64,000 nt of DNA, from the NCBI GenBank assembly GCA_001603275.1, contig LUYM01000014.1, positions 1 to 64,000 of the forward strand, read 5' to 3'. How positions within the stretch are numbered: position 1 is the stretch's first letter; every line of letters starts with the position of its first letter. Below are positions 1 to 64,000 of the stretch, piece by piece. Origin of the DNA: Actinomycetales bacterium Actino_02 (lineage in GTDB: Bacteria > Actinomycetota > Actinomycetes > Propionibacteriales > Propionibacteriaceae). The translations under genes and the position numbers were made by a program. Under the pieces are notes generated by a model. It made no database searches, was not told where the DNA came from, and worked only from the letters and a program-made list of their open reading frames with translations.

Positions 1-18
1 ACATCGCCGGACATTTAC

Positions 19-50
19 AACACCCCGCAAGCTTCGGCTTGCGGGGTGTT
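19..50. terminator. Strong hairpin terminator at the left edge
   Basis: A perfect 14-bp stem (AACACCCCGCAAGC with its complement) closes on a TTCG tetraloop. There is no long T-run, as is common in high-GC actinobacteria. It sits 69 bp beyond the stop of the minus-strand ATPase gene, so it probably ends the ROK-ATPase transcript, and possibly also a plus-strand gene left of the window. Confidence 0.75.
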
Positions 51-118
51 GCAATTTCAGGGCCCATTCCGGGCTCCGCACCGAGAGGTAGGCGGGTCCG
101 AGTAGCAGCGAGCGGCGT

Positions 119-1021
119 CTAGAGCCGGAACAGGGGAGTCGGCGGTGGCGCGGGCTGGTTGATCACACTCAGCGAGCTGCGCCGCTCTGCACGCTCCTTC
201 GTGGCCCGGGTGAGCTCGTTGGGCACGCCGGTGATGGCCGCGATGATGTCTTCGTAGCTGACATCGTCGATCAATGCGTCCCCGTTGATTCGTCCATGCC
301 TCATCACCACGATCCGATCAGCCACGGCCTGGACATCGGTCAGGGTGTGCGAGATGAACATGACGCCATAGCCGAGATCACGCAGATTCTCGATGAGGTT
401 GAGCACCTCAGCGGTCTGGGTAACCGACAGAGAGCTGGTGGGCTCATCCATCACGACGATCCGAGGCTCGCCCAGAAGGGCTCGGGCAATGGCAGTGCTC
501 TGCCGTTGCCCGGCGGACAGGTTCGCCACGAGGGTGCGCACCGGTGGCAGGCGGGCGCCGAGGGCAGCCAGGGCCTGCCGGGCGATTTCGTCCATGGCAT
601 CCTCAGCCAGCACCATCGATGAGGCTAGCTCGCGGCCGAGGAAGAGGTTCTGAACGATCGTCAGGTTGTTGCACAGAGCGAGCTCTTGGAAAACGGACGC
701 GATGCCGAGCTCCTGCGCCGCCGAGGGCGACGGAATGGCGGTCGGCACTCCGTCCCAGAAGATCTCGCCGGCATCCGGCTGATACACGCCTGCGATCAGC
801 TTGGCCAGGACGGACTTGCCGGCGGCGTTGTCGCCGACAACGGCGACCACCTCGCGCGCGTGCAGATCGAAATCGATCTGGTCGAGCGCAAGCACTGAGC
901 CGAACCGCTTAGTCACGCCGCGCAGGGCGAGTACTGGTTGAGTGTCCGAGATGCCGTGGCCGGGACGGTGTCCCTCGCCGTTAGCTCCGTCAAAGTTCAG
1001 CTGGCGCCGGATCGCGGTCAT
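119..1021 (-). CDS. Single-domain sugar ABC transporter ATP-binding protein (CUT2/FrcA-like)
   Basis: This 300-residue protein is one ABC ATPase domain that would power sugar import at the inner face of the membrane. Visible motifs are Walker A GDNAAGKS (about 63-70), signature LSAGQ (168-172), Walker B IVVMDEP (188-194) and the H-loop histidine near 225. The order and sequence resemble single-domain ATPases of ribose/fructose-type (CUT2) importers. Two deviations are visible: Walker A has Ala where GDNGAGKS is usual, and the signature is LSAGQ rather than LSGGQ. The catalytic Lys and Glu positions are kept. Its ATG overlaps the stop of the ROK regulator gene by 4 bp, so the two are translationally coupled. 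No permease or binding protein lies in this operon within the window. The partner could be the MmsB-type permease across the divergent promoter, or genes elsewhere. Confidence 0.85.
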   Translation of the reverse strand: MTAIRRQLNFDGANGEGHRPGHGISDTQPVLALRGVTKRFGSVLALDQIDFDLHAREVVAVVGDNAAGKSVLAKLIAGVYQPDAGEIFWDGVPTAIPSPSAAQELGIASVFQELALCNNLTIVQNLFLGRELASSMVLAEDAMDEIARQALAALGARLPPVRTLVANLSAGQRQSTAIARALLGEPRIVVMDEPTSSLSVTQTAEVLNLIENLRDLGYGVMFISHTLTDVQAVADRIVVMRHGRINGDALIDDVSYEDIIAAITGVPNELTRATKERAERRSSLSVINQPAPPPTPLFRL

Positions 1022-2205
1022 GCCGACACCTCCGCCATCTTCGCGGGCTGGAGCAGCGAGTCGATCGCGTAGGTGGCCGCACCGAGCACGGCGGCCTCGG
1101 TGCCGAACTCCGAGATTTCCACCCGCGGAGGGGTGAGCGCGCTATGCAGGCTGTGACGACTCAGCGAGGCTTCGAGAGGCAAAGTCAGAATGCCGCCGGC
1201 CAGCGCGAGCTCTCCACCTACCACGATGGTCTCCGGGTCTAGGACGTTGGTGAGTGCAGCCAGGGCGAAGCCGATCTGCTCAGCCGCGTCAGCGATGACG
1301 CGGGTGGCACCCAAGTCGCCCTGCCGAGCCATCAGGATCACATCGCGGAGCGCGATCGGGCCAACCGTCTGCCGTAGATTGGCGGCGATGGCGGTGGAGT
1401 TGACCACCATCTCGAGGCAACCCCGGTTGCCACAGCGGCACAATGCGCCGTTGGGCACCACCTGAATGTGGCCGATCTCTCCGGCCAGGCCGGCGTGGCC
1501 GCGCAGGATGGCCCCCTGGCTGAGGATGCCGGCCCCAATCCCGTGACCGATATGGACGAAGACGGCCGAGCGCTTGCCGCGGGCGGTGCCGAAGCGGGAC
1601 TCAGCCAACATGGCGAGGTTGGCGTCATTGTCGACCAGTACGGGCAGATCCAGGCGCCGGGACAAGGACTCGGCGATGCGCACCTCGTCCCAGCCGCGCA
1701 TGAGCCCCGGCACGGAGAGCATGTCGGTCGCCGGGTCGTAGGGGGCGCAGATGCCCAGGCCGACACCGCGCAGTTCATCGCGGGTGGTGCCCAGAGAGTC
1801 CAGCATGTCCAAGATCAGCTCGGCGGCCCGATCCAGGCCGGTGTCGGAGCGGTGGTCGGCGGCTAGCGGCATCCGCTGCTGAGTGATGACCGTACCTACT
1901 GCATCACACAGGACCAGGCGCAGGGCGCGGGACGAGAAGTGCACGCCGGCCACCACACCCAGTTGACGAGACAAGGTGACCTGAGTGGCCCGGCGTCCTG
2001 AGCGGGTGACCTGTTCGGTATTGAAGACTCCGGTCGAGACCAGCTCATTGACGATGATCGAAACGGTGGCAGGGGACAGCCCAGTGCGATCGGCGACCTC
2101 GACCTGGGTCATTGCGCCGAACTGTTTGATTGCGTCCACGATCCGCACTCGGTTCGCTTCCCGCAATGAGCCGGGGGATCCCGGTGGCACGCGGCTGACT
2201 GCCAT
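1018..2205 (-). CDS. ROK-family transcriptional repressor
   Basis: This 395-residue protein has an N-terminal winged helix-turn-helix (about residues 17-65, with TQVEVADRTGLSPATVS) followed by a ROK sugar-kinase-like domain. The ROK zinc motif is present as CRCGNRGC, and the phosphate-binding stretch GHGIGAGI is recognisable. ROK regulators of this NagC/XylR type bind sugars or sugar phosphates and repress uptake genes. Placement back-to-back with a ChvE/MmsAB-type transporter makes that operon, and its own coupled ATPase gene, the likely targets. TAGACT lies exactly six bases before the ATG, suggesting a leaderless transcript. The effector sugar cannot be told from sequence. Confidence 0.88.
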   Translation of the reverse strand: MAVSRVPPGSPGSLREANRVRIVDAIKQFGAMTQVEVADRTGLSPATVSIIVNELVSTGVFNTEQVTRSGRRATQVTLSRQLGVVAGVHFSSRALRLVLCDAVGTVITQQRMPLAADHRSDTGLDRAAELILDMLDSLGTTRDELRGVGLGICAPYDPATDMLSVPGLMRGWDEVRIAESLSRRLDLPVLVDNDANLAMLAESRFGTARGKRSAVFVHIGHGIGAGILSQGAILRGHAGLAGEIGHIQVVPNGALCRCGNRGCLEMVVNSTAIAANLRQTVGPIALRDVILMARQGDLGATRVIADAAEQIGFALAALTNVLDPETIVVGGELALAGGILTLPLEASLSRHSLHSALTPPRVEISEFGTEAAVLGAATYAIDSLLQPAKMAEVSA

Positions 2206-2211
2206 GGCCGA

Positions 2212-2217
2212 AGTCTA
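2212..2217 (-). promoter_or_regulatory. -10 box (leaderless) of the ROK regulator
   Basis: Read on the minus strand, TAGACT is followed by six bases and then the ATG at 2205. The TANNNT-N6-start spacing places the transcription start on the start codon. No Shine-Dalgarno sequence is apparent. Confidence 0.5.
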
Positions 2218-2325
2218 GCGTTCGGGGCTCCCGCTTCTGTGGGTAATTGGGCTCCGGCTTGGTGGGTTAGGGAGTCGAAGTAACGATTCGGTCACAACTG
2301 ATCTTGAGTTCGAGAGCTAAACACA

Positions 2326-2346
2326 AGGCGTACTAACGTAACGCCT
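2326..2346. promoter_or_regulatory. Candidate operator upstream of the sugar transporter
   Basis: AGGCGT and ACGCCT form an inverted repeat with a 9-base spacer in the 231-bp gap between the divergent ROK and binding-protein genes. Its position about 90 bp before the transporter start suits a repressor site. The arms are short and there is no second copy, so this is only a candidate. Confidence 0.25.
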
Positions 2347-2436
2347 GACCGCTCCGCAGAGCTGCGGACGGCACACCCGGCACTGAGGCACCTCCAGCGT
2401 AGGAGGGCCCAGTGGAGACAGAAGGAAGGACACCCC

Positions 2437-3549
2437 ATGGCAATCCGCAAGTCTGCGGCGCTTATTGCTGGCCTGGCTGTGGTCTTCGGGGCAATGGCCG
2501 GCTGCAGCGCCGACCGCACCCCCGCATCCGCAGGTTCGAGCGGCGGCGACAAGCCGCTGATCGGTATCACCATGCCGACCGTCAGCCTGGAACGTTGGAA
2601 CAACGACGGCGCTGGCTTGAAGAAGCAGCTCGAAGACATGGGTTACAAGACCATGCTCGACTACGCCGACAACAAGAACGAGCAGCAGATCCAGCAGCTG
2701 GAGAACCAGATCAACTCTGGTGCGAAGGTCCTGGTCATCGCTTCCATCGACGGCAAGACCCTCGGCCCGACCCTGCAGAAGGCTGCTGACAAGGGCATCA
2801 AGATCATCGCTTACGACCGCCTGATCATGGGCACGCCGAACGTGGATTACTACGCCACCTTCGACAACTACAAGGTTGGCCAGCTGCAGGGCAACTACAT
2901 CAAGGACAACGCCAAGCTGGACGGCGCGACCACCCCGCTGAACTTCGAGCCGTTCGCCGGATCTCCCGACGACAACAACGCCTCGCTGTTCTTCAAGGGA
3001 GCCTGGGACGTTCTGAAGCCGTACGTCGACTCCGGCAAGCTGGTCATCAACTCCGAGACCGGCAAGAAGGCTGCCGGCAACTGGCAGGACATCGGCATCC
3101 TGGAGTGGAAGTCCGCGACTGCTCAGAGCGAGATGGAGAACCGGCTGAACTCCTTCTACACCGACAAGAAGGTCCAGGTTGTCCTGTCCCCGAACGACTC
3201 GCTGGCTCTGGGTATTGCCCAGGCTCTTGAGACCAAGGGCTACGTAGTGGGCAAGGACTGGCCGATTCTGACCGGTCAGGACGGCGACGTCGCCAACGTG
3301 AAGAACATCCTCGCCGGCAAGCAGTCGATGACGGTGTGGAAGGACACCCGCGAGCTGGCCAAGAAGGTTGCGGCGATGGTGGATGAGATCGTGTCGGGCA
3401 AGACCGTCACGACCAATGACACCAAGACCTACAACAACGGTAACAAGGTTGTCCCCTCCTACCTGCTCGACCCGCAGGTTGTCACCAAGGACGACGTCCA
3501 GAGCAAGCTGGTGGATTCCGGCTTCATCACGGCCGACAAGCTCAAGTGA
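2437..3549 (+). CDS. chvE: Multiple-monosaccharide ABC transporter substrate-binding lipoprotein (ChvE-type)
   Basis: This 370-residue periplasmic-binding-protein fold protein is exported as a lipoprotein. The N-terminus has a charged start, a hydrophobic core and the lipobox AMAGC with the lipidated Cys at residue 23. The mature part begins LIGITMPT, as in sugar-binding proteins, and contains DGKTLGP, AYDRLI and LTGQDGD motifs typical of the ChvE/XylF type that binds glucose, xylose, galactose or arabinose. A good ribosome binding site, AAGGAAGG, precedes the ATG. It is the first gene of the plus-strand operon with mmsA and mmsB homologues. A hairpin after its stop probably keeps this transcript more abundant than the rest. 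The exact sugar is not determinable. Confidence 0.88.
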   Translation: MAIRKSAALIAGLAVVFGAMAGCSADRTPASAGSSGGDKPLIGITMPTVSLERWNNDGAGLKKQLEDMGYKTMLDYADNKNEQQIQQLENQINSGAKVLVIASIDGKTLGPTLQKAADKGIKIIAYDRLIMGTPNVDYYATFDNYKVGQLQGNYIKDNAKLDGATTPLNFEPFAGSPDDNNASLFFKGAWDVLKPYVDSGKLVINSETGKKAAGNWQDIGILEWKSATAQSEMENRLNSFYTDKKVQVVLSPNDSLALGIAQALETKGYVVGKDWPILTGQDGDVANVKNILAGKQSMTVWKDTRELAKKVAAMVDEIVSGKTVTTNDTKTYNNGNKVVPSYLLDPQVVTKDDVQSKLVDSGFITADKLK

Positions 3550-3582
3550 GCTTTTGAGGCTTAGTTCCTCGTGAATGGTGGA

Positions 3583-3612
3583 CGGCGTGCCGGGATCATT
3601 CCCGGCACGCCG
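3583..3612 (+). promoter_or_regulatory. Intercistronic hairpin between binding-protein and ATPase genes
   Basis: A perfect 12-bp stem (CGGCGTGCCGGG with CCCGGCACGCCG) encloses the loop ATCATT. No T-run follows. The location directly after the binding-protein gene and before the ATPase gene is where many ABC operons carry RNA-stabilising or partly terminating hairpins. Confidence 0.7.
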
Positions 3613-3648
3613 GCTACTCCTGCAACAACGAGGCCGGAAAGGCTAGAT

Positions 3649-5181
3649 ATGACCGACCAACCCGACATCCTGCAGATGAAGGGGATTTCGATGGAGTTCC
3701 CCGGGGTCAAGGCCCTGGACGACGTGAACCTCAGCGTCAAGCGAGGTGAGATCCACGCGATCTGCGGAGAGAACGGTGCTGGCAAGTCCACGCTGATGAA
3801 GATCCTCTCCGGCGTCTACCCGCATGGCAGCTACTCCGGCGACATCGAGTATCTCGGAGAGCCGTGCGCATTTCGAACGATCCGTGACTCCGAGGAGCGC
3901 GGCATCGTCATCATTCATCAAGAGCTCGCGCTAGTGCCCTACCTCTCCATCGCGGAGAACATCTTCCTGGGCAACGAGCGCGCTCGACTCGGTGTGATCG
4001 ACTGGGATCGCGCCGAGAGTGAAGCCAAGGCATTGCTGGCCCGGGTAGGGCTTGCCGAGCATCCGCGCACGCCCATTGTCGACATCGGCGTCGGCAAGCA
4101 GCAGCTGGTGGAGATCGCCAAGGCGTTGTCCAAGCGGGTGGAGCTGTTGATTCTCGACGAACCGACCGCGGCACTCAATGACGACGACTCCGAGCATCTG
4201 CTCAGCCTGGTGCGCGCGCTGCGCGATGAGGGCGTGACCAGCATCATCATCTCCCACAAGCTGGGTGAGATCTTGTCGATCGCCGACTCGATCAGCGTCC
4301 TGCGCGATGGTCGGATGATCGAGACCCTCGACGTCGCCGGTGAGAAGGTCACTGAGGAGCGGCTGATCCGCGGCATGGTCGGCCGGGAGATGAATAGCCG
4401 GTTCCCCACCCATGAGTCGCACATCGGCGAGGAAGCCTTCCGTATCGAGAACTGGACGGTGCATCACCCGATCGACGCCGGTCGAGTCATGGTGGACAAC
4501 GCCTCCCTCGTCGTCCACGCCGGTGAGATCGTCGGCCTGGCCGGCCTGATGGGTTCTGGGCGTACGGAGTTGGCCATGAGCATCTTCGGACGCACTTACG
4601 GCCGAGAGATCTCCGGCTCGATCTACCGCAACGGCGCTGAGGTCAACACCCACACCGTCGGGCAGGCCGTGGCGCAGGGAATCGCCTACGTCTCGGAGGA
4701 TCGCAAGCGCTACGGGCTGAACCTGATTCAATCGGTGAAGGAGAACATGACCGTCGCCGGCCTGACCAAGGTGGCCAAGCGCGGGGTGATCGAAGCCAAT
4801 GCCGAGATCTCCGTGGCGAACCGGCTGCGGAAGGAACTGACGGTCAAGGCCCCGACAGTTGAGTCTCAGGTCGGCAAGCTTTCCGGCGGCAATCAGCAGA
4901 AGGTGGCGCTGGCCAAATGGGTCTTCACCGATCCGGAAGTGCTGATTCTCGACGAGCCGACGCGCGGCATCGACGTCGGTGCCAAGTACGAGATCTATAC
5001 GATCATCAATGGGCTTGCCGATCAGGGCAAGGCCGTCTTGGTGATCTCTTCGGAACTGCCCGAACTGATCGGGATCTGTGACCGCATTTACACCTTGAGC
5101 GAAGGCCGCATCACCGGTGATGTCAGCCGGGCGGATGCCACTCAGGAGCATCTGATGAAGCTCATGACAAAGGAAGCATAG
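3649..5181 (+). CDS. mmsA: Multiple-monosaccharide ABC transporter ATP-binding protein (two ABC domains)
   Basis: This 510-residue tandem ATPase couples ATP hydrolysis to monosaccharide import. The first domain has Walker A GENGAGKS (40-47) and Walker B LLILDEPT with a poor signature (GVGKQQ). The second has a degenerate Walker A (GLMGSGRT, Arg for Lys), a good signature LSGGNQQK and Walker B VLILDEPT. This asymmetry is normal for CUT2 proteins such as XylG/MglA/GguA. I chose the ATG at 3649 because it follows a purine-rich GGAAAGG site and begins at the conserved ILQMKGISM stretch. An earlier in-frame ATG at 3571 would place the intercistronic hairpin inside the coding region. The gene ends 9 bp before the permease gene. 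Confidence 0.88.
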   Translation: MTDQPDILQMKGISMEFPGVKALDDVNLSVKRGEIHAICGENGAGKSTLMKILSGVYPHGSYSGDIEYLGEPCAFRTIRDSEERGIVIIHQELALVPYLSIAENIFLGNERARLGVIDWDRAESEAKALLARVGLAEHPRTPIVDIGVGKQQLVEIAKALSKRVELLILDEPTAALNDDDSEHLLSLVRALRDEGVTSIIISHKLGEILSIADSISVLRDGRMIETLDVAGEKVTEERLIRGMVGREMNSRFPTHESHIGEEAFRIENWTVHHPIDAGRVMVDNASLVVHAGEIVGLAGLMGSGRTELAMSIFGRTYGREISGSIYRNGAEVNTHTVGQAVAQGIAYVSEDRKRYGLNLIQSVKENMTVAGLTKVAKRGVIEANAEISVANRLRKELTVKAPTVESQVGKLSGGNQQKVALAKWVFTDPEVLILDEPTRGIDVGAKYEIYTIINGLADQGKAVLVISSELPELIGICDRIYTLSEGRITGDVSRADATQEHLMKLMTKEA

Positions 5182-5190
5182 GAAGCAGCA

Positions 5191-6363
5191 ATGAACTCCA
5201 TTCAGGAATCCCTGAAGCACAACCTGCGCCAGTACGGGATCATGGCGGCGCTGGTTTTGGTGGTCGTGACGTTCAACGTCCTCACCGGCGGACGGCTGCT
5301 CTGGCCGAACAACTTCGCCTCCCTCATCGCCCAGAACGCCTATGTGCTGATCCTGGCCATCGGCATGGTAATGGTGATCGTCGCCGGCCATATCGACTTG
5401 TCGGTCGGCTCGCTGGTTGCCTTCATCGGCGGCGTCCTGGGCTGGGCGATGTACTACTGGCACTGGCCTTGGCCGGTCGCCGTGTTGCTCGCCCTGGCAC
5501 TGGGTGCTGCGGTCGGCGCCTGGCACGGCTTCTGGATCGCCTACATCCGGATCCCGGCCTTCATCGTCACTCTGGCCGGCATGCTGATGTTCCGTGGCCT
5601 GGCCATCGTGATCGCCGGCTTCACCATGGCCGGCTTCGACCAGGGCTTCGTCAACATCTCCTCCGGTGCGCTGCCCAACTTCATGGGCTACATCGGCGGG
5701 CTGGATGTGCTGACCATGATCTTGGGCATCGTCGGTGTGGTCATCCTGATCTGGATGCAGTTCCGGGCCCGGGCGTCGCAGATCCGGCACGGCATCGAGC
5801 CGGAGCCGATGTTGCTGCTGGCCGGAAAGCTCGTGGTGATCGCGGCCGCCGTGCTGTTCGTCACCACCCTGCTGGCCATGAGCGACGGCGGGACCCCGAT
5901 CGTGCTGGTCGTGGTTGGCGTGCTGATCTTCGTCTACAGCTTCGTGCTCAATCGGACGATCTTCGGCCGTCACGTCTACGCCATCGGCGGCAACCTGAAC
6001 GCAGCCATCCTGTCCGGTATCAACACGGCACGGACGAACTTCCTGATCTTCGTGCACATGGGTCTGTTGGCAGCTGTTGCCGCCATCGTGGTCACCTCGC
6101 GAGCGAATGCGGCCACCTCGACCTCGGGTCAGAGCTACGAGCTGGACGCGATCGCGGCGTGCTTCATCGGTGGTACCGCGGTATCCGGCGGTGTCGGACG
6201 CATCTCCGGGGCCATGGTCGGCGCCTTGATCATGGGTGTGCTGAACATGGGCCTGTCCATCGTGGGTGTGCCGGCCGCGTGGCAGCAGGTGGTCAAGGGC
6301 CTGGTCCTGCTGGCCGCTGTGGCTCTGGACCTGGTGTCCAAGCAGCGGGCCAAGGTCGCCTGA
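5191..6363 (+). CDS. mmsB: Multiple-monosaccharide ABC transporter permease
   Basis: This 390-residue polytopic membrane protein belongs to the branched-chain/ribose permease superfamily (XylH/GguB type), forming the channel for the ATPase encoded just upstream. It has roughly ten hydrophobic segments, the conserved AGHIDLSVGS loop, and GGTAVSGGVGRISGA near the C-terminus, which contacts the ATPase. The length matches GguB/XylH rather than the shorter RbsC. It is the last gene of the operon, and a G+C-rich hairpin follows its stop. Confidence 0.87.
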   Translation: MNSIQESLKHNLRQYGIMAALVLVVVTFNVLTGGRLLWPNNFASLIAQNAYVLILAIGMVMVIVAGHIDLSVGSLVAFIGGVLGWAMYYWHWPWPVAVLLALALGAAVGAWHGFWIAYIRIPAFIVTLAGMLMFRGLAIVIAGFTMAGFDQGFVNISSGALPNFMGYIGGLDVLTMILGIVGVVILIWMQFRARASQIRHGIEPEPMLLLAGKLVVIAAAVLFVTTLLAMSDGGTPIVLVVVGVLIFVYSFVLNRTIFGRHVYAIGGNLNAAILSGINTARTNFLIFVHMGLLAAVAAIVVTSRANAATSTSGQSYELDAIAACFIGGTAVSGGVGRISGAMVGALIMGVLNMGLSIVGVPAAWQQVVKGLVLLAAVALDLVSKQRAKVA

Positions 6364-6375
6364 TCTGATCCCTCT

Positions 6376-6404
6376 CCCGGCGGCGGCTTTGCGCCGCTGC
6401 CGGG
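6376..6404 (+). terminator. Hairpin after the sugar transporter operon
   Basis: CCCGGCGGCGGC pairs with GCCGCTGCCGGG (one G-U pair) across a short TTTGC loop, 12 bases after the permease stop. No T-run follows, so efficiency is uncertain. Confidence 0.5.
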
Positions 6405-6424
6405 TGGACGGGCAAGATAGTGCG

Positions 6425-8407
6425 GTGAACCAGTCAAACGCAGGCCGTCCGTTCTCCAGCCGTGGTCGAGATGAAGGCCGTGGCGGTGATCGTCGCGAGG
6501 GCCGCAACCCACGCTCGGGAGCCGGTGGCGGTGCCTCCGGTCCGCGGGGCCGTGGTGCAAGCGATGATCGCGGAGAAGGCCGAGACAGTCGGCCCCGCGG
6601 TGGTTCCGGATTCTCCTCAAACTCTTCGAGCTCGCGCTCGGGCGGAGCTCGTCCGAGCAGTGGCGGACGTCCCGGACAAGGTGCCCCCAGCGGTCGCGGT
6701 GCGGGTTCGAGCCAGGACCGGCGGCCCGAGCGCTCATCCTCGGAGCGTGGCGGGCGCCCGGAGTCGGGGTCCGGTCGGTGGGGCGATGATCGTCCGCCTC
6801 GCAGCGGAGCCGGACGCAAGTCCACCTCTGCAGCTGGGTGGGAGCGTGGCGGCGAGCGCCCGCGCAGTTCGGCCGCCGGCACCGGTGGCCGTCGCCCTCG
6901 GACAGATTCCGATTCCCGAGCGCGCTCCTGGGAGAGTGGCGATAGCCGCCCGCCGCGCCGTGACGGCGACGCCGGTGGTTCACGAGGCCCTCGCCCCTGG
7001 GCAGACGGCGACCGTTCCCGCCCGGCATCCGGCGGCGCCGACCGGCGGCGTCCCAGCGGTGAGCGATCCTCGTCCTGGCAGTCCGACGGTGATCGTCCGC
7101 GCCGCTCGTTCGGCGGTGCCGGCGAAGGCCGAGGTGGCTACGGCCGTCCGGATTCGCGGCGCAGTGACGACCGTCGCAGTGACGACCGTCGATCCTCGGG
7201 CTCGTGGGGGCGCGATGATGACCGTCCGCGCCGTGGGCCGGCGGGGGCCGGCAGCGACGAGCGCCGTCCGGCGGGTGCCGGTCGAGGTGGCTATGACCGT
7301 CCGGATTCGCGGCGCGGTGACGACCGCCGTCCGGCGGGTGCCGGTCGAGGTGGCTATGACCGTCCCGATTCGCGTCGCAGTGACGACCGTCGCAGTGACG
7401 ACCGCCGACCCTCGGGCTCCTGGGGACGCGATGACGACCGCCCGCGCCGCGGACCGGCCGGGGCCGGATCGCGTCCGCAGGGTCGCGACGGCGGGAATGG
7501 CCGTCCGGCGCGCAACGCAGCGGGGAGTCGCTCCGGTGATGGGCGCACATCTGGTGGCGAACGCCGCTCCAGTGATCGGCCCTACCTTGTCGCCAAGGAG
7601 CGAGTAGTCGAGCCACCGCTGCCCAAGGACTTCGACGCCCGCGAACTCCCGCGCGGGGTGCGCGCCGAGTTGCGTGGCCTGTCCGCCGAGCTGGCCGAGC
7701 AGGCCGGCGCTCATCTGTTGATGGCCGGCCGGACGATCGATGCCGACCCGGCGCTGGCTCTGGAGCATGCCCAAGCCGCGAAGCGGCGAGCGGGCCGACT
7801 GCCGATCGTCCGAGAAGCGGTGGGTGAGGCGGCCTATGCAGCCGGCGAGTTCTCGCTGGCCCTGGCCGAGTTCCGTGCCGTGCGCCGGATGACCGGTTCG
7901 GACGCCTACGTGGCAGCGATGGCCGACTGTGAGCGGGCGCTGCATCGTCCCCAGGCTGCGTTGAAGCTGGTTCGTGATGGCTTGGCGGCCTCACCGGAGG
8001 CCGACGTCCGAGTCGAGCTTCGGCTGGTGGAGGCCGGCTTGCGCTCCGACTCCGGGCAGGTGCCCGAGGCTTTGCGGCTGCTGCAGGCCGAGATCGAGGA
8101 CCTCGGTGCCCGCGGCACCAAGCTGGCTCGGGCCCGGCTGCGCTACGCCTACGCCGATCTGCTGGAGCGAACCGGCTCGGTGGAACAGGCCGAACGCTGG
8201 TTCGGTGCCGCTGCCCGGCTCGACCCCGATGAGAGCACCGATGCCGCCGACCGGTTGGCCAGCCTGCGTGGCATCGTGATCGAGTACGACGAGGATGAGT
8301 TGGTCGAGGAATCCGACGAGGATGCCGACGCCGACGAGGAGCCGGTGAGCGAGGCGTCGGCCGACAGCGAGGATCTGGAGACTGAGCCGGAAGACGACCG
8401 TCCCTGA
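6425..8407 (+). CDS. TPR-like protein with a long Arg/Gly/Asp/Ser-rich disordered N-terminus
   Basis: I read this as a 660-residue protein from the GTG at 6425. The first 385 or so residues are low-complexity and dominated by R, G, D, S and P, with repeated blocks such as RPDSRRSDDRR and SGSWGRDDDRPRRG. Residues from about 390 form Ala/Leu-rich helices compatible with tetratricopeptide repeats (LALAEFRAVRRM, AERWFGAAARLDP). The C-terminus is strongly acidic (DEDADADEEP). Its place before a HAD-IIA gene matches the TPR gene Rv1691 of M. tuberculosis. Function is unknown. RG-rich tails of this kind often bind RNA, but that is inference. The stop overlaps the next start (TGATG). Long open frames on both other strands and frames here are by-products of the repeats. 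Confidence 0.75.
   Translation: MNQSNAGRPFSSRGRDEGRGGDRREGRNPRSGAGGGASGPRGRGASDDRGEGRDSRPRGGSGFSSNSSSSRSGGARPSSGGRPGQGAPSGRGAGSSQDRRPERSSSERGGRPESGSGRWGDDRPPRSGAGRKSTSAAGWERGGERPRSSAAGTGGRRPRTDSDSRARSWESGDSRPPRRDGDAGGSRGPRPWADGDRSRPASGGADRRRPSGERSSSWQSDGDRPRRSFGGAGEGRGGYGRPDSRRSDDRRSDDRRSSGSWGRDDDRPRRGPAGAGSDERRPAGAGRGGYDRPDSRRGDDRRPAGAGRGGYDRPDSRRSDDRRSDDRRPSGSWGRDDDRPRRGPAGAGSRPQGRDGGNGRPARNAAGSRSGDGRTSGGERRSSDRPYLVAKERVVEPPLPKDFDARELPRGVRAELRGLSAELAEQAGAHLLMAGRTIDADPALALEHAQAAKRRAGRLPIVREAVGEAAYAAGEFSLALAEFRAVRRMTGSDAYVAAMADCERALHRPQAALKLVRDGLAASPEADVRVELRLVEAGLRSDSGQVPEALRLLQAEIEDLGARGTKLARARLRYAYADLLERTGSVEQAERWFGAAARLDPDESTDAADRLASLRGIVIEYDEDELVEESDEDADADEEPVSEASADSEDLETEPEDDRP
7133..7468 (+). 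repeat. Tandem coding repeats in the RGD-rich region
   Basis: Two closely similar direct copies of about 120 bp start at the GGTGGCTA at 7133 and at 7349. A shorter third copy lies between them (about 7288-7340). They encode the block GGYxRPDSRR-xDDRR-SGSWGRDDDRPRRGPAGAG. Such repeats can gain or lose units by slippage, so length polymorphism or assembly error is likely here. Confidence 0.8.
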
Positions 8408-9399
8408 TGCGTCTGATCGACGGGTATGACGCGGCGCTCTTCGACCTGGACGGCGTGCTCTACCTGGGGCCGCAGCCGGTCCCGGGGGCAGTAGCGGCAC
8501 TTCAGGCGCTGGACGCCGAAGAGATCCGGGTGCTGTACGTCACCAACAACGCTGCTCGCGAAGCCCGGGTGGTGATCGATCAGCTGCGATCCCTGGGCTA
8601 CTCCGCCGATGACCACAATGTGCTGACCAGTGCACAGGTGGCCGCCGCTGGGCTGGCCGAGCAGCTGCCGGCCGGTGCCACCGTGCTCTGCGCGGGCAGC
8701 CCGAACCTGGCGGGCTTGCTGGAGCGGGCCGGCTTCGAGGTGGTCTACTCCGCTGCGGATAAGCCGGTGGCGGTGATTCAGGGCTACCACCCGAAGATGG
8801 ATTGGCGGGTGCTCGACGAGGTCTGTCTGGCGATCCAGGCCGGTGCGCGCTGGTACGCCACCAATGACGATGCCTCCCGACCCACCGACCGCGGCTTGGT
8901 GCCGGGAGTCGGCGGCGCGGTCAGCGTGGTCCGGTTGGTGGTCGGGGGTGAGCCGATCGTGTTCGGCAAGCCGCACCAGCCGATGCTGCGCGAGGCGATG
9001 CGACGAGCGGCAGCCACTCGTCCGATCTTCGTGGGGGATCGGCTGGACACCGACATCAGCGGTGCCAATGGTGTCGGCATCGACTCGTTGCTGGTGTTCA
9101 CCGGGGCCCACGGCAAGGAGGACCTGGTTCAGGCGAGCCCGGAACAGCGTCCCACTCACATCGGGGCCGGGGTGTCGGCCCTGCTTGCTCCGGTGCGTCC
9201 ACTGTCACTGAGTGCCGACCGCGCCGAGTGTCGCGGTCAGGTGGTCACCGCCGATCAGGGCCGGGCCGTGTTGGCCGGTCCGGTGCCGCCCGGCGCAGAG
9301 GAACAACTCGACGTGCTGTGGGCCGTGGCCCAGCTGGCCTGGGTTCAGCCGGAGCTGGATTGCCGAGCCCTCCTGGAGTCGTTGACGTTGGTCCGCTGA
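8407..9399 (+). CDS. HAD-IIA family hydrolase (NagD/phosphoglycolate-phosphatase-like)
   Basis: This 330-residue phosphatase has HAD motif I FDLDGVLYLG with the nucleophile Asp near residue 13 and the acid Asp at 15. Motif II is VTNNAAR, the motif III lysine lies in GKPHQPM, and motif IV is GDRLDTDI. The cap insertion between motifs II and III is of the C2 type, as in 4-nitrophenylphosphatase/phosphoglycolate phosphatase. The start ATG overlaps the stop of the TPR gene (TGATG). The same pair is Rv1691-Rv1692 in M. tuberculosis, where Rv1692 has been described as a glycerol-3-phosphate phosphatase; that substrate is plausible here but unproven. The last 60 or so residues form an extension beyond the HAD fold. 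Confidence 0.85.
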   Translation: MRLIDGYDAALFDLDGVLYLGPQPVPGAVAALQALDAEEIRVLYVTNNAAREARVVIDQLRSLGYSADDHNVLTSAQVAAAGLAEQLPAGATVLCAGSPNLAGLLERAGFEVVYSAADKPVAVIQGYHPKMDWRVLDEVCLAIQAGARWYATNDDASRPTDRGLVPGVGGAVSVVRLVVGGEPIVFGKPHQPMLREAMRRAAATRPIFVGDRLDTDISGANGVGIDSLLVFTGAHGKEDLVQASPEQRPTHIGAGVSALLAPVRPLSLSADRAECRGQVVTADQGRAVLAGPVPPGAEEQLDVLWAVAQLAWVQPELDCRALLESLTLVR

Positions 9400-9408
9400 G
9401 CGGCGCCG

Positions 9409-10014
9409 TCAGTCGCCGATTCCGCGCGCTGCCAGGGCGTCCCCGGTGAGTTGAGCGCGAGCGACCACGCGAATCACGAACGGTGAGATCAGTGCCCGCG
9501 GGTTGTTGCCCAGACCGCGAGCGGCGGCGGCATCCTTGGTTTCCCGCGCCAGCTCGATGCTGGCCGGTACCGCCCGGATCGCCAGGGCGAGCAGGAGCCC
9601 GACGCGCTCGGCGTCGATACCCGGGACCGGTTCGCACCAGCGCACGATGGCGTCCAGCATGTCGTTCACCTGGGTGGTCGCCGTGACCACGAGGGCAGCC
9701 AGGGTGAGGCTGATCAGGTCAATCAGCGACTCCACCGCACGGTCTGGCCCGGACAGCCACCACTGGAACGCTCCGACCACGAGCGCGATCGCCAGCACCG
9801 GACGGGTCTGCCGCCACAGCGTCAGCCAGCCCATGCGGGCCCAACCGACCAGGGCCGCTGTGATCGCCGCGAAGACCAGAGCCGACAGTGCGCCGCGGAC
9901 GGCGACGATCGAGACGCTCAGCACGGCAAGACCGGCCAGCTTCGGGCCCACCGGGAGCCGATGCAGCCAGCTGTGGCCAGGTTGATAGAGGCCGATCAGG
10001 GCGGCGGTTCTCAT
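9409..10014 (-). CDS. bioN: Biotin ECF transporter transmembrane protein
   Basis: This 201-residue EcfT-type membrane protein links the substrate-binding BioY to the BioM ATPase. It has about five hydrophobic segments. The C-terminal half carries the coupling motifs AAARGLG and AARGIG, the two Ala-Arg-Gly signatures that contact ECF ATPases. The start overlaps the bioM stop by 4 bp (ATGA), and the bioY-bioM-bioN order identifies the substrate as biotin. The gene ends 9 bp from the convergent HAD hydrolase gene. Confidence 0.85.
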   Translation of the reverse strand: MRTAALIGLYQPGHSWLHRLPVGPKLAGLAVLSVSIVAVRGALSALVFAAITAALVGWARMGWLTLWRQTRPVLAIALVVGAFQWWLSGPDRAVESLIDLISLTLAALVVTATTQVNDMLDAIVRWCEPVPGIDAERVGLLLALAIRAVPASIELARETKDAAAARGLGNNPRALISPFVIRVVARAQLTGDALAARGIGD

Positions 10015-10706
10015 CGGATGGCCTCGGCGACCCGCTCGCGATAGTGGCCGATGGCAGCCAGCGGTTCACCATCGAAGACAACCTCGGCGTGGTCCACCAC
10101 CAGAACCCGCTCGCAGCGCTCGATCAGCTCCAAGTTGTGGCTGACCAGCAGCAGCTGCTGGCTCAACCCGAACAGCCTCTCGGCGACCCGGTGCGTGTTG
10201 GCCAGGTCCAGCAGCGTGGTCGGCTCGTCGGCGATCACGACCCTCGGCTGGACGGCCAGCACTCCGGCCAGGGCGAGCAGCTGCCGCTGGCCCCCGGACA
10301 GTGCATGGACGCTGGTGTGGGCGCGATCGGTCAGGCCGTACTCGGCCAGAATGGCCATGGCGGTCTCCCGGCGCAGTTTCGGGTCGCGTTGTCCGCGTCG
10401 CAGGGACAACTCAACATCTTCAATGCAGGTCGGCATCACCAGCTGCGCCGACGGGTCGGTGAAGCAGAATCCGACCAGCCGACGAACCGCCGCGGGGTCG
10501 GCGGCGGCGTCGATCCCGTCCACCAGCACCCGTCCGCAGGTGGGGGTGATCAGATTGTTGAGCAGCCGAACCAAGGTCGACTTACCCGACCCGTTGCCCC
10601 CGATGATGCCGATCCGCTGCTCGGTGAGGGTCAACGTGGTCGGCTGGAGGATCACCGGCCCGTTCTCGACCTCGACGCCCGCGCCGACCAGTTCGATGCG
10701 GGACAA
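10011..10706 (-). CDS. bioM: Biotin ECF transporter ATP-binding protein
   Basis: This 231-residue ABC ATPase energises biotin uptake with BioN and BioY. Walker A is GGNGSGKST (about 36-44), the signature LSGGQRQ and Walker B VVIADEPTT are intact, and the switch histidine is in LLVSHNLE. I chose the TTG at 10706, two bases after the bioY stop, because no ATG or GTG occurs between that stop and the conserved start of the fold. An ATG further upstream (10919) would put 71 residues of non-homologous sequence on top of bioY. A CTG at 10712 is another possibility. Confidence 0.85.
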   Translation of the reverse strand: MSRIELVGAGVEVENGPVILQPTTLTLTEQRIGIIGGNGSGKSTLVRLLNNLITPTCGRVLVDGIDAAADPAAVRRLVGFCFTDPSAQLVMPTCIEDVELSLRRGQRDPKLRRETAMAILAEYGLTDRAHTSVHALSGGQRQLLALAGVLAVQPRVVIADEPTTLLDLANTHRVAERLFGLSQQLLLVSHNLELIERCERVLVVDHAEVVFDGEPLAAIGHYRERVAEAIR

Positions 10707-10708
10707 GG

Positions 10709-11329
10709 TCAGCGCCGCTTGAGCAGCGCGGGAAATGCGCGATGCACTTCGGCCGCGACGATGGCCGCGATCGTGGTCTTCACCAGATCGCCGAGCCAGA
10801 ACGGCAGGTCCCAGGAAGCGGCCGTAGCCCAGGGGACGTCCTGGTGCAGTTTCATGCCGGCGATTCCCATCGGGTGCACCACCAGGATGCTGCCGGCGGC
10901 GATGGCGAGGAAGACCCACAGTGCGCTGGTCCGCCGAGGGCCCACCACATACTTCACCAGGTAGCCGATCACGGCCGCCGCGATCGGGAAGGAGATCAGG
11001 TAGCCGAAGCTGACGCTGGTGAACACGCCCAGGCCCGCCGAGTGCTCAGCGAAGACCGGCAGGCCGATCGCGCCCAGAGCAAGATAGAGCAGCACCGACA
11101 GACTGCCGCGCAGCGGGCCGAGGACGGCGCCGGCCAGCGTCACGCCGAGCGTCTGCAAGGTGATCGGCACGCCGGCACCCGCGACCGGGATGGCGCCGAT
11201 GTAGGCCATGGCGGCGATCAGGGCCGCGAACGCCGCGATCAGGGCCAGGTCGGTTGCAGTGAGCATCTTGGCGCGGGGCGGGGCGGCGGCAGTGATAGTG
11301 CCGGCCTCGGAGTTGACGTGCTCGGTCAC
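10709..11329 (-). CDS. bioY: Biotin-binding S component of the ECF transporter
   Basis: This 206-residue membrane protein has about six hydrophobic segments and the BioY hallmarks TLGVTLAGAVLGPLRG and YLALGAIGLPVF, which bind biotin in the bilayer. It is the first gene of a three-gene operon with bioM and bioN. It starts at a GTG 34 bases from a perfect palindrome (11363-11375) shared with the divergent TetR gene, so biotin-dependent repression is expected. The N-terminal 25 or so residues are longer than in compact BioY proteins. Confidence 0.9.
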   Translation of the reverse strand: MTEHVNSEAGTITAAAPPRAKMLTATDLALIAAFAALIAAMAYIGAIPVAGAGVPITLQTLGVTLAGAVLGPLRGSLSVLLYLALGAIGLPVFAEHSAGLGVFTSVSFGYLISFPIAAAVIGYLVKYVVGPRRTSALWVFLAIAAGSILVVHPMGIAGMKLHQDVPWATAASWDLPFWLGDLVKTTIAAIVAAEVHRAFPALLKRR

Positions 11330-11355
11330 GGTGCGTCCCTCGAGAAGTGAATGGT

Positions 11356-11380
11356 GTTCAGGTGAACGGCGTTCAGGTTA
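11356..11380. promoter_or_regulatory. BioQ-type operator between bioY and the TetR gene
   Basis: TGAAC-GGC-GTTCA at 11363-11375 is a perfect inverted repeat. It matches the TGAAC-N3-GTTAC-like site described for actinobacterial BioQ repressors. An additional GTTCA at 11356 forms a second, overlapping palindrome (GTTCA-GG-TGAAC), and GGTTA follows. The array overlaps the space between the two divergent starts, so one repressor could control both. Confidence 0.8.
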
Positions 11381-11385
11381 TCCCA

Positions 11386-11391
11386 TAGGAT
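11386..11391 (+). promoter_or_regulatory. -10 box (leaderless) of the TetR gene
   Basis: TAGGAT is followed by six bases and the GTG at 11398. The operator ends 11 bases upstream, so a bound repressor would cover the promoter. Confidence 0.5.
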
Positions 11392-11397
11392 CGGCTC

Positions 11398-11904
11398 GTG
11401 GGAAACAGTCGCGAGGACGTGGTCAGTGCAGCGCTACGGCTACTCGACTCCTGGGGGCTGGAGTTCTTCTCGATGCGCCGGTTGGCCGGTGAACTCGACG
11501 TCCAGCCCAGTGCGCTGTACCACCACGTCGCCTCCAAGCAGGAGTTGCTCGGCTTCATGGCGGCCCGGATCGTCGCCGACGTCGACGTCGACGCCGACGT
11601 GATCGCCTCCTGCCACCGGCTGCGGGCGGCCATGCTGGCGGTCCGCGACGGGGCGGAAGTGGTCGCCACGGCGTCCGCCTTTCGGCTCGGCGTCTCCGAG
11701 CTCGAAGGGCGACTGGCCGCGGTGACCACCCCGGACGTGGCCCGCACGCTCCTGCTCTACGTGATGGGCCACACCGAGGCCACCCAGCTGCATCGCCAAG
11801 CGAGCAGCCTGGGCGTGATCGAGGCCGACCCGGATCTGGACGCCTCCTTCGATCGGGGACTCGCCATCATCCTGGCCGCACTCCCCAGCAGGTTGCACGC
11901 CTAG
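11398..11904 (+). CDS. bioQ: TetR-family regulator, probable biotin repressor BioQ
   Basis: This 168-residue protein has a TetR helix-turn-helix in the first 50 residues (FSMRRLAGELDVQPSALYHHVASKQELL). The remainder is a short helical ligand domain. It is divergent from bioYMN with a perfect TGAAC-N3-GTTCA palindrome in the 68-bp gap, the arrangement and site reported for BioQ of corynebacteria and mycobacteria. The assignment rests on this context more than on the protein itself. It begins with GTG, six bases after TAGGAT, so it is probably read from a leaderless transcript. A generic TetR regulator of unrelated function is the alternative. Confidence 0.75.
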   Translation: MGNSREDVVSAALRLLDSWGLEFFSMRRLAGELDVQPSALYHHVASKQELLGFMAARIVADVDVDADVIASCHRLRAAMLAVRDGAEVVATASAFRLGVSELEGRLAAVTTPDVARTLLLYVMGHTEATQLHRQASSLGVIEADPDLDASFDRGLAIILAALPSRLHA

Positions 11905-11905
11905 G

Positions 11906-12073
11906 ATGGTCGCCGTGGATCCGACGCAAGCCCCGCCCACCACTGGGCACCCGCAGCTGGACGAGGCGCTGGCCGCCCTGGATCTGAGTCGGCCCGTGAA
12001 CGAGCATCCCGAGCAATACGCGAAGCTCCTCGATGCGCTGCAGCGGGCGTTGAACGAGTCCCGGTCCTCGTGA
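11906..12073 (+). CDS. Conserved 55-residue protein preceding tlyA
   Basis: This short gene runs from the ATG at 11906 to a TGA that overlaps the tlyA GTG (GTGA at 12070-12073). The product begins MVAVDPTQAP, is Ala/Leu/Glu-rich and ends NESRSS. It appears to be mostly helical (LDEALAALDLSRPV, EQYAKLLDALQRALN). A small gene of unknown function occupies the same place in M. tuberculosis (Rv1693, before tlyA/Rv1694), which supports it being real. TAGGAT at 11902-11907 lies seven bases before an in-frame GTG at 11915, so the true start may be that codon. Confidence 0.7.
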   Translation: MVAVDPTQAPPTTGHPQLDEALAALDLSRPVNEHPEQYAKLLDALQRALNESRSS

Positions 12074-12795
12074 GGCTGGATCGGGCCCTCGTCGAATCCG
12101 GCTGGTTCGGGTCCCGGGCCCAGGCGCAGGACGCAATCCGCGCCGGTCGAGTCAGTGTCGAGGGACGCGTCGTCAGCAAGTCCTCGGCCGACGTCAGCGC
12201 CGCCGCCCAGTTCCAGGTGAGCGGTGATCGTCACTACGTATCTCGAGCCGCGCACAAGCTTCTCGGTGCGCTGGCCGACTCGGGAGTGCAGGTCCCGGAG
12301 CGGGTGCTGGACGCCGGCGCCTCGACCGGAGGCTTCACCCAGGTGGCGCTCGAGGCGGGAGCGACACGCGTCTATGCCGTCGACGTTGGCCACGGTCAGC
12401 TCGTCGACATCCTGCGGAACGATCCGCGGGTGGTGGTCAGAGAGCGACTGAACCTCCGCGAGCTGACCCTGGCAGACCTGGACGGCGCTCCGGTCGGCTT
12501 GGTGGTGGCCGATGTCTCCTTCATCTCACTGACCATGCTCCTGGACCGGTTGCTGGCCGTGCTGACGCCGGACGGCCACGCATTGCTGCTGGTCAAGCCA
12601 CAGTTCGAGGTGGGCCGGTCTGGCCTGGACGATCGCGGGGTCGTCCGGGATCCCGCACTGCGCCGCCAGGCCGTGGATGCGGTGCTCGATGCGGCGGCCG
12701 GGCTCGGCTGGACGGCCCGCTGGCAGGGACAGAGCGGCCTGCCCGGGGAGTCGGGGAATGTGGAGTTCTTCATCGACCTGGTCCACAGCCGGTGA
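12070..12795 (+). CDS. tlyA: TlyA family rRNA 2'-O-methyltransferase
   Basis: This 241-residue protein has an N-terminal S4 RNA-binding domain (RLDRALVESGWFGSRAQAQ) and a C-terminal FtsJ/RrmJ-like methyltransferase domain. Residues KLLGAL, the SAM motif VLDAGASTGGFTQV and the later LVKPQFE and VEFFIDL fit the K-D-K-E catalytic set. In actinobacteria TlyA 2'-O-methylates 16S and 23S rRNA and its loss confers capreomycin resistance. The GTG start overlaps the stop of the small upstream gene. Co-location with nadK and recN is the conserved order. Confidence 0.9.
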   Translation: MRLDRALVESGWFGSRAQAQDAIRAGRVSVEGRVVSKSSADVSAAAQFQVSGDRHYVSRAAHKLLGALADSGVQVPERVLDAGASTGGFTQVALEAGATRVYAVDVGHGQLVDILRNDPRVVVRERLNLRELTLADLDGAPVGLVVADVSFISLTMLLDRLLAVLTPDGHALLLVKPQFEVGRSGLDDRGVVRDPALRRQAVDAVLDAAAGLGWTARWQGQSGLPGESGNVEFFIDLVHSR

Positions 12796-12817
12796 GCCGG
12801 ATGTCGTCGTGCACGGC

Positions 12818-12823
12818 TAGGGT
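12818..12823 (+). promoter_or_regulatory. -10 box (leaderless) of nadK
   Basis: TAGGGT stands six bases before the GTG at 12830. This separates nadK transcriptionally from tlyA and helps choose the GTG as start. Confidence 0.5.
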
Positions 12824-12829
12824 TTGCAT

Positions 12830-13756
12830 GTGAGCCCGCAACGACGGCGAGTTGCTGTCACCATCCATCCGTTTCGGCCGGAGGCGCTCCAGGCTGCGAC
12901 GGAGTTCGTGCTGGGCTGCAATAGCCGCGGCATCGTCTGCGCCACCCCGGCCGAGGACGCCGCACGGCTGCTCGACGTGGCGTCCCAGGCAGAGCTGATC
13001 GAGCTGGACGACGCCGCCGATCCGGAACTGATGGTGGTGTTCGGGGGCGATGGCAACATCCTTCGAGCCGCCGAGTGGGCAGTGCCGCGCCAGGTTCCGG
13101 TGCTCGGGGTGAACCTCGGCCACATCGGCTTCCTGGCCGAGCTGGAGTCCTCGCAGGTACCCACCCTGATCACCACGGTCGCCGAGCGCAGCTATCAGGT
13201 GGAGCAGCGAATCACCATCGACACTGTGGTCCGGGAGCGTCCCGGGGGAGCGGTGCTGTGGAGCTCGTTCGCGGTCAACGAGGTGTCGATCGAGAAGCTC
13301 GCCCGCGAGCGGATGATCGAGGTGCTGGTCCGGGTGGACGAACGGGCGCTGTCCCGGTGGGCCACCGATGGCGTGCTGGTGTCGACTCCGACCGGCTCGA
13401 CCGCCTACGCCTTCTCCGCTCACGGGCCGGTGATCTGGCCTGATCTGTCGGCGCTGCTGCTGGTTCCGCTGAGCGCGCACGCGCTGTTCGCGCGTCCGCT
13501 GGTGCTCAGCGATCACTCGGTCGTCTCGATCGAGGTGCTGCCCGGAGGCAGCCCCGGCGGCGTCGTCTGGTGCGATGGCCGGCGCACCTTCGACATTGCC
13601 CCCGGCATGGAGGTTGAAGCGCGGCTGGGCACTCACCACCTGCTGCTGGCCAGAACGTCCGAGCAGCCGTTCGTCGACCGGCTGGTCCGCAAGTTCGAGC
13701 TGCCGGTGGACGGCTGGCGGGCCGCAGCGGATCGGGCCCGGCGGGATGCTCACTGA
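12830..13756 (+). CDS. nadK: NAD kinase
   Basis: This 308-residue enzyme phosphorylates NAD to NADP. It shows the family motif GGDGN (in VVFGGDGNILRAAE), the NE pair in FAVNEVSIEK and the second signature DGVLVSTPTGSTAYAFSAHGP. Length is usual for the actinobacterial enzyme. I chose the GTG at 12830 because it follows the TAGGGT-N6 leaderless promoter; a TTG six bases earlier is less likely. The last 11 bp overlap recN. Confidence 0.92.
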   Translation: MSPQRRRVAVTIHPFRPEALQAATEFVLGCNSRGIVCATPAEDAARLLDVASQAELIELDDAADPELMVVFGGDGNILRAAEWAVPRQVPVLGVNLGHIGFLAELESSQVPTLITTVAERSYQVEQRITIDTVVRERPGGAVLWSSFAVNEVSIEKLARERMIEVLVRVDERALSRWATDGVLVSTPTGSTAYAFSAHGPVIWPDLSALLLVPLSAHALFARPLVLSDHSVVSIEVLPGGSPGGVVWCDGRRTFDIAPGMEVEARLGTHHLLLARTSEQPFVDRLVRKFELPVDGWRAAADRARRDAH

Positions 13757-15422
13757 GCTGAGGATCGCCGATCTCGGGGTGATCGGCGAGGCCACCATCG
13801 AACCCAGCCCCGGCTTCACGGCGGTGACCGGCGAGACCGGTGCCGGCAAGACGATGATCGTCACCGGTCTTGCCCTGCTGGCTGGGGCCAAAGCCGATCC
13901 CAAACTGATCCGGGCCGGTGCATCCCGGGCCCTCGTCGAGGGGCAGTGGGAGCTGGGCTCCGAAGCCGAGCAGCTGGACGAGTTGGGCGCCGCCGTCGAA
14001 GACGGAGAAGTGCTCCTCAGCCGGCAACTTGCGGCCAGCCGCTCCCGAATGGCCATCGGTGGCGTCCAGGTTCCACTGAGTGTGGGTGCCGACCTGGTCG
14101 GCGAGTGGATCACCATCCACGGCCAGTCCGAGCAGCTCCGGCTGGGTACTCCGGAGCGCCAACTCGAGGTTCTGGATCGTTTCGCCGGTGCTGAGTTGGC
14201 CACCGAGCTGGCTGCCTACCAGCAGGAGTACCTGGCCCGGAAGACGGCGGCCGAGGAGTTGGCTGAACTCACCACTCGCTCCCAGGAACGCGCCCGCGAA
14301 CTCGACCTGCTGCAATTCGGGCTGGCCGAGATCGAGCGCACCGACCCGCAGCCCGGCGAGGATCGCGAGCTGGCCCTCGAAGCGCAGCGGCTGCAGGCAG
14401 TCGACGACCTTCGGCTGGCTGCGCATACAGCACTGGTGGCGCTGGCCGGCGAAGAGGACGACTACAGCGATCAGATCGAGGCCATCGGGCTGGTCGGGGC
14501 GGCCCGCAAGGCACTGGCCGGCGTCGTCGCTGCCGACCCACAGCTTGAGCCCATTGCCGCCCAGCTGGCCGAGACTGCGGCTGGCCTGGCAGACGCAGCC
14601 TCTCGGCTGTCGTCCTATCTGGCCGGGCTGGATGCGGACCCGCTGCGCTTGGAGTGGATTGCCGGCCGACGAGCCGAGCTCGCCGGGCTGACCCGCAAGT
14701 ACGGCGCCGACATCGACGAGGTGCTCAGTTGGGCCCGCCAATCGGCGGAGCGGGTGGTGGCCCTGGACGCCGGGGACGCCCGAGTCGATGAGCTGCGAGC
14801 CCGCGTGGCCGAGCTGGACGCCCAACTGCGCGTTCGGGCCGAGCGACTCACAGCGCTACGGGGTGCGGCGGCGCAACAGCTGGCCGCTCTGGTGGCCGAG
14901 GAGTTGAAGTCCCTGGCGATGCCCAAGGCGCGTCTGGAGTTCCGGATTGAACCGGGCGAACTTGGGCCGCACGGTGCCGATCAGGTGAGTCTGCTGTTCT
15001 CGGCCAATCCGGGCAGCACTCCGGCCCCGTTGGGCAAGGTGGCCTCGGGTGGCGAGTTGAGCCGGGTCCGGCTGGCGCTCGAAGTGGTGCTGGCCACCGA
15101 GTCGACCTCGGCCACCTTCGTCTTCGACGAGGTGGATGCCGGAGTCGGCGGTGCCGTTGCGCTGGAGATCGGACGGCGACTGGCCCGGCTGGCTGAGCGC
15201 TGCCAGGTGATCGTGGTTACCCATCTGGCCCAAGTGGCGGCCTTCGCTGACCGGCATTTCGTAGTGGTGAAGGCCGACGACGGAACCGTGACCACCAGCG
15301 GCGTCCGGCTGGTCGACGCCGATGATCGGGTCGAGGTGCTGGCTCGGATGATGGGTGGCCTGGCCTCCAGCGAGTCGTCCCTGGCCCACGCTCGAGAGCT
15401 GCTGGCCTCAGCCGGTCGCTGA
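13746..15422 (+). CDS. recN: DNA repair protein RecN
   Basis: This 558-residue SMC-like ATPase acts in double-strand break repair. The N-terminal head has Walker A GETGAGKT (about 29-36). A long Glu/Arg/Leu-rich middle section forms the coiled coil. The C-terminal head has signature ASGGELSRVRLAL and Walker B FVFDEVDAGVGG. The ATG at 13746, inside the end of nadK, gives the canonical MLTELRIADLGVI start. In M. tuberculosis steA and mctB genes lie between recN and pyrG; here only 90 bp separate them. I saw no SOS box. Confidence 0.93.
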   Translation: MLTELRIADLGVIGEATIEPSPGFTAVTGETGAGKTMIVTGLALLAGAKADPKLIRAGASRALVEGQWELGSEAEQLDELGAAVEDGEVLLSRQLAASRSRMAIGGVQVPLSVGADLVGEWITIHGQSEQLRLGTPERQLEVLDRFAGAELATELAAYQQEYLARKTAAEELAELTTRSQERARELDLLQFGLAEIERTDPQPGEDRELALEAQRLQAVDDLRLAAHTALVALAGEEDDYSDQIEAIGLVGAARKALAGVVAADPQLEPIAAQLAETAAGLADAASRLSSYLAGLDADPLRLEWIAGRRAELAGLTRKYGADIDEVLSWARQSAERVVALDAGDARVDELRARVAELDAQLRVRAERLTALRGAAAQQLAALVAEELKSLAMPKARLEFRIEPGELGPHGADQVSLLFSANPGSTPAPLGKVASGGELSRVRLALEVVLATESTSATFVFDEVDAGVGGAVALEIGRRLARLAERCQVIVVTHLAQVAAFADRHFVVVKADDGTVTTSGVRLVDADDRVEVLARMMGGLASSESSLAHARELLASAGR

Positions 15423-17168
<1,746 letters not shown>

Positions 17169-17173
17169 ATCGG

Positions 17174-17866
17174 ATGGCTCGGCAGCTGGCGGCACACGAG
17201 GTTGCCGACCAGCCTGAGAGCTGGCCGGTGACATCTCACCAGGTACTCGCCCGCGGTGCGGTGGCGGAGTTCGTCGACGACGAGGTGTCCACTCCGGACG
17301 GAATGTCCATGCGGCGGCAGTACACCGCCCATCCCGGGGCGGTGGGCGTGGTCGTCCTGGACGATGCCGACCGGGTCGCGGTCATCCGTCAGTACCGACA
17401 CCCGGTGGCGATGTCGCTCGTCGAGCCGCCGGCTGGACTGCTGGACAGCCCGGACGAGGACTTCCTGACCGCCGCGCAGCGCGAGTTGGCCGAGGAAGCC
17501 GGCCTGGCCGCCGCCGACTGGCGGGTGCTGGTCGACCTGTTCACCAGCCCGGGTGGCAGTCAGGAGTCGCTGCGGATCTACCTGGCCCGGGGGATCAGCG
17601 AGGCGCCGGCCCCGGACGGCTTCGTGGCCGAGCCGGAGGAGGCGCAGATGGAGGTCGCTTGGGCGGCCCGATCCGACCTGGTCACAGCGATCCTGGCCGG
17701 CCGAGTGCAGAACCCGACGATGGTCAGCGGGATCTTGGCCCTCGAAGTCGCTCGGCTGGGCGATGGGCTGGACAGCTTGCGCCCGGCCGATGCGCCCTGG
17801 CCGGCCCGAGATGCCTGGGCCGCACAGAACTCTCTGCTGGCGGCGGTCCGTGGCAACGCCGATTGA
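17174..17866 (+). CDS. NUDIX hydrolase, ADP-ribose pyrophosphatase type
   Basis: This 230-residue protein carries the NUDIX box as GLLDSPDED followed by REL-AEEAG, with the extra residue typical of actinobacterial ADP-ribose pyrophosphatases such as Rv1700. It would hydrolyse ADP-ribose or related nucleoside diphosphate sugars. The upstream strands [17 protein letters not shown] are characteristic of this subgroup. I chose the ATG at 17174 because AGGAG lies eight bases upstream. A GTG at 17165 overlapping the pyrG stop would add three residues. Confidence 0.87.
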
Positions 17867-18785
17867 GCGGCTGATCCGGAGCTATCTGGATCATCTCACC
17901 GTCGAGCGTGGAGCCTCACCGCACACCCAGGCGGGCTACACCCGGGACCTGCGCCGCTACGCGGGCTTCCTCACCGGGCGCGGGATCACTGACCCGGAGG
18001 CGGTGACGCAGAACGACGTCGCAGCTTTCGTGGCCGAGTTGCAGACCCCGGATGAGACCTCGGCTGCGCTGTCGGCGGCCAGTGCCAGTCGGGCGCTGGC
18101 CGCGGTCCGGTCACTGCACGCCTTCGCCGTCCGCGACGGACTCGCTGTCGACGACCCGGCAGCCGGTGTCCATCCGCCCAAGGCCATCCGTCGGCTGCCC
18201 AAAGCGTTGTCGGTGGAGCAGGTGCAGGCGCTGCTGGACACCCCGGACCTGAACACGGCCAGCGGACTGCGCGATGCAGCTTTGCTGGAACTGCTCTATG
18301 GCACTGGCGCCCGAATCTCAGAGGTGACCGCGCTCGACGTGGACGAACTGACCGCTCTACTGGCCGAGCCGGACGCCGGGCTGCGACTGTTCGGCAAGGG
18401 GCGCAAGGAACGGATCGTGCCGGTGGGCAGCTATGCCCGGGCCGCGGTCGAGGCCTGGCTGGTACGCGGACGTCCGCAGCTGGCCCAGGCGTCCGCACGA
18501 CCCAGCCCGGCACTGCTACTGAACGCCCGCGGGCAGCGACTGAGTCGGCAGAGCGCCTGGCAGATTGTGCAGAAGGCGGCCACTGCCGCCACGCTCGACG
18601 TCGACATCTCGCCGCACACTCTGCGGCACTCGTTCGCCACCCACTTGCTGGACGGCGGCGCCGACGTCCGGGTGGTCCAGGAACTGCTCGGCCACGCCTC
18701 GGTGACGACCACCCAGATCTACACGCTGGTCACCGCCGAGCATCTGCGTGAGGTCTTCCTGACCTCACATCCGCGGGCGCGCTGA
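17850..18785 (+). CDS. xerD: Site-specific tyrosine recombinase XerD
   Basis: This 311-residue recombinase resolves chromosome dimers at dif with a partner Xer and FtsK. It has an N-terminal SAM-like core-binding domain ([19 protein letters not shown]) and the C-terminal catalytic set: Arg in GTGARISEV, Lys in [16 protein letters not shown], His in LGHASV, and the nucleophile Tyr in TTTQIYT. The GTG at 17850 overlaps the NUDIX gene by 17 bp. It could also serve as the sole Xer protein. The 5' end of ftsK, its partner, is at the far end of this window. Confidence 0.9.
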
Positions 18786-18819
18786 CCCTGCGGTCACCGG
18801 CCCGCGCGGATGCAAACAC

Positions 18820-18829
18820 ATGTCGACAT
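18820..18829. promoter_or_regulatory. Palindrome in the parA promoter
   Basis: ATGTCGACAT is a perfect 10-bp palindrome seven bases upstream of the parA -10 box. It lies between the expected -35 and -10 regions, the typical place for a repressor site. No binding protein is proven; the RHH-like protein encoded just downstream is a candidate. Confidence 0.35.
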
Positions 18830-18836
18830 TTGGGCT

Positions 18837-18842
18837 TAGGCT
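18837..18842 (+). promoter_or_regulatory. -10 box (leaderless) of parA
   Basis: TAGGCT is followed by six bases and the GTG at 18849. Confidence 0.5.
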
Positions 18843-18848
18843 GACCCG

Positions 18849-19751
18849 GTGAGCAAAGCGAAGCCGAACCCCGCCCATGAAGTAGCCGAGGACCTGACCG
18901 CCGGCGAGATGGGTCCCACCGGGCGGATCGTGCCCGACCTTCCCGAGCCGTCGGCCCCGGATCCGAACCAGCCCAAGCGCGGGCTGATCATCGCGATGTG
19001 CAATCAGAAGGGCGGGGTCGGCAAGACCACCACCACCATCAATCTGGGCGCGGCACTGGCCGAGACCGGACGCAAGGTGTTGCTGGTCGACTTCGACCCG
19101 CAGGGCTCGCTGTCGGTGGGCTTGGGGGTGAACCCGCACACGCTGGAGGTCAGCATCTACGACCTGCTGCTCAACCGGAACACCAAGGTGGAGGACGTCA
19201 TCTTCCACACCGTGGTGGACGGGCTGGACATGCTCCCCTCGAACATCGACCTGTCGGCGGCAGAGGTACAGCTGGTTTCCGAGGTGGCCCGCGAGCAGAC
19301 CCTGCGTCGGGTGCTGGCCAAGATCCGTCATGAGTACGACCTGATCCTCATCGACTGTGCGCCGTCGCTGGGCCTGCTCACCGTTAATGCGCTGACCGCG
19401 GCCGACAAGGTGATCATGCCGCTGGAGTTGGAGTTCTTCGCACTGCGCGGGATCGCGCTGCTCACCGACACCATCGCCAAGGTGCAAGACCGCCTGAACC
19501 CGGAACTCGAGGTGCTCGGCATCCTGGGCACCATGTACGACGCGCGCACCCTGCACAGCCGCGAGGTGCTGGAGCGGGTGGTCTCGGCTTTCGGTGACCA
19601 GGTCTTCCACTCGGTGATTCGGCGGACCATCAAGTTCCCAGAGACCACAGTGGCCGGTGAGCCGATCACCACCTACGCCTCCAGCTCCCACGGCGCGGAT
19701 GCCTACCGGATGCTCGCCCGAGAGGTCTTGGCCAAGTGCCCCGGCGTGTAG
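18849..19751 (+). CDS. parA: ParA-family ATPase
   Basis: This 300-residue Walker-type partition ATPase has the deviant P-loop CNQKGGVGKTTTTINLG (about residues 52-68), motif A' VDFDPQG and a Walker B-like LILIDCAPSLGLLTVNAL. An N-terminal extension of some 45 charged residues precedes it. It corresponds to the scpA-linked ParA of other actinobacteria (Rv1708), not necessarily the origin-linked ParA with ParB. It is followed directly by an RHH-like protein and ScpAB, suggesting a role in chromosome organisation. Start choice is supported by the TAGGCT-N6-GTG pattern. Confidence 0.88.
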   Translation: MSKAKPNPAHEVAEDLTAGEMGPTGRIVPDLPEPSAPDPNQPKRGLIIAMCNQKGGVGKTTTTINLGAALAETGRKVLLVDFDPQGSLSVGLGVNPHTLEVSIYDLLLNRNTKVEDVIFHTVVDGLDMLPSNIDLSAAEVQLVSEVAREQTLRRVLAKIRHEYDLILIDCAPSLGLLTVNALTAADKVIMPLELEFFALRGIALLTDTIAKVQDRLNPELEVLGILGTMYDARTLHSREVLERVVSAFGDQVFHSVIRRTIKFPETTVAGEPITTYASSSHGADAYRMLAREVLAKCPGV

Positions 19752-20053
19752 AGCTGCCCGGTGCCAGCGAGTTGTTCCGGCCGACCACCGGGCAGCCGGT
19801 GGGCGTCGAGCCAGCGGCGGCCGAGCCGGGCGGTCGCGGCTCAGGTCGCGTGCGGCACGAGGAGAAGATCACCGTTTACGTGAGCAGCCAGGAGCTATTG
19901 GCGCTGGAGCAGGCCCGGCTGGCGTTGCGGGCAGAGCACGGCCTGGCCGTCGACCGGGGACGGATCGTCCGCACCGCAATCAGCATGGCAGTGGCCGACT
20001 TCGTCGAGCGTGGTGCCGGATCGGACCTGGTCCGCGGACTCGGCGAGTCGTGA
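19736..20053 (+). CDS. Small protein with ribbon-helix-helix-like segment, between parA and scpA
   Basis: This 105-residue protein has a disordered Pro/Gly-rich first 40 residues. The rest fits a ribbon-helix-helix fold: a strand EKITVYVS followed by two helices (SQELLALEQARLALRAEH and DRGRIVRTAISMAVADFVE). I do not recognise a named family. The gene overlaps parA by 16 bp and its TGA overlaps the scpA GTG, so it is made together with both. RHH proteins often act as centromere-binding partners or autorepressors for ParA ATPases, hence a DNA-binding adaptor is a reasonable guess. The GTG at 19736 is the first possible start; a later one would only shorten the disordered part. Confidence 0.65.
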   Translation: MPRRVELPGASELFRPTTGQPVGVEPAAAEPGGRGSGRVRHEEKITVYVSSQELLALEQARLALRAEHGLAVDRGRIVRTAISMAVADFVERGAGSDLVRGLGES

Positions 20054-20913
20054 CCGAACTGGCCGCTGCCGAGCAGCGCAGCGAGTTCACCCTCACTCTG
20101 ACCAACTTCTCCGGCCCGTTCGATCTGCTGCTGCAGCTGATCGCCAAGCACAAGCTGGACGTCACCGAGGTGGCGCTGTCCAAGGTCACCGACGAGTTCA
20201 TTGCCCACATCAAGGCGGCGCAAGCGGCCAGTGGGCCCAGTTCATGGGACCTGGATCAGTCCAGTTCGTTCATCGTGGTGGCCGCGACGCTGCTGGATCT
20301 GAAGGCGGCCCGGCTGCTGCCTTCCGGCGAGGTGGACGACCCCGAGGATCTGGCCATCCTGGAAGCGCGGGACCTGCTGTTCGCCCGGCTGCTGCAGTAC
20401 CGAGCTTTCAAGCTGGTCGCCGGCTGGCTGGGGGAGACCCTTGCCGACCAGGCGCGGCGACTGCCTCGTCCGGGAGGCCTGGAGGAGCAGTTCGCGTCGC
20501 TGCTGCCCGAGGTCGAGTTGGACGGGTTCATCGACCTGATCGCTGTCTACGCGGGCCGGGCCATGACTCCCTCCGAGCCGATCCAGGTATCGCTGTCCCA
20601 TCTGCATCAGCCGCTGGTCAGCGTCCGCGAGCAGGCCGGGCTGATCGTCGAGAGGCTGCGCAGCCGCACCCGGGTGACCTTCCGAGATCTGACCGCTGAC
20701 GCCGGGGACAAGCTCGTCGTGGTGGCCCGCTTCCTGGCCCTGCTGGAGCTGTTCCGTGAGCGAGCGATCAGCTTCGAACAGCTCACCCCGCTAGGCGAGC
20801 TCACCATCCACTGGCTGGGCAACGACGTGAGTGCCGACGATCTCGGCGCCGAGTTCGACGCCGACCATCAGCCGGACCCTGAATCCCCGTCCGACAAGGA
20901 GGACGACCAATGA
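20050..20913 (+). CDS. scpA: Segregation and condensation protein A
   Basis: This 287-residue kleisin bridges the SMC heads. The N-terminal signature FTLTLTNFSGPFDLLLQLI and the following helical DVTEVALSKVTDEFIAHI are typical. The C-terminal winged-helix region (residues about 200-260, FRDLTADAGDKLVVVARFLALLELF) binds the SMC cap. The GTG start overlaps the stop of the RHH-like gene, and the ATG of scpB overlaps its stop, so stoichiometric synthesis is likely. The smc gene is not in the window. Confidence 0.9.
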   Translation: MTELAAAEQRSEFTLTLTNFSGPFDLLLQLIAKHKLDVTEVALSKVTDEFIAHIKAAQAASGPSSWDLDQSSSFIVVAATLLDLKAARLLPSGEVDDPEDLAILEARDLLFARLLQYRAFKLVAGWLGETLADQARRLPRPGGLEEQFASLLPEVELDGFIDLIAVYAGRAMTPSEPIQVSLSHLHQPLVSVREQAGLIVERLRSRTRVTFRDLTADAGDKLVVVARFLALLELFRERAISFEQLTPLGELTIHWLGNDVSADDLGAEFDADHQPDPESPSDKEDDQ

Positions 20914-21500
20914 CCGCGAGCATCTCCGGTGCGGTAGAGGCGCTGCTGTTGCTGGCTACCGAGCCGATGCCGGCCGTGGAGCTCGCCGAGGCACTGCAGG
21001 TGCCCCAGGACGAGGTCGAGGCGTGCCTGCATGAACTGGCTGACTTCTACGACAGCACCGGGCGCGGCTTCGAGTTGCGTCAGGTCGGGCTCGGCTGGCG
21101 CTACTACACCCGTCCCGAGCATGCCGACCTGATCGGTCGCTGGCTGCTGGAGGGGCAGCGGGGCACGCTCAGTCAGGCGGCGCTGGAGACGTTGGCCGTG
21201 GTGGCCTATCTCCAGCCGATCTCGCGTGGCCGGATCTCGGCGATCCGTGGAGTCAGCGTGGACGGGGTGCTGCGCACGCTGACCACCCGGGACCTGATCG
21301 AGGAGGTCGACCGGGATCCGGAGACCGGTGCTCGGCTGTTCGGCACCACCAGCTACTTCCTGGAGCGGATGGGTCTGCATGAGCTGTCCCAGCTCCCGCC
21401 GCTGGCGCCGCATCTGCCCGATGCCAGCAGTCTGGAAGCCGAGTTGAGCGAGCTGGCCGCGTCCGCGCCGGTGGAAGTCGAAGGGGAATCCAATGAGTGA
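20910..21500 (+). CDS. scpB: Segregation and condensation protein B
   Basis: This 196-residue protein has two winged-helix domains (SGAVEALLLLATEPM at the start; ETLAVVAYLQPISRGRISAIRG in the middle) and regulates the SMC-ScpA complex. YFLERMGLHELSQLPPL is a recognisable C-terminal signature. It overlaps scpA by 4 bp and rluB by 8 bp. The length is normal. Confidence 0.9.
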   Translation: MTASISGAVEALLLLATEPMPAVELAEALQVPQDEVEACLHELADFYDSTGRGFELRQVGLGWRYYTRPEHADLIGRWLLEGQRGTLSQAALETLAVVAYLQPISRGRISAIRGVSVDGVLRTLTTRDLIEEVDRDPETGARLFGTTSYFLERMGLHELSQLPPLAPHLPDASSLEAELSELAASAPVEVEGESNE

Positions 21501-22224
21501 CACCGAGGGCATCCGACTGCAGAAGGTCTTGTCCCAGGCGGGGGTTGCCTCCCGGCGTGCCGCTGAGGATCTGATCTTCCGCGGTCGGGTCGAGGTCAAC
21601 GGTGAAGTGGTCTCCGAACAGGGACGTCGGGTTGATCCGAGCGTCGACGTGATCCGGGTGGACGGCGTCCGGGTGCCGCCGCAGCGGCAGACTCGCTACC
21701 TGGTGCTGAACAAGCCGCGCGGGGTGCTGTCGGCCATGGAGGACCCGCACGGACGGCGCACCCTGGCTGAGTTCATCCCCGACGGGGTCCGGTTGTTCCA
21801 CGTGGGACGGCTGGACGCCGAAACCGAGGGCCTGCTGCTGCTGACCAACGACGGCGACTTCGCGCAACGGATGACCCACCCGTCCTATGAGGTCACCAAG
21901 ACCTACCTGGCCGAGGTGTCCGGGGTGATGACTGCGGCGACGATCAAGCGGCTGCAGAAGGGGATCGTGCTCGAGGACGGCCCGATCCGTGCCGACCGGG
22001 CTCAGCTCGTCCAGCAGGCTGCCGATCGCAGTCTGGTCCGGATCGAACTGCACTCGGGTCGCAATCGGATCGTTCGTCGAATGCTCGACGCCGTCGGGCA
22101 CCCGGTTCGCAAGCTGTCCCGCACGGCGATCGGGCCGGTCCAACTGGGAAAGCTGCGCAGCGGTGAGGTGCGCGAGCTGACCCGCGACGAACTGGGCGCA
22201 TTGCTGGACCTGGTCGGTCTGTGA
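21493..22224 (+). CDS. rluB: 23S rRNA pseudouridine synthase (RluB/RsuA family)
   Basis: This 243-residue enzyme has an N-terminal S4 domain (IRLQKVLSQAGVASRRAAEDLI) and an RsuA-type synthase domain with the catalytic Asp in GRLDAETEGLLLLTNDGD. The final RNRIVRRMLDAVGHPV stretch is also conserved. RluB converts a uridine near the 23S peptidyl transferase centre. Adjacency to scpB is conserved across Gram-positives. In many actinobacteria cmk and der follow; here an FKBP lipoprotein follows instead. Confidence 0.88.
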   Translation: MSDTEGIRLQKVLSQAGVASRRAAEDLIFRGRVEVNGEVVSEQGRRVDPSVDVIRVDGVRVPPQRQTRYLVLNKPRGVLSAMEDPHGRRTLAEFIPDGVRLFHVGRLDAETEGLLLLTNDGDFAQRMTHPSYEVTKTYLAEVSGVMTAATIKRLQKGIVLEDGPIRADRAQLVQQAADRSLVRIELHSGRNRIVRRMLDAVGHPVRKLSRTAIGPVQLGKLRSGEVRELTRDELGALLDLVGL

Positions 22225-22264
22225 CCGGGCCCGCGCGGTGGCCGGACTACTCAGCTTGGTTGGG

Positions 22265-22270
22265 TATTCT
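22265..22270 (+). promoter_or_regulatory. -10 box (leaderless) of the FKBP lipoprotein gene
   Basis: TATTCT is followed by six bases and the GTG at 22277. This decides the start: the resulting N-terminus is a clean lipoprotein signal. Confidence 0.55.
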
Positions 22271-22276
22271 CAACGG

Positions 22277-23284
22277 GTGCAGCTTCGCCATCTGATCCCC
22301 GCAGCCGTCGCCGTCGTGAGCTTGACGGCCTGCGCAGGCCCCTCATCCACTCCGACCCCGGTTCCGGCAACGCCGTCGGCATCCCCGTCGGTGACCGCTT
22401 CGGCAACTCCGACGGCAAGTCCGACCCCGACTCCGACGATCCCGGTCTCCGACTCGCTGAAGTCGATCAAGGTGACCGGGACGGCTCCTGCCCAGCCGAA
22501 GATTCAGTTCACCGCACCGTTTGCGATCGACAAGACCCGAGTGCAGGTGCTGAAGGCCGGCACCGGGCCCAAGGCCACGGCCGACGGGTACGTCACGGTC
22601 AACTACTACGGTGTGGACGGACGCACCGGCAAGGTCTTCGACGAGTCCTTTACCAAGAAACCGGTCACCTTCCCGCTGGGCGAGGTGATCGCGGGCTTCA
22701 AGACCGGCCTCACCGGCCAGAGCCAGGGCAGCCGGGTGCTGATCGCCATGCCCGGCAAGGACGGCTACGACGCAGCCGGCGGCTCTCAGGACGGCACGAT
22801 CGCCGTCGGTGACACCCTGATCTTCGTCGTGGACATCGTCGCGGTATCGGTGGACCAGCCCGCCGGCAAGACAGTGCCGGCCCCGTCCGGTGCGCCGAGT
22901 GTCACCGGGGGTGCCGCCGACAAGCCGGTGGTGACCATCCCGAGCACTCCGGCCCCGACCACCATGGTGGCCGCGAACCTGATCGAGGGCAGCGGAATCG
23001 CGGTCAGCAAGGGTGACGCGGTGCGGGTTCGTTACGTCGGCTACTCCTGGAAGACCGGCAAGCTGATCGACGACCAGTTCGCCACCGTCAGCGACGGCAA
23101 GCTGTCCAGCACAATCCCGGGCTGGCAGTCCGGGCTGGTCGGCAAGAAGGTCGGCTCGCGGGTGTTGCTCGTGCTGCCGCCGGCCGACGGCTACCCGCAG
23201 GGCAGCAACAACCCGCCGGTTGAGGCCGGTGACACGGTCGTATACGTCGTCGACCTGCTGTTCGCCTACCCGGCCACTTCCTGA
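22277..23284 (+). CDS. FKBP-type peptidyl-prolyl isomerase lipoprotein with two FKBP units
   Basis: This 335-residue extracytoplasmic lipoprotein starts VQLRHLIPAAVAVVSLTAC, a signal peptide with lipobox LTAC (Cys 19). A Pro/Thr/Ser-rich linker follows. Two FKBP_C-like units are visible: one around VTVNYYGVDGRTGKVFDES...VIAGFKTGL and a second, more diverged around VRVRYVGYSWKTGKLIDDQ. The second lacks several usual active-site aromatics, so only the first may be catalytic. It should assist folding of exported proteins. Related genes lie near pafB in other actinobacteria, as here. Confidence 0.87.
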   Translation: MQLRHLIPAAVAVVSLTACAGPSSTPTPVPATPSASPSVTASATPTASPTPTPTIPVSDSLKSIKVTGTAPAQPKIQFTAPFAIDKTRVQVLKAGTGPKATADGYVTVNYYGVDGRTGKVFDESFTKKPVTFPLGEVIAGFKTGLTGQSQGSRVLIAMPGKDGYDAAGGSQDGTIAVGDTLIFVVDIVAVSVDQPAGKTVPAPSGAPSVTGGAADKPVVTIPSTPAPTTMVAANLIEGSGIAVSKGDAVRVRYVGYSWKTGKLIDDQFATVSDGKLSSTIPGWQSGLVGKKVGSRVLLVLPPADGYPQGSNNPPVEAGDTVVYVVDLLFAYPATS

Positions 23285-23285
23285 G

Positions 23286-24170
23286 TCAGGCCGCTACCCA
23301 GGGCGTCCTGGGTAGCGCGGACGGGTCGAACCGGTCGAGCAGCTGAGGCAGGCTGACCGGTTCACCCGGCTCGGCCAGCTCCAGCGAGGTCGCGATCCGG
23401 CTGAGGACCTCGGCGGGGCTCACTCCGACGGCGGCCAGGTCGGCCAGAGTCACCGCACCGTCACGCTTGGCCAGCCGGCGGCCGTCCGCGTTCACGGCTA
23501 GCGGAACGTGGGCGTATTCGGGGGCAGTCCCGCCGAGCTGCCGGGCCAGCCAGGCCTGGCGTGGTGAGGACGACAGCAGGTCGTCCCCACGGACGACCTG
23601 GTCGATGTCCATGGCCAGATCGTCTACCACCACGGCGAGGTTGTAGGCGGGCACGCCGTCGTTGCGAACCACCACGAAGTCGTCGACCACTCCGGTGACG
23701 TCGCCGGCCCACACATCGTGGACGGAGCTGATCGCCGAACCCGCCCGCACCCGCAGGGCTGGTGGACGAGTGGCGGCCAGCTCCGCGCGGCGCCGCTCGC
23801 TGAGCCGCAAACAGGTGCCGGGGTAGGGTCGGTAGCCGTCTCCGTGCGGAGCCGATGCCGCCTCGGCGATCTCCGCCCGGGTGCAGTAGCAGGGGTAGGT
23901 GTCCAGCTGGGACAGCGCCTCGGCGTAGGCGTCCAGGCGCTGCGACTGCCAGACCACGGTCCCATCGAAGCTGATTCCGATGGCGGTCAGATCGGCGAGC
24001 TGCTGGCCGGCAACGCTGGCCGCGGCCCGGACCCGGGTGGTGTCCAGGTCTTCGATGCGCAGCCGGAACTCCCGCCCGGTGCTGGCCGCCATCAGCCAGG
24101 CGACCACCGCCGTGCGCAGATTGCCCAGATGCAATGCCGAGGTGGGGCTCGGCGCGAACCGTCCGCCCAT
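23286..24170 (-). CDS. gluQ: Glutamyl-Q tRNA(Asp) synthetase
   Basis: This 294-residue class I synthetase fragment glutamylates queuosine on tRNA-Asp. It has FAPSPTSALHLGN (HIGH-equivalent) and RLAKRDGA (KMSKS-equivalent). The zinc site is CYC...Y...C (in YPGTC), and the protein lacks an anticodon-binding domain, all as in GluQ-RS rather than GltX. I chose the ATG at 24170 because GGGAGGGAGGT lies just upstream; an ATG at 24191 would add seven residues containing that ribosome binding site. It ends one base after the convergent FKBP gene stop. Confidence 0.88.
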   Translation of the reverse strand: MGGRFAPSPTSALHLGNLRTAVVAWLMAASTGREFRLRIEDLDTTRVRAAASVAGQQLADLTAIGISFDGTVVWQSQRLDAYAEALSQLDTYPCYCTRAEIAEAASAPHGDGYRPYPGTCLRLSERRRAELAATRPPALRVRAGSAISSVHDVWAGDVTGVVDDFVVVRNDGVPAYNLAVVVDDLAMDIDQVVRGDDLLSSSPRQAWLARQLGGTAPEYAHVPLAVNADGRRLAKRDGAVTLADLAAVGVSPAEVLSRIATSLELAEPGEPVSLPQLLDRFDPSALPRTPWVAA

Positions 24171-24202
24171 CCAACCTCCCTCCCTGGTCATCCAAGCACT
24201 GG

Positions 24203-24208
24203 TAGCCT
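24203..24208 (+). promoter_or_regulatory. Probable -10 box of pafBC
   Basis: TAGCCT lies 33 bases before the pafB ATG, giving a short leader of about 27 nt. No matching -35 and no PafBC/SOS motif is evident. Confidence 0.35.
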
Positions 24209-24241
24209 CTCGATGACCTCAACCAGAACGGCCAGCATTCC

Positions 24242-25198
24242 ATGTCGCCACGGAAGTCCGAACGCATCATGAACCTGGCGATCTGTCTCCTGCTTGCGCG
24301 TCGATTCGTCGAGAAGAGCCAGATTCGCGAGGTGGTCGAGGGCTACCACGGCCTCAGTGATGCCGCCTTCGAGCGAACCTTCGAGCGGGACAAGGACGAA
24401 CTGCGCGGGATGGGGGTGCCGGTGGAGACCGGCAGCAACTCGGTGCTCTTTCCCGATGACATCGGCTACCGGATCCGGCGTAAGGACTTCGAGCTACCGC
24501 CGATCAGCTTCACCGCAGAGGAGACCGCAGCGCTCGGTCTTGCGGCCACCGTCTGGGAGTCGGCGACCCAGGCCGAGCAGGCGGTTTCTGCGCTGGCCAA
24601 GCTGCGTGCGGCGGGCGTTGATCCCGATCCTGAACGATTGGCGGGCCTGGCCCCGTCGATCGGAGCGCGCGAGCCGGCCTTCGCCGAGATCTGGGCGGCC
24701 ACCTCCGAACGGGTCACCGTGCGGTTCTCCTACAAGGGTCAGCCGCGTCGGGTCCAGCCGTGGGCGATGGCCTATCGGCGCGGCTCCTGGTACTTGGTCG
24801 CTCTCGACGTGGACAAGGGCGAACGCCGAACGTTCAAGGTCTCCCGGATCGACTCCGAGGTGACTCGAATGGGCAAGCCCGGCAGCTATCACGTCCCCGG
24901 CGAAGTGGAGATGGACGCCGTGCTGGCCGGCCTCGAACCGGGCCCGGCCGACGCCGAGGCGATTGTGGCCATCCGGGACGGGCGAGCCGCGGATCTGCGC
25001 CGGCGGGCCAGGCCGGCTGCGGCCGAGGCCGACGCCGTGCCCTGTGGGTTCAGCGCGTTCGCGGTGACCTACTCGCGCACGGGCGACTTCGTCGGCGAAG
25101 TCTGTGCGCACGGCTCAGATGTCATCGTTCTCGCTCCGGCCGGGATTCGACGCTCGGTGATCGCGCAGCTCAAGGCCGTGGCAGGAGGACGGAAGTGA
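24242..25198 (+). CDS. pafB: WYL-domain transcriptional regulator PafB
   Basis: This 318-residue protein has an N-terminal helix-turn-helix (RIMNLAICLLLARRFVEKSQI), a WYL domain (VQPWAMAYRRGSWYLVALDVDKGERRTFKVSRI) and a WCX extension. With PafC it forms the activator of the LexA-independent DNA damage response in actinobacteria. pafC overlaps by 4 bp. Usually the pair lies downstream of pafA and the Pup-proteasome genes; here gluQ and an FKBP gene occupy that position and no proteasome gene is in the window. Confidence 0.92.
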   Translation: MSPRKSERIMNLAICLLLARRFVEKSQIREVVEGYHGLSDAAFERTFERDKDELRGMGVPVETGSNSVLFPDDIGYRIRRKDFELPPISFTAEETAALGLAATVWESATQAEQAVSALAKLRAAGVDPDPERLAGLAPSIGAREPAFAEIWAATSERVTVRFSYKGQPRRVQPWAMAYRRGSWYLVALDVDKGERRTFKVSRIDSEVTRMGKPGSYHVPGEVEMDAVLAGLEPGPADAEAIVAIRDGRAADLRRRARPAAAEADAVPCGFSAFAVTYSRTGDFVGEVCAHGSDVIVLAPAGIRRSVIAQLKAVAGGRK

Positions 25199-26139
25199 CC
25201 TCTGTCGATCAGGTGTCCCGGCTGCTCGCGCTGGTGCCCTACCTGCAGCACCACCCCGATGCCGAACTCGAGGCCACCGCGCAGGTGTTCGGGGTGAGCA
25301 GCCGGCAGCTGATCGCCGACCTGAACGTGCTGTGGTACTGCGGGCTGCCGGGTGGTGGGCCCGGCGACCTGATCGAAATCGATATGGACGCCGTCAACGA
25401 CTCCGGACGGATCCGGCTGTCCAACGCGGAGTACCTCGACCGTCCGATGCGGTTCACCCCGGATGAGGCATTGAGCCTTGTCGTGGCGCTGCGGACGGTG
25501 CGGGAACTCGCCCCAGCCAGCGCAGCGCCCGGGATCGACTCGGCGCTGGCCAAGCTGGAACAGGCCACCGGCACCCTGGCCGCGACCGCGAAGGTCGCGG
25601 TGGCCAGCGGCTCGGCCGAACTGCGCGACTTGCTGGCGCAGGCGATCAGCGATGCCGTGCTGGTCCGCCTGGAGTACACCGACGCCGGCCAGGACCTGAC
25701 CACGCCGCTGGTGGCTCCGGCCCGGCTCATCGTGCGTGACGGCTTCGGCTACCTCCAAGGCTGGAGCCTGGATCGGCAAGCCTGGCGGACCTACCGCCTC
25801 GACCGGATCTCGTCGGCAGAACCCACCGGCGATGCCTCTCCTGCGCTCCCGGAGCCGCCGGAGTTCGGGCCCGGCTGGCTGGAGCAGCGTCCAGAGGCCG
25901 CCGAAGTCACGCTGCGGCTCCGCTCGGAGGCGGCGTGGGTCGCCGAGTACTACCCGATCCGGAAGGTGCGCCGCGGCGAGGACTGGCTCGAGGTCGATCT
26001 GCTGGTGGCCGACCCCGGCTGGCTGCGTTCCCTGCTGCTCCGACTGGGCCGAATGGTGATCTCGGTGCAGCCCGAGCCTGCGCGTCAGGCCGCCTCTGAG
26101 GCGGCCGCGGAAGCGCTCGCCGCCTACCAGGCAGGGTAG
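25195..26139 (+). CDS. pafC: WYL-domain transcriptional regulator PafC
   Basis: This 314-residue paralogue of PafB has an HTH (SVDQVSRLLALVPYLQHHPDAEL) and a WYL core (LIVRDGFGYLQGWSLDRQAWRTYRLDRI) with WYL residues partly replaced by LQGW, as usual for PafC. The WCX domain runs to EYYPIRKVRRGEDWLEVDL. Its GTG start, in GTGA shared with the pafB stop, has AGGAGGACGG just upstream. The end of the gene contains the -10 box of the next gene. Confidence 0.92.
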   Translation: MTSVDQVSRLLALVPYLQHHPDAELEATAQVFGVSSRQLIADLNVLWYCGLPGGGPGDLIEIDMDAVNDSGRIRLSNAEYLDRPMRFTPDEALSLVVALRTVRELAPASAAPGIDSALAKLEQATGTLAATAKVAVASGSAELRDLLAQAISDAVLVRLEYTDAGQDLTTPLVAPARLIVRDGFGYLQGWSLDRQAWRTYRLDRISSAEPTGDASPALPEPPEFGPGWLEQRPEAAEVTLRLRSEAAWVAEYYPIRKVRRGEDWLEVDLLVADPGWLRSLLLRLGRMVISVQPEPARQAASEAAAEALAAYQAG

Positions 26140-26142
26140 GGT
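26137..26142 (+). promoter_or_regulatory. -10 box (leaderless) of the tatA-tatC operon
   Basis: TAGGGT, overlapping the pafC stop codon, is followed by six bases and the ATG at 26149. It would give the downstream genes a promoter independent of pafBC. Confidence 0.5.
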
Positions 26143-26148
26143 TCAGCC

Positions 26149-26367
26149 ATGTTCTGGGTGCTGATCTTTGCCGGGATCGCCGTGGCCGGGCTGATCGTCA
26201 CGATCAGCTATGCGGTCTGGCTCTGGCACAAGGCCAGCGACCTGTTCTCGGAGGTGGAGATGCTCGGACAGCGCGTGGAGGAACTGACCGCGTTGCTCAG
26301 CCAGATCGAGCCGACCCCGCCCGAGCAGCTCCCCAGCCGGCGTTCACAGCCAGGGGTGGGTCGATGA
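26149..26367 (+). CDS. Small single-pass membrane protein with coiled coil
   Basis: This 72-residue protein has an N-terminal membrane span (about 2-27, FWVLIFAGIAVAGLIVTISY), followed by a heptad-like helix (DLFSEVEMLGQRVEELTALLSQI) and a short Pro/Arg-rich tail. I do not recognise a family. It shares 4 bp (ATGA) with the TatA-like gene and precedes tatC, so a link with the Tat system or membrane organisation is possible but not shown. Confidence 0.7.
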   Translation: MFWVLIFAGIAVAGLIVTISYAVWLWHKASDLFSEVEMLGQRVEELTALLSQIEPTPPEQLPSRRSQPGVGR

Positions 26368-26561
26368 ACCTCGGTGGCTGGGAGTGGGCGATCCTGGGTC
26401 TGATCGCGTTGTTGCTGATCGCCGGCTACCGGCTCGGCGGGCTGGGTTCGGAGCTGGCCGGCCATCAGCCCGAGACCAGTGAGACCGAGCTGCCCTCCCC
26501 GCCGTCGCCCGCCTCGCCCGTGGAGCCGGAGGCCGAGCCCTCCGGACCCAGCCAGCAGTGA
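26364..26561 (+). CDS. tatA: TatA-like twin-arginine translocase peptide
   Basis: This 65-residue peptide has a short N-terminus with Trp-Glu (GGWEWAI), one transmembrane helix (AILGLIALLLIAGY), a Gly-rich hinge and a short amphipathic segment (RLGGLGSELAG), then an acidic Pro-rich tail. The position directly before tatC, overlapping it by 4 bp, is that of tatA. It is unusual in lacking the FG motif and the basic KLPE/ARGLG start of the amphipathic helix: it has AGYRLGGLGSEL instead. It may be a diverged TatA or a small relative that relies on another TatA elsewhere. Confidence 0.65.
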   Translation: MNLGGWEWAILGLIALLLIAGYRLGGLGSELAGHQPETSETELPSPPSPASPVEPEAEPSGPSQQ

Positions 26562-27379
26562 CCGAGAAGCGGCGGCGGCTGGCCTGGCTGCGTCCACCGA
26601 AGGCCGAACCCGGTGGCGTCATGTCGCTGGCCGATCATCTGCGCGAGTTGCGCTACCGCCTGGTGGTGTCGTCGCTGGCGATCGTCCTGGCTGCCTGCCT
26701 GGCTGCTGTCTGGTTCAACCAGCTCTACCTGCTGCTGATGCAGCCCTACCTTCGCGCCGTCGAGATCCTGAAGGACGCCGCGCCCAACCTCAACCCGACC
26801 ACGGTGATCAGTGGGGTCACCGCACCCTTCATCCTGGTGCTTCAGGTCAGCCTGATCGCCGGGCTGGTGGCGTCCAGTCCGATCTGGCTCTACCAGCTGT
26901 GGGCGTTCATCGCCCCGGCCCTGGTCGCCAAGGAGAAGCGCTATGCGCTGGCCTTCCTGGGTGCGGCCATTCCGTTGTTTCTGCTCGGCGTGGTGATCGG
27001 CTACCTGATCATGCCGCAGGGGATCTGGGTGATGCTGTCCTTCACCCCGGCCACCGTGCCGGTGACCAACCTGCTGGCCGTCGACGACTTCCTCAAACTC
27101 ACCATGCAGCTGATGGTGATCTTCGGATTGGGCTTCCTGATGCCGGTCGTGGTGGTCGGGGCGAACCTGATCGGCGTGGTGAGCGCGGCTCAGCTGGCCA
27201 AAGCGCGCAGCTACGTGATCTTCGGGACTTTCGTGTTCGGCGCGGTGGCGACGCCGTCGACCGATCCGTTCTCCATGCTTGCTCTGGCCCTACCGATGAT
27301 GGTTTTGTATCTCATCGCCGAGTTGATCTGCCGGATCCATGACCGCCGTAAGGCGAAAGAGACTGCTGAGGCCCACTGA
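26558..27379 (+). CDS. tatC: Sec-independent protein translocase TatC
   Basis: This 273-residue protein has six hydrophobic spans and forms the twin-arginine signal receptor. The signatures MSLADHLRELRYRLVVS and FIAPALVAKEKRYAL are typical, as is FGLGFLMPVVVV. The GTG start overlaps the stop of the TatA-like gene. The C-terminus is basic (RRKAKETAEAH). The next gene starts one base after its stop, so they are co-transcribed. Confidence 0.93.
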   Translation: MTEKRRRLAWLRPPKAEPGGVMSLADHLRELRYRLVVSSLAIVLAACLAAVWFNQLYLLLMQPYLRAVEILKDAAPNLNPTTVISGVTAPFILVLQVSLIAGLVASSPIWLYQLWAFIAPALVAKEKRYALAFLGAAIPLFLLGVVIGYLIMPQGIWVMLSFTPATVPVTNLLAVDDFLKLTMQLMVIFGLGFLMPVVVVGANLIGVVSAAQLAKARSYVIFGTFVFGAVATPSTDPFSMLALALPMMVLYLIAELICRIHDRRKAKETAEAH

Positions 27380-27380
27380 G

Positions 27381-28331
27381 ATGTCGTTGCATTACAACGG
27401 CGCCACCTTCACCCTCGTGGTGAACCCGTCCGCCGGGCGGGGCCGGGCCCGCAAGCTGCTGCCAAAGATCACCAGTGCGCTGGTGGCAGGACTGCCGCAG
27501 GTGCATCTGCGGGTCGTTCAGGCCACCACCTGGCAGGAGGCGCGGCTGCGCTGCATCGCGGCGGTTGAGCAGGCCCGTCCGCCACAGCCGGGGCAACCGC
27601 GCGACTCGCTGCTGGTGATGGGCGGGGACGGCATGATGCACCTCGGACTGAACGCGGCCGCGGGCACCGGGGTGCCACTCGGATTGATTCCGGCCGGCAG
27701 CGGCAACGACTTCTGCCGTGGCGTCGGCGTCCCGGTGGCGCCGATGGCCGCAGTGCGAACGATCATCGACTCGCACATCCGGCGAATCGATCTGATGTCG
27801 GCCACCGGAAACCTCGTCGACGGCGCCGAGCAGCGCTGGGTCGGATCGATCGTCTCCACCGGCTTCGACGGACGGGTGAACTACCGCACCAATCGGGCCA
27901 GCTTCAGCCTGGGCGGCCTGGTCTACGGCTGGGCCGCGCTGGCCGAACTGCACCGTTTCGAGCCGCTGCCATACCGCCTGATCATCGACGGGGTCCCGCG
28001 CGAGCAGACCGCCATGCTGATCGCCGTGGGCAATGCCGGCTGGTTCGGCGGCGGCATGCAGGGTTGCCCGAATGCCGACGTCACCGACGGGCTGCTCGAT
28101 CTCACCGTGGTGAACCCGGTCAGCCGGGCCACCCTGCTGCGGCTGCTGCCCTCGATGTACACGGGGAAGTTCATCAAGGACCCTGCCGTGGAGTTGCTGC
28201 GAGCCCGGGAGGTCGTCGTCGACGGCGACGGGCTGTATGCGATGGCCGACGGTGAGGAACTCGGCGACGTGCCGGTGACGCTGCGTGCGGTCAGCGACAT
28301 GCTCAGCGTCTACAGCCCGGTGGAGCCGTGA
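27381..28331 (+). CDS. Diacylglycerol kinase family lipid kinase
   Basis: This 316-residue protein has the DAGK catalytic domain: TLVVNPSAGRGRA at the start, the nucleotide loop VMGGDGMMHLGLNA, and GLIPAGSGNDFCRG. It would phosphorylate diacylglycerol, sphingoid bases or a related lipid at the membrane. The same gene lies between tatC and helY in other actinobacteria. I chose the ATG at 27381 because it is the first start after the tatC stop; an ATG at 27339 inside tatC is in frame but adds unrelated residues. Confidence 0.87.
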   Translation: MSLHYNGATFTLVVNPSAGRGRARKLLPKITSALVAGLPQVHLRVVQATTWQEARLRCIAAVEQARPPQPGQPRDSLLVMGGDGMMHLGLNAAAGTGVPLGLIPAGSGNDFCRGVGVPVAPMAAVRTIIDSHIRRIDLMSATGNLVDGAEQRWVGSIVSTGFDGRVNYRTNRASFSLGGLVYGWAALAELHRFEPLPYRLIIDGVPREQTAMLIAVGNAGWFGGGMQGCPNADVTDGLLDLTVVNPVSRATLLRLLPSMYTGKFIKDPAVELLRAREVVVDGDGLYAMADGEELGDVPVTLRAVSDMLSVYSPVEP

Positions 28332-31054
28332 GCGAACTCCTGGCCGAGTTCGGTGCCGGCTATAGCTTCGCTCTGGACGACTACCAGGTAACCGCCTGCA
28401 ACCATCTGATCAACGGTCGCGGGGTTCTGGTGGCGGCGCCCACCGGGGCGGGCAAAACCGTGGTGGGGGAGTTCGCGGTGCACCTGGCGCTCAGCCAAGG
28501 ACGCAAGTGCTTCTACACCACCCCGATCAAGGCGTTGAGCAATCAGAAGTACCACGATCTGGTCGACCGCTACGGATCGGACTCGGTGGGCCTGCTCACC
28601 GGCGACTCGACGATCAACGGCGAGGCGCCGGTCGTGGTGATGACCACCGAGGTGCTCCGCAACATGATCTATGCCGGGTCGTCCACCCTGGCCAACCTCG
28701 GGTTCGTGGTGATGGACGAGGTGCACTACCTGGCCGACCGGTTCCGGGGGGCGGTCTGGGAAGAGGTGATCATCTCCTTGGCACCATCGGTCCAGGTGGT
28801 GGCGCTGTCGGCGACGGTCAGCAACGCCGAGGAGTTCGGCGACTGGCTGTCCGAGGTCCGCGGCGGAGTCGAGGTGGTGGTCACCGAGCGGCGTCCGGTG
28901 CCGCTCTACCAGCACGTCATGGTCGGACGCCGGCTGCTGGAACTGTTCGCCGGCGATGAGGTGAACCCCGAGCTGACCCGGTTGGCCAAGGACGAAGCCC
29001 GCAGCCAACGCGACGATTCGCGACGGCCCCGCGGGCGATCCGGCAATGGCCGCAGCGCGACCAGTTACGGATCGGGACGCTACGGCGGCGCAGCCGCGAA
29101 GAAGCACCTGGAGGCCAGCCGGCATCTGGTGCCGCGCCGGGACGCCACCGTGGAGCGGCTGGCTGCCGAAGGGCTGCTGCCCGCGATCTTCTTCATCTTC
29201 TCCCGGCAAGGCTGCGACGTCGCCGTCGGCCAGTTGGCGGGGTCGCGCCTGCGGCTCACCAATGCGGTCGAGCGCCGCCAGCTGGCCGAGATCGCCGAGC
29301 GCCATGTGGGGTCGCTCAGTCGTTCCGACCTGGACGCTCTGGGCTACGACAGATTCCTGGCTGCGTTCACCGATGGCATTGCCGCCCACCACGCCGGACT
29401 GCTGCCCGCCTTCAAGGAGGCGGTCGAGGAGGCATTCTCGGCCGGGCTGGTGAAGGTGGTGTTCGCCACCGAGACCCTGGCCCTAGGCATCAACATGCCG
29501 GCCCGCAGCGTGGTTCTGGAGCGGTTGGTGAAGTACAACGGCGAGACTCACGCCGACATCACCGCCGGGGAGTTCACCCAGCTGACCGGACGGGCCGGAC
29601 GCCGCGGCATCGATGTCGAAGGCCACGCCGTGGTCTGTTGGCAACCCGGTCTCGACCCGCGGGCCGTGGCCGCACTGGCCTCCCGGCGCACCTACCCGCT
29701 GCGTTCGTCCTTCCAGCCGACCTACAACATGGCGGTGAACCTCGTCGGGACGGTTGGCCGAGAGCGAGCCAGGGGACTGCTGGAGCAATCCTTCGCCCAG
29801 TTCCAGTCCGACCGCTCCGTGGTCGGGCTGGCCCGGACGATCAGCTTGGCCAAGGATCGTGCGCGTGATGAGTGGACGGCGGCCGGCTGCCAGGGTGGCG
29901 ACGCCGAGGGCTACTTCCGGCTGCGCGCCCAGATCTCGGCTGCCGAAGCGGAGGCCGCGCGACTGCGGCGTTCCGATCGTCGTGCCGAGGCCATCGAGGT
30001 GTTGCGCAGCCTTCAGGTCGGCGACATCATCGACATCCCCGGCCGGCGGCACCGCGGCTGGGGAGTGGTGATCTCCGACGGTCTGGGGGCGGACGGGCCG
30101 GCTCCGATCGTCCTGACCGTCGATCGTCAGACCAAGCGACTGGGCGTCACCGACTTCCCCGAGCCTCCGGTGGTGGCCGCCCACATGAAGGTGCCCAAGC
30201 ACTTCGACCCGCGATCGACGACATTCCGCCGCAATCTGGCCTCGGCGCTGGAGGCGAAGTTGCGCCGCGAGCCGCCACAGGCGTCGGCGATGAGCGCTGA
30301 AGCCGATGCGGACGCGATGGTCAGGATTGCCGAGCTGCGGGCTGAGCTGCGCCGCCACCCGGTGCACGGCTGCGCCGACCGGGAGGAGCACGCCCGGCAC
30401 GCCGAGATGGCGCTGCGTCTGGAACGAGAGGCCGCCGGGGCGCAACAGCAGGTGGAGCGCCGGACCAACACCATCGCCGTCCGCTTCGACCGGATCTGCA
30501 GCGTGCTGGAGTCGCTGGGCTACCTCAGCGCCGATGGTGGCAACCACGTCACCGAACAGGGCCGGATGCTGTCGCGGATCTACTCCGAGCTGGATCTGGT
30601 CACCGCCGAGGCAGTCCGGGACGGCGTCTTCGCCGACCTCGATCCGGCCCAGCTGGCCGCGGTGGTCTCCAGCCTGGTGTTTGAAGCGCGCGGCGACCGC
30701 CGCCGGCCGGCGCGGCTGCCGGACCGGCGATCAGAGAGCGCACAGCAGCGATTGCGCGCCATTTGGCGGCAGGTCTGCCTGACCGAGCGTGACCACCGGC
30801 TGCCCAGCCATGACGAGCCGGAGATCGGCTTCGCCGAGTCGATTCATGCCTGGGTGAGCGGTGCAGAACTCGCCGAGGTGATGTACGAGTCCGACCTGAC
30901 GGCCGGCGACTTCGTCCGCTGGGCTCGACAGGTCGCCGACGCGCTGGGGCAACTGGCTGATGCCGCCGGGCCGGGACACCTGCGCACAACCTGCCGGAGT
31001 GCGATCGTTGCAATCCGGCGAGGTGTGGTGGACGCGGCTCCGCTGGAGGACTGA
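28328..31054 (+). CDS. helY: Ski2-like DEAD/DEAH-box helicase (HelY)
   Basis: This 908-residue superfamily 2 RNA/DNA helicase has motif I APTGAGKT (about 37-44), motif II DEVH (near 129), motif III LSATV, and motif VI QLTGRAGRRGID. A basic, Arg/Ser/Gly-rich insertion (about residues 222-265) interrupts the two RecA domains. The C-terminal half has the DSHCT-like region. It matches actinobacterial HelY, implicated in RNA turnover. The GTG start overlaps the upstream gene by 4 bp, and linkage with tatC is conserved. Confidence 0.9.
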   Translation: MSELLAEFGAGYSFALDDYQVTACNHLINGRGVLVAAPTGAGKTVVGEFAVHLALSQGRKCFYTTPIKALSNQKYHDLVDRYGSDSVGLLTGDSTINGEAPVVVMTTEVLRNMIYAGSSTLANLGFVVMDEVHYLADRFRGAVWEEVIISLAPSVQVVALSATVSNAEEFGDWLSEVRGGVEVVVTERRPVPLYQHVMVGRRLLELFAGDEVNPELTRLAKDEARSQRDDSRRPRGRSGNGRSATSYGSGRYGGAAAKKHLEASRHLVPRRDATVERLAAEGLLPAIFFIFSRQGCDVAVGQLAGSRLRLTNAVERRQLAEIAERHVGSLSRSDLDALGYDRFLAAFTDGIAAHHAGLLPAFKEAVEEAFSAGLVKVVFATETLALGINMPARSVVLERLVKYNGETHADITAGEFTQLTGRAGRRGIDVEGHAVVCWQPGLDPRAVAALASRRTYPLRSSFQPTYNMAVNLVGTVGRERARGLLEQSFAQFQSDRSVVGLARTISLAKDRARDEWTAAGCQGGDAEGYFRLRAQISAAEAEAARLRRSDRRAEAIEVLRSLQVGDIIDIPGRRHRGWGVVISDGLGADGPAPIVLTVDRQTKRLGVTDFPEPPVVAAHMKVPKHFDPRSTTFRRNLASALEAKLRREPPQASAMSAEADADAMVRIAELRAELRRHPVHGCADREEHARHAEMALRLEREAAGAQQQVERRTNTIAVRFDRICSVLESLGYLSADGGNHVTEQGRMLSRIYSELDLVTAEAVRDGVFADLDPAQLAAVVSSLVFEARGDRRRPARLPDRRSESAQQRLRAIWRQVCLTERDHRLPSHDEPEIGFAESIHAWVSGAELAEVMYESDLTAGDFVRWARQVADALGQLADAAGPGHLRTTCRSAIVAIRRGVVDAAPLED

Positions 31055-31084
31055 TCCTCGGTCATCGGCGGTCCCAGGCTTCGG

Positions 31085-31090
31085 TAGCCT
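31085..31090 (+). promoter_or_regulatory. -10 box (leaderless) of hisF
   Basis: TAGCCT is followed by six bases and the ATG at 31097. Confidence 0.5.
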
Positions 31091-31096
31091 GCTGCC

Positions 31097-31858
31097 ATGT
31101 CGCTAGCCATTCGGGTGATTCCCTGCCTCGACGTCCACGACGGACGGGTGGTGAAGGGGGTCAACTTCCGCAACCTGCGTGATGCCGGCGACCCCGTTGA
31201 GCTGGCGGCCGCCTACGGTGCCGACGGCGCCGACGAGTTGGTCTTCCTGGACATCTCCGCCTCCGCACAGGGGCGGGCCACGACCTACGAGACCGTCCAG
31301 CGCACCGCGGAAACGGTGTTCATTCCGCTGACCGTCGGCGGCGGCGTCCGAGGCGTCGAGGATGTCGACCGGCTGTTGCGGACCGGAGCGGACAAGGTCG
31401 GCATCAACACTGGGGCCATCACCCGTCCGCAAGCCATCGACGAGATCACTCGGCGATTCGGCAATCAGGTTGTCGTCTTGTCCTTGGACGCACGTCGCGA
31501 GGGAGGGCAGCCGTCCGGCTTCGGCGTCACGACTCACGGCGGCCGGACCAGCGCCGGGCTGGACGCACTGGCCTGGGTCCGGGAGGCGGTCGACCGGGGG
31601 GCCGGCGAGATCCTGCTCAACTCGATGGACGCCGACGGCACCACGGACGGCTTCGACTTGGAGCTGATCGCAGCGGTCAAGGACGCGGTCTCGGTTCCGG
31701 TGATTGCCTCCGGCGGTGCCGGCACCGCCGACCACTTCGTCGCGGCGGCTCGAGCCGGAGCAGACGCGCTCCTGGCCGCCAGTGTCTTTCACTACCAGAC
31801 CTTGACCATCCCTGAAGTGAAGAAAGCCCTGGCCGGCGCCGGATTCGCCGTACGCTGA
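31097..31858 (+). CDS. hisF: Imidazole glycerol phosphate synthase cyclase subunit
   Basis: This 253-residue TIM barrel makes imidazole glycerol phosphate in histidine synthesis together with HisH. Catalytic aspartates are recognisable in [15 protein letters not shown] (near 11) and [10 protein letters not shown]. The phosphate loops GGGVRG and ASGGAG are intact. The length is standard. No other his biosynthetic gene adjoins it; the HisC-type gene at 52.4 kb is the only other possible histidine gene. It is probably transcribed as a leaderless message. Confidence 0.95.
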
Positions 31859-31863
31859 TCGGC

Positions 31864-32262
31864 ATGGATTGCCTGTTCTGCGCCATCATCGACGGCGACA
31901 TTCCGTCTCGGCAGGTCTACGCCGATGACACGGCCGTCGCCTTCCTCGACATCAACCCGCTGCATCGCGGACACACCCTGGTCGTCCCACGACTGCACGT
32001 CAGCGACGTCCTGGCAGATCCGGAGACGCTCAGCCTGATCGCGCCGGCGATCCAGCGCACCGGACGCCTGCTGGTTGAGCGGCTCGGCGCCGACGGGATG
32101 AACCTGCTGGTGAACTCCGGAGCCGTCGCCGGCCAAGAGGTCTTTCACCTGCACGTCCATCTGATCCCGCGCTATGCGGACAACCCGGGCATGCGTGGCC
32201 TGCTGCAGCGCAGCCCGGCAGCCGACCTGGACGAGGTGCAGCGCCAGATCGTGGGCAGCTAG
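31864..32262 (+). CDS. HIT family nucleotide hydrolase
   Basis: This 132-residue histidine-triad protein carries the HLHVH motif with histidines near 95, 97 and 99, and the CxxC pair at the N-terminus (DCLFCAI) that binds zinc in many members. It probably hydrolyses adenosine phosphoramidates or dinucleoside polyphosphates. TACGCT, overlapping the hisF stop, lies seven bases before the ATG, so it may have its own leaderless promoter. Its TAG is directly followed by the reversed TAG of the convergent SpoIID gene. Confidence 0.88.
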   Translation: MDCLFCAIIDGDIPSRQVYADDTAVAFLDINPLHRGHTLVVPRLHVSDVLADPETLSLIAPAIQRTGRLLVERLGADGMNLLVNSGAVAGQEVFHLHVHLIPRYADNPGMRGLLQRSPAADLDEVQRQIVGS

Positions 32263-33543
32263 CTACTTCTTGGTGCTGGTGGTCGTGGTCGGCGGGGCCG
32301 GAGTGGACACCGTGAACAGCGTCTCGCGCAGCCCGAACTTCGATTTGAACGAGCTTCCGGATACGGTCACCGACGTCTTGGTGCCGGTGATCTTGATGCT
32401 GGCCACTCGTCCGCCGAAGGGCTCACCGCCGGTGCGGCTCAGCACCTGGATGCTCTTCAGCGTTCCAATGGTGGGATAGGCCTTCTGCACCGTGCTGCTG
32501 CTCAGCGTCTTGGTCCAGGCCGACGTCCACGAACTCACCGAGCTGAGGTAGGCCTCGTTCGGGTCGAGTTTGGACACCTGGTAGGCCAGGCTGCTGGCTG
32601 CCGTGAGGCCACCGTTGGAGCTGGTGTACTCGGTCAAGGCCAGCGAGCCGCGGTAGGTGAGCACCTTGCCCGCGGTCGCACTGATCGCGGCGTCGGATTG
32701 TGCTGCACGCCCGGAGTTGTCCTTGTAGACCTGGCAGGCCGATGTGTCACACAGGTCGTAGAGGGCCGTGGACGGCCGGGTCGAGCGCAGCCGGGCCGCA
32801 TACGTGCGCGCTGCCACACTCTGCGCCTTCAGCGCCTCAAGGCCCTTGTTGGAAGTCGTTCCCCAACCGGCGGGCATCTCCGAGGGCACCACCGAGCGCA
32901 GATAGGTCTCCATCGGAACGTAGTTGACGATCAGCGCACGGGACCCGCTGAACCGGAAGGCCAGTCGCCCTGAGTAGGTGCGCACCGACCCGCCGGGCAT
33001 TGCGAGCTTCACGGCCCCGGTCGAGGGGTTGGACACCGACCACACGCGCTTCGGGTCCAGCTTGGTCTTGTAGGTCACCCAGGAGCCGCTGGTCGACTTG
33101 TAGGTGAGCACGCGACCGGAGGAGGTGCGGGAAATCCGCCAGAACTTGTACTTGCTGCCGGTCGGGACGGTGAGCGTCACCCCGGCGGAGTCGCTGACCT
33201 GAACGCCGGGGTCGACTGGGAAGTGCAGCCGGTTGTCGTTGTCGGCGCTGATCAGTACCCGGACGGTGTCGCCCCCGGTGACGTCACTGACGCTCGTCCC
33301 CGGGTAGTAGAAGCTGAGGATGTCGGTGAAGCTCTTGCCCTGCTTGGCCGCACCGTACGCCCCGTACTGCGACATGCCGCGGCCATGACCCCAACCCGCT
33401 CCGGTGATGGTGATGGTGGAGTTGTTGGGCGTGACGGCATCGTCGGCCTGGGCGGCCGGTGCGGCAGTGGCGGCAATCACCAGTGCGGTTCCTGCGCTGA
33501 GCAGGATCCTTGCGATGGCGGTGCTACGGCTGGTCGGGGGCAT
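32263..33543 (-). CDS. Secreted SpoIID/LytB domain protein
   Basis: This 426-residue exported protein has a signal peptide ending APAAQA near residue 33. SpoIID/LytB features include GAGWGHGRGMSQYGAYGAA at the N-terminus and YVPMETYLRSVVPSEMPAGW with LKAQSVAARTYA in the middle. Such proteins act on glycan strands of the cell wall or enhance amidases. The C-terminal 130 residues look like a beta-rich wall or substrate binding extension, and a short Thr-rich tail (PPTTTTSTKK) ends the protein. It stands alone and converges on the HIT gene with no spacer. Confidence 0.85.
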   Translation of the reverse strand: MPPTSRSTAIARILLSAGTALVIAATAAPAAQADDAVTPNNSTITITGAGWGHGRGMSQYGAYGAAKQGKSFTDILSFYYPGTSVSDVTGGDTVRVLISADNDNRLHFPVDPGVQVSDSAGVTLTVPTGSKYKFWRISRTSSGRVLTYKSTSGSWVTYKTKLDPKRVWSVSNPSTGAVKLAMPGGSVRTYSGRLAFRFSGSRALIVNYVPMETYLRSVVPSEMPAGWGTTSNKGLEALKAQSVAARTYAARLRSTRPSTALYDLCDTSACQVYKDNSGRAAQSDAAISATAGKVLTYRGSLALTEYTSSNGGLTAASSLAYQVSKLDPNEAYLSSVSSWTSAWTKTLSSSTVQKAYPTIGTLKSIQVLSRTGGEPFGGRVASIKITGTKTSVTVSGSSFKSKFGLRETLFTVSTPAPPTTTTSTKK

Positions 33544-33710
33544 GGGGGGTCCCTTTCGGTGGCTTTCGCTACGGCATTCATCGTCACCCGCGAGTCCGTC
33601 GGGGTGCCAGCTCAGAGCGGGTATCCACAGCAGATTGGCTGCGAAGTCGAAGGCAGGGGTTGAGCCTTCGGGTTCAACGGCTCAGCATGTGGGACGTCGG
33701 CGTGCGAAGT

Positions 33711-33739
33711 TTGACACAGGCGGCGACGGCCGGGAGTCT
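33711..33739 (+). promoter_or_regulatory. Promoter of the ilvBNC operon
   Basis: TTGACA at 33711-33716 is separated by 17 bases from GAGTCT (33734-33739), a weak -10 with the key A and T. Six bases further the leader peptide GTG begins, so transcription would start at the leader start codon. The 167 bases upstream, back to the SpoIID start, show nothing I can name. Confidence 0.6.
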
Positions 33740-33745
33740 TGACGT

Positions 33746-33787
33746 GTGCGGAAGAACATCCTCGTAGTTAGTCAGCGTGTCGGCTGA
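33746..33787 (+). CDS. ilvL: ilv operon leader peptide
   Basis: This 13-codon reading frame encodes MRKNILVVSQRVG, with the run Ile-Leu-Val-Val at residues 5-8 and another Val at 12. A run of all three branched-chain amino acids before an attenuator is the hallmark of ribosome-mediated control. It starts with GTG at the predicted transcription start. Its last four codons form the left arm of the first RNA hairpin, so ribosome stalling at the Ile-Leu-Val-Val codons would change the folding. Confidence 0.85.
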   Translation: MRKNILVVSQRVG

Positions 33788-33809
33788 GTCCACCCAGACC
33801 CGACACGCT
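33774..33809 (+). promoter_or_regulatory. First attenuator hairpin of the ilv leader
   Basis: AGCGTGTCGG (33774-33783) pairs perfectly with CCGACACGCT (33800-33809). The left arm lies inside the leader peptide codons. It would act as the pause or protector stem: GCTGA at 33783-33787 can instead pair with TCAGC at 33822-33826, which would disrupt the upper part of the terminator. Confidence 0.7.
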
Positions 33810-33841
33810 CCCTCGCCTGCGTCAGCAGCGGGGGTTTTTTT
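33810..33841 (+). terminator. Rho-independent attenuator of ilvBNC
   Basis: CCCTCGC pairs with GCGGGGG (one wobble), topped by TGC/GCA and a GTCA loop with one bulged C. Seven consecutive T residues (33835-33841) follow directly. It ends 42 bases before the ilvB start, exactly where an attenuator should be. It is the only strong T-tract terminator I saw in the window. Confidence 0.85.
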
Positions 33842-33883
33842 CTGCTCACATTGCATCTAGACGGACCGAGAATTGAGGTAGAG

Positions 33884-35629
33884 ATGGCCGAGGAGTCACC
33901 ACAGATCTTGACCGGAGCTCAGGCGCTGGTGGAGTCGTTGGAGCGGGTCGGCGTCGAAGTAATCTTCGGCATTCCCGGTGGCTCGATTCTGCCGGCCTAC
34001 GATCCGCTGTACGACTCGAAGATTCGGCACATCCTGGTCCGCCACGAGCAGGGTGCCGGACACGCAGCCGAAGGCTATGCGCAGGTCACCGGGAAGGTCG
34101 GGGTGTGCATGGCGACCTCGGGCCCGGGCGCGACCAACCTGGTCACCGCCATCGGCGACGCCTACATGGACTCGGTGCCCATGGTGGCCATCACCGGTCA
34201 GGTGGCGAGCCGGGCGATTGGTACTGACGCCTTCCAAGAGGCGGATATTCGGGGCATCACCTTCCCGATCACCAAGCACAGTTTCCTGATCACCGATCCC
34301 ACCGAAATCCCGCATGCAATCGTGGCGGCCTTCCATCTGGCCAGCACCGGACGTCCGGGCCCGGTCTTGGTCGACATCGCCAAGGACGCACTGGCGACGG
34401 CGGCTCCGTTCACCTGGCCGACCGAGCTTGATCTGCCGGGGTATCACCCGATCACCAAGCCTCACGGCAAGCAGATTCGAGAGGCTGCCCGGTTGATCGC
34501 CGAAGCCCAACGTCCGGTGATCTATCTCGGTGGTGGGGTGAACCGTGCCCGGGCCTGGGATCAGGTGACCGAACTCGTCCGGCTCACCGGAATCCCAGTG
34601 GTGACCACGCTGATGGCTCGCGGCGCCTTCCCGGATAGCCATGAGCTGAACCTGGGCATGCCCGGCATGCACGGCACGGTGGCTGCCGTCGGGGCGCTGC
34701 AGCGCTCCGACCTGCTGATCACTCTCGGGGCCCGCTTCGACGACCGGGTGACCGGCAAGCTGGACTCGTTCGCGCCCGATGCCAAGGTGATTCACGCCGA
34801 TATTGATCCGGCCGAGATCAGCAAGAACCGGGTGGCGGACGTCCCGATCGTCGGCGACCTCGCCGAGGTGATGGTCGAGCTCAACCAGGTGCTGGCCGAC
34901 ACCGACCTGCCCACCTACGCCGAATGGGTGCACCAGGTGACCGAGTGGAAGCGTCGCTACCCGACCGGGGACACTGAGCCGGTCAGCGACGGTCTGCTCA
35001 GCCCGGAGTACGTGATCAAGCGGATCGGTGAGATCGCCGGCCCCGAGGCCACCTTCGTGGCCGGGGTGGGCCAGCATCAGATGTGGTCGGCCCATCTCCT
35101 GCCGCACGAGCGTCCGACCAAGTTCCTCAACTCCGGTGGGGCCGGCACCATGGGCTACTGCGTGCCCGCAGCAATGGGCGCCAAGGTCGGCCGACCCGAG
35201 GACGTCGTCTGGGGGATCGACGGCGACGGCTGCTTTCAGATGACCAATCAGGAACTGGTCACCTGCGCGCTGGAGGGCATTCCGATCAAGATCGCGGTGA
35301 TCAACAACCGCAGCCTGGGCATGGTCCGCCAGTGGCAGACCCTGTTTTACGGGGAGCGGTACTCCAACACCAACCTGAAGACTCACCTGGTGCCGGACTT
35401 CCCGAAGCTGGCCGAGGCGATGGGCGCAGTCGGCCTGCGGGCCGAAAACCTGGAGGAAGTTGATCAGGTGATCAACCAGGCCATGGCGATCAATGACCGC
35501 CCCGTGGTGGTCGAGTTCGTGGTGCACAAGGACGCGATGGTCTGGCCGATGGTTGCGGCTGGCACCAGCAACGACGAGATCAAGATCGCCCGCGGCCTGG
35601 CTCCGCAGTGGGAAGAGGAGGAACTGTGA
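33884..35629 (+). CDS. ilvB: Acetolactate synthase, large (catalytic) subunit
   Basis: This 581-residue thiamine-diphosphate enzyme condenses pyruvate with pyruvate or 2-oxobutyrate, the first common step to valine, leucine and isoleucine. The catalytic Glu is in [14 protein letters not shown] (near 55). The ThDP/Mg motif is [14 protein letters not shown] (about 445-460), and [13 protein letters not shown] and the FAD-binding centre are also recognisable. The ATG at 33884 is chosen for its TGAGGTAG ribosome binding site; an in-frame earlier start at 33851 lies within the leader. The ilvN GTG overlaps its stop. Confidence 0.95.
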
Positions 35630-36168
35630 ACAAGCACACCCTGAGCGTCCTGGTGGAGAACAAGCCGGGCGTGCTGGCTCGGATCTCCGGACTGTTCGCA
35701 CGGCGCGGCTACAACATCGAGTCGCTGGCCGTGGGGCCGACCGAGGAGCCGGATCTGTCCCGGATCACCGTCCAAGTGGCGGTAGACAGCCAGCTGGTGC
35801 TCGAGCAGATCGTCAAGCAGCTGAACAAGCTGATTGAGGTGATCAAGATCGTCGAGCTCGAGGACGGCGCGTCGGTGGGTCGCGAGCTGATGCTGATCAA
35901 GGTGAAGGCCGATCCGGCTACTCGTAGCCAGATCATCGAGATCGTCCAGCTGTTCCGGGGCAAGACCGTCGATGTTCACAATGACTCGATGACCATCGAG
36001 GCCACCGGTTCACCTGACAAACTTGAGGCACTGCTGGAGATGCTCAAGCCCTACGGAGTGCGGGAGCTGGTTCAGTCCGGCTTGGTCGCTCTCGGTCGCG
36101 GCGGCCGGTCCCTGGCTGATCGTGCGAAGATCGACAAGACTCGTCCGGCTGCGCGGCTGGCGAACTAG
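35626..36168 (+). CDS. ilvN: Acetolactate synthase, small (regulatory) subunit
   Basis: This 180-residue ACT-domain protein gives valine feedback control to IlvB. The start [30 protein letters not shown] is the classic IlvN/IlvH ACT signature, and the C-terminal domain contains the FRGKTVDV stretch. The GTG at 35626 overlaps the ilvB stop and has GAGGAGG five to seven bases upstream. ilvC follows after 22 bp. Confidence 0.93.
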
Positions 36169-36178
36169 GAAGTAGTGA

Positions 36179-37219
<1,041 letters not shown>

Positions 37220-37233
37220 GCCGCGTCCGACTC

Positions 37234-37269
37234 AACAGCGCGTCGCACCTTCGGGTGCGGCGCGCTGTT
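37234..37269 (+). terminator. Hairpin terminator of ilvBNC
   Basis: A 16-bp stem (one G-U pair) closes on a TTCG tetraloop, starting 15 bases after the ilvC stop. There is no T-run, as for the hairpin at the left edge of the window. Most of the rest of the 349-bp gap to the next gene holds only the first 58-bp palindromic repeat. Confidence 0.7.
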
Positions 37270-37372
37270 GGCTTTCGGGGTCGGCCGCGGTGTTCCCGCT
37301 GGCCGCTCCGGGTCGCACCTGGCTGCTGCTCGGGTGGCTGCTCGGGTGGGCCACCTCGTCCTCACCGTTCGC

Positions 37373-37430
37373 GCTACCGAACGGAACCTTTGCTACCGGT
37401 TTTTCGGCAGCGGGAGTTGCCTTCGGTAGC
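37373..37430. repeat. 58-bp nested palindromic repeat, copy A
   Basis: The element begins GCTACCGAACGGAAC and ends with the near-complement ending CTTCGGTAGC. Inside is a second inverted pair, GCTACCG and CGGCAGC. It aligns without gaps with copy B at 38529-38586, identical at 47 of 58 positions, in the same orientation. The two copies bracket one gene. It could form a cruciform or a double-stem RNA. No target duplication is visible. Confidence 0.75.
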
Positions 37431-37568
37431 GGGAAATGAGGGACGGGCCGCCGACGTGTTTCGTCCGACGGCCGAAGCGCCGTCTCGCGGTGTTGTCCGT
37501 TCGAGTCGCTTGTTGTCCGTTGGTGCGCAGCGGGTTCATCGGTCGGTTGGGGCGGCAATGCTGACGGC

Positions 37569-38472
37569 ATGGAGGTGACGAGGGCGGCTCAGCTGGTTGT
37601 CGGCGGGGCGGATCGCATGGCGCTCACTCGGCAGGTGCGCGCCGGTTCCCTGGTACGGGTCCGGCATGGCGGGTATGCCACTGAACTGGGCGTGGACGCG
37701 ACTGAGCGACACCTGCAGCTCGTGGCGGCCACCTGGCCACTGCTCGGTGAGAATGCGGTGCTCAGTCATGCCAGCGCCGCCGTACTGCACGGCCTCCCGA
37801 CGTGGGAGCAAGACTTGACCAAGGTGATCGTTACCCGGCCGGAGGGCGGACATGGTCGGGCAGGCACGTGCCTTCACGCCCGGCTCGGCACGCTGGAGCC
37901 CGACCAGGTCTGCCAGTTGGATGGCCTGCGAGTCACCAGCCTGGCTCGGACGGCAGTCGACCGGGCCTGCGGTCTCAGCTACGAGAGGGCAGTGGCGACC
38001 CTGGACGCTGCGCTGCGGGCCGGCGTCCAGCACTCCGAACTGGAGCACATCGTGAGGCTCTCCAAACGGCGACACGGCATCGGCATCGCTCGGGCTGCGC
38101 TGGCCTTCGCCGACGGCGCGTCCGAGAGCGTGGGGGAGTCCGTCAGCAGAGTCGTGATCGCCCAAGTTGGACTCCCTGAACCGGCATTGCAGGTCGAGAT
38201 TCGCGATCGACATGGTCGCTGGGTCGCCCGCTCCGACTTTGGTTGGCTCGAGCAGCGGGTAGTCGGTGAGTTCGATGGACGCATCAAGTACCTCGGCGAT
38301 GAGGCATCCGTCGCTGACACCGTGATTCGCGAGAAGGCCCGCGAGCAGGCGATCCGGGACACCGGCTGGGTAGTTCGTCCGCTGGACTTGGGCAGATCTG
38401 TCCAACCCGGGTGCCCTTCGTCGCCGAGTCCAGGCGGCTTTCGACCACGCGCGAGGCCTCACTAAGTCGTGA
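37569..38472 (+). pseudogene. AbiEi-like / DUF559-type (VSR-like nuclease) gene with a C-terminal frameshift
   Basis: The first 65 or so residues resemble the winged-helix N-domain of AbiEi-type proteins (QLVVGGADRMALTRQVRAG). The C-terminal part resembles DUF559/VSR-like PD-(D/E)XK nucleases: GESVSR (Glu190), VARSDFGW (Asp223), VGEFDGRIKYL (Glu234, Lys240) and REKAREQAIRDTGW. The frame then reads 31 unrelated residues to a stop at 38465. One base earlier in phase, the sequence reads WTWADLSNPG...GLTKS to a stop at 38472, the ending expected for this family. A single extra C near 38379-38380 explains this. Either the gene is newly broken or the base is a sequencing error. It stands alone, bracketed by 58-bp palindromes. 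Function is unknown; defence or toxin-antitoxin roles are only suggested by domain resemblance. Confidence 0.6.
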
Positions 38473-38528
38473 CCCGGGCATTGCGTCCGCTCTGACGGGA
38501 ACCCACACGCCGCACCGACGCGCTTCCT

Positions 38529-38586
38529 GCTGCCGAATGGAACCCGTGCTACCGAAATTCCGGTAGCGGGAGTTCCTTTCGGTAGC
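38529..38586. repeat. 58-bp nested palindromic repeat, copy B
   Basis: The element begins GCTGCCGAATGGAAC and ends GTTCCTTTCGGTAGC, which is nearly the reverse complement, with inner arms GCTACCG and CGGTAGC. It is 81 percent identical to copy A, 1,156 bp away, and lies 56 bases after the restored stop of the nuclease-like gene. Confidence 0.75.
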
Positions 38587-38698
38587 GAGCGCGGGGAGCG
38601 GGGTGGCGGGGGCCGCCGGTGGGTGAGCGGGAAGAGAGGGTGAGTACCAGGGAGGTCACTGATTCGCCGCAGTTGTCGAGTCTGGCAAGCTGAGTCTC

Positions 38699-41116
38699 AT
38701 GACGACCCAGGTGGCCCCGGTGGCCGGACTTAGCGGTGCCGAGGTTGCCGAGCGGATCGCCGCCGGCCAGGTGAACACGCTGCCGCCGCGGTCGGGCCGG
38801 ACGACCTGGGACATCATCCGGGCCAATGTCTTCACCAGGATCAACTTCCTGCTGATGGTGCTGTTCGTGATCGTGCTCAGCACCGGCAGCCTGGGCAACG
38901 CGCTGTTCGGCTTCCTGATCATCATCAACTCCGGCATCGGCGCGTTCCAAGAACTGCGTGCCAAGCGCACCCTGGACAACCTGGCCGTCGTGGGGGAGGG
39001 CAAGCCGCTGGTCCGCCGCGACGGCGTGGCCGCCGAACTGCCGCGAGACCAGGTCGTCCTCGACGACATCATCGAGATCGGGCCCGGCGACCAGATCATT
39101 GTCGATGGGATCATGGTCGAGGCGTCCTACCTCGAGGTGGACGAGTCGCTACTCACCGGGGAGTCGGACGCACTGCTCAAGCAGCCCGGTGATGAGGTGA
39201 TGTCGGGCAGCTTCGTGGTGGCCGGTGTCGGTGCCTACCGGGCTACTCGCGTCGGCCTGGATTCCTACGCGGCGAAGCTGGCCGTCGAGGCCAGCAAGTT
39301 CTCGCTGGTCAAGTCGGAGTTGCAGACCGCCATCAATCAGATCCTGCGCCTGGTCACCTGGCTCCTGGTTCCGGTCGGGATCGCCACTGTCTTGGTGCAG
39401 TGGACGCAGAACCCCGGTGCTCCCTGGCAGGAGATCGTGCTGCGAATGTCGGGTGCCCTGGTGCCGATGGTGCCCGAAGGGCTGGTCCTGTTGACCTCGT
39501 TGGCGTTCGCGGTCGGTGTGATCCGGCTCGGCCAGCTGAACGTCCTGGTCCAGGAGTTGCCGGCGATCGAAGGCCTAGCCCGGGTGGACGTCGTCTGCGC
39601 CGACAAGACCGGCACCCTCACCGAGAACGGCCTGCAGTTCAGCCATCTGGAGCCGTCCGACGGTGCGGACGCTGCTCAGGTGGAGCAGGTATTGGCTCAG
39701 CTGGCCGCGGCGGACCCGCGTCCCAACGCGTCGATGCAGGCGCTGACCCGCGCGCTCCCCGCGGAGGATGAGGCCTGGTCGGTGACTGCGATGGCCCCGT
39801 TCACCTCGGCCAAGAAGTGGTCGGGAATGAGCTTCGCCGGCCACGGCAACTGGGTGATCGGCGCGCCCGACGTCCTTGCTGACGCGACCACTGAGATTGC
39901 CCGCCGGGCCGAGGAGGTGGGGCTCGGTGGCCGCCGGGTGCTGCTGCTGGGCGAGTCCGACCTCGCCGTCGACGATCCCGCGGCACCCGGCACCGTCACC
40001 CCGCGAGCGCTGGCGGTGCTGGAACAGAAGGTACGTCCCGAGGCTGCCGGCACCTTGGCCTACTTCGCGGAGCAGGACGTCGCCGTGAAGGTGATCTCCG
40101 GGGACAACGCCAAGTCGGTGGGGGCGGTCACCGGTTCGCTGGGGGTTGCCGCGACCGAAGTGGTGGACGCCCGGGACCTACCGACCGATCCCGAGCAGTT
40201 TGCCGATCGGGTGGAGAGTGCCGGAGTCTTCGGCCGGGTCACTCCGCAGCAGAAGCGGCAGATGGTCGCTGCGCTGCAGTCGCGCGGGCACAACGTGGCC
40301 ATGACCGGCGACGGCGTCAACGACGTGCTGGCCATCAAGGACTCCGACCTCGGCGTGGCGATGGGCTCCGGAGCGGCTGCCACCCGGTCGGTGGCTCAGA
40401 TCGTCCTGCTGAACGACGACTTCGCGACACTGCCGCATGTGGTCGCCGAGGGACGCCGGGTGATCGGCAATATCGAGCGAGTCGCGAACTTCTTCCTGAC
40501 CAAGACCATGTACTCGATCGTGTTGGCCCTACTGGTGGCGGTGGCGCGGCTGCCGTTCCCGTTCGTCCCGATGCACATCTCCTTCATCGGCTGGTACACG
40601 ATCGGCATCCCGGCGGCGATCCTGGCGCTCGCGCCCAACGGTGAGCGGGCCCGTCCCGGCTTCCTGAAGCGGGTGCTGAGCTTCTCGATGCCAGTGGGCC
40701 TGATCATCGGCCTGACCGCGTTCATCAGCTATGTGGTCTCCCGGCAGTCTGTGGTGGACGAGCAGACCGCCACTCAGGCCAGCACAGCCGCCCTGATCGC
40801 AGTGATGATCGCCGGCGGCTGGGCCATGATCGCGATCGCGCGTCCGTATCAGTGGTGGAAGATCGGGATGATCGTCACGATGATCGTCCTGGCAGTCCTC
40901 ACCGTGTTCTGGCTGCCCGGCTGGTACGCCCAGATGTTGCCGGTCTGGCCCTGGCTGGCCACCGCCGATCCGCAGCTGGACCCCAGCAACGTGTCGATGA
41001 ACCTGACCGCCGTGTGGTTCGGCCTGGGCGCGGCAGTGCTGGTCGAGGCGATGTGGTGGATCTCCGGCCGGGTCACCGGCCTCCACCGTCGGGTGTTCGG
41101 CTCGCTGGCCGACTAG
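38699..41116 (+). CDS. ctpE: P-type cation ATPase, CtpE-like (probable calcium transporter)
   Basis: This 805-residue pump has the phosphorylation motif DKTGTLTE (Asp 302), the LTGESD actuator loop, [15 protein letters not shown] hinge, and a membrane motif [11 protein letters not shown] in place of a heavy-metal CPC. The overall sequence, including [10 protein letters not shown] and the [20 protein letters not shown] stretch, is close to what I know of mycobacterial CtpE, a calcium importer. About ten membrane spans are visible. It stands alone between the repeat-flanked gene and leuB. The cation is inferred from family similarity only. Confidence 0.85.
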
Positions 41117-41151
41117 GACCGAGGTCCCATCGCCGGCCAGCGAGAGGCTGT

Positions 41152-42213
41152 TCAGCCCAGCCGGGCGGCGATGTCGTCGCCGATCACCGAGGTCGGACGC
41201 TTGGCCGAACCGCGCTCGGCCATGTCGGCGTCCACGGCGGCCTCGATCCGACGGGCGTCATCAACGCGGCCAAGATGATCCAGCAGCAGCGCCATCGACA
41301 AGATGGTGGCGGTCGGATCGGCGATGCCCTGGCCGGCGATGTCGGGCGCCGAGCCGTGCACCGGCTCGAACATCGACGGGAAGGTGCCGTCCGGGTTGAT
41401 GTTGGCCGAGGCCGCCAGCCCGATTCCGCCGGTGACCGCGGCGGCCAGGTCGGTCAGGATGTCGCCGAAGAGGTTGTCGGTGACCAGCACGTCGAAGCGC
41501 TGCGGATCCTGCACCAGCGCGATGGTGGCCGCGTCCACATGCAGGTAGTCGGTGGTGACCCCGGGGTGCTCGGCCGCGACGGCCTGGAACAGCCGATTCC
41601 ACAGCCCGCCGGCATTCACCAGGACGTTGTGCTTGTGCACCATGGTCACCTTGCCGCGGCGCTGTTCGGCGCGCACGAACGCGTCCCGAATCACCCGCTC
41701 CACACCATGGGCGGTGTTGATCGACACCTCGGTGGCCACCTCGTAGTCGGTGCCGGCCCGGAAGGCGCCGCCGTTGCCGCAGTACAGGCCCTCGGTGCCT
41801 TCCCGGACAACCACGAAGTCGATCGGGCCGCGCGAGGTCACCGACTCGGCCAGGGGAGTGGGAACCCCGGGATACAGCTTGGACGGGCGCAGGTTGACGT
41901 ACTGATCGAACTCGAAGCGCAGCTTCAGCAGCAGGCCTCGCTCCAGCAGCCCGGACGGGATGGCTTTCGAGCCCGGCGCGGCACCGACCGCTCCGAGGAT
42001 GATGGCCTGGGACGCCGCCAGCTGCTCGAGGTCGGCGGCCGGAAGCACTTCGCCGGTGCGCTGCCAGCGCTCGGCACCCAGATCGTGGTGGACAAAGTCG
42101 AAGGCGTCGTCGCCGACGGTCTTGCACAGGACCTTCAGGCCTTCGGCGACGACCTCAGGGCCGATGCCGTCGCCTGCGACGACCGAGATGACGGGCTTAG
42201 CAGCGTGGTTCAC
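41152..42213 (-). CDS. leuB: 3-isopropylmalate dehydrogenase
   Basis: This 353-residue NAD-dependent decarboxylating dehydrogenase acts in leucine synthesis and in the citramalate route to isoleucine. Signatures are [15 protein letters not shown] at the start, [28 protein letters not shown], and the metal/NAD region [23 protein letters not shown] and [15 protein letters not shown]. The GTG start follows TACCCT by seven bases on the minus strand, so a leaderless message is likely. It is divergent from ilvE, with 68 bp between. Confidence 0.9.
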
Positions 42214-42220
42214 CCGCGCG

Positions 42221-42226
42221 AGGGTA
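42221..42226 (-). promoter_or_regulatory. -10 box of leuB
   Basis: Minus-strand TACCCT, seven bases before the GTG at 42213. Confidence 0.45.
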
Positions 42227-42269
42227 CTTGCCCCTTGGATCAGCGACCAAGCCGTCTCACCAGCAGCGA

Positions 42270-42275
42270 TAGCAT
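42270..42275 (+). promoter_or_regulatory. -10 box (leaderless) of ilvE
   Basis: TAGCAT is followed by six bases and the ATG at 42282. Confidence 0.5.
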
Positions 42276-42281
42276 TCGAGC

Positions 42282-43367
42282 ATGTCGCTGACCTTTCCGC
42301 TGACCCGTAATGCCCAGCCGAAGACCGCTGACCAGGTGGCGTCCGTCCTGGCCGATCCGGGGTTCGGTACCTACTTCACCGATCACATGGCGGTAGCCAC
42401 GTGGACGGCTGACGAGGGTTGGTCCGGCAGCGAGATTCGTCCCTATGGTCCGTTCCAGATTGATCCGGCCGGTGCGGTGCTGCACTACGCGCAGGAGATC
42501 TTCGAAGGTCTGAAGGCCTACCGGCACGCGGACGGCTCGATCCACCTGTTCCGTCCCGAGGCGAACGCCCGACGGCTGCAGACCTCGGCGGCTCGGATGA
42601 TGCTGCCTGGCCTCGAGGTCGAGGACTTCCTCACCGCGGTCACCGAGCTCGTCCGGGCCGACGCCCACTGGGTGCCGGAACCCGAGGGTGAGAAGAGCCT
42701 GTATCTGCGTCCGTTCATGTTCGCCGACGAGGTGTTTCTGGGCGTCCGAGCCGCGCAGCGGGTCACCTTCTCGGTGATCGCCTCGCCGGCCGGCCCGTAC
42801 TTCGCCGGCGGCGTCAAGCCGGTCGACATCTGGGTGACCGATTCCTACGCGCGGGCTGGTGCCGGCGGCACCGGGTCGGCCAAGTGCGGCGGCAACTATG
42901 CGGCCTCGCTGATCGCGCAGTACGAGGGCTACCAGCACGGCTGCTCCCAGGTGCTGTTCATCGAAGCCACCGGCAAGGACCGGGTCGAAGAACTCGGCGG
43001 TATGAACGTCTTCCTGGTCACTGCGGACGGCACCCTGATCACTCCGGCGCTGACCGGGACGATCCTGGAGGGGGTCACCCGGTCGTCGGTGCTGACTCTG
43101 GCCGCCGAGCTGGGCCTGGACACCGATGAGCGTCAGGTGCACCCCGACGAGCTGTTCTCCGGCATCCGGGAAGGCCGCATCGTTGAGGCGTTCTCGTGTG
43201 GAACCGCCGCCGTGGTCACGCCGATCGGCAGCTTCCGCACCGTCGAAGGCGAGTGGCGACTGCCCGAGAACGGACTGCCGCACACGATGGCGATCCGCAA
43301 CGCGATCCTCGACATCCAGTACGGACGGGTGCCCGACACCCGCGGCTGGATGCGACGGGTGGTCTGA
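42282..43367 (+). CDS. ilvE: Branched-chain amino acid aminotransferase
   Basis: This 361-residue fold-type IV PLP enzyme makes valine, leucine and isoleucine from their oxo acids. The lysine that binds PLP is in [12 protein letters not shown] (near 200). [16 protein letters not shown] and the later EELGGMNVF, with SCGTAAVV, are typical of the long BCAT2-like group. It lies next to leuB, in line with the branched-chain theme of the region. It ends 7 bp from the convergent tpx gene. Confidence 0.93.
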
Positions 43368-43374
43368 GCCGGGT

Positions 43375-43872
43375 TCAGCCCAGCGCGGCCAGCGCCGCGT
43401 CGTAGTCCGGTTCGGTGCTGATGTTGGCAACCTGCTGGGTGTAGCGGATCGTGCCGTCCGCGTCGGCGACGACGACGGCCCGAGAGAGCAGCCCGCGCAT
43501 CGGTCCGTCGACGAGGGTGAGTCCGTAGTCGGCGCCGAAGCTGCTGCGGAAGCTGGAGCCGGTGACCACGTTGGCCAGGCCCTCGGCGGCACAGAACCGG
43601 GACGCGGCCATCGGTAGATCTGCCGACACGCACAGCACCAAGGTGTCGGGAAGGGTGGAGGCCAGCTCGTTGAAGCGGCGGACGCTGGTGGCGCACACAC
43701 TGGTGTCGATGCTCGGGAAGATGTTCAGGACCAGCCGGCGACCGGCGGCGATCTCGGGCCCGAAATCGGCCAGATCCGCGCCGACAAGGCTGAAGTCGGG
43801 GAGGGCCGCGCCGACCGGCGGCAACTCCCCGATGCTGTGGACGGTCATGCCTTTGTGCTCAAGAGTTGCCAT
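43375..43872 (-). CDS. tpx: Thiol peroxidase
   Basis: This 165-residue atypical 2-Cys peroxiredoxin reduces peroxides with thioredoxin. The peroxidatic Cys is at 60 (PSIDTSVCATSVRRFNE) and the resolving Cys at 94 (FCAAEGL), the same spacing as in E. coli Tpx. GGAGGT touches the ATG with no spacer, so it cannot serve as a normal ribosome binding site. Minus-strand CACAAT six bases before the ATG instead suggests a leaderless transcript. Confidence 0.92.
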   Translation of the reverse strand: MATLEHKGMTVHSIGELPPVGAALPDFSLVGADLADFGPEIAAGRRLVLNIFPSIDTSVCATSVRRFNELASTLPDTLVLCVSADLPMAASRFCAAEGLANVVTGSSFRSSFGADYGLTLVDGPMRGLLSRAVVVADADGTIRYTQQVANISTEPDYDAALAALG

Positions 43873-44000
43873 ACCTCCATTGTGCGCGGAGTGACGGACG
43901 GATCTGAGACAACTTGTCTCATGGCCTGAAACCTGTGCGTAACAGGGTCTCGGGCGGGCAAACTCCCTCGGGTATCTTCACCGACAAGACAGGTTCACAG

Positions 44001-45584
44001 ATGACGATGCCGCCAGCGGCGCCGGATACCTTCCACGTCTACGACACCACCCTGCGCGATGGTGCTCAACAGGAAGGAATGCAGCTCACCGTCCACGACA
44101 AGCTGCGAATTGCGCGCTACCTGGACCAACTGGGAGTCGGCTTCATCGAAGGTGGCTGGCCGGGCGCCAACCCGAACGACACCGCCTTCTTCGCAGCGGC
44201 CGCTGAGGGACAGTTGCGGCTGACCAACGCCAAGCTGGTGGCCTTCGGTTCCACCCGCAAGGCCGGGGTCTTCGCTGCCGACGATCCCCAGGTTCAGGCC
44301 TTGCTGGAGGCCAAGACCGAGGTGGTCTGCATCGTTGCCAAGTCCCATGACGAACACGTCCTGCGGGCGCTGCGGACGACGCTGGCCGAGAACCTGGCCA
44401 TGATCGCCGACACCGTTTCGCACCTGGTGGCTCACGGGCGACGGGTCTTCGTCGACGCCGAACACTTCTTCGACGGATACCGAGCCAACCCCGAGTACGC
44501 CCTCGAGGTCGTCCGCACTGCTGCGGACGCCGGCGCAGAGGTCGTTGTTCTGTGTGACACCAATGGCGGCATGCTGCCTAGCTGGATGGCCGATGTGGTC
44601 AGCGCGGCCTCCCAGATCGGGGTCGACCTCGGCATCCACTGCCACAACGACACCGGCTGCGCTGTGGCCAACACCATCGCGGCGGTCGAGGCCGGCGTGA
44701 TGCACGTGCAGGGCACGGTGAACGAGTACGGCGAGCGCACCGGCAACGCCAACCTGGTCACGGTGATCGCCAACCTGCAGCTGAAGTACGGCTGGCCGCT
44801 GGTTCCGCCGTCCTCGCTGGCCGAGGCGACCCGGATCACTCACGCCATTGCCGGCGTCACCAATCTGCCGCTGAGCAACCGGCAGCCGTATGTGGGCAGC
44901 TCGGCGTTCGCCCACAAGGCCGGCCTGCATGCGTCCGCCATCAAGGTGGACTCCAACCTCTATCAGCACATCGACCCGATCCTGGTCGGCAATGACATGC
45001 GGATGCTGGTCTCCGACATGGCCGGTCGAGCCAGCGTTCAGCTGAAGGGGTCTTCGCTGGGCTACGACCTGTCCAATCGCGACCTGGCGGCTCGGATCAC
45101 CGATGCGGTCAAGGCGCGCGAACTGGACGGTTACTCCTACGAGTCGGCCGATGCCAGCTTCGAGTTGCTGCTCCGCTCCGAGATGGGGCTGACCGACGAC
45201 TTCTTCGAGGTGCTCGCCTGGCGGGTGTTCACCACCCATGAGGTCAAGCCCGAAGGTGACTCGGAGGCCACGGTGAAGCTGCGCGCCAAGGGGGTGTCGC
45301 ACATTCTGGTCGGTGAGGGTCACGGCCCGCTGAACGCGCTCGATGTCGCCCTGCGGGGGGCACTCACTCCGGCCTATCCGCAGGTGGACACCTTCGAGCT
45401 GACCGACTTCCGGGTCCGCATCCTCGACCAGGGTCATGGCACGGACGCGATCGTCCGCACCCTGATCGACCTCACCGACGGTGAACGGACCTGGACCACG
45501 GTCGGGGTCGGCACGAACGTCATCGAGGCGTCCTGGGAGGCGCTGTACGACGGTTACCGGTGGGGTCTGCTCAACCGCGACTAG
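44001..45584 (+). CDS. cimA: (R)-citramalate synthase
   Basis: This 527-residue enzyme condenses pyruvate and acetyl-CoA to citramalate, the entry of the threonine-independent isoleucine route. It shows the HMGL-like barrel with DTTLRDGAQQEG (15-26) and the metal pair in GIHCHNDTGCA, followed by a LeuA-type regulatory domain. The length and the YDTTLRDGAQQEGM start point to CimA rather than LeuA or homocitrate synthase. I chose the ATG at 44001 with AGG nearby; TATCTT at 43973 may be its -10. The products can be processed by LeuCD and LeuB, all in this window. Confidence 0.85.
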   Translation: MTMPPAAPDTFHVYDTTLRDGAQQEGMQLTVHDKLRIARYLDQLGVGFIEGGWPGANPNDTAFFAAAAEGQLRLTNAKLVAFGSTRKAGVFAADDPQVQALLEAKTEVVCIVAKSHDEHVLRALRTTLAENLAMIADTVSHLVAHGRRVFVDAEHFFDGYRANPEYALEVVRTAADAGAEVVVLCDTNGGMLPSWMADVVSAASQIGVDLGIHCHNDTGCAVANTIAAVEAGVMHVQGTVNEYGERTGNANLVTVIANLQLKYGWPLVPPSSLAEATRITHAIAGVTNLPLSNRQPYVGSSAFAHKAGLHASAIKVDSNLYQHIDPILVGNDMRMLVSDMAGRASVQLKGSSLGYDLSNRDLAARITDAVKARELDGYSYESADASFELLLRSEMGLTDDFFEVLAWRVFTTHEVKPEGDSEATVKLRAKGVSHILVGEGHGPLNALDVALRGALTPAYPQVDTFELTDFRVRILDQGHGTDAIVRTLIDLTDGERTWTTVGVGTNVIEASWEALYDGYRWGLLNRD

Positions 45585-45740
45585 AGCGCAACGTTGAGCG
45601 GGGCGATTCCACTCAGCAAGATGAACCCCTCACGTCCCCTCGCGGGCGACCGGTGACTGAGGTTAGCCTTACCGCGCGACCCACCCCCCCCGGGTCGCTG
45701 GTAACGGGTCCCAGCTGACTCGTACTGGAGGACACTCCGG

Positions 45741-47606
45741 ATGCTCGTACGTGCACCCCATCTCCGCCAGCCGATCGCTCGCAGGCTCGCCCGCCTGACC
45801 AGCATCGTGTTGATGTCGGCGCTCAGTATCACCATGCTTGGCGCGGTCGCCGCGCCCGCGCAGGCCGTCGATGCCTCCAGCATCACCGGCTCGACCCCGA
45901 AGATCAGCGACACCACGCCAAAGGTCGGCCAGACCATCAGCGTGAAGACCGGATCGTGGCAGCCGACCGAGGTCAGCCTCGGCTACCAGTGGTATCGCGG
46001 CTCGTCCGCGATTCCGGGAGCCACCGGGCCGACCTATCAGGTGGTGGCCGAGGATCTCGGGAATCGGCTGAAGGTCGCCGTCACCGGCACCGGAACCGGC
46101 ACTCAGCCGCAGACGGTCAGCAAGACCTCATCGTCGACCTCCAAGGTGGCCAAGGGCAGCTTCGGCACGAAGCCGAAGCCGTCGATCACGCCGTCCTCAC
46201 CCGTGGTGCAGCAGACGCTCACCGTGAACACCGGCAGCTGGGCACCGGCGCCGGACAACCTGAGCTACCAGTGGTACCGGATCTCGACCAAAAACAAGAC
46301 CTCGAAGATCAGCGGAGCCACCTCGGCGAGCTACACCCCCAAGCTCTCCGACAAGTCGTATCGATTCAAGGTCGTGGTGAAGGCCAGCCGGGCCGGCTAC
46401 TACTCGTCCTCCAGGACGTCCTCAAAGACCGCCAAGACCGTGCAGCTGACCTTCAGCCAGGCGGTACGTCCGACCATCACCGGTGAGGTGAAGCCGAACG
46501 GCACCCTGAATGCCGAGCTCGGCTCCTGGACGCCGACGCCGGACGCCATCAGCTACCAGTGGCGGCGCAATGGGACAGCCATCTCGGGCGCCGATCAGGC
46601 CAGCTACACCATCACCGACGCCGATCTGGGCCGCGCGCTCACCGTGGCGGTCACCGCGACCAAGGCCGGCTACGCCACCTCGACCCTGGTGTCCACCTCG
46701 GTGACGCCGGTGGGCCCGTCCAGCGACCTGCGGGTCGGTACCTTCAACCTCTACGGCCAGAACAACGACGGCAGTGTGTCGGCTGACCGCAAGTGGGCCA
46801 AGCGGCAGCCGGTGGCCGCCGCCCAGATCCTCGACGAGGCGCTGGACGTGGTCGGTCTCCAGGAGGCCTCACCCACCACCGATCAGGCCGGTCAGCTGGT
46901 GGCGGAGCTCAACAAGCAGGGCGGCAGCTATCGCAAGGTCGATACCGCCGACTTCTCCAACGGCACCAAGATCATCTACAACTCCGACACGCTGTCGATG
47001 ACCGACTCCGGGGTGTACAAGTACAACGCCCAGGCGGACGCGTCCAACAAGTACCGGCAGCGGTTCCTGACCTGGGCCACCTTCCGGTCCGAGTCGAGCG
47101 GCAAGTCCTTCTTCTTCGCCAGCACCCATCTGGATCCGTACTCGTCGAAGAACTCGGTGAACACCAACAAGGTGCGCCAGTGGCGCGAGCTGATCGCCGC
47201 CGTGCCGAGGCTGAACTCCGGGAACCTTCCCGTGGTCGTGGTCGGCGACTTCAACACCAGCAAGTGGTGGAGCGAGACCCAGGAGACCCTTCCGGCCATG
47301 AAGGCTGCGGGGTTCGGTGACGTGATGAACCAGCAGTACCAGGTGAATCCGCCCTCCGGCGTCCGCGCGGAAAAGGTCGTCAACGGCTGGATCAACTCCT
47401 ACAACGGCTTCCGTGCCGATGTCAGCCAGTACTCCTACCCGACCCGCCACGACAAGGTCGGCAATGGGATCGACTGGATCTTCGCGACGAACTCGCTGCG
47501 AGTGAAGCAGTGGAAGGTCGTGATCGACTTCAACCCCAACACGCTCACCGTGAACGGGATCATGCCTTCCGACCACAACATGATCACTTCGATTCTGGTG
47601 CTCTAG
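45741..47606 (+). CDS. Secreted endonuclease/exonuclease/phosphatase protein with three Ig-like repeats
   Basis: This 621-residue exported protein has a signal peptide ending PAQA near residue 41. Three repeats of about 90 residues follow, each with a W-x-P, YQWYR/YQWRR and D-x-G pattern typical of actinobacterial Ig-like surface modules. From about 330 there is an EEP-superfamily catalytic domain: VGTFNLYG, VGLQEAS, STHLDPYSS, VGDFNTSKW, GIDWIF and PSDHNMI supply the expected Asn, Glu, His, Asp, Asn, Asp and His residues. It is probably an extracellular nuclease or phosphodiesterase. A leader with TAGCCT (45664) and GGAGG before the ATG is visible, as well as a 7-bp hairpin around a C-run (45676-45698). 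Confidence 0.82.
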   Translation: MLVRAPHLRQPIARRLARLTSIVLMSALSITMLGAVAAPAQAVDASSITGSTPKISDTTPKVGQTISVKTGSWQPTEVSLGYQWYRGSSAIPGATGPTYQVVAEDLGNRLKVAVTGTGTGTQPQTVSKTSSSTSKVAKGSFGTKPKPSITPSSPVVQQTLTVNTGSWAPAPDNLSYQWYRISTKNKTSKISGATSASYTPKLSDKSYRFKVVVKASRAGYYSSSRTSSKTAKTVQLTFSQAVRPTITGEVKPNGTLNAELGSWTPTPDAISYQWRRNGTAISGADQASYTITDADLGRALTVAVTATKAGYATSTLVSTSVTPVGPSSDLRVGTFNLYGQNNDGSVSADRKWAKRQPVAAAQILDEALDVVGLQEASPTTDQAGQLVAELNKQGGSYRKVDTADFSNGTKIIYNSDTLSMTDSGVYKYNAQADASNKYRQRFLTWATFRSESSGKSFFFASTHLDPYSSKNSVNTNKVRQWRELIAAVPRLNSGNLPVVVVGDFNTSKWWSETQETLPAMKAAGFGDVMNQQYQVNPPSGVRAEKVVNGWINSYNGFRADVSQYSYPTRHDKVGNGIDWIFATNSLRVKQWKVVIDFNPNTLTVNGIMPSDHNMITSILVL

Positions 47607-47636
47607 CCGTTGGCTGCGGGCCCTAAGCTCGGCACC

Positions 47637-48251
47637 ATGAGTGTGGACCCGTTCGATCGTGATGCGGCCCGAGTTCGGCTGCGCAGCTTGGCCGAACAGG
47701 GCCTGATCGACCCCGCGAATCTGGACGCGCAGTTGGCTGCCCTTGATGCCGGGGATACGACGGCGCTGGTTCTTGCGCAGCAGGGCTATGCACCGGCCGG
47801 CTACCGGGAGGACGATCCGCTGGTGATCTCGGCCGGCTGGTCGAACCAGAACCGGGACGGCAACTGGGTGGTTCCTCCGTACCTGGACGTTCAGGCCAAG
47901 GCGGCGAACGTCCGGCTCAACTTCCTGCAGGCGCAGCCCTCGACGCCGCTGATCCAGGTGGAGATCAGCGGTGCCATGGGCAATGTGAAGCTGATCGTCC
48001 CCGACGGCTGGGCGGTCAACGCCGATCGGCTGCGCGGTGGCATGGGATCGGCCAAGATCCGAGTGGCGAACCAGCCGGCGCCGGGCTGTCCGGTGCTCGT
48101 GCTGCGCGGCTCGCTGGCGATGGGCAATCTGAAGGTCCGCTACGGAACCCGCGGCGAACTGCGTCGCAGCCAACGGGCGCTGCGAGGCACGTCTGCGTTG
48201 TCGGAGCGGGCCCTGGCCCGCCAGCAGCGACGACTGGAGCGCCGCGGCTAG
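47637..48251 (+). CDS. DUF1707-like protein with LiaF-type beta domain
   Basis: This 204-residue protein begins with a short helical DUF1707/SHOCT-like segment (DRDAARVRLRSLAEQGLIDPANLDAQLAAL). A beta-helical stretch follows (residues about 95-175, VEISGAMGNVKLIVPDGWAVNADRLRGGMG), resembling cell-wall-stress LiaF/DUF2154 domains. The C-terminus is Arg-rich. No membrane span is visible, unlike classic LiaF. TAAGCT seven bases before the ATG at 47637 supports that start. Its stop shares CTAG with the stop of the convergent deoA. The function is not known. Confidence 0.7.
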   Translation: MSVDPFDRDAARVRLRSLAEQGLIDPANLDAQLAALDAGDTTALVLAQQGYAPAGYREDDPLVISAGWSNQNRDGNWVVPPYLDVQAKAANVRLNFLQAQPSTPLIQVEISGAMGNVKLIVPDGWAVNADRLRGGMGSAKIRVANQPAPGCPVLVLRGSLAMGNLKVRYGTRGELRRSQRALRGTSALSERALARQQRRLERRG

Positions 48252-49531
48252 CTGATCCGCTCCAGCACGATCGGACCGGACGGCACCGGGTCGGAGCTGA
48301 TCTCGGCAGCATCGGCGATCGCCTGGATGGCGCGCTCGAAGCGCTCGGGGGTGTCGGTGTGCAGGGTGAACAGCGGCTGGCCGGCCTGCACCTGGTCGCC
48401 GATCCCGGCATGCCAAGTGACACCGGCGGCAGCCTGCACCGGATCGCCCTGCTTGGCCCGACCGGCACCGAGGCGCCACGCGGCCAGGCCGACCCCCATG
48501 GCGTCCAGCTTGGTCAGATAGCCGCCGGTGGCCGCGGTGATCACCTCGGTGTGGCGGGCTGCTGCCATCGGCGCGTCCGGATCGCCACCCTGGGCCCGGA
48601 TCATCGACTTCCAGGTGTCCATGGCCTTGCCGGAGTCGAGCACCTGAGCCGGGTCGGCGTCCAGCCCGGCGCAGGCCAGCATCTCGGTGGCCAGGGCAAG
48701 GGTGAGCTCACGGACGTCGGACGGTCCACCACCGGCCAGGACTTCGACCGACTCGGCGACCTCCAGGCCGTTGCCGGCGGTACGTCCGAGCGGGGTGTCC
48801 ATGGCGGTGATCAGGGCGACAGTGTTCACTCCGGCCGCTTTGCCGATCTCGACCATGGTGCGGGCCAAAGCCTGAGAGTCCTCCCGGCGCTTCATGAAGG
48901 CCCCCGCGCCGGTCTTCACGTCCAGGACGAGGGACTGGGTGCCTTCGGCGATCTTCTTGCTCATGATCGAGGCCGAAATCATCGGGATCGACTCGACGGT
49001 GCCGGTGACGTCGCGCAGTGCGTACAGCTTCTTGTCTGCGGGGGCCAGCCCGGAGCCGGCCGCGCAGATCACCGCGCCGACTTCTTCCAGCTGGGCGAGC
49101 ATCTCGTCATTGCTCAACGCGGCCCGCCAGCCGGGGATGGCCTCCAGCTTGTCCAGCGTGCCGCCGGTGTGGCCCAGCCCGCGTCCGCTCAACTGGGGGA
49201 CGGCTGCCCCGCAGGCGGCCACCAGCGGCGCCAGGGGCAGCGTGATCTTGTCGCCGACGCCGCCGGTGGAGTGCTTGTCCACGGTCGGACGGGACAGCGA
49301 GGCGAAGCTCATTCGCTCGCCACTGGCGATCATGGCGTTGGTCCAGCGACTCAGTTCGGCCGGATCCAGGCCGCGGAAGAAGATGGCCATGGCCATGGCC
49401 GACATCTGCTCGTCGGTGACGGCGCCGTGGGTATAGGCGTCGATCAGCCAGTCGATCCCGGCATCGGGCAACCGGCCGCCATCGCGCTTGAGACGAATCA
49501 ACTCAACGGCATCGAATGCTGCGCTACTCAC
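48248..49531 (-). CDS. deoA: Thymidine phosphorylase
   Basis: This 427-residue enzyme cleaves thymidine (and deoxyuridine) to base and deoxyribose-1-phosphate. The family signature is KHSTGGVGDKITLPLAPLVAA (about 82-102), and AGRGLGHTGGTLDKLE and MSKKIAEG are also conserved. It probably includes pyrimidine-nucleoside phosphorylase activity. It begins with GTG, six bases after minus-strand TAGGGT. The gene shares a stop-codon CTAG with the convergent upstream gene. Confidence 0.92.
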   Translation of the reverse strand: MSSAAFDAVELIRLKRDGGRLPDAGIDWLIDAYTHGAVTDEQMSAMAMAIFFRGLDPAELSRWTNAMIASGERMSFASLSRPTVDKHSTGGVGDKITLPLAPLVAACGAAVPQLSGRGLGHTGGTLDKLEAIPGWRAALSNDEMLAQLEEVGAVICAAGSGLAPADKKLYALRDVTGTVESIPMISASIMSKKIAEGTQSLVLDVKTGAGAFMKRREDSQALARTMVEIGKAAGVNTVALITAMDTPLGRTAGNGLEVAESVEVLAGGGPSDVRELTLALATEMLACAGLDADPAQVLDSGKAMDTWKSMIRAQGGDPDAPMAAARHTEVITAATGGYLTKLDAMGVGLAAWRLGAGRAKQGDPVQAAAGVTWHAGIGDQVQAGQPLFTLHTDTPERFERAIQAIADAAEISSDPVPSGPIVLERIS

Positions 49532-49537
49532 CGGTGA

Positions 49538-49543
49538 ACCCTA
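49538..49543 (-). promoter_or_regulatory. -10 box (leaderless) of deoA
   Basis: Minus-strand TAGGGT, six bases before the GTG at 49531. Confidence 0.5.
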
Positions 49544-49640
49544 GCGTCCCGGAGGCCGAGCGTGCCTCCCGGCGTGGCACTTGCCGCCCCCACGACGTCT
49601 CGATGGGCCGGCCCGGGTGCGTCCGCTGTGGCTGCGGCTC

Positions 49641-49646
49641 TAGGGT
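49641..49646 (+). promoter_or_regulatory. -10 box (leaderless) of the FAH-family gene
   Basis: TAGGGT is followed by six bases and the ATG at 49653. It is the plus-strand twin of the deoA promoter about 100 bp away. Confidence 0.5.
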
Positions 49647-49652
49647 GACGCC

Positions 49653-50453
49653 ATGCGTATTGCGCGATTCGTGGCCGGGGCAGACCCGGCCTATGGGCTT
49701 GTTGAGCTGGCCGAAGATGACGGACCCAACCCGGAGACCATTTCGGTGATCACCGGAGATCCGCTGGCCGGGCCGGTGCGTTACACCGGTGAACGGCTGG
49801 CTTTGGCCGATGTTCGGCTGGTCTCGCCGGTGATCCCGCGCAGCAAGGTGATCGGCGTCGGACGCAACTACGCCGAACACGCCGCTGAGCTGGGCAACCA
49901 GCTCCCCACGGCGCCGCTGCTGTTCGGCAAGCCGAACACCGCGGTGATCGGGCCGGGGGAGTCGATCATTCGGCCCGCCGAGACGAACAACCTGCACTAC
50001 GAGGGCGAGCTCGCCGTGGTGATCGGACGGATCTGCCGCCGGGTGCCGCCGGAACGGGCCGCCGAGGTGATCTTCGGCTACACCATTGGCAATGACGTCA
50101 CCGCCCGCGATCTGCAGGCCAGCGACGGCCAGTGGACCCGGGCCAAGGGCTTCGACAGCTTCTGCCCGCTCGGCCCATGGATCGTCACCCACCTTGGTGT
50201 GGACGGCGCCGCCGACCTGGAGATCACCACGACCGTCAACGGCGAGGTGCGCCAGCACGGCAGCACGTCGGAGATGGTGCACTCGGTCTCTGAACTGATC
50301 GCTCAGATTTCGGCATTCACCACGTTGCTGCCCGGTGACGTGATTCTGACCGGCACGCCGGCCGGCGTCGGGCCAATGGAGCCGGGGGACACCGTCGCGG
50401 TGAGCATCTCGGGAATCGGCACCTTGTCCAACCCCGTGGTAGCCGAGGAATGA
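49653..50453 (+). CDS. Fumarylacetoacetate hydrolase family protein
   Basis: This 266-residue enzyme has the FAH fold with the metal ligands in HYEGELAVVIG and YTIGNDVTARDLQ and the loop KVIGVGRNYAEHAAELG. The family includes acylpyruvases, oxaloacetate decarboxylases and 2-hydroxyhepta-2,4-diene-dioate isomerases, and I cannot choose among them. The first 60 residues form the usual small N-terminal domain. It overlaps the CPBP protease gene by 4 bp. Confidence 0.85.
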   Translation: MRIARFVAGADPAYGLVELAEDDGPNPETISVITGDPLAGPVRYTGERLALADVRLVSPVIPRSKVIGVGRNYAEHAAELGNQLPTAPLLFGKPNTAVIGPGESIIRPAETNNLHYEGELAVVIGRICRRVPPERAAEVIFGYTIGNDVTARDLQASDGQWTRAKGFDSFCPLGPWIVTHLGVDGAADLEITTTVNGEVRQHGSTSEMVHSVSELIAQISAFTTLLPGDVILTGTPAGVGPMEPGDTVAVSISGIGTLSNPVVAEE

Positions 50454-51517
50454 GCGTGGGGCAGGGCTGGCTCGGACGGTTCGTCCGCCACGAGCCACGG
50501 CCGGAGGTGGAGTACCCCGGGGTCCTGGTGGTCGACGATGCGCAGCGGACGCCGCTGCGGGCGCTGTCCCTGGGCGTGGGCGGGGGCATGCTTTCTGTGC
50601 TCGGATTCTTGTGGCTGGCGGCCCTGGTCACCGGCGGCTTGGCCTGGGTCTTCTGGACGGCATCCGGCTCGCCGGGAACCTTCGCCAGCTACTCATCCTC
50701 CGCAGTCGGCGACTTCGCGAGCCCGTGGGGGATCGTGGCCGCCCACCTCGGGCTAGCGATGGCGATTCCGCTGGCTTTCACGATGGTCTTGTTCGTCCAT
50801 CGGTTCCATCCGCGCTGGCTGCACTCGGTTCAGCCCGGCTTCCGCTGGCGCTACGGCCTGGTTGCCCTGATCGCCGCCATGGCGATTCTGGGCGTGGTGT
50901 GGGCGCTGTCCCGCCTCGGTCAGCCCTGGCAGTTCGCGCCGGCCGAGCCGGTGTGGGGCTTCCTGATCGCCATCGTGCTCACCGCACCATTGCAGGCGGC
51001 CGGTGAGGAGTATCTGTTCCGCGGATACCTGCTTCAGGCGTTGTACTCGGCTGCGCCCAATCTGAATCGTCCGCTGCTGTCCTCGGATGCCTCCGGTGAG
51101 GGTGCCGGACGAGTGGGCCTGTGGCTGGCCCGCGGCTATCAGCGCTGGTTCGGTGTGATCGGCTCGGCGCTGCTCTTCGCGCTCCTGCACACGCAGAACC
51201 AGGGATTGGCCGGATTCCTGCATCCGTTCGCGTTCGGCCTGCTCGCCGGCTGGCTGGTTCTGCGCACCGGCGGACTCGAGGCCGGCATCGCGGCTCATGT
51301 GGTGAACAACCTGATCGCATTCGGTTATACAGCGCTGTCCGGGACCCTGGCGCAGGCTCGGCATCCGGGCGAGGTGAGCTGGGCTGAACTGGCCTGGAAC
51401 CTGGCGGGGTATGCGTTGTTTGCCGTAGTCGCAGTGCGAGTGGCAGACCGAATGAAGCTGGCAAGGACCACCCCGCGTGGCCGGTTTGGTGGCCCAGCTA
51501 CCCATCCAGTAAAGTGA
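50450..51517 (+). CDS. CPBP family intramembrane metalloprotease
   Basis: This 355-residue multi-span membrane protein shows the CPBP/Abi motifs: AGEEYLFRGYLLQ (motif 1, Glu-Glu and Arg), FALLHTQNQG (motif 2 His) and HVVNN (motif 3). Members cut prenylated or other membrane proteins, or act in bacteriocin immunity. The soluble N-terminal 45 residues are unusual in carrying a basic segment (FVRHEPRPEVEYPGV). It is the second gene of the FAH operon and is followed by a hairpin. The substrate is not known. Confidence 0.82.
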   Translation: MSVGQGWLGRFVRHEPRPEVEYPGVLVVDDAQRTPLRALSLGVGGGMLSVLGFLWLAALVTGGLAWVFWTASGSPGTFASYSSSAVGDFASPWGIVAAHLGLAMAIPLAFTMVLFVHRFHPRWLHSVQPGFRWRYGLVALIAAMAILGVVWALSRLGQPWQFAPAEPVWGFLIAIVLTAPLQAAGEEYLFRGYLLQALYSAAPNLNRPLLSSDASGEGAGRVGLWLARGYQRWFGVIGSALLFALLHTQNQGLAGFLHPFAFGLLAGWLVLRTGGLEAGIAAHVVNNLIAFGYTALSGTLAQARHPGEVSWAELAWNLAGYALFAVVAVRVADRMKLARTTPRGRFGGPATHPVK

Positions 51518-51520
51518 TCC

Positions 51521-51546
51521 CTCGCTGGCCCTTCGGGGTCAGCGAG
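51521..51546 (+). terminator. Hairpin after the CPBP gene
   Basis: An 11-bp stem (CTCGCTGGCCC with GGGTCAGCGAG, one G-U pair) closes on TTCG. A small second hairpin, CCCAC-GTCA-GTGGG, follows at 51547-51560, just before tRNA-Gln. Confidence 0.65.
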
Positions 51547-51563
51547 CCCACGTCAGTGGGCAG

Positions 51564-51635
51564 TGGGGTATGGGGTAATTGGCAGCCCGCCGGATTCTGG
51601 TTCCGTCAGTCTAGGTTCGAGTCCTAGTACCCCAG
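51564..51635 (+). tRNA. tRNA-Gln (anticodon CUG)
   Basis: This 72-nt gene has a 7-bp acceptor stem (TGGGGTA with TACCCCA), a D-arm, an anticodon loop TTCTGGT giving CUG, and a T-arm CTAGG-TTCGAGT-CCTAG. The CCA end is not encoded. The outermost anticodon-stem pair (27-43) is C-U, a mismatch; the other four pairs are sound. Confidence 0.93.
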
Positions 51636-51688
51636 CGCAGTGAAGATTCGCTGAGCTGGATGCAGTTAGGTTAGTCTTCACCGAGCTT

Positions 51689-51761
51689 GGCCCCGTTGTG
51701 TAGCGGCCTAGCACGCCGCCCTCTCAAGGCGGTAGCGGGGGTTCGAATCCCCTCGGGGCTA
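51689..51761 (+). tRNA. tRNA-Glu (anticodon CUC)
   Basis: This 73-nt gene has an acceptor stem GGCCCCG with CGGGGCT, the anticodon stem CCGCC/GGCGG around CTCTCAA (anticodon CUC, reading GAG) and the T-arm GGGG-GTTCGAAT-CCCC. CCA is not encoded. It stands 53 bp after tRNA-Gln and is followed by a strong hairpin. Confidence 0.95.
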
Positions 51762-51766
51762 CGTAT

Positions 51767-51802
51767 GACAGATCCCGTCCCAGATATGGGGCGGGATCTG
51801 TC
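51767..51802. terminator. Terminator after tRNA-Glu
   Basis: A 15-bp stem (GACAGATCCCGTCCC with GGGGCGGGATCTGTC, one G-U pair) and the loop AGATAT are followed by GTTT. It can also serve the minus-strand YitT-like gene, whose stop lies 12 bases away. Confidence 0.75.
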
Positions 51803-51813
51803 GTTTCCGGCAC

Positions 51814-52425
51814 TCAGTAGCCGAGGTACCGTCCGGGCCGATGGTTGAGGGCCAGAACGACGCTCAGCACGGCCGCTCCGGCCGTGGAGAGCAGCACGGT
51901 GGGCCAGGCCACGATGGTCAGCGACAGCAGGATCACGGTGGCGTCGAAGCTCAGTTGGACGTAGCCGGCCGACCAGCCGAGGCGCTCCTGTGCGATCAGG
52001 GCCACGGTGTTGAACCCGCCCAGGCTGGATCGGTGCCGGAACAGAATCAGCATGCCCACCCCGGCCAGCAGATTGCCGACCAGACAGGCGTAGACCGGAT
52101 CGATCCGCAGCCCCGGGAGCATCAGCGGGTGCAGATAGGCGAATGCCGACACCGCGGCGATCGAGACCAGGGTGCGCAGCGTGAACTGCCAGCCCTTGCG
52201 GCGGACTGCCAGCACCAGGAACGGCAGATTGATCACGAAGTAGATCAACCCGAACGACCAGCCGGTGGCGTAGCTGAGCAGCAGCGACAAGCCGGCCGTG
52301 CCGCCGGTCACCGCCCCGGTGGTGTGCAGCAAGTACAGCCCGAGCGAGGCCAGGAAGGTGCCGCTGAGTAGGCCGAAGGCGTCCTCGATCGGCGTGTGTC
52401 GCTGATCCGGATCGCCCTCGATCAC
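51814..52425 (-). CDS. YitT family membrane protein
   Basis: This 203-residue integral membrane protein has about six hydrophobic spans. GAVTGGTAGLSLLLSYATGWSFG and FRHRSSLGGFNTVALIAQERLG match the repeated Gly-rich loops of YitT/DUF161 proteins. The function is unknown in the family. It overlaps the aminotransferase gene by 4 bp, so both come from one message, though no functional link is obvious. Confidence 0.78.
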   Translation of the reverse strand: MIEGDPDQRHTPIEDAFGLLSGTFLASLGLYLLHTTGAVTGGTAGLSLLLSYATGWSFGLIYFVINLPFLVLAVRRKGWQFTLRTLVSIAAVSAFAYLHPLMLPGLRIDPVYACLVGNLLAGVGMLILFRHRSSLGGFNTVALIAQERLGWSAGYVQLSFDATVILLSLTIVAWPTVLLSTAGAAVLSVVLALNHRPGRYLGY

Positions 52426-53498
52426 TGGCGCAACTCCGGGTGGGCGGCGAGCACTGCCAGCACACGGTCGTTGCTCTCGGCATCGCCGATCGTGATCCGC
52501 ACTCCGTCCACCGGGTAGCCGCGAACCAGGATGTCGGCCGCGTCGAAGGCGTCGACCAGTGCGAGGCGTCGCTGGTCGTCGGTGCGCAGCCAGATGAAGT
52601 TGGCAGCACTGTCCGGCACCGTCCAGCCGAGGTCGCGGGCGGCAGCGATCACTCGCTGGCGTTCGGCGACGACTTCGGAGCTGCGGCGGGCGACCTCGTC
52701 CAGCGAGCCCAGTGCGGCCACGGCTGCGGCCTCGGCGACCGCGCTCACCGAGAACGGCACCTGAGTCTTGCGCAGGCCGTCGGCGAGTTCGGGCTGGGCG
52801 ACCGCGTAGCCGACCCGCAGCCCGGCCAGCCCGTAGGCCTTGGAGAAGGTGCGCAGCAGGCAGAGGTTCGGGTAGCGGGGCAGCAGCGTGACCGGGTTGA
52901 GCGCGTCCGCGGGGCCGAACTCTCGATACGCCTCGTCCAGCACGACCAGGACGCCGGCCGGCACCTGGTTCAGGAAGTCGATGAGCTCGGCCTCGCTGAT
53001 CGATGCGCCCGTCGGGTTGTTCGGTGAACAGAGCAGGACGACCTTGGTCCGCTCGGTGATGGCGGCCAACATGGCGGGCAGGTCGTGTCGCTCATCGGAG
53101 GTGAGCGGCACGGTCACCGGCACCGCGCCGGCGAGCTTGCACAAAATCGGGTACGCCTCGAAGGACCGCCAAGCAAAGACCACCTCCTCGCCTGGGTCGC
53201 ACAGCGCATTGATCAGCTGGGCCAGCACCCCGACACTTCCCGGGCCGAAGGCCAGTTGGTCGGTCGCGACGCCCAGCCACTCGGCGACGCGCTCGGTCAG
53301 CGCGCTGGAGAACATATCGGGGTAGCGATTGGCGCGCGCCCCGGCACCGGCGATCGCGGTCAGCACGGCCGGCAGCGGCGGGAAGTGGCTCTCATTGGAG
53401 GCCAGTGGCGCGGTGTTCGGGCTGGACGAACGCCGTCCGGCAATGTAACTGGGCAGGGCGGCGACGGCGGGACGAAGCTGGGGGAGCGACTCGGACAT
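52422..53498 (-). CDS. hisC: Histidinol-phosphate or aromatic aminotransferase
   Basis: This 358-residue fold-type I PLP enzyme has SPNNPTGASIS, the VLDEAYREF loop, the PLP lysine K220 in RTFSKAYGLAGLRVG, and a C-terminal Arg region (ILVRGYPVDGVRITIGD). Proteins of this type act as HisC or as aromatic amino acid aminotransferases (Pat); I cannot separate these from sequence alone, and no his operon adjoins it. I chose the ATG at 53498 because GGAAGGAAG lies directly before it; an ATG far upstream (53654) would add 52 unrelated residues. Confidence 0.82.
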   Translation of the reverse strand: MSESLPQLRPAVAALPSYIAGRRSSSPNTAPLASNESHFPPLPAVLTAIAGAGARANRYPDMFSSALTERVAEWLGVATDQLAFGPGSVGVLAQLINALCDPGEEVVFAWRSFEAYPILCKLAGAVPVTVPLTSDERHDLPAMLAAITERTKVVLLCSPNNPTGASISEAELIDFLNQVPAGVLVVLDEAYREFGPADALNPVTLLPRYPNLCLLRTFSKAYGLAGLRVGYAVAQPELADGLRKTQVPFSVSAVAEAAAVAALGSLDEVARRSSEVVAERQRVIAAARDLGWTVPDSAANFIWLRTDDQRRLALVDAFDAADILVRGYPVDGVRITIGDAESNDRVLAVLAAHPELRQ

Positions 53499-53732
53499 GA
53501 CTTCCTTCCTGATTCCCCCATAGTGAATCGAATCCGGCCGGTTCGTGCTGACCCGTCCCACCCGCGGACGCGAATTGGCACGCCGAACGCCGCCCGTCAC
53601 CAGCGGCCCCGCGGCAAAGCCTGGCACACTGGGTTCGTTCGATGCTCTCGCCACAGTCGGCGAGTGCCGCTACTACGACATGGACGTGACCTTGGCCTCC
53701 GCACGAGCGGGCCGGTCGCCGGAGGAAACCAC

Positions 53733-54770
53733 GTGAGGACCAAGCGGCCCAAGACGATCACCTTCGTCATTCCCTGCTATAACTCCGCCGCCTACATGGA
53801 CGCCTGTATCGAGTCGATCCTCGGTGGTGGGCGCGACATCGAGATCATCATCGTCGATGACGGCTCGACCAAGGACGACACCCCGGAGAAGGCGGACGAG
53901 TGGGCCGAGGCCCATCCGGATGTGATCAAGGTCATCCACCAGGAGAACGCCGGTCACGGCGGCGCCGTGATGGCCGGCTTGCGGGCGGCCACCGGGATCT
54001 ACTTCAAGGTGGTCGACTCCGACGATTGGCTCGATCACACCTCGCGTGACCTGCTGATGGCCAAGCTGCGCGGCTTCATCGCCGGCGACAACCTGGTCGA
54101 TCTGGTGGTCTGCAACTACGTCTACGAGCACATCCAGACCGGTTCGCAGCGAGTGATTCACTACCGCCGTGCGTTGCCCACCAACAAGATCATCTCCTGG
54201 GATGAGATCGGTGTGTTCGGGCCCGGCCAGAACATCCTGATGCACTCGGCGATCTATCGCACCCAGGTTCTGCGCGACAGTGGGCTGGAGTTGCCCAAGC
54301 ACACCTTCTACGTGGACAACATCTTCGTCTACGTCCCGCTGCCGTATGTGAAGACGCTGCACTACCTGCCGGTCAACCTGTACCGCTACTTCATCGGCCG
54401 CGAGGATCAGTCGGTGAACGAGCCGGTGCAGCTGGGCCGACTCGATCAGCAGATGCGGGTCACCAAGGCCCTGATCGACGCCTATGTGTTGCCTGACGAG
54501 GTGCCCAGTAAGCGGCTGGCCCGCTACATGGAGGGCTTCCTGGCCCTGATCATCGCTGCGTCGTCGATGTTTGCCGTTCTGCGGGCCGATGACGAGGCAT
54601 TGGAGATGCGTCGCCAGATGTGGGCTGATCTGTACGCCAAGGACGTGAAGATGGCCAAGCGGCTGGGACGTCACCCGCTGGTGCTGGCCTCGAACCTGTC
54701 CAGCTCCACCGGACGGCGATTGTCAGTGCGGCTGTACCGACTCGCGCAGCGGCTCTACCGGTTCAGCTGA
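53733..54770 (+). CDS. Family 2 glycosyltransferase
   Basis: This 345-residue GT-A transferase starts TITFVIPCYNSAAYMDACI, with the nucleotide-sugar loop VDDGST and the metal motif VDSDDW (residues 94-99). The C-terminal region is long, with several aromatic-rich stretches (YVDNIFVYVPLPYVKTLHYL), and no membrane span is evident. It probably builds a surface glycan or glycolipid; no other glycan gene adjoins it. The GTG at 53733 has GGAGG seven bases upstream. Confidence 0.82.
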   Translation: MRTKRPKTITFVIPCYNSAAYMDACIESILGGGRDIEIIIVDDGSTKDDTPEKADEWAEAHPDVIKVIHQENAGHGGAVMAGLRAATGIYFKVVDSDDWLDHTSRDLLMAKLRGFIAGDNLVDLVVCNYVYEHIQTGSQRVIHYRRALPTNKIISWDEIGVFGPGQNILMHSAIYRTQVLRDSGLELPKHTFYVDNIFVYVPLPYVKTLHYLPVNLYRYFIGREDQSVNEPVQLGRLDQQMRVTKALIDAYVLPDEVPSKRLARYMEGFLALIIAASSMFAVLRADDEALEMRRQMWADLYAKDVKMAKRLGRHPLVLASNLSSSTGRRLSVRLYRLAQRLYRFS

Positions 54771-54776
54771 GTCGGC

Positions 54777-55694
54777 TCACAGCGGTCGCGGGTCCGCCGC
54801 GTCCGCTGTGGTCGCGTCCTCGAACTGCGGGTGCAGGGTGGCCAGCCGGATCACCCCGCCAATCGCCACGGCGCCGAGCAGAATCATCGAGGTGGCCGTC
54901 ACCGGGCCCAGTTGGGCACCTTCGCCGAGGACGGCGATCCCGAACAGGACCGCCACCACCGGCGAGGTGATTGTCATCGACGCCACCACCAGCTCGGCCG
55001 GACCGGTCGCGTAGCCCTGCTGCACCATCCAGGCTGCGGTGGCGCTGCCGATCAGCAGAGCCACCAGCGTCGCCCAGAAGATGATCGAGCTCACCCAGTT
55101 CGCCGTCTTGGCGAACTCCATCAGCGACTTCACCAGGGATGCTTCCAGGCCGTAGAAGACGGCACCTCCTGAGGCCCAGAACAAGCAGCGCCACTGGCGG
55201 GCTCCCCGAGCACCCAAGGTGCCCAGCGCGGCCGCACACAGATAGGCGACCAGGGCGCCGATCAGCACCCCGGCCTCGCTGAGCCGGGCTTCGGGTGCGG
55301 CATTGAAGCCGCCGATGCTGATGAAGCCGAAGATGGCAGCCACCGTGACCACGACGGCCAGCCGGGCCTGCGGGCCGATCGGCACCTTGTGTGCCCGGGA
55401 CTGGATGATCATCGACCAGGGGAAGGCGAGGACGCCGACCGGCTGCACGATCGAGACCGGCGCGAAGCTCAGCGCGGTGATCTGACAGACCAGGGACAGC
55501 CCCATCAAGGCCAGTCCGAGCAGCCAGCGCGGGCTGCGAATGCTGATCCACAGGGTGGCCAGATCCAGCCGGTGCGGGTGCTCGCTGTCGGCGACCTCGG
55601 CGACGACCACCTTGTCCTGCAGGTAGGCCGAGTAGGCGAAGAAGAAGGAGCCGATGGTTTGAAGCAGTACGGCGACCGGGATGATCTGCGGCAA
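54777..55694 (-). CDS. DMT-superfamily membrane transporter
   Basis: This 305-residue membrane protein has nine to ten hydrophobic spans with two EamA-like halves. GLSLVCQITALSFAPVSIVQPVGVLAFPW and ASMTITSPVVAVLFGIAVLGE are the characteristic gate regions of drug/metabolite transporters. The substrate is unknown. I chose the TTG at 55694 with AGGAGGG seven bases upstream. Upstream in-frame sequence on this strand runs as far as an ATG at 56714 but is antisense to the DUF2332 gene. It converges on the glycosyltransferase gene with a 6-bp gap. Confidence 0.75.
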   Translation of the reverse strand: MPQIIPVAVLLQTIGSFFFAYSAYLQDKVVVAEVADSEHPHRLDLATLWISIRSPRWLLGLALMGLSLVCQITALSFAPVSIVQPVGVLAFPWSMIIQSRAHKVPIGPQARLAVVVTVAAIFGFISIGGFNAAPEARLSEAGVLIGALVAYLCAAALGTLGARGARQWRCLFWASGGAVFYGLEASLVKSLMEFAKTANWVSSIIFWATLVALLIGSATAAWMVQQGYATGPAELVVASMTITSPVVAVLFGIAVLGEGAQLGPVTATSMILLGAVAIGGVIRLATLHPQFEDATTADAADPRPL

Positions 55695-55838
55695 CGCCGT
55701 CCCTCCTTCGTGTTCGCACGGCTGTCCTACGCTATCGCAGCGCACCCGGGCAGCCGGGGAGAGCCTCGCCCGGCGCTGCGCCGGAGATTTGTGCGCACCG
55801 GCCGGCCGAAACCGCCGCAAAGCAGGCATCATCAAGGC

Positions 55839-56894
55839 ATGACGGGATCCAGTGACCTTGAGGCCGTGCGTCGGGAGCTGCGCGGTTTCGTCCAGGTGTC
55901 GGCCGCGCGGGCCCCGCTTTACGCCACGCTCGCGCTCGGATTGAGTCAGAGCGACGAAGGGTCCTCGATCCTGGCCCACGCCCCGGCAACCAACCGGATC
56001 GCGGTGACGCTGTTCGCGGCCATCCAGTTCCTGCTGCTGGCCGAGCCGGACGAACCGCTGGCCGCGTGGTATCCCAACTTGGCTGTCGAGCCACGCCGGG
56101 ACGACCCGACCGAGGCGGCCCGTGAGTTCTGTTCGCGACGCCGCGACGACTTGATCGCGCTTGTCCAGTCCCGGACGCCACAGACCAATGAGATCGGTCG
56201 CTGTGCGCCGCTGATTCTCGCGCTGTCCGCGGTTGAGCGGCGGTACGGGCGCCTGGCTCAGCTGGACGTCGGTGCCAGCGCCGGGCTCAACCTGCTCAGC
56301 GATCACTACCGTTACCGGTTCGGTGAGACCGTGATAGGCGACGGCCCGGTCGAGCTGGTCTGCGAACTGCGCGGGGAGCCGATCGCGCTTCCGCACCGTC
56401 GGCCGCAGGTGGTGAGCCGGATCGGGCTGGACCGGGAACCGATCGATCTGGATGATGCCGACCAACTGCGCTGGCTGCTGGCCTGTGTGTGGCCGGATCA
56501 GGCGGATCGACGCGAGCGGTTGCAGGCGGCCCTCGAGTTGGCGCGACGGATGCATCCGGTGGTCCGCGCCGGCGATGCAGTCGATGACCTGCCGGTGGCT
56601 CTGGGTGAACTCGGCGATGGGCATCCGGTGGTGACCACGTCCTGGGTGTTGAACTACCTGCCACCGCAGCGACGGGTCGAGTTCGTCCAGGCTCTGGCCA
56701 CCTGGGCCGGCCACCGACCGCTGACCTGGGTCAGCTATGAGTCGCCGGCCGCAACTCCTGAGCTCGATTGGCCTGGCGCAGTGGCCGGCTCGGAGCTGAC
56801 CGCGCTACGCGTGGTGACCTGGGTGGACGGCGGACGCCAGGACCGGGTGGTCGGCCAAGGCCATCCCCATGGCTACTGGCTGAACCTGGGCTGA
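55839..56894 (+). CDS. DUF2332 family protein
   Basis: This 351-residue protein fits DUF2332: an N-terminal helical part (ALGLSQSDEGSSILAHAP), QLDVGASAGLNLLSDHYRY, which resembles a nucleotide or SAM loop, and a C-terminal TWVSYESP...GWLNLG-type ending (residues 310-351). The family is common in actinobacteria and has no established function; a methyltransferase-like fold has been suggested by the GASAGLN loop, which is an inference. The ATG at 55839 is the first plausible start. It stands alone between a divergent transporter and a small membrane protein. Confidence 0.75.
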   Translation: MTGSSDLEAVRRELRGFVQVSAARAPLYATLALGLSQSDEGSSILAHAPATNRIAVTLFAAIQFLLLAEPDEPLAAWYPNLAVEPRRDDPTEAAREFCSRRRDDLIALVQSRTPQTNEIGRCAPLILALSAVERRYGRLAQLDVGASAGLNLLSDHYRYRFGETVIGDGPVELVCELRGEPIALPHRRPQVVSRIGLDREPIDLDDADQLRWLLACVWPDQADRRERLQAALELARRMHPVVRAGDAVDDLPVALGELGDGHPVVTTSWVLNYLPPQRRVEFVQALATWAGHRPLTWVSYESPAATPELDWPGAVAGSELTALRVVTWVDGGRQDRVVGQGHPHGYWLNLG

Positions 56895-56957
56895 GTACCG
56901 GTTTCGCGAAGCTCGCGGACGGGTACCAGGTGGAGAGCTCAACGACAGGAGTCGTGT

Positions 56958-57164
56958 ATGTCCACCACCGTGGGAACCGGAATCGCTCTGCTGACCATTG
57001 GCGCAGTGCTCGGCTTCGCCGTTCGGGACGCCGTGCCCGGGGTTGACCTGGCCCTGACCGGCTACATCTGCATGGGCGCCGGAGCATTGGCGATCATCTT
57101 GGGCCTGACCATGGTCAGCCAGAGCCGTCGTGGCTCGTCCGTACATGAGAGCGACGAGCGGTGA
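56958..57164 (+). CDS. Small two-span membrane protein (DUF6458-like)
   Basis: This 68-residue protein has two hydrophobic segments (GTGIALLTIGAVLGFAVRD and GYICMGAGALAIILGLTMV) separated by GVDLALTG, a pattern seen in small actinobacterial membrane proteins of the DUF6458 type. A basic then acidic tail follows. GACAGGAG lies six bases before the ATG. No function is known, and no neighbour suggests one. Confidence 0.75.
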   Translation: MSTTVGTGIALLTIGAVLGFAVRDAVPGVDLALTGYICMGAGALAIILGLTMVSQSRRGSSVHESDER

Positions 57165-57183
57165 GCCACCGACGGGGCTGAAC

Positions 57184-57909
57184 TCAGCCCTCGCCGCCGT
57201 TGCGGCGCAGCACCTCGGACAGTCGTTCGGCTGCGGCGATCACTGCGGGAGCGTGCAGTCGTCCGGGCTGCCGGGAGAGCCGCTCGATCGGGCCGGAGAC
57301 GCTGACCGCGGCGATCACTTTGCCGCTGGGGGAGCGCACCGGAGCCGAGACCGAGGCCACTCCGGGCTCGCGCTCGGCCACCGACTGAGCCCAGCCGCGA
57401 CGCCGCACCGTGGCCAGCGCCACCGCAGAGAACGAGGAGCTCTGCAGGCCGCGCTGAATCCGCTCGGGATCCTCCCAGGCCAGCAGCACCTGGGCGGCCG
57501 AACCGGCACCCATCGTCAACTGGGTGCCCACCGGAATGGTGTCGCGCAGGCCGGAGGGACGCTCCGCCGCTGCCGCGCATACCCTCATGTCGCCCTGGCG
57601 GCGGAACAGCTGTGCGGACTCGCCGGTGATATCCCGCAGTCGGGCCAGTACCGGCCCTGCGGTGGCCAGCAGCCGGTCTTCGCCGGCCGCAGAGGCCAGC
57701 TCGGTCAGCCGGGGGCCGAGAACGAAACGTCCCTGCAGATCGCGACTGACTAAACGGTGGTGTTCGAGGGCGACCGCAAGGCGGTGCGCAGTCGGACGGG
57801 CCAAGCCGGTCGCGGTCACCAAGCCGGCCAAGGTCGTGGGGCCCTGTTCCAGAGCCGTCAGAACCAGAGCCGCCTTGTCGAGAACGCCGACGCCACTCGA
57901 GTTGTCCAT
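57184..57909 (-). CDS. ndgR: IclR-family regulator of leuCD (NdgR/LtbR type)
   Basis: This 241-residue protein has an N-terminal winged helix (GVLDKAALVLTALEQGPTTLAGLVTATGLARPTAHRLAVAL) and an IclR effector domain (residues about 80-240). IclR proteins divergent from leuCD are a conserved actinobacterial feature (LtbR in corynebacteria, NdgR in streptomycetes), where they control leucine genes. The ATG comes six bases after minus-strand CAGTCT, suggesting a leaderless start. In the 88 bp to leuC, a distant inverted pair, GTCTCG and CGAGAC, is visible. Confidence 0.87.
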   Translation of the reverse strand: MDNSSGVGVLDKAALVLTALEQGPTTLAGLVTATGLARPTAHRLAVALEHHRLVSRDLQGRFVLGPRLTELASAAGEDRLLATAGPVLARLRDITGESAQLFRRQGDMRVCAAAAERPSGLRDTIPVGTQLTMGAGSAAQVLLAWEDPERIQRGLQSSSFSAVALATVRRRGWAQSVAEREPGVASVSAPVRSPSGKVIAAVSVSGPIERLSRQPGRLHAPAVIAAAERLSEVLRRNGGEG

Positions 57910-57923
57910 GTGCTAAGACTGCC

Positions 57924-57963
57924 GTCTCGGATCTTGATATGCAAGCGCTACGCTGGTCGAGAC
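57924..57963. promoter_or_regulatory. Candidate IclR operator in the leuC promoter
   Basis: GTCTCG (57924-57929) and CGAGAC (57958-57963) form an inverted pair with 28 bases between. The leuC -10-like TACGCT (57949-57954) lies inside it. A protein bound to either or both arms would affect both divergent genes. No known consensus was compared. Confidence 0.3.
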
Positions 57964-57997
57964 GCAAACGAACAGCTCACGAAGCAATGGAGATCCG

Positions 57998-59395
57998 ATG
58001 GGCAAGACCCTGAGTGACAAGGTATGGGAGAACCACGTCGTCCGTACAGCGGACGGGGAGCCCGACCTGCTCTACATCGACCTGCACCTGGTGCATGAAG
58101 TAACAAGCCCGCAGGCCTTCGACGGCCTGCGTCTGGCCGGACGCGCGGTGCGCCGGACCGACCTGACCATGGCCACCGAGGATCACAACACTCCGACCGT
58201 GAACATTCTGGCGCCGATCGCCGATCCGGTCTCCAAGCTGCAGGTGGACACCCTGCGCAAGAACGCCGCCGAGTTCGGTGTGCGGATTCACAGTCTCGGC
58301 GACCTCGACCAGGGTGTCGTCCACATCATCGGCCCGCAGCTGGGGCTGACTCAGCCCGGCCTGACCGTGGTCTGCGGCGACTCGCACACCTCGACCCACG
58401 GCGCCTTCGGTGCACTGGCCTTCGGCATCGGGACCTCCGAGGTCGAGCACGTGCTGGCCACCCAGACCCTGCCGCAGGCCCGTCCCAAGACGATGGCCGT
58501 GAACATCAACGGCGCCCTGGCCGAGGGCGTCACCGCCAAGGACATCGTCTTGGCGCTGATCGCCAAGGTCGGCACCGGTGGTGGCCAGGGCTACATCGTC
58601 GAGTACCGCGGCGATACCATCCGGAACCTCTCCATGGAGGGCCGAATGACCATCTGCAATATGAGCATCGAGTGGGGTGCCAAGGCCGGCATGATCGCGC
58701 CGGACGAGACCACCTTCGCCTACCTGAAGGGACGTCCGCACGCCCCCGAGGGTGCCGACTGGGACGCTGCCGTCGACTACTGGCGGACTCTGTTCAGTGA
58801 TGAGGACGCCGTCTTCGACCGCGAAGTCGATATCGACGCCGCTGCGCTCACCCCGTTCGTGACCTGGGGCACCAACCCCGGACAGGGCGTCCCGCTGGGG
58901 GCGACAGTGCCGTCCCCGGAGGACTTCGCCGACCCGGTCGACCGGGCCGCCGCTGAGCGGGCCCTGGAGTACATGGACCTGGCTGCCGGCACCCCGATGC
59001 GCGAGGTCCGAGTGGACACCGTCTTCCTGGGCTCGTGCACCAACGGCCGAATCGAGGACCTGCGGCTGGCCGCTTCGGTGATCAAGGGACACAAGATCGC
59101 CGACGGCCTGCGGATGCTGGTCGTTCCGGGCTCGGCTCGGGTCCGGCTGCAGGCGATGAGCGAGGGTCTGGACAAGGTCTTCACCGACGCCGGGGCTGAG
59201 TGGCGGGAGGCGGGCTGCTCGATGTGCCTGGGGATGAACCCCGACCAGCTGGCACCCGGTGAGCGCTCGGCTTCCACCTCGAACCGTAACTTCGAAGGCC
59301 GTCAGGGTAAGGGCGGTCGTACCCACCTGGTCTCGCCTGCGGTGGCCGCAGCCACCGCGATCCGCGGCACCTTGAGCTCTCCGGCAGATCTGTAA
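57998..59395 (+). CDS. leuC: 3-isopropylmalate dehydratase, large subunit
   Basis: This 465-residue aconitase-family protein isomerises isopropylmalate with LeuD, and also acts on citramalate-derived intermediates. The iron-sulfur cysteines are in [11 protein letters not shown] (near 346) and the pair in [13 protein letters not shown] (near 406 and 409). The substrate loop [21 protein letters not shown] is intact. GGAG precedes the ATG. leuD starts 10 bp after its stop. Confidence 0.95.
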
Positions 59396-59405
59396 GGAAT
59401 CAGAA

Positions 59406-60011
59406 ATGGACAAGTTCAGCTCCCACACCGGGATCGCGGTGCCGCTGCGCCGCAGCAATGTCGACACCGACCAGATCATCCCCGCCGTCTACCTGAAGCG
59501 GGTCACCCGGACCGGCTTCGAGGACGGCCTGTTCGCCGCCTGGCGCAACGACCCCGACTTCGTGCTCAACCGGCCGGCCTACGCCCAGGGCTCGATCCTG
59601 GTGGCCGGTCCCGACTTCGGCACCGGCTCGTCCCGCGAGCACGCTGTCTGGGCCCTGCAGAACTACGGCTTCGCCGTCGTGATCGGCTCGCGGTTCGGCG
59701 ACATCTTCCGCTCCAACTCCGGCAAGGCCGGGCTGGTGATCGCCACGGTCAGCCAGGACGTCGTCGAGCAGCTGTGGGCGATCGCCGAAGCCACCCCCGG
59801 TGTGGAGTTCAGCGTCGACCTGGTGGCCAAGACCATTACCGCTGGTGGAGAGGTCTTCGAGTTCACCATCGACGACTACACCCGGCACCGCCTGCTCGAG
59901 GGTCTAGACGATATCGGAGTCACCTTGACCCATGCCGATCAGATTGCAGCCTACGAGGCGCGCCGTCCGGCTTGGCTACCCAAGACCTTGCCTGCCAAGA
60001 TCGCTGGGTGA
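59406..60011 (+). CDS. leuD: 3-isopropylmalate dehydratase, small subunit
   Basis: This 201-residue swivel-domain subunit has [16 protein letters not shown] near the start and [17 protein letters not shown] in the middle, both diagnostic of LeuD. AAGGA lies before the ATG. The stop TGA overlaps the GTG of the plsC-like gene. Confidence 0.95.
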
Positions 60012-60814
60012 CCTCAGCCGAAAAGCACCAACCGCGCCCGGTGCCACATCCGTCGGACCGGGCGCGGCTTGCGCTGCGGATGGCCAACCCGACGCCGGTT
60101 GAGCCGGCCTATCGCCGACTCGTCCGGTTCGCCGGTTGGCTGCTGCGACTGATGGTCGACCGGGACTGGGACGACGCGGCGAATCTGCCGGCCACCGGAC
60201 CGGTGATCGTGGTGTCCAATCACATCTCGTACTTCGACCCGCCGAATCTGGCGCACTACCTGGTATGGAGCGGTCGTTGGCCGCGGGCACTGGGCAAGGC
60301 GGACTTCTGGCGGGTGCCGATCCTGGGCTGGCTGGCCCGAGCCACCGGACAGATCCCCGTCGAACGCGGTACGGAGCGCGCCAAGGATGCGCTGGTGCAC
60401 GCCCGCGAGGCACTGAACCGCGGCGAGTGTGTGGTGATCTATCCCGAGGGCACCGTCACCGCTGATCCGGAAGTTTGGCCGATGACGCCGCGCCCCGGCG
60501 CGGCCCGGCTCGCCTTGGCCACCGGGGTCCCCGTCGTACCAGTGGGGCAGTGGGGTGCCCACCTGGTGATGCCGGGGAAGCGTCCGGGCTGGCCGAAGCT
60601 GCGTCCGCGGCGCACCGTCTCGTTCCGCTGCGGGGCCCCGGTGGATCTGTCCGATCTGTACGGTCGCACCGACTCCGAGGCCGAGGTCGTGGCCAGCGCA
60701 CGGATCATGGCTTCCCTCACCGAACTGGTCGTCCAGCTCCGTGGCGAGCCGGCACCGGTCGATGTCTACGACATCCGGGTGGGCCGGCGAGTGCCCCGCC
60801 TCGACGCCCGCTAG
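60008..60814 (+). CDS. plsC: 1-acyl-glycerol-3-phosphate acyltransferase (PlsC family)
   Basis: This 268-residue acyltransferase makes phosphatidic acid at the membrane. It has the HX4D catalytic motif NHISYFDP (His 72, Asp 77) and the YPEGT motif. The N-terminal hydrophobic segment ([10 protein letters not shown]) may anchor it. The GTG at 60008 overlaps the leuD stop. In many actinobacteria gpsA, for glycerol-3-phosphate dehydrogenase, lies between plsC and ddl; it is absent here. Confidence 0.85.
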
Positions 60815-60817
60815 GGT
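60812..60817 (+). promoter_or_regulatory. -10-like box upstream of ddl
   Basis: TAGGGT stands 28 bases before the ddl ATG, overlapping the plsC stop. The leader contains AGGGAGGCAGG, a good ribosome binding site, so ddl would have a normal leadered message. Confidence 0.35.
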
Positions 60818-60845
60818 GGAAGTCCGACCAGGGAGGCAGGAATCG

Positions 60846-61964
60846 ATGACCGGAACACCACAGCGGACTCGAGTGGCTCTGGTCTTCGGTGGGGTCAGCC
60901 CCGAACACGGCGTCAGCTGTCTGACCGCAGGCAGCGTCGCTCGCGCGATCGATGCCGAGCGCTACCAGGTAATCGGAGTCGGCATCACCACCGACGGTCG
61001 CTGGGTGCGGATCGATCCTGCGGAACTCACGGCCTTCGAAGTGGCCGACGGACGGCTGCCGCACGTGCCCGCCGACCGTCCGTCCGCTGTTGTGGTGCCG
61101 GACCACAGTGGTGCGGCCATCGCCACCCGCGCCGATGATCGGCTGACGGATGTCGAGCCGTTCGATGTGGCCTTCGCGCTGCTGCACGGCCCGTACGGCG
61201 AGGACGGAACCATCCAGGGGCTGTTCGAGATGCTCGGCGTCCGCTACGTCGGCGCCGGAGTGGCGGCCAGTGCCATTGGCATGGACAAGGACCTGATGAA
61301 GCGATCGATGGCGGCCGCCGGTCTCCCGGTCGGGCCGTGGGTCGCTCTTACCGATGCCGACTGGACTCATGATCGGCAGGGCTGCCTGGCGCGCATCGCC
61401 GAACTGCGCTACCCACTCTTCGTGAAGCCGGCCCGAGGCGGCTCCAGCCTCGGCATCACCCAGGTGGCCGAGGTCGACCAGCTGGTACCGGCCATCGAGG
61501 CTGCGCGGGCACTCGATCCGAAGGTTGTCGTCGAACAGGGCTTCACCGGGGTGCGCGAGATCGAGTGCGCGGTCCTGGGCAACCCCGACGGCCAGCCGCG
61601 GGTGAGCCTTCCTGGCGAGATCATCATGAAGGGGGCCTCGGCCTTCTACGACTTCGACGCCAAGTACCTGCCAGAAGACCAGGTCAGCCTGGACGTTCCG
61701 GCCCATCTCGACCCGGCCACCTCCGACCAGCTGCGCGAACTGGCCCGCCGGACCTTCATCGCCATGGACGTCGAGGGGCTGGCCCGAGTAGACCTTTTCC
61801 TCGATGCGGACGGCACCGGCTGGGTCAATGAGTTGAACACGATGCCGGGCTTCACCCGGACGTCGATGTTCCCGATGATGTGGGCCCAGGCCGGGCTCTC
61901 CTACTCCGAGCTGATCAGCACCCTGCTGGAGCTGGCGTTGAGTCGTCCGCTCGGCCTGCGATGA
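60846..61964 (+). CDS. ddl: D-alanine--D-alanine ligase
   Basis: This 372-residue ATP-grasp enzyme makes the D-Ala-D-Ala of peptidoglycan. VALVFGGVSPEHGVSCLTAGSV is the N-terminal substrate loop, and YPLFVKPARGGSSLGI, ARVDLFLDADGTGWVNELNTMPGFT and the GPYGEDGTIQGLFE motif are typical. The ATG at 60846 follows a strong AGGGAGGCAGG site. It shares 4 bp with thiL. Confidence 0.93.
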   Translation: MTGTPQRTRVALVFGGVSPEHGVSCLTAGSVARAIDAERYQVIGVGITTDGRWVRIDPAELTAFEVADGRLPHVPADRPSAVVVPDHSGAAIATRADDRLTDVEPFDVAFALLHGPYGEDGTIQGLFEMLGVRYVGAGVAASAIGMDKDLMKRSMAAAGLPVGPWVALTDADWTHDRQGCLARIAELRYPLFVKPARGGSSLGITQVAEVDQLVPAIEAARALDPKVVVEQGFTGVREIECAVLGNPDGQPRVSLPGEIIMKGASAFYDFDAKYLPEDQVSLDVPAHLDPATSDQLRELARRTFIAMDVEGLARVDLFLDADGTGWVNELNTMPGFTRTSMFPMMWAQAGLSYSELISTLLELALSRPLGLR

Positions 61965-62920
61965 GCGGACGCCGGATCGCCGAACTGGGCGAGTTCGAGC
62001 TGATCGAGCTGATCACCGCGGGGCTGGGCCGCGGCGACCAGGTGCTGATCGGCGCCGGCGATGACGCCGCGGTGCTGAGGCTGCGCGGCGATCTGGCCGT
62101 CTCCACCGACACCATGGTGGAGAACGTCCACTTCCGCCGGGACTGGTCCTCGGCCAACGATGTGGGACGCAAAGCCGTCGCAGCCTGTGTGGCCGATGCC
62201 GAGGCGATGGGTGCCGTCGGGGTCGGTGTGGTGGTGGCACTGTCGGTTCCCGGCGAGCTCGAGGTCGACTGGTTCACCGAGTTCGCGGCCGGCGTCCGCG
62301 AGGAGTGCGATAACGCCGGAGTGTCGCTGGTCGGGGGCGACCTGACCAGAGCCGAGCAGATCGTGATCACGGTGACGGTGCTGGCCGACCTGGCCGGACG
62401 CGAGCCGCTGCGTCGCAAAGGAGCTCAGGTGGGAGATCAGGTCGCCTTCTGCGGCCGACTCGGGTGGGCCGCGGCCGGTCTGGCAGTGCTCACTCGAGGT
62501 TTTCGGTCGCCGCGGGCGGTGGTGGTAGCCCAGCGCGTCCCCGAACCGCCCTACGGGCAGGGAGTGGTGGCCGCGCAGGCCGGAGCGCACAGCCTGATCG
62601 ACGTCTCTGACGGTCTGCTGGCCGATCTGGGCCATATCGCTGCCGCCTCGGCTGTGCAGATCGAGCTGGACAGCGCCGCTTTCGAGATCGCCGAACCTCA
62701 GCAGGCGGTGGCCGCGGCACTGGGCGGCGGCAATCCGCTGGTCTACCAGCTCACCGGCGGTGAGGATCACGCCTTGGTCGGGACGTTCCCGCCCGGCCGG
62801 GTGCCGTCCGGCTGGACGGTGGTCGGACGCGTGGCTGCCGGCCCGGCGCAGGTGCTGGTCGACGGTGCCGCACCAGACTTCGGAGCGGCTGGCTGGGAGC
62901 ACTTCGGGACGGCGAGGTGA
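61961..62920 (+). CDS. thiL: Thiamine-monophosphate kinase
   Basis: This 319-residue PurM-like kinase makes thiamine diphosphate. GDDAAVLRLRGDLAVSTDTMVENVHF is the ATP/Mg region, and DVSDGLLADLGHIA and TGGEDHALVGTF complete the active site. The ATG overlaps the ddl stop (ATGA). The ddl-thiL pair is conserved in actinobacteria. No TPP riboswitch is present upstream. Confidence 0.92.
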   Translation: MSGRRIAELGEFELIELITAGLGRGDQVLIGAGDDAAVLRLRGDLAVSTDTMVENVHFRRDWSSANDVGRKAVAACVADAEAMGAVGVGVVVALSVPGELEVDWFTEFAAGVREECDNAGVSLVGGDLTRAEQIVITVTVLADLAGREPLRRKGAQVGDQVAFCGRLGWAAAGLAVLTRGFRSPRAVVVAQRVPEPPYGQGVVAAQAGAHSLIDVSDGLLADLGHIAAASAVQIELDSAAFEIAEPQQAVAAALGGGNPLVYQLTGGEDHALVGTFPPGRVPSGWTVVGRVAAGPAQVLVDGAAPDFGAAGWEHFGTAR

Positions 62921-62964
62921 ACGCCTCCCGGCGTGGAATCCAGGCTTTGACAACCTTCTTGGCC

Positions 62965-62970
62965 TAGGTT
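62965..62970 (+). promoter_or_regulatory. -10 box (leaderless) of ftsK
   Basis: TAGGTT is followed by six bases and the ATG at 62977. A TTGACA at 62947-62952 is only 12 bases away, too close for a standard -35. Confidence 0.5.
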
Positions 62971-62976
62971 GGCGAC

Positions 62977-64000
62977 ATGGCGACCCGCGCGCCTTCCCCC
63001 TCGCGGAGCCGCAGCAGCGCATCAGCGCGGCCCAGCGGATCCCGAGCCAGTGGAAGCAAGAAGAAGCCCCCGGCCCCCCAGGGGCCCTCTGGCCTGTCCA
63101 AGTTCGTGTCGGCCATCGGACGCGGCTTGACCGCGATCTGGCGAGGTCTGGCCACCGGCCTGGGCACTGTTGTGCGGGCTGTGCCGCCGGCCGTCAAGGA
63201 CCTTGAGCCGGAGAAGCGCCACGACGGTGCTGGGCTCTTTCTGGCGTTGTTCGGCGGCGTGGTGGCCGCCCAGTTCTGGTTCGGATTGCCGGCTCCGGTC
63301 GGCCAGTGGATTCAGGTGGCGGCGGCCACGCCGGTCGGTTCAGCCGCGTACGTCCTGCCGGTGCTCGCTGTGGGTGTTGCCTGGCGGACCTGGCGCCATC
63401 CTGAGCGGCACGGCAATGCCGGGCGGCAGGCAGTCGGCTGGATCGCAGCCACCTTCGGCGTCCTCGGCATCCTGCACATCGCCCGCGGGCTGCCGCGCGG
63501 CGGGCACCCGGAGCTGGTCCGCGAGGCTGGTGGGTACCTGGGCTTCATCTCGTCCTCGTTCACCGTTGACCTGCTGACCGTCTGGTTGGCGGTCCCGGTG
63601 CTGGTGATCCTGGCCGCCTTCGGGGTGCTGGTGATCGCCGGGATCCCGATCGGCGACGTGCCACGGTTGCTCGGCGAGTGGCGCGAGAAGCTGCGTCGCC
63701 CGGCTAAGCCGGAGATTGAGTACGGGGCCAATCATCAGCCTTATGACACGCCGTTGGTGGCCGAGGACGAGCCGCTAGCCCCGGAGGACGAGGCGACCGT
63801 GGCCTTCACTCCGCCCGGACTGCCCAGTCCGAAGAAGGAGGCCCGCCCGCCGCTGGAGGCCCCGGTCATGTCGCCGGGCCCGCTGCGTGCGGAGCAGCCC
63901 CCGATCAGCGGCGACGTGGCCTACGTCCTGCCCGATCCGGCGGCGCTGCGGGCCGGGACCGTCCCCAAGGCGCGGACAGCGGCCAACGAGCAGATTGTGC
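62977..64000 (+). CDS. ftsK: DNA translocase FtsK, N-terminal part (runs off the window)
   Basis: The frame opens at 62977 and has no stop before the end, giving 341 visible residues. The first 40 are Ser/Arg/Pro-rich, then come four membrane spans (including GAGLFLALFGGVVAAQFWF and VWLAVPVLVILAAFGVLVIAG), and after about 240 a Pro/Glu-rich linker. This is the N-terminal layout of actinobacterial FtsK/SpoIIIE proteins; the motor domain would lie beyond the edge. It coordinates division with chromosome unlinking by XerC/D, and the XerD gene is in this window. The identification rests on layout without the motor, so it is less certain than the others. Confidence 0.72.
   Translation, partial: MATRAPSPSRSRSSASARPSGSRASGSKKKPPAPQGPSGLSKFVSAIGRGLTAIWRGLATGLGTVVRAVPPAVKDLEPEKRHDGAGLFLALFGGVVAAQFWFGLPAPVGQWIQVAAATPVGSAAYVLPVLAVGVAWRTWRHPERHGNAGRQAVGWIAATFGVLGILHIARGLPRGGHPELVREAGGYLGFISSSFTVDLLTVWLAVPVLVILAAFGVLVIAGIPIGDVPRLLGEWREKLRRPAKPEIEYGANHQPYDTPLVAEDEPLAPEDEATVAFTPPGLPSPKKEARPPLEAPVMSPGPLRAEQPPISGDVAYVLPDPAALRAGTVPKARTAANEQIV

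Follow-up and report, generated by a model that had tools for sequence, protein, structure and literature searches.

The window, that is, the whole 64,000-nucleotide stretch that was analysed, contains a single gene set between two nested palindromes, and these three features form the unit studied here. The flanking genes, which we take to be ilvC and ctpE, carry the names given in an earlier note on this DNA. Palindrome matches are given for R1, a covariance model built from the ten copies of the window's own genome. The features are as follows.

36191–37219, + strand: gene taken to be ilvC, flanking, outside the unit, serving as a synteny marker.
37373–37430, no strand assigned: upstream nested palindrome, with outer GCTACCGAA/TTCGGTAGC and inner GCTACCG/CGGCAGC; R1 match at 37370–37434 (82.4 bits).
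37491–37517, + strand: two TGTTGTC repeats in the interval between palindrome and gene, starting at 37491 and 37511, 20 bp apart.
37569–38465, + strand: gene for a protein with an AbiEi-like part plus a predicted Vsr-like PD-(D/E)XK nuclease.
38529–38586, no strand assigned: downstream nested palindrome; R1 match at 38526–38590 (82.6 bits).
38699–41116, + strand: cation-ATPase-like gene taken to be ctpE, flanking, outside the unit, serving as a synteny marker.

As the earlier note had described, the two 58-bp elements lie in the same orientation and each is a two-level inverted repeat; we found them to be 80% identical over a 64-nt register (37368–37431 and 38524–38587). They enclose one plausible gene, 37569–38465, in agreement with the single gene reported there. 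No further copy had been seen in the window, and our scans of it for the half-site and the inner palindrome likewise returned only weak matches (11 matches, more than the 3.7 and 4.3 expected). When folded as single strands, each copy was more stable than the dinucleotide-shuffle mean on either strand (z −3.0 to −5.7). A search of Rfam gave sub-threshold miRNA matches only, which were taken as chance.

The only Pfam family recovered for the protein was AbiEi_4, with E values of 0.011 for the window copy and 7.8e-6 for the copy in genome G015, and 8 of 22 members matched at 0.01. The gene had been labelled AbiEi/DUF559-like; the first half of this label is supported by AbiEi_4 and by the fold described below, and DUF559 was absent from the Pfam result. 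Neither the window protein (E up to 10) nor any of the 22 homologues (E up to 0.01) matched Y1_Tnp in Pfam. The residues E190, D223, E234, D236 and K240, of which the last three form E234-x-D236-G-x-x-K240, were invariant in 22 aligned homologues. This alignment omits six of the 28 close homologues (L106, L108, L109, L122, L132 and L158); five of the six keep all five residues and L158 is cut short. All five residues were also found at 80 of 80 loci in a scan of named genomes, from which the best 80 of at least 542 relatives were retained and whose search pattern includes E234–K240, with E190 and D223 outside it.

A structure was predicted for the G015 protein, which is 88% identical to that of the window (pLDDT 93.6). 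Residues 1–182 of the model resembled the AbiEi antitoxin 6y8q_A (Foldseek E 6.3e-5, Z 10.7, rmsd 6.1, 167 aligned), with further fold matches to MenT-type nucleotidyltransferases (Z up to 9.3). Residues 185–296 resembled the catalytic domain of I-Bth0305I, 3r3p (Z 11.6, rmsd 2.9, 96 aligned), and Vsr, 1cw0 (Z 10.1, rmsd 2.7, 105 aligned), with weak Foldseek E values of 0.43 and 1.1, respectively; mitochondrial ribosomal and RAP-type proteins matched the same part (Z up to 8.9). A search of the family profile against PDB sequences returned no matches, and the nuclease domain is therefore assigned by its fold, whereas the AbiEi-like part has profile support as well. The protein is thus modelled as an AbiEi-like part joined to a Vsr/I-Bth0305I-like nuclease. 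In the window copy the last ~26 codons (~38370–38465), past the catalytic residues, lie in another frame than in the relatives, and the G022 copy (L108/L174) has a frame change in its nuclease domain, between residues 224 and 225. Both breaks may be assembly errors or recent losses; for G022, the gene may instead be dispensable.

Homologues of the window protein were detected by tblastn in 22 of the 30 genus genomes, and at the closer ones gene and palindromes occurred together. A matched palindrome pair lay at 23 of the 28 genus homologues with at least 41% identity, and the two palindromes of a locus agreed at 46 to 65 of 68 positions. Among the unpaired loci, L158 and L109 lie at contig ends, L106 failed the test yet has R1 matches on both sides, one of them at a contig end, and for L110 and L126 no pair was found. 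The distant genus homologues (at most 38% identity) were all without a matched pair (36/36, best 30 of 68). Bracketed homologues were also found away from ilvC and ctpE (L101, L106, L120, L121 and L122). The earlier note had raised the question of whether copies cluster around such genes; we found that the elements are dispersed, but in genomes that carry the gene. A close homologue (at least 50% identity) is present in 11 genus genomes, all 11 of which have R1 elements, compared with one (G028) of the 19 genomes without such a homologue. G028 (80% complete; L072, L093 and L295) has about 16 elements and the close gene was undetected, through either gene loss or a missing contig. As a separate observation, 13 of 28 distant genus homologues (for example L140, L143 and L147) have a palindrome of at least 20 of 29 located 57–92 bp past the stop codon, against 4 of 108 control windows; this palindrome differs in build, and these genes possibly belong to a sister system.

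We found ten element loci in all in the window's own genome, aligning well, and R1 elements in 12 of the 30 genus genomes at an E value of 1e-5. Each element-bearing genus genome gave at least 5 to 135 R1 matches with both strands counted, or about 3 to 70 copies, which are lower bounds (150 candidates were scored per genome, and copies were taken as about half of the matches). A plain DNA search recovered elements in 7 of 60 genomes including the window's own, all within one genus. In G015 the palindrome stands in tandem at L270, L272, L274, L281 and L282, with a spacer of ~120 bp duplicated along with it; G000 has one copy at four of these places.

The named relatives, as the best 80 of at least 542, came from Propionibacteriaceae, Geodermatophilaceae, Gordonia, Nocardia, Williamsia, Rhodococcus/Prescottella, Pseudonocardia, Tomitella and others; the genus set already contains 12 of these 80 loci, and 13 of the tested loci belong to the window's group. 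Among these best 80 of at least 542, a matched pair (at least 42 of 68) was present at 50 of 79 testable loci and, outside the window's group, at 39 of 66. None of 852 control window pairs matched (maximum 36 of 68; the windows were drawn from these very loci and contain much coding DNA, and related species are non-independent), and 104 of 6162 cross-locus pairs did. Both palindromes reached at least 20 of 29 at 44 of the 79 loci drawn from the best 80 of at least 542, compared with 0 of 852 controls. The pair test used fixed, narrow windows at 79 of the 80 loci; 29 of the 79, again from the best 80 of at least 542, failed it, and L166, for example, passes with wider windows only. Regular occurrence of the gene in the absence of the repeats, which the earlier note had named as evidence against its idea, held for the distant genus homologues and not for most of the close genus homologues or most of the named loci tested.

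The ends of one locus were alike and those of different loci diverged. Own-pair identity averaged 54.6 of 68 across the 50 matched loci, at least 42 of 68 having been the selection criterion, and between matched loci whose proteins are more than 50% different the palindromes agreed at ~27–28 of 68 (best 80 of at least 542 in both cases). Protein and palindrome distances were correlated (Mantel r 0.56, 0 of 2000 permutations; only the 50 matched loci of the best 80 of at least 542). Such a correlation is expected from common descent alone; more telling is the lasting likeness between the two palindromes of a locus. Solo palindromes were mostly of their own genome's type: 40 of 45 from gene-bearing genomes, a non-random set drawn from the top-scoring matches, were closest to the gene-flanking palindromes of the genome they lie in (sister species excluded).

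The half-site itself varies. In some genomes GCTCCCGAA, GCCACCGAA or GCCCCCGAA replaces GCTACCGAA, mostly at every one of the four half-sites together; G026 is mixed, with outer GCCCCCGAA and inner GCTACCGAA. When the arms of the 50 matched named loci were compared with themselves, 162 of 200 (loci among the best 80 of at least 542) repeated at a lag of 19 or 20, against 6 after shuffling. The sequence of the palindrome is therefore free and its architecture fixed: an outer half-site, about two helical turns, an inner half-site, a loop and the mirror image.

Motif searches in single lineages gave further copies. The query's motif had 16–18 matches in three Gordonia genomes (gene flanks included, both strands counted), 5 weak matches were obtained in a fourth Gordonia, whose motif is different, and G074, G075 and G076, searched for the Gordonia query motif, gave none. 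In Geodermatophilaceae, 6 of 10 genomes had motif matches, in counts that may include gene flanks, and G060 had five motif places besides the query's own, gene flanks possibly among them. Homologues were rare on plasmids (4 of 72,556 records at E 1e-5), and 50,697 phage records gave no match at the same threshold. One plasmid homologue bears the NCBI name 'type IV toxin-antitoxin system AbiEi family antitoxin domain-containing protein'. On a Tsukamurella plasmid (L347) the homologue has a direct stretch common to both sides, at ~1597 and ~2734; the palindromes there are weak (18 and 17 of 29).

A second conserved feature lies upstream of the gene. The sequence TTRTCCACA, which resembles the DnaA-box consensus, occurred exactly within 150 bp before the start at 29 of 79 named loci, compared with 0 of 1834 control windows, and with one mismatch at 50 of 79, compared with 20 of 1834 (loci from the best 80 of at least 542; controls from the same loci, with much coding DNA and non-independent related species). 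With one mismatch allowed, it was present at 48 of 66 loci outside the window's group and at 2 of 13 inside it, again among the best 80 of at least 542. In the distant clade of the genus the exact sequence was found at 15 of 28 loci and the one-mismatch form at 26 of 28, against 0 and 4 of 322 controls. In the matched loci that were inspected for this, the site lies between the palindrome and the start codon. The window's clade has TGTTGTC, a motif also present at other genus loci, in place of the DnaA-box-like site, which precedes the gene in other genera. DnaA-box-like sites were strongly enriched upstream of the homologues in L175–L241.

The reading that we favour, with about even confidence, is that gene and palindromes form one genetic system, REPtron-like with a different enzyme. 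The earlier note had offered a mobile or selfish unit, a REP-like repeat recognised or mobilised by the protein, or a recombination scar; co-occurrence supports this set of ideas, and mobilisation by the protein is what we infer. Under our reading, recognition of the palindrome by the protein is strongly implied, probably through its AbiEi-like DNA-binding part, which would read a half-site that is present four times at 19–20 bp spacing. The modelled Vsr/I-Bth0305I-like domain may nick or cut the palindrome, perhaps as a hairpin in single-stranded DNA during replication. Repair or recombination would then copy palindromes onto one another and so keep the copies alike, and at times palindromes could be copied into new intergenic sites, so that the nuclease would disseminate them. 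Recombination between the two ends would delete the gene and leave a solo palindrome. More speculatively, the DnaA-box-like upstream sites might tie expression to replication.

Unit and solo palindrome alternate at one site. Twenty-five genus genomes have ilvC. In nine of them the unit is located between ilvC and ctpE, separated from ilvC by extra DNA in the case of G002. A solo palindrome adjoins ilvC in G008, where ctpE follows, and in G012, where another gene is next. Six genomes (G001, G004, G011, G020, G021 and G023) have a short ilvC gap that was judged by reading to be without such a palindrome, and the remaining 8 of the 25 ilvC sites hold other genes or content that is not assignable. 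The comparison for empty sites between ilvC and ctpE, which the earlier note had proposed, was informative: at the position of palindrome, gene and palindrome in G007, the related G008 carries a single palindrome. The two differ by the gene plus one palindrome, 1092 bp, and their flanks can be aligned on both sides as far as the palindromes, poorly so over the final ~45 bp on the left. These alleles fit either a deletion between direct repeats or a gain at a solo palindrome.

The latter possibility is the core of the main rival, a homing-like process in which the nuclease cuts the solo palindrome of a gene-free allele and repair inserts the gene plus one palindrome, the spread of the gene being the selfish step. 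The G008 and G007 alleles have the form that it predicts, and the best fold match of the catalytic domain is a homing endonuclease, I-Bth0305I. However, deletion between the repeats yields the same pattern, a filled allele with two palindromes would leave the site unprotected, and genomes hold many elements yet at most 7 homologue matches each, distant ones included. We consider this rival unlikely.

Evidence on the age of the spread points both ways in different genomes. The unit lies at ilvC in nine genomes and is therefore mostly inherited in place. A G012 gene located elsewhere groups as sister (100/99) to the gene that G018 carries at ilvC, and the G012 ilvC site keeps a solo palindrome; furthermore, the genes at ilvC do not form one clade on the tree, in which the L108 row is out of frame past residue 224. 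The unit has therefore moved or been rearranged at times. For 7 of 8 solos of G000 an element stands at the same place in G015, so that movement appears slow and the spread mostly old. At two sites with an element in G015 only, which could be located in G000, the element was absent and the intergenic DNA was too diverged or replaced for a junction to be read. The nine solos of G022 are near-perfect palindromes (26–29 of 29) and 59–66 of 68 alike in differing flanks, and spread in that genome therefore looks recent. No repeat longer than 5 nt, and nothing convincing as a target-site duplication, was found at these nine solos. The youngest-looking solos thus coexist with the frame-broken gene of G022.

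A second rival treats the palindromes as operators: binding by the AbiEi-like part would serve regulation alone, that of the protein's own gene and, where solos stand, that of other genes. Inverted repeats in the promoter are bound by AbiEi proteins, one palindrome lies mostly 100–230 bp upstream of the gene, and the C-terminal frame breaks in two copies spare the AbiEi-like part. Against this, the gene is also followed by a second, matching palindrome, and the half-site sequence turns over between lineages while the nuclease residues are invariant. The position of the solos is also poorly suited to operators: of 48 solo loci, a non-random set drawn from the top-scoring matches and judged with a rough gene caller, 21 lie between convergent and 6 between divergent genes, the others being tandem (16), unclear (1) or inside a called frame (4). 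Regulation as the sole function seems to us somewhat less probable again than homing.

Two further explanations appear improbable, to about the same degree. In the first, the palindromes owe their spread to a different transposase, for instance a RAYT, with the nuclease gene carried along as a passenger. Y1_Tnp is indeed present in 14 of the 30 genus genomes including the window's, in 9 of 12 with elements and 5 of 18 without; the nuclease gene follows the elements more closely (11 of 12 and 0 of 18), and G027, G026 and G019 carry elements with no Y1_Tnp match. The sole Y1 gene examined is flanked by a different repeat. It lies in the window's own genome (L340, C29:18277–18606) and is RAYT-like, with a Y1_Tnp match; GGGACGGTTCC repeats stand on both sides of it, at locus positions ~951, 995 and 1039 and ~1996 and 2039. 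It appears to be a genuine REPtron within this genome, and its repeat bears no relation to the palindromes of the unit. In the second, the gene is flanked by chance, either by ordinary terminators acting in both directions or by structural DNA sites under host selection. The hairpins are stable and the 21 of 48 solos between convergent genes are in keeping with terminators, but these would not follow the presence of one gene family, and neither the locus-specific likeness of both ends nor the change between loci is expected of them. Least probable of all is that the gene is a lone AbiE-type gene for defence or of a toxin-antitoxin system, its palindromes being unimportant. In favour of this are the PADLOC AbiEi models that match the protein (best E 1.5e-15) and its AbiEi fold. 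Against it are the nuclease domain, the palindrome link, which it leaves unexplained, and the lack of an AbiEii partner beside the window gene, whose neighbours are ilvC and the cation ATPase.

Returning to the reading of one genetic system, a wider form of it, which we hold slightly less firmly, is that the unit represents an undescribed class of selfish palindromes in Actinobacteria, in which an AbiEi–Vsr nuclease, preceded in many lineages by a DnaA-box-like site, recognises, spreads and homogenises a nested four-half-site palindrome as an HUH-free parallel to RAYT–REP that arose independently. The recognition code would change with the protein, and each lineage would therefore have a private palindrome. 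A literature search, extending to few subscription journals or preprints, returned no description of such a nuclease–palindrome system; as its coverage is partial, an earlier description may exist. If the wider reading is true, the gene-plus-palindrome strategy has evolved more than once, here on an unrelated nuclease, genes presently labelled as AbiEi antitoxins gain a role, and dozens of naturally diversified protein–DNA pairs become available for reading a recognition code. The ends of a locus are alike yet lineage-specific, which makes concerted evolution of repeats with a nuclease directly testable.

Several known systems share parts of this arrangement. Integron attC sites are imperfect nested palindromes flanking single genes, and the unit is like them in having imperfect nested palindromes around a single gene; the RYYYAAC...GTTRRRY outer pair of attC was found in 0 of 100 palindromes tested, and this identity was rejected. 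AbiE type IV toxin-antitoxin systems share with the unit the N-terminal ~180 residues, AbiEi-like by fold (6y8q) and by profile, whereas the window gene stands without an adjoining AbiEii and carries an extra nuclease domain. The catalytic fold and the conserved acidic residues are like those of I-Bth0305I, an EDxHD/Vsr-like homing endonuclease. Unlike I-Bth0305I, the protein has an AbiEi-like DNA-binding part, its gene lies between duplicated intergenic palindromes and solos are abundant; if the palindrome is the target, the full allele also differs from that of a homing endonuclease in keeping two palindromes, against one in the gene-free allele, with the target uninterrupted. The closest parallel is with RAYT–REP, in which, according to two reports, a nuclease gene is bordered by palindromes that occur genome-wide and are cognate to the gene (PMC8266576, PMC3733652). 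As in a REPtron, the gene is flanked by cognate palindromes with more copies genome-wide. The enzyme differs, being AbiEi-like plus Vsr-like PD-(D/E)XK by prediction where that of the REPtron is a Y1 HUH transposase. The repeat differs as well: in place of a REP there is a 58-bp nested four-half-site element with changeable sequence and a constant 19–20 bp repeat, and, by reading rather than by counting, the palindromes share neither GTAG nor another common tetranucleotide. With no Y1 transposase in it, the unit is therefore not a member of the RAYT–REP family, though it would work alike.
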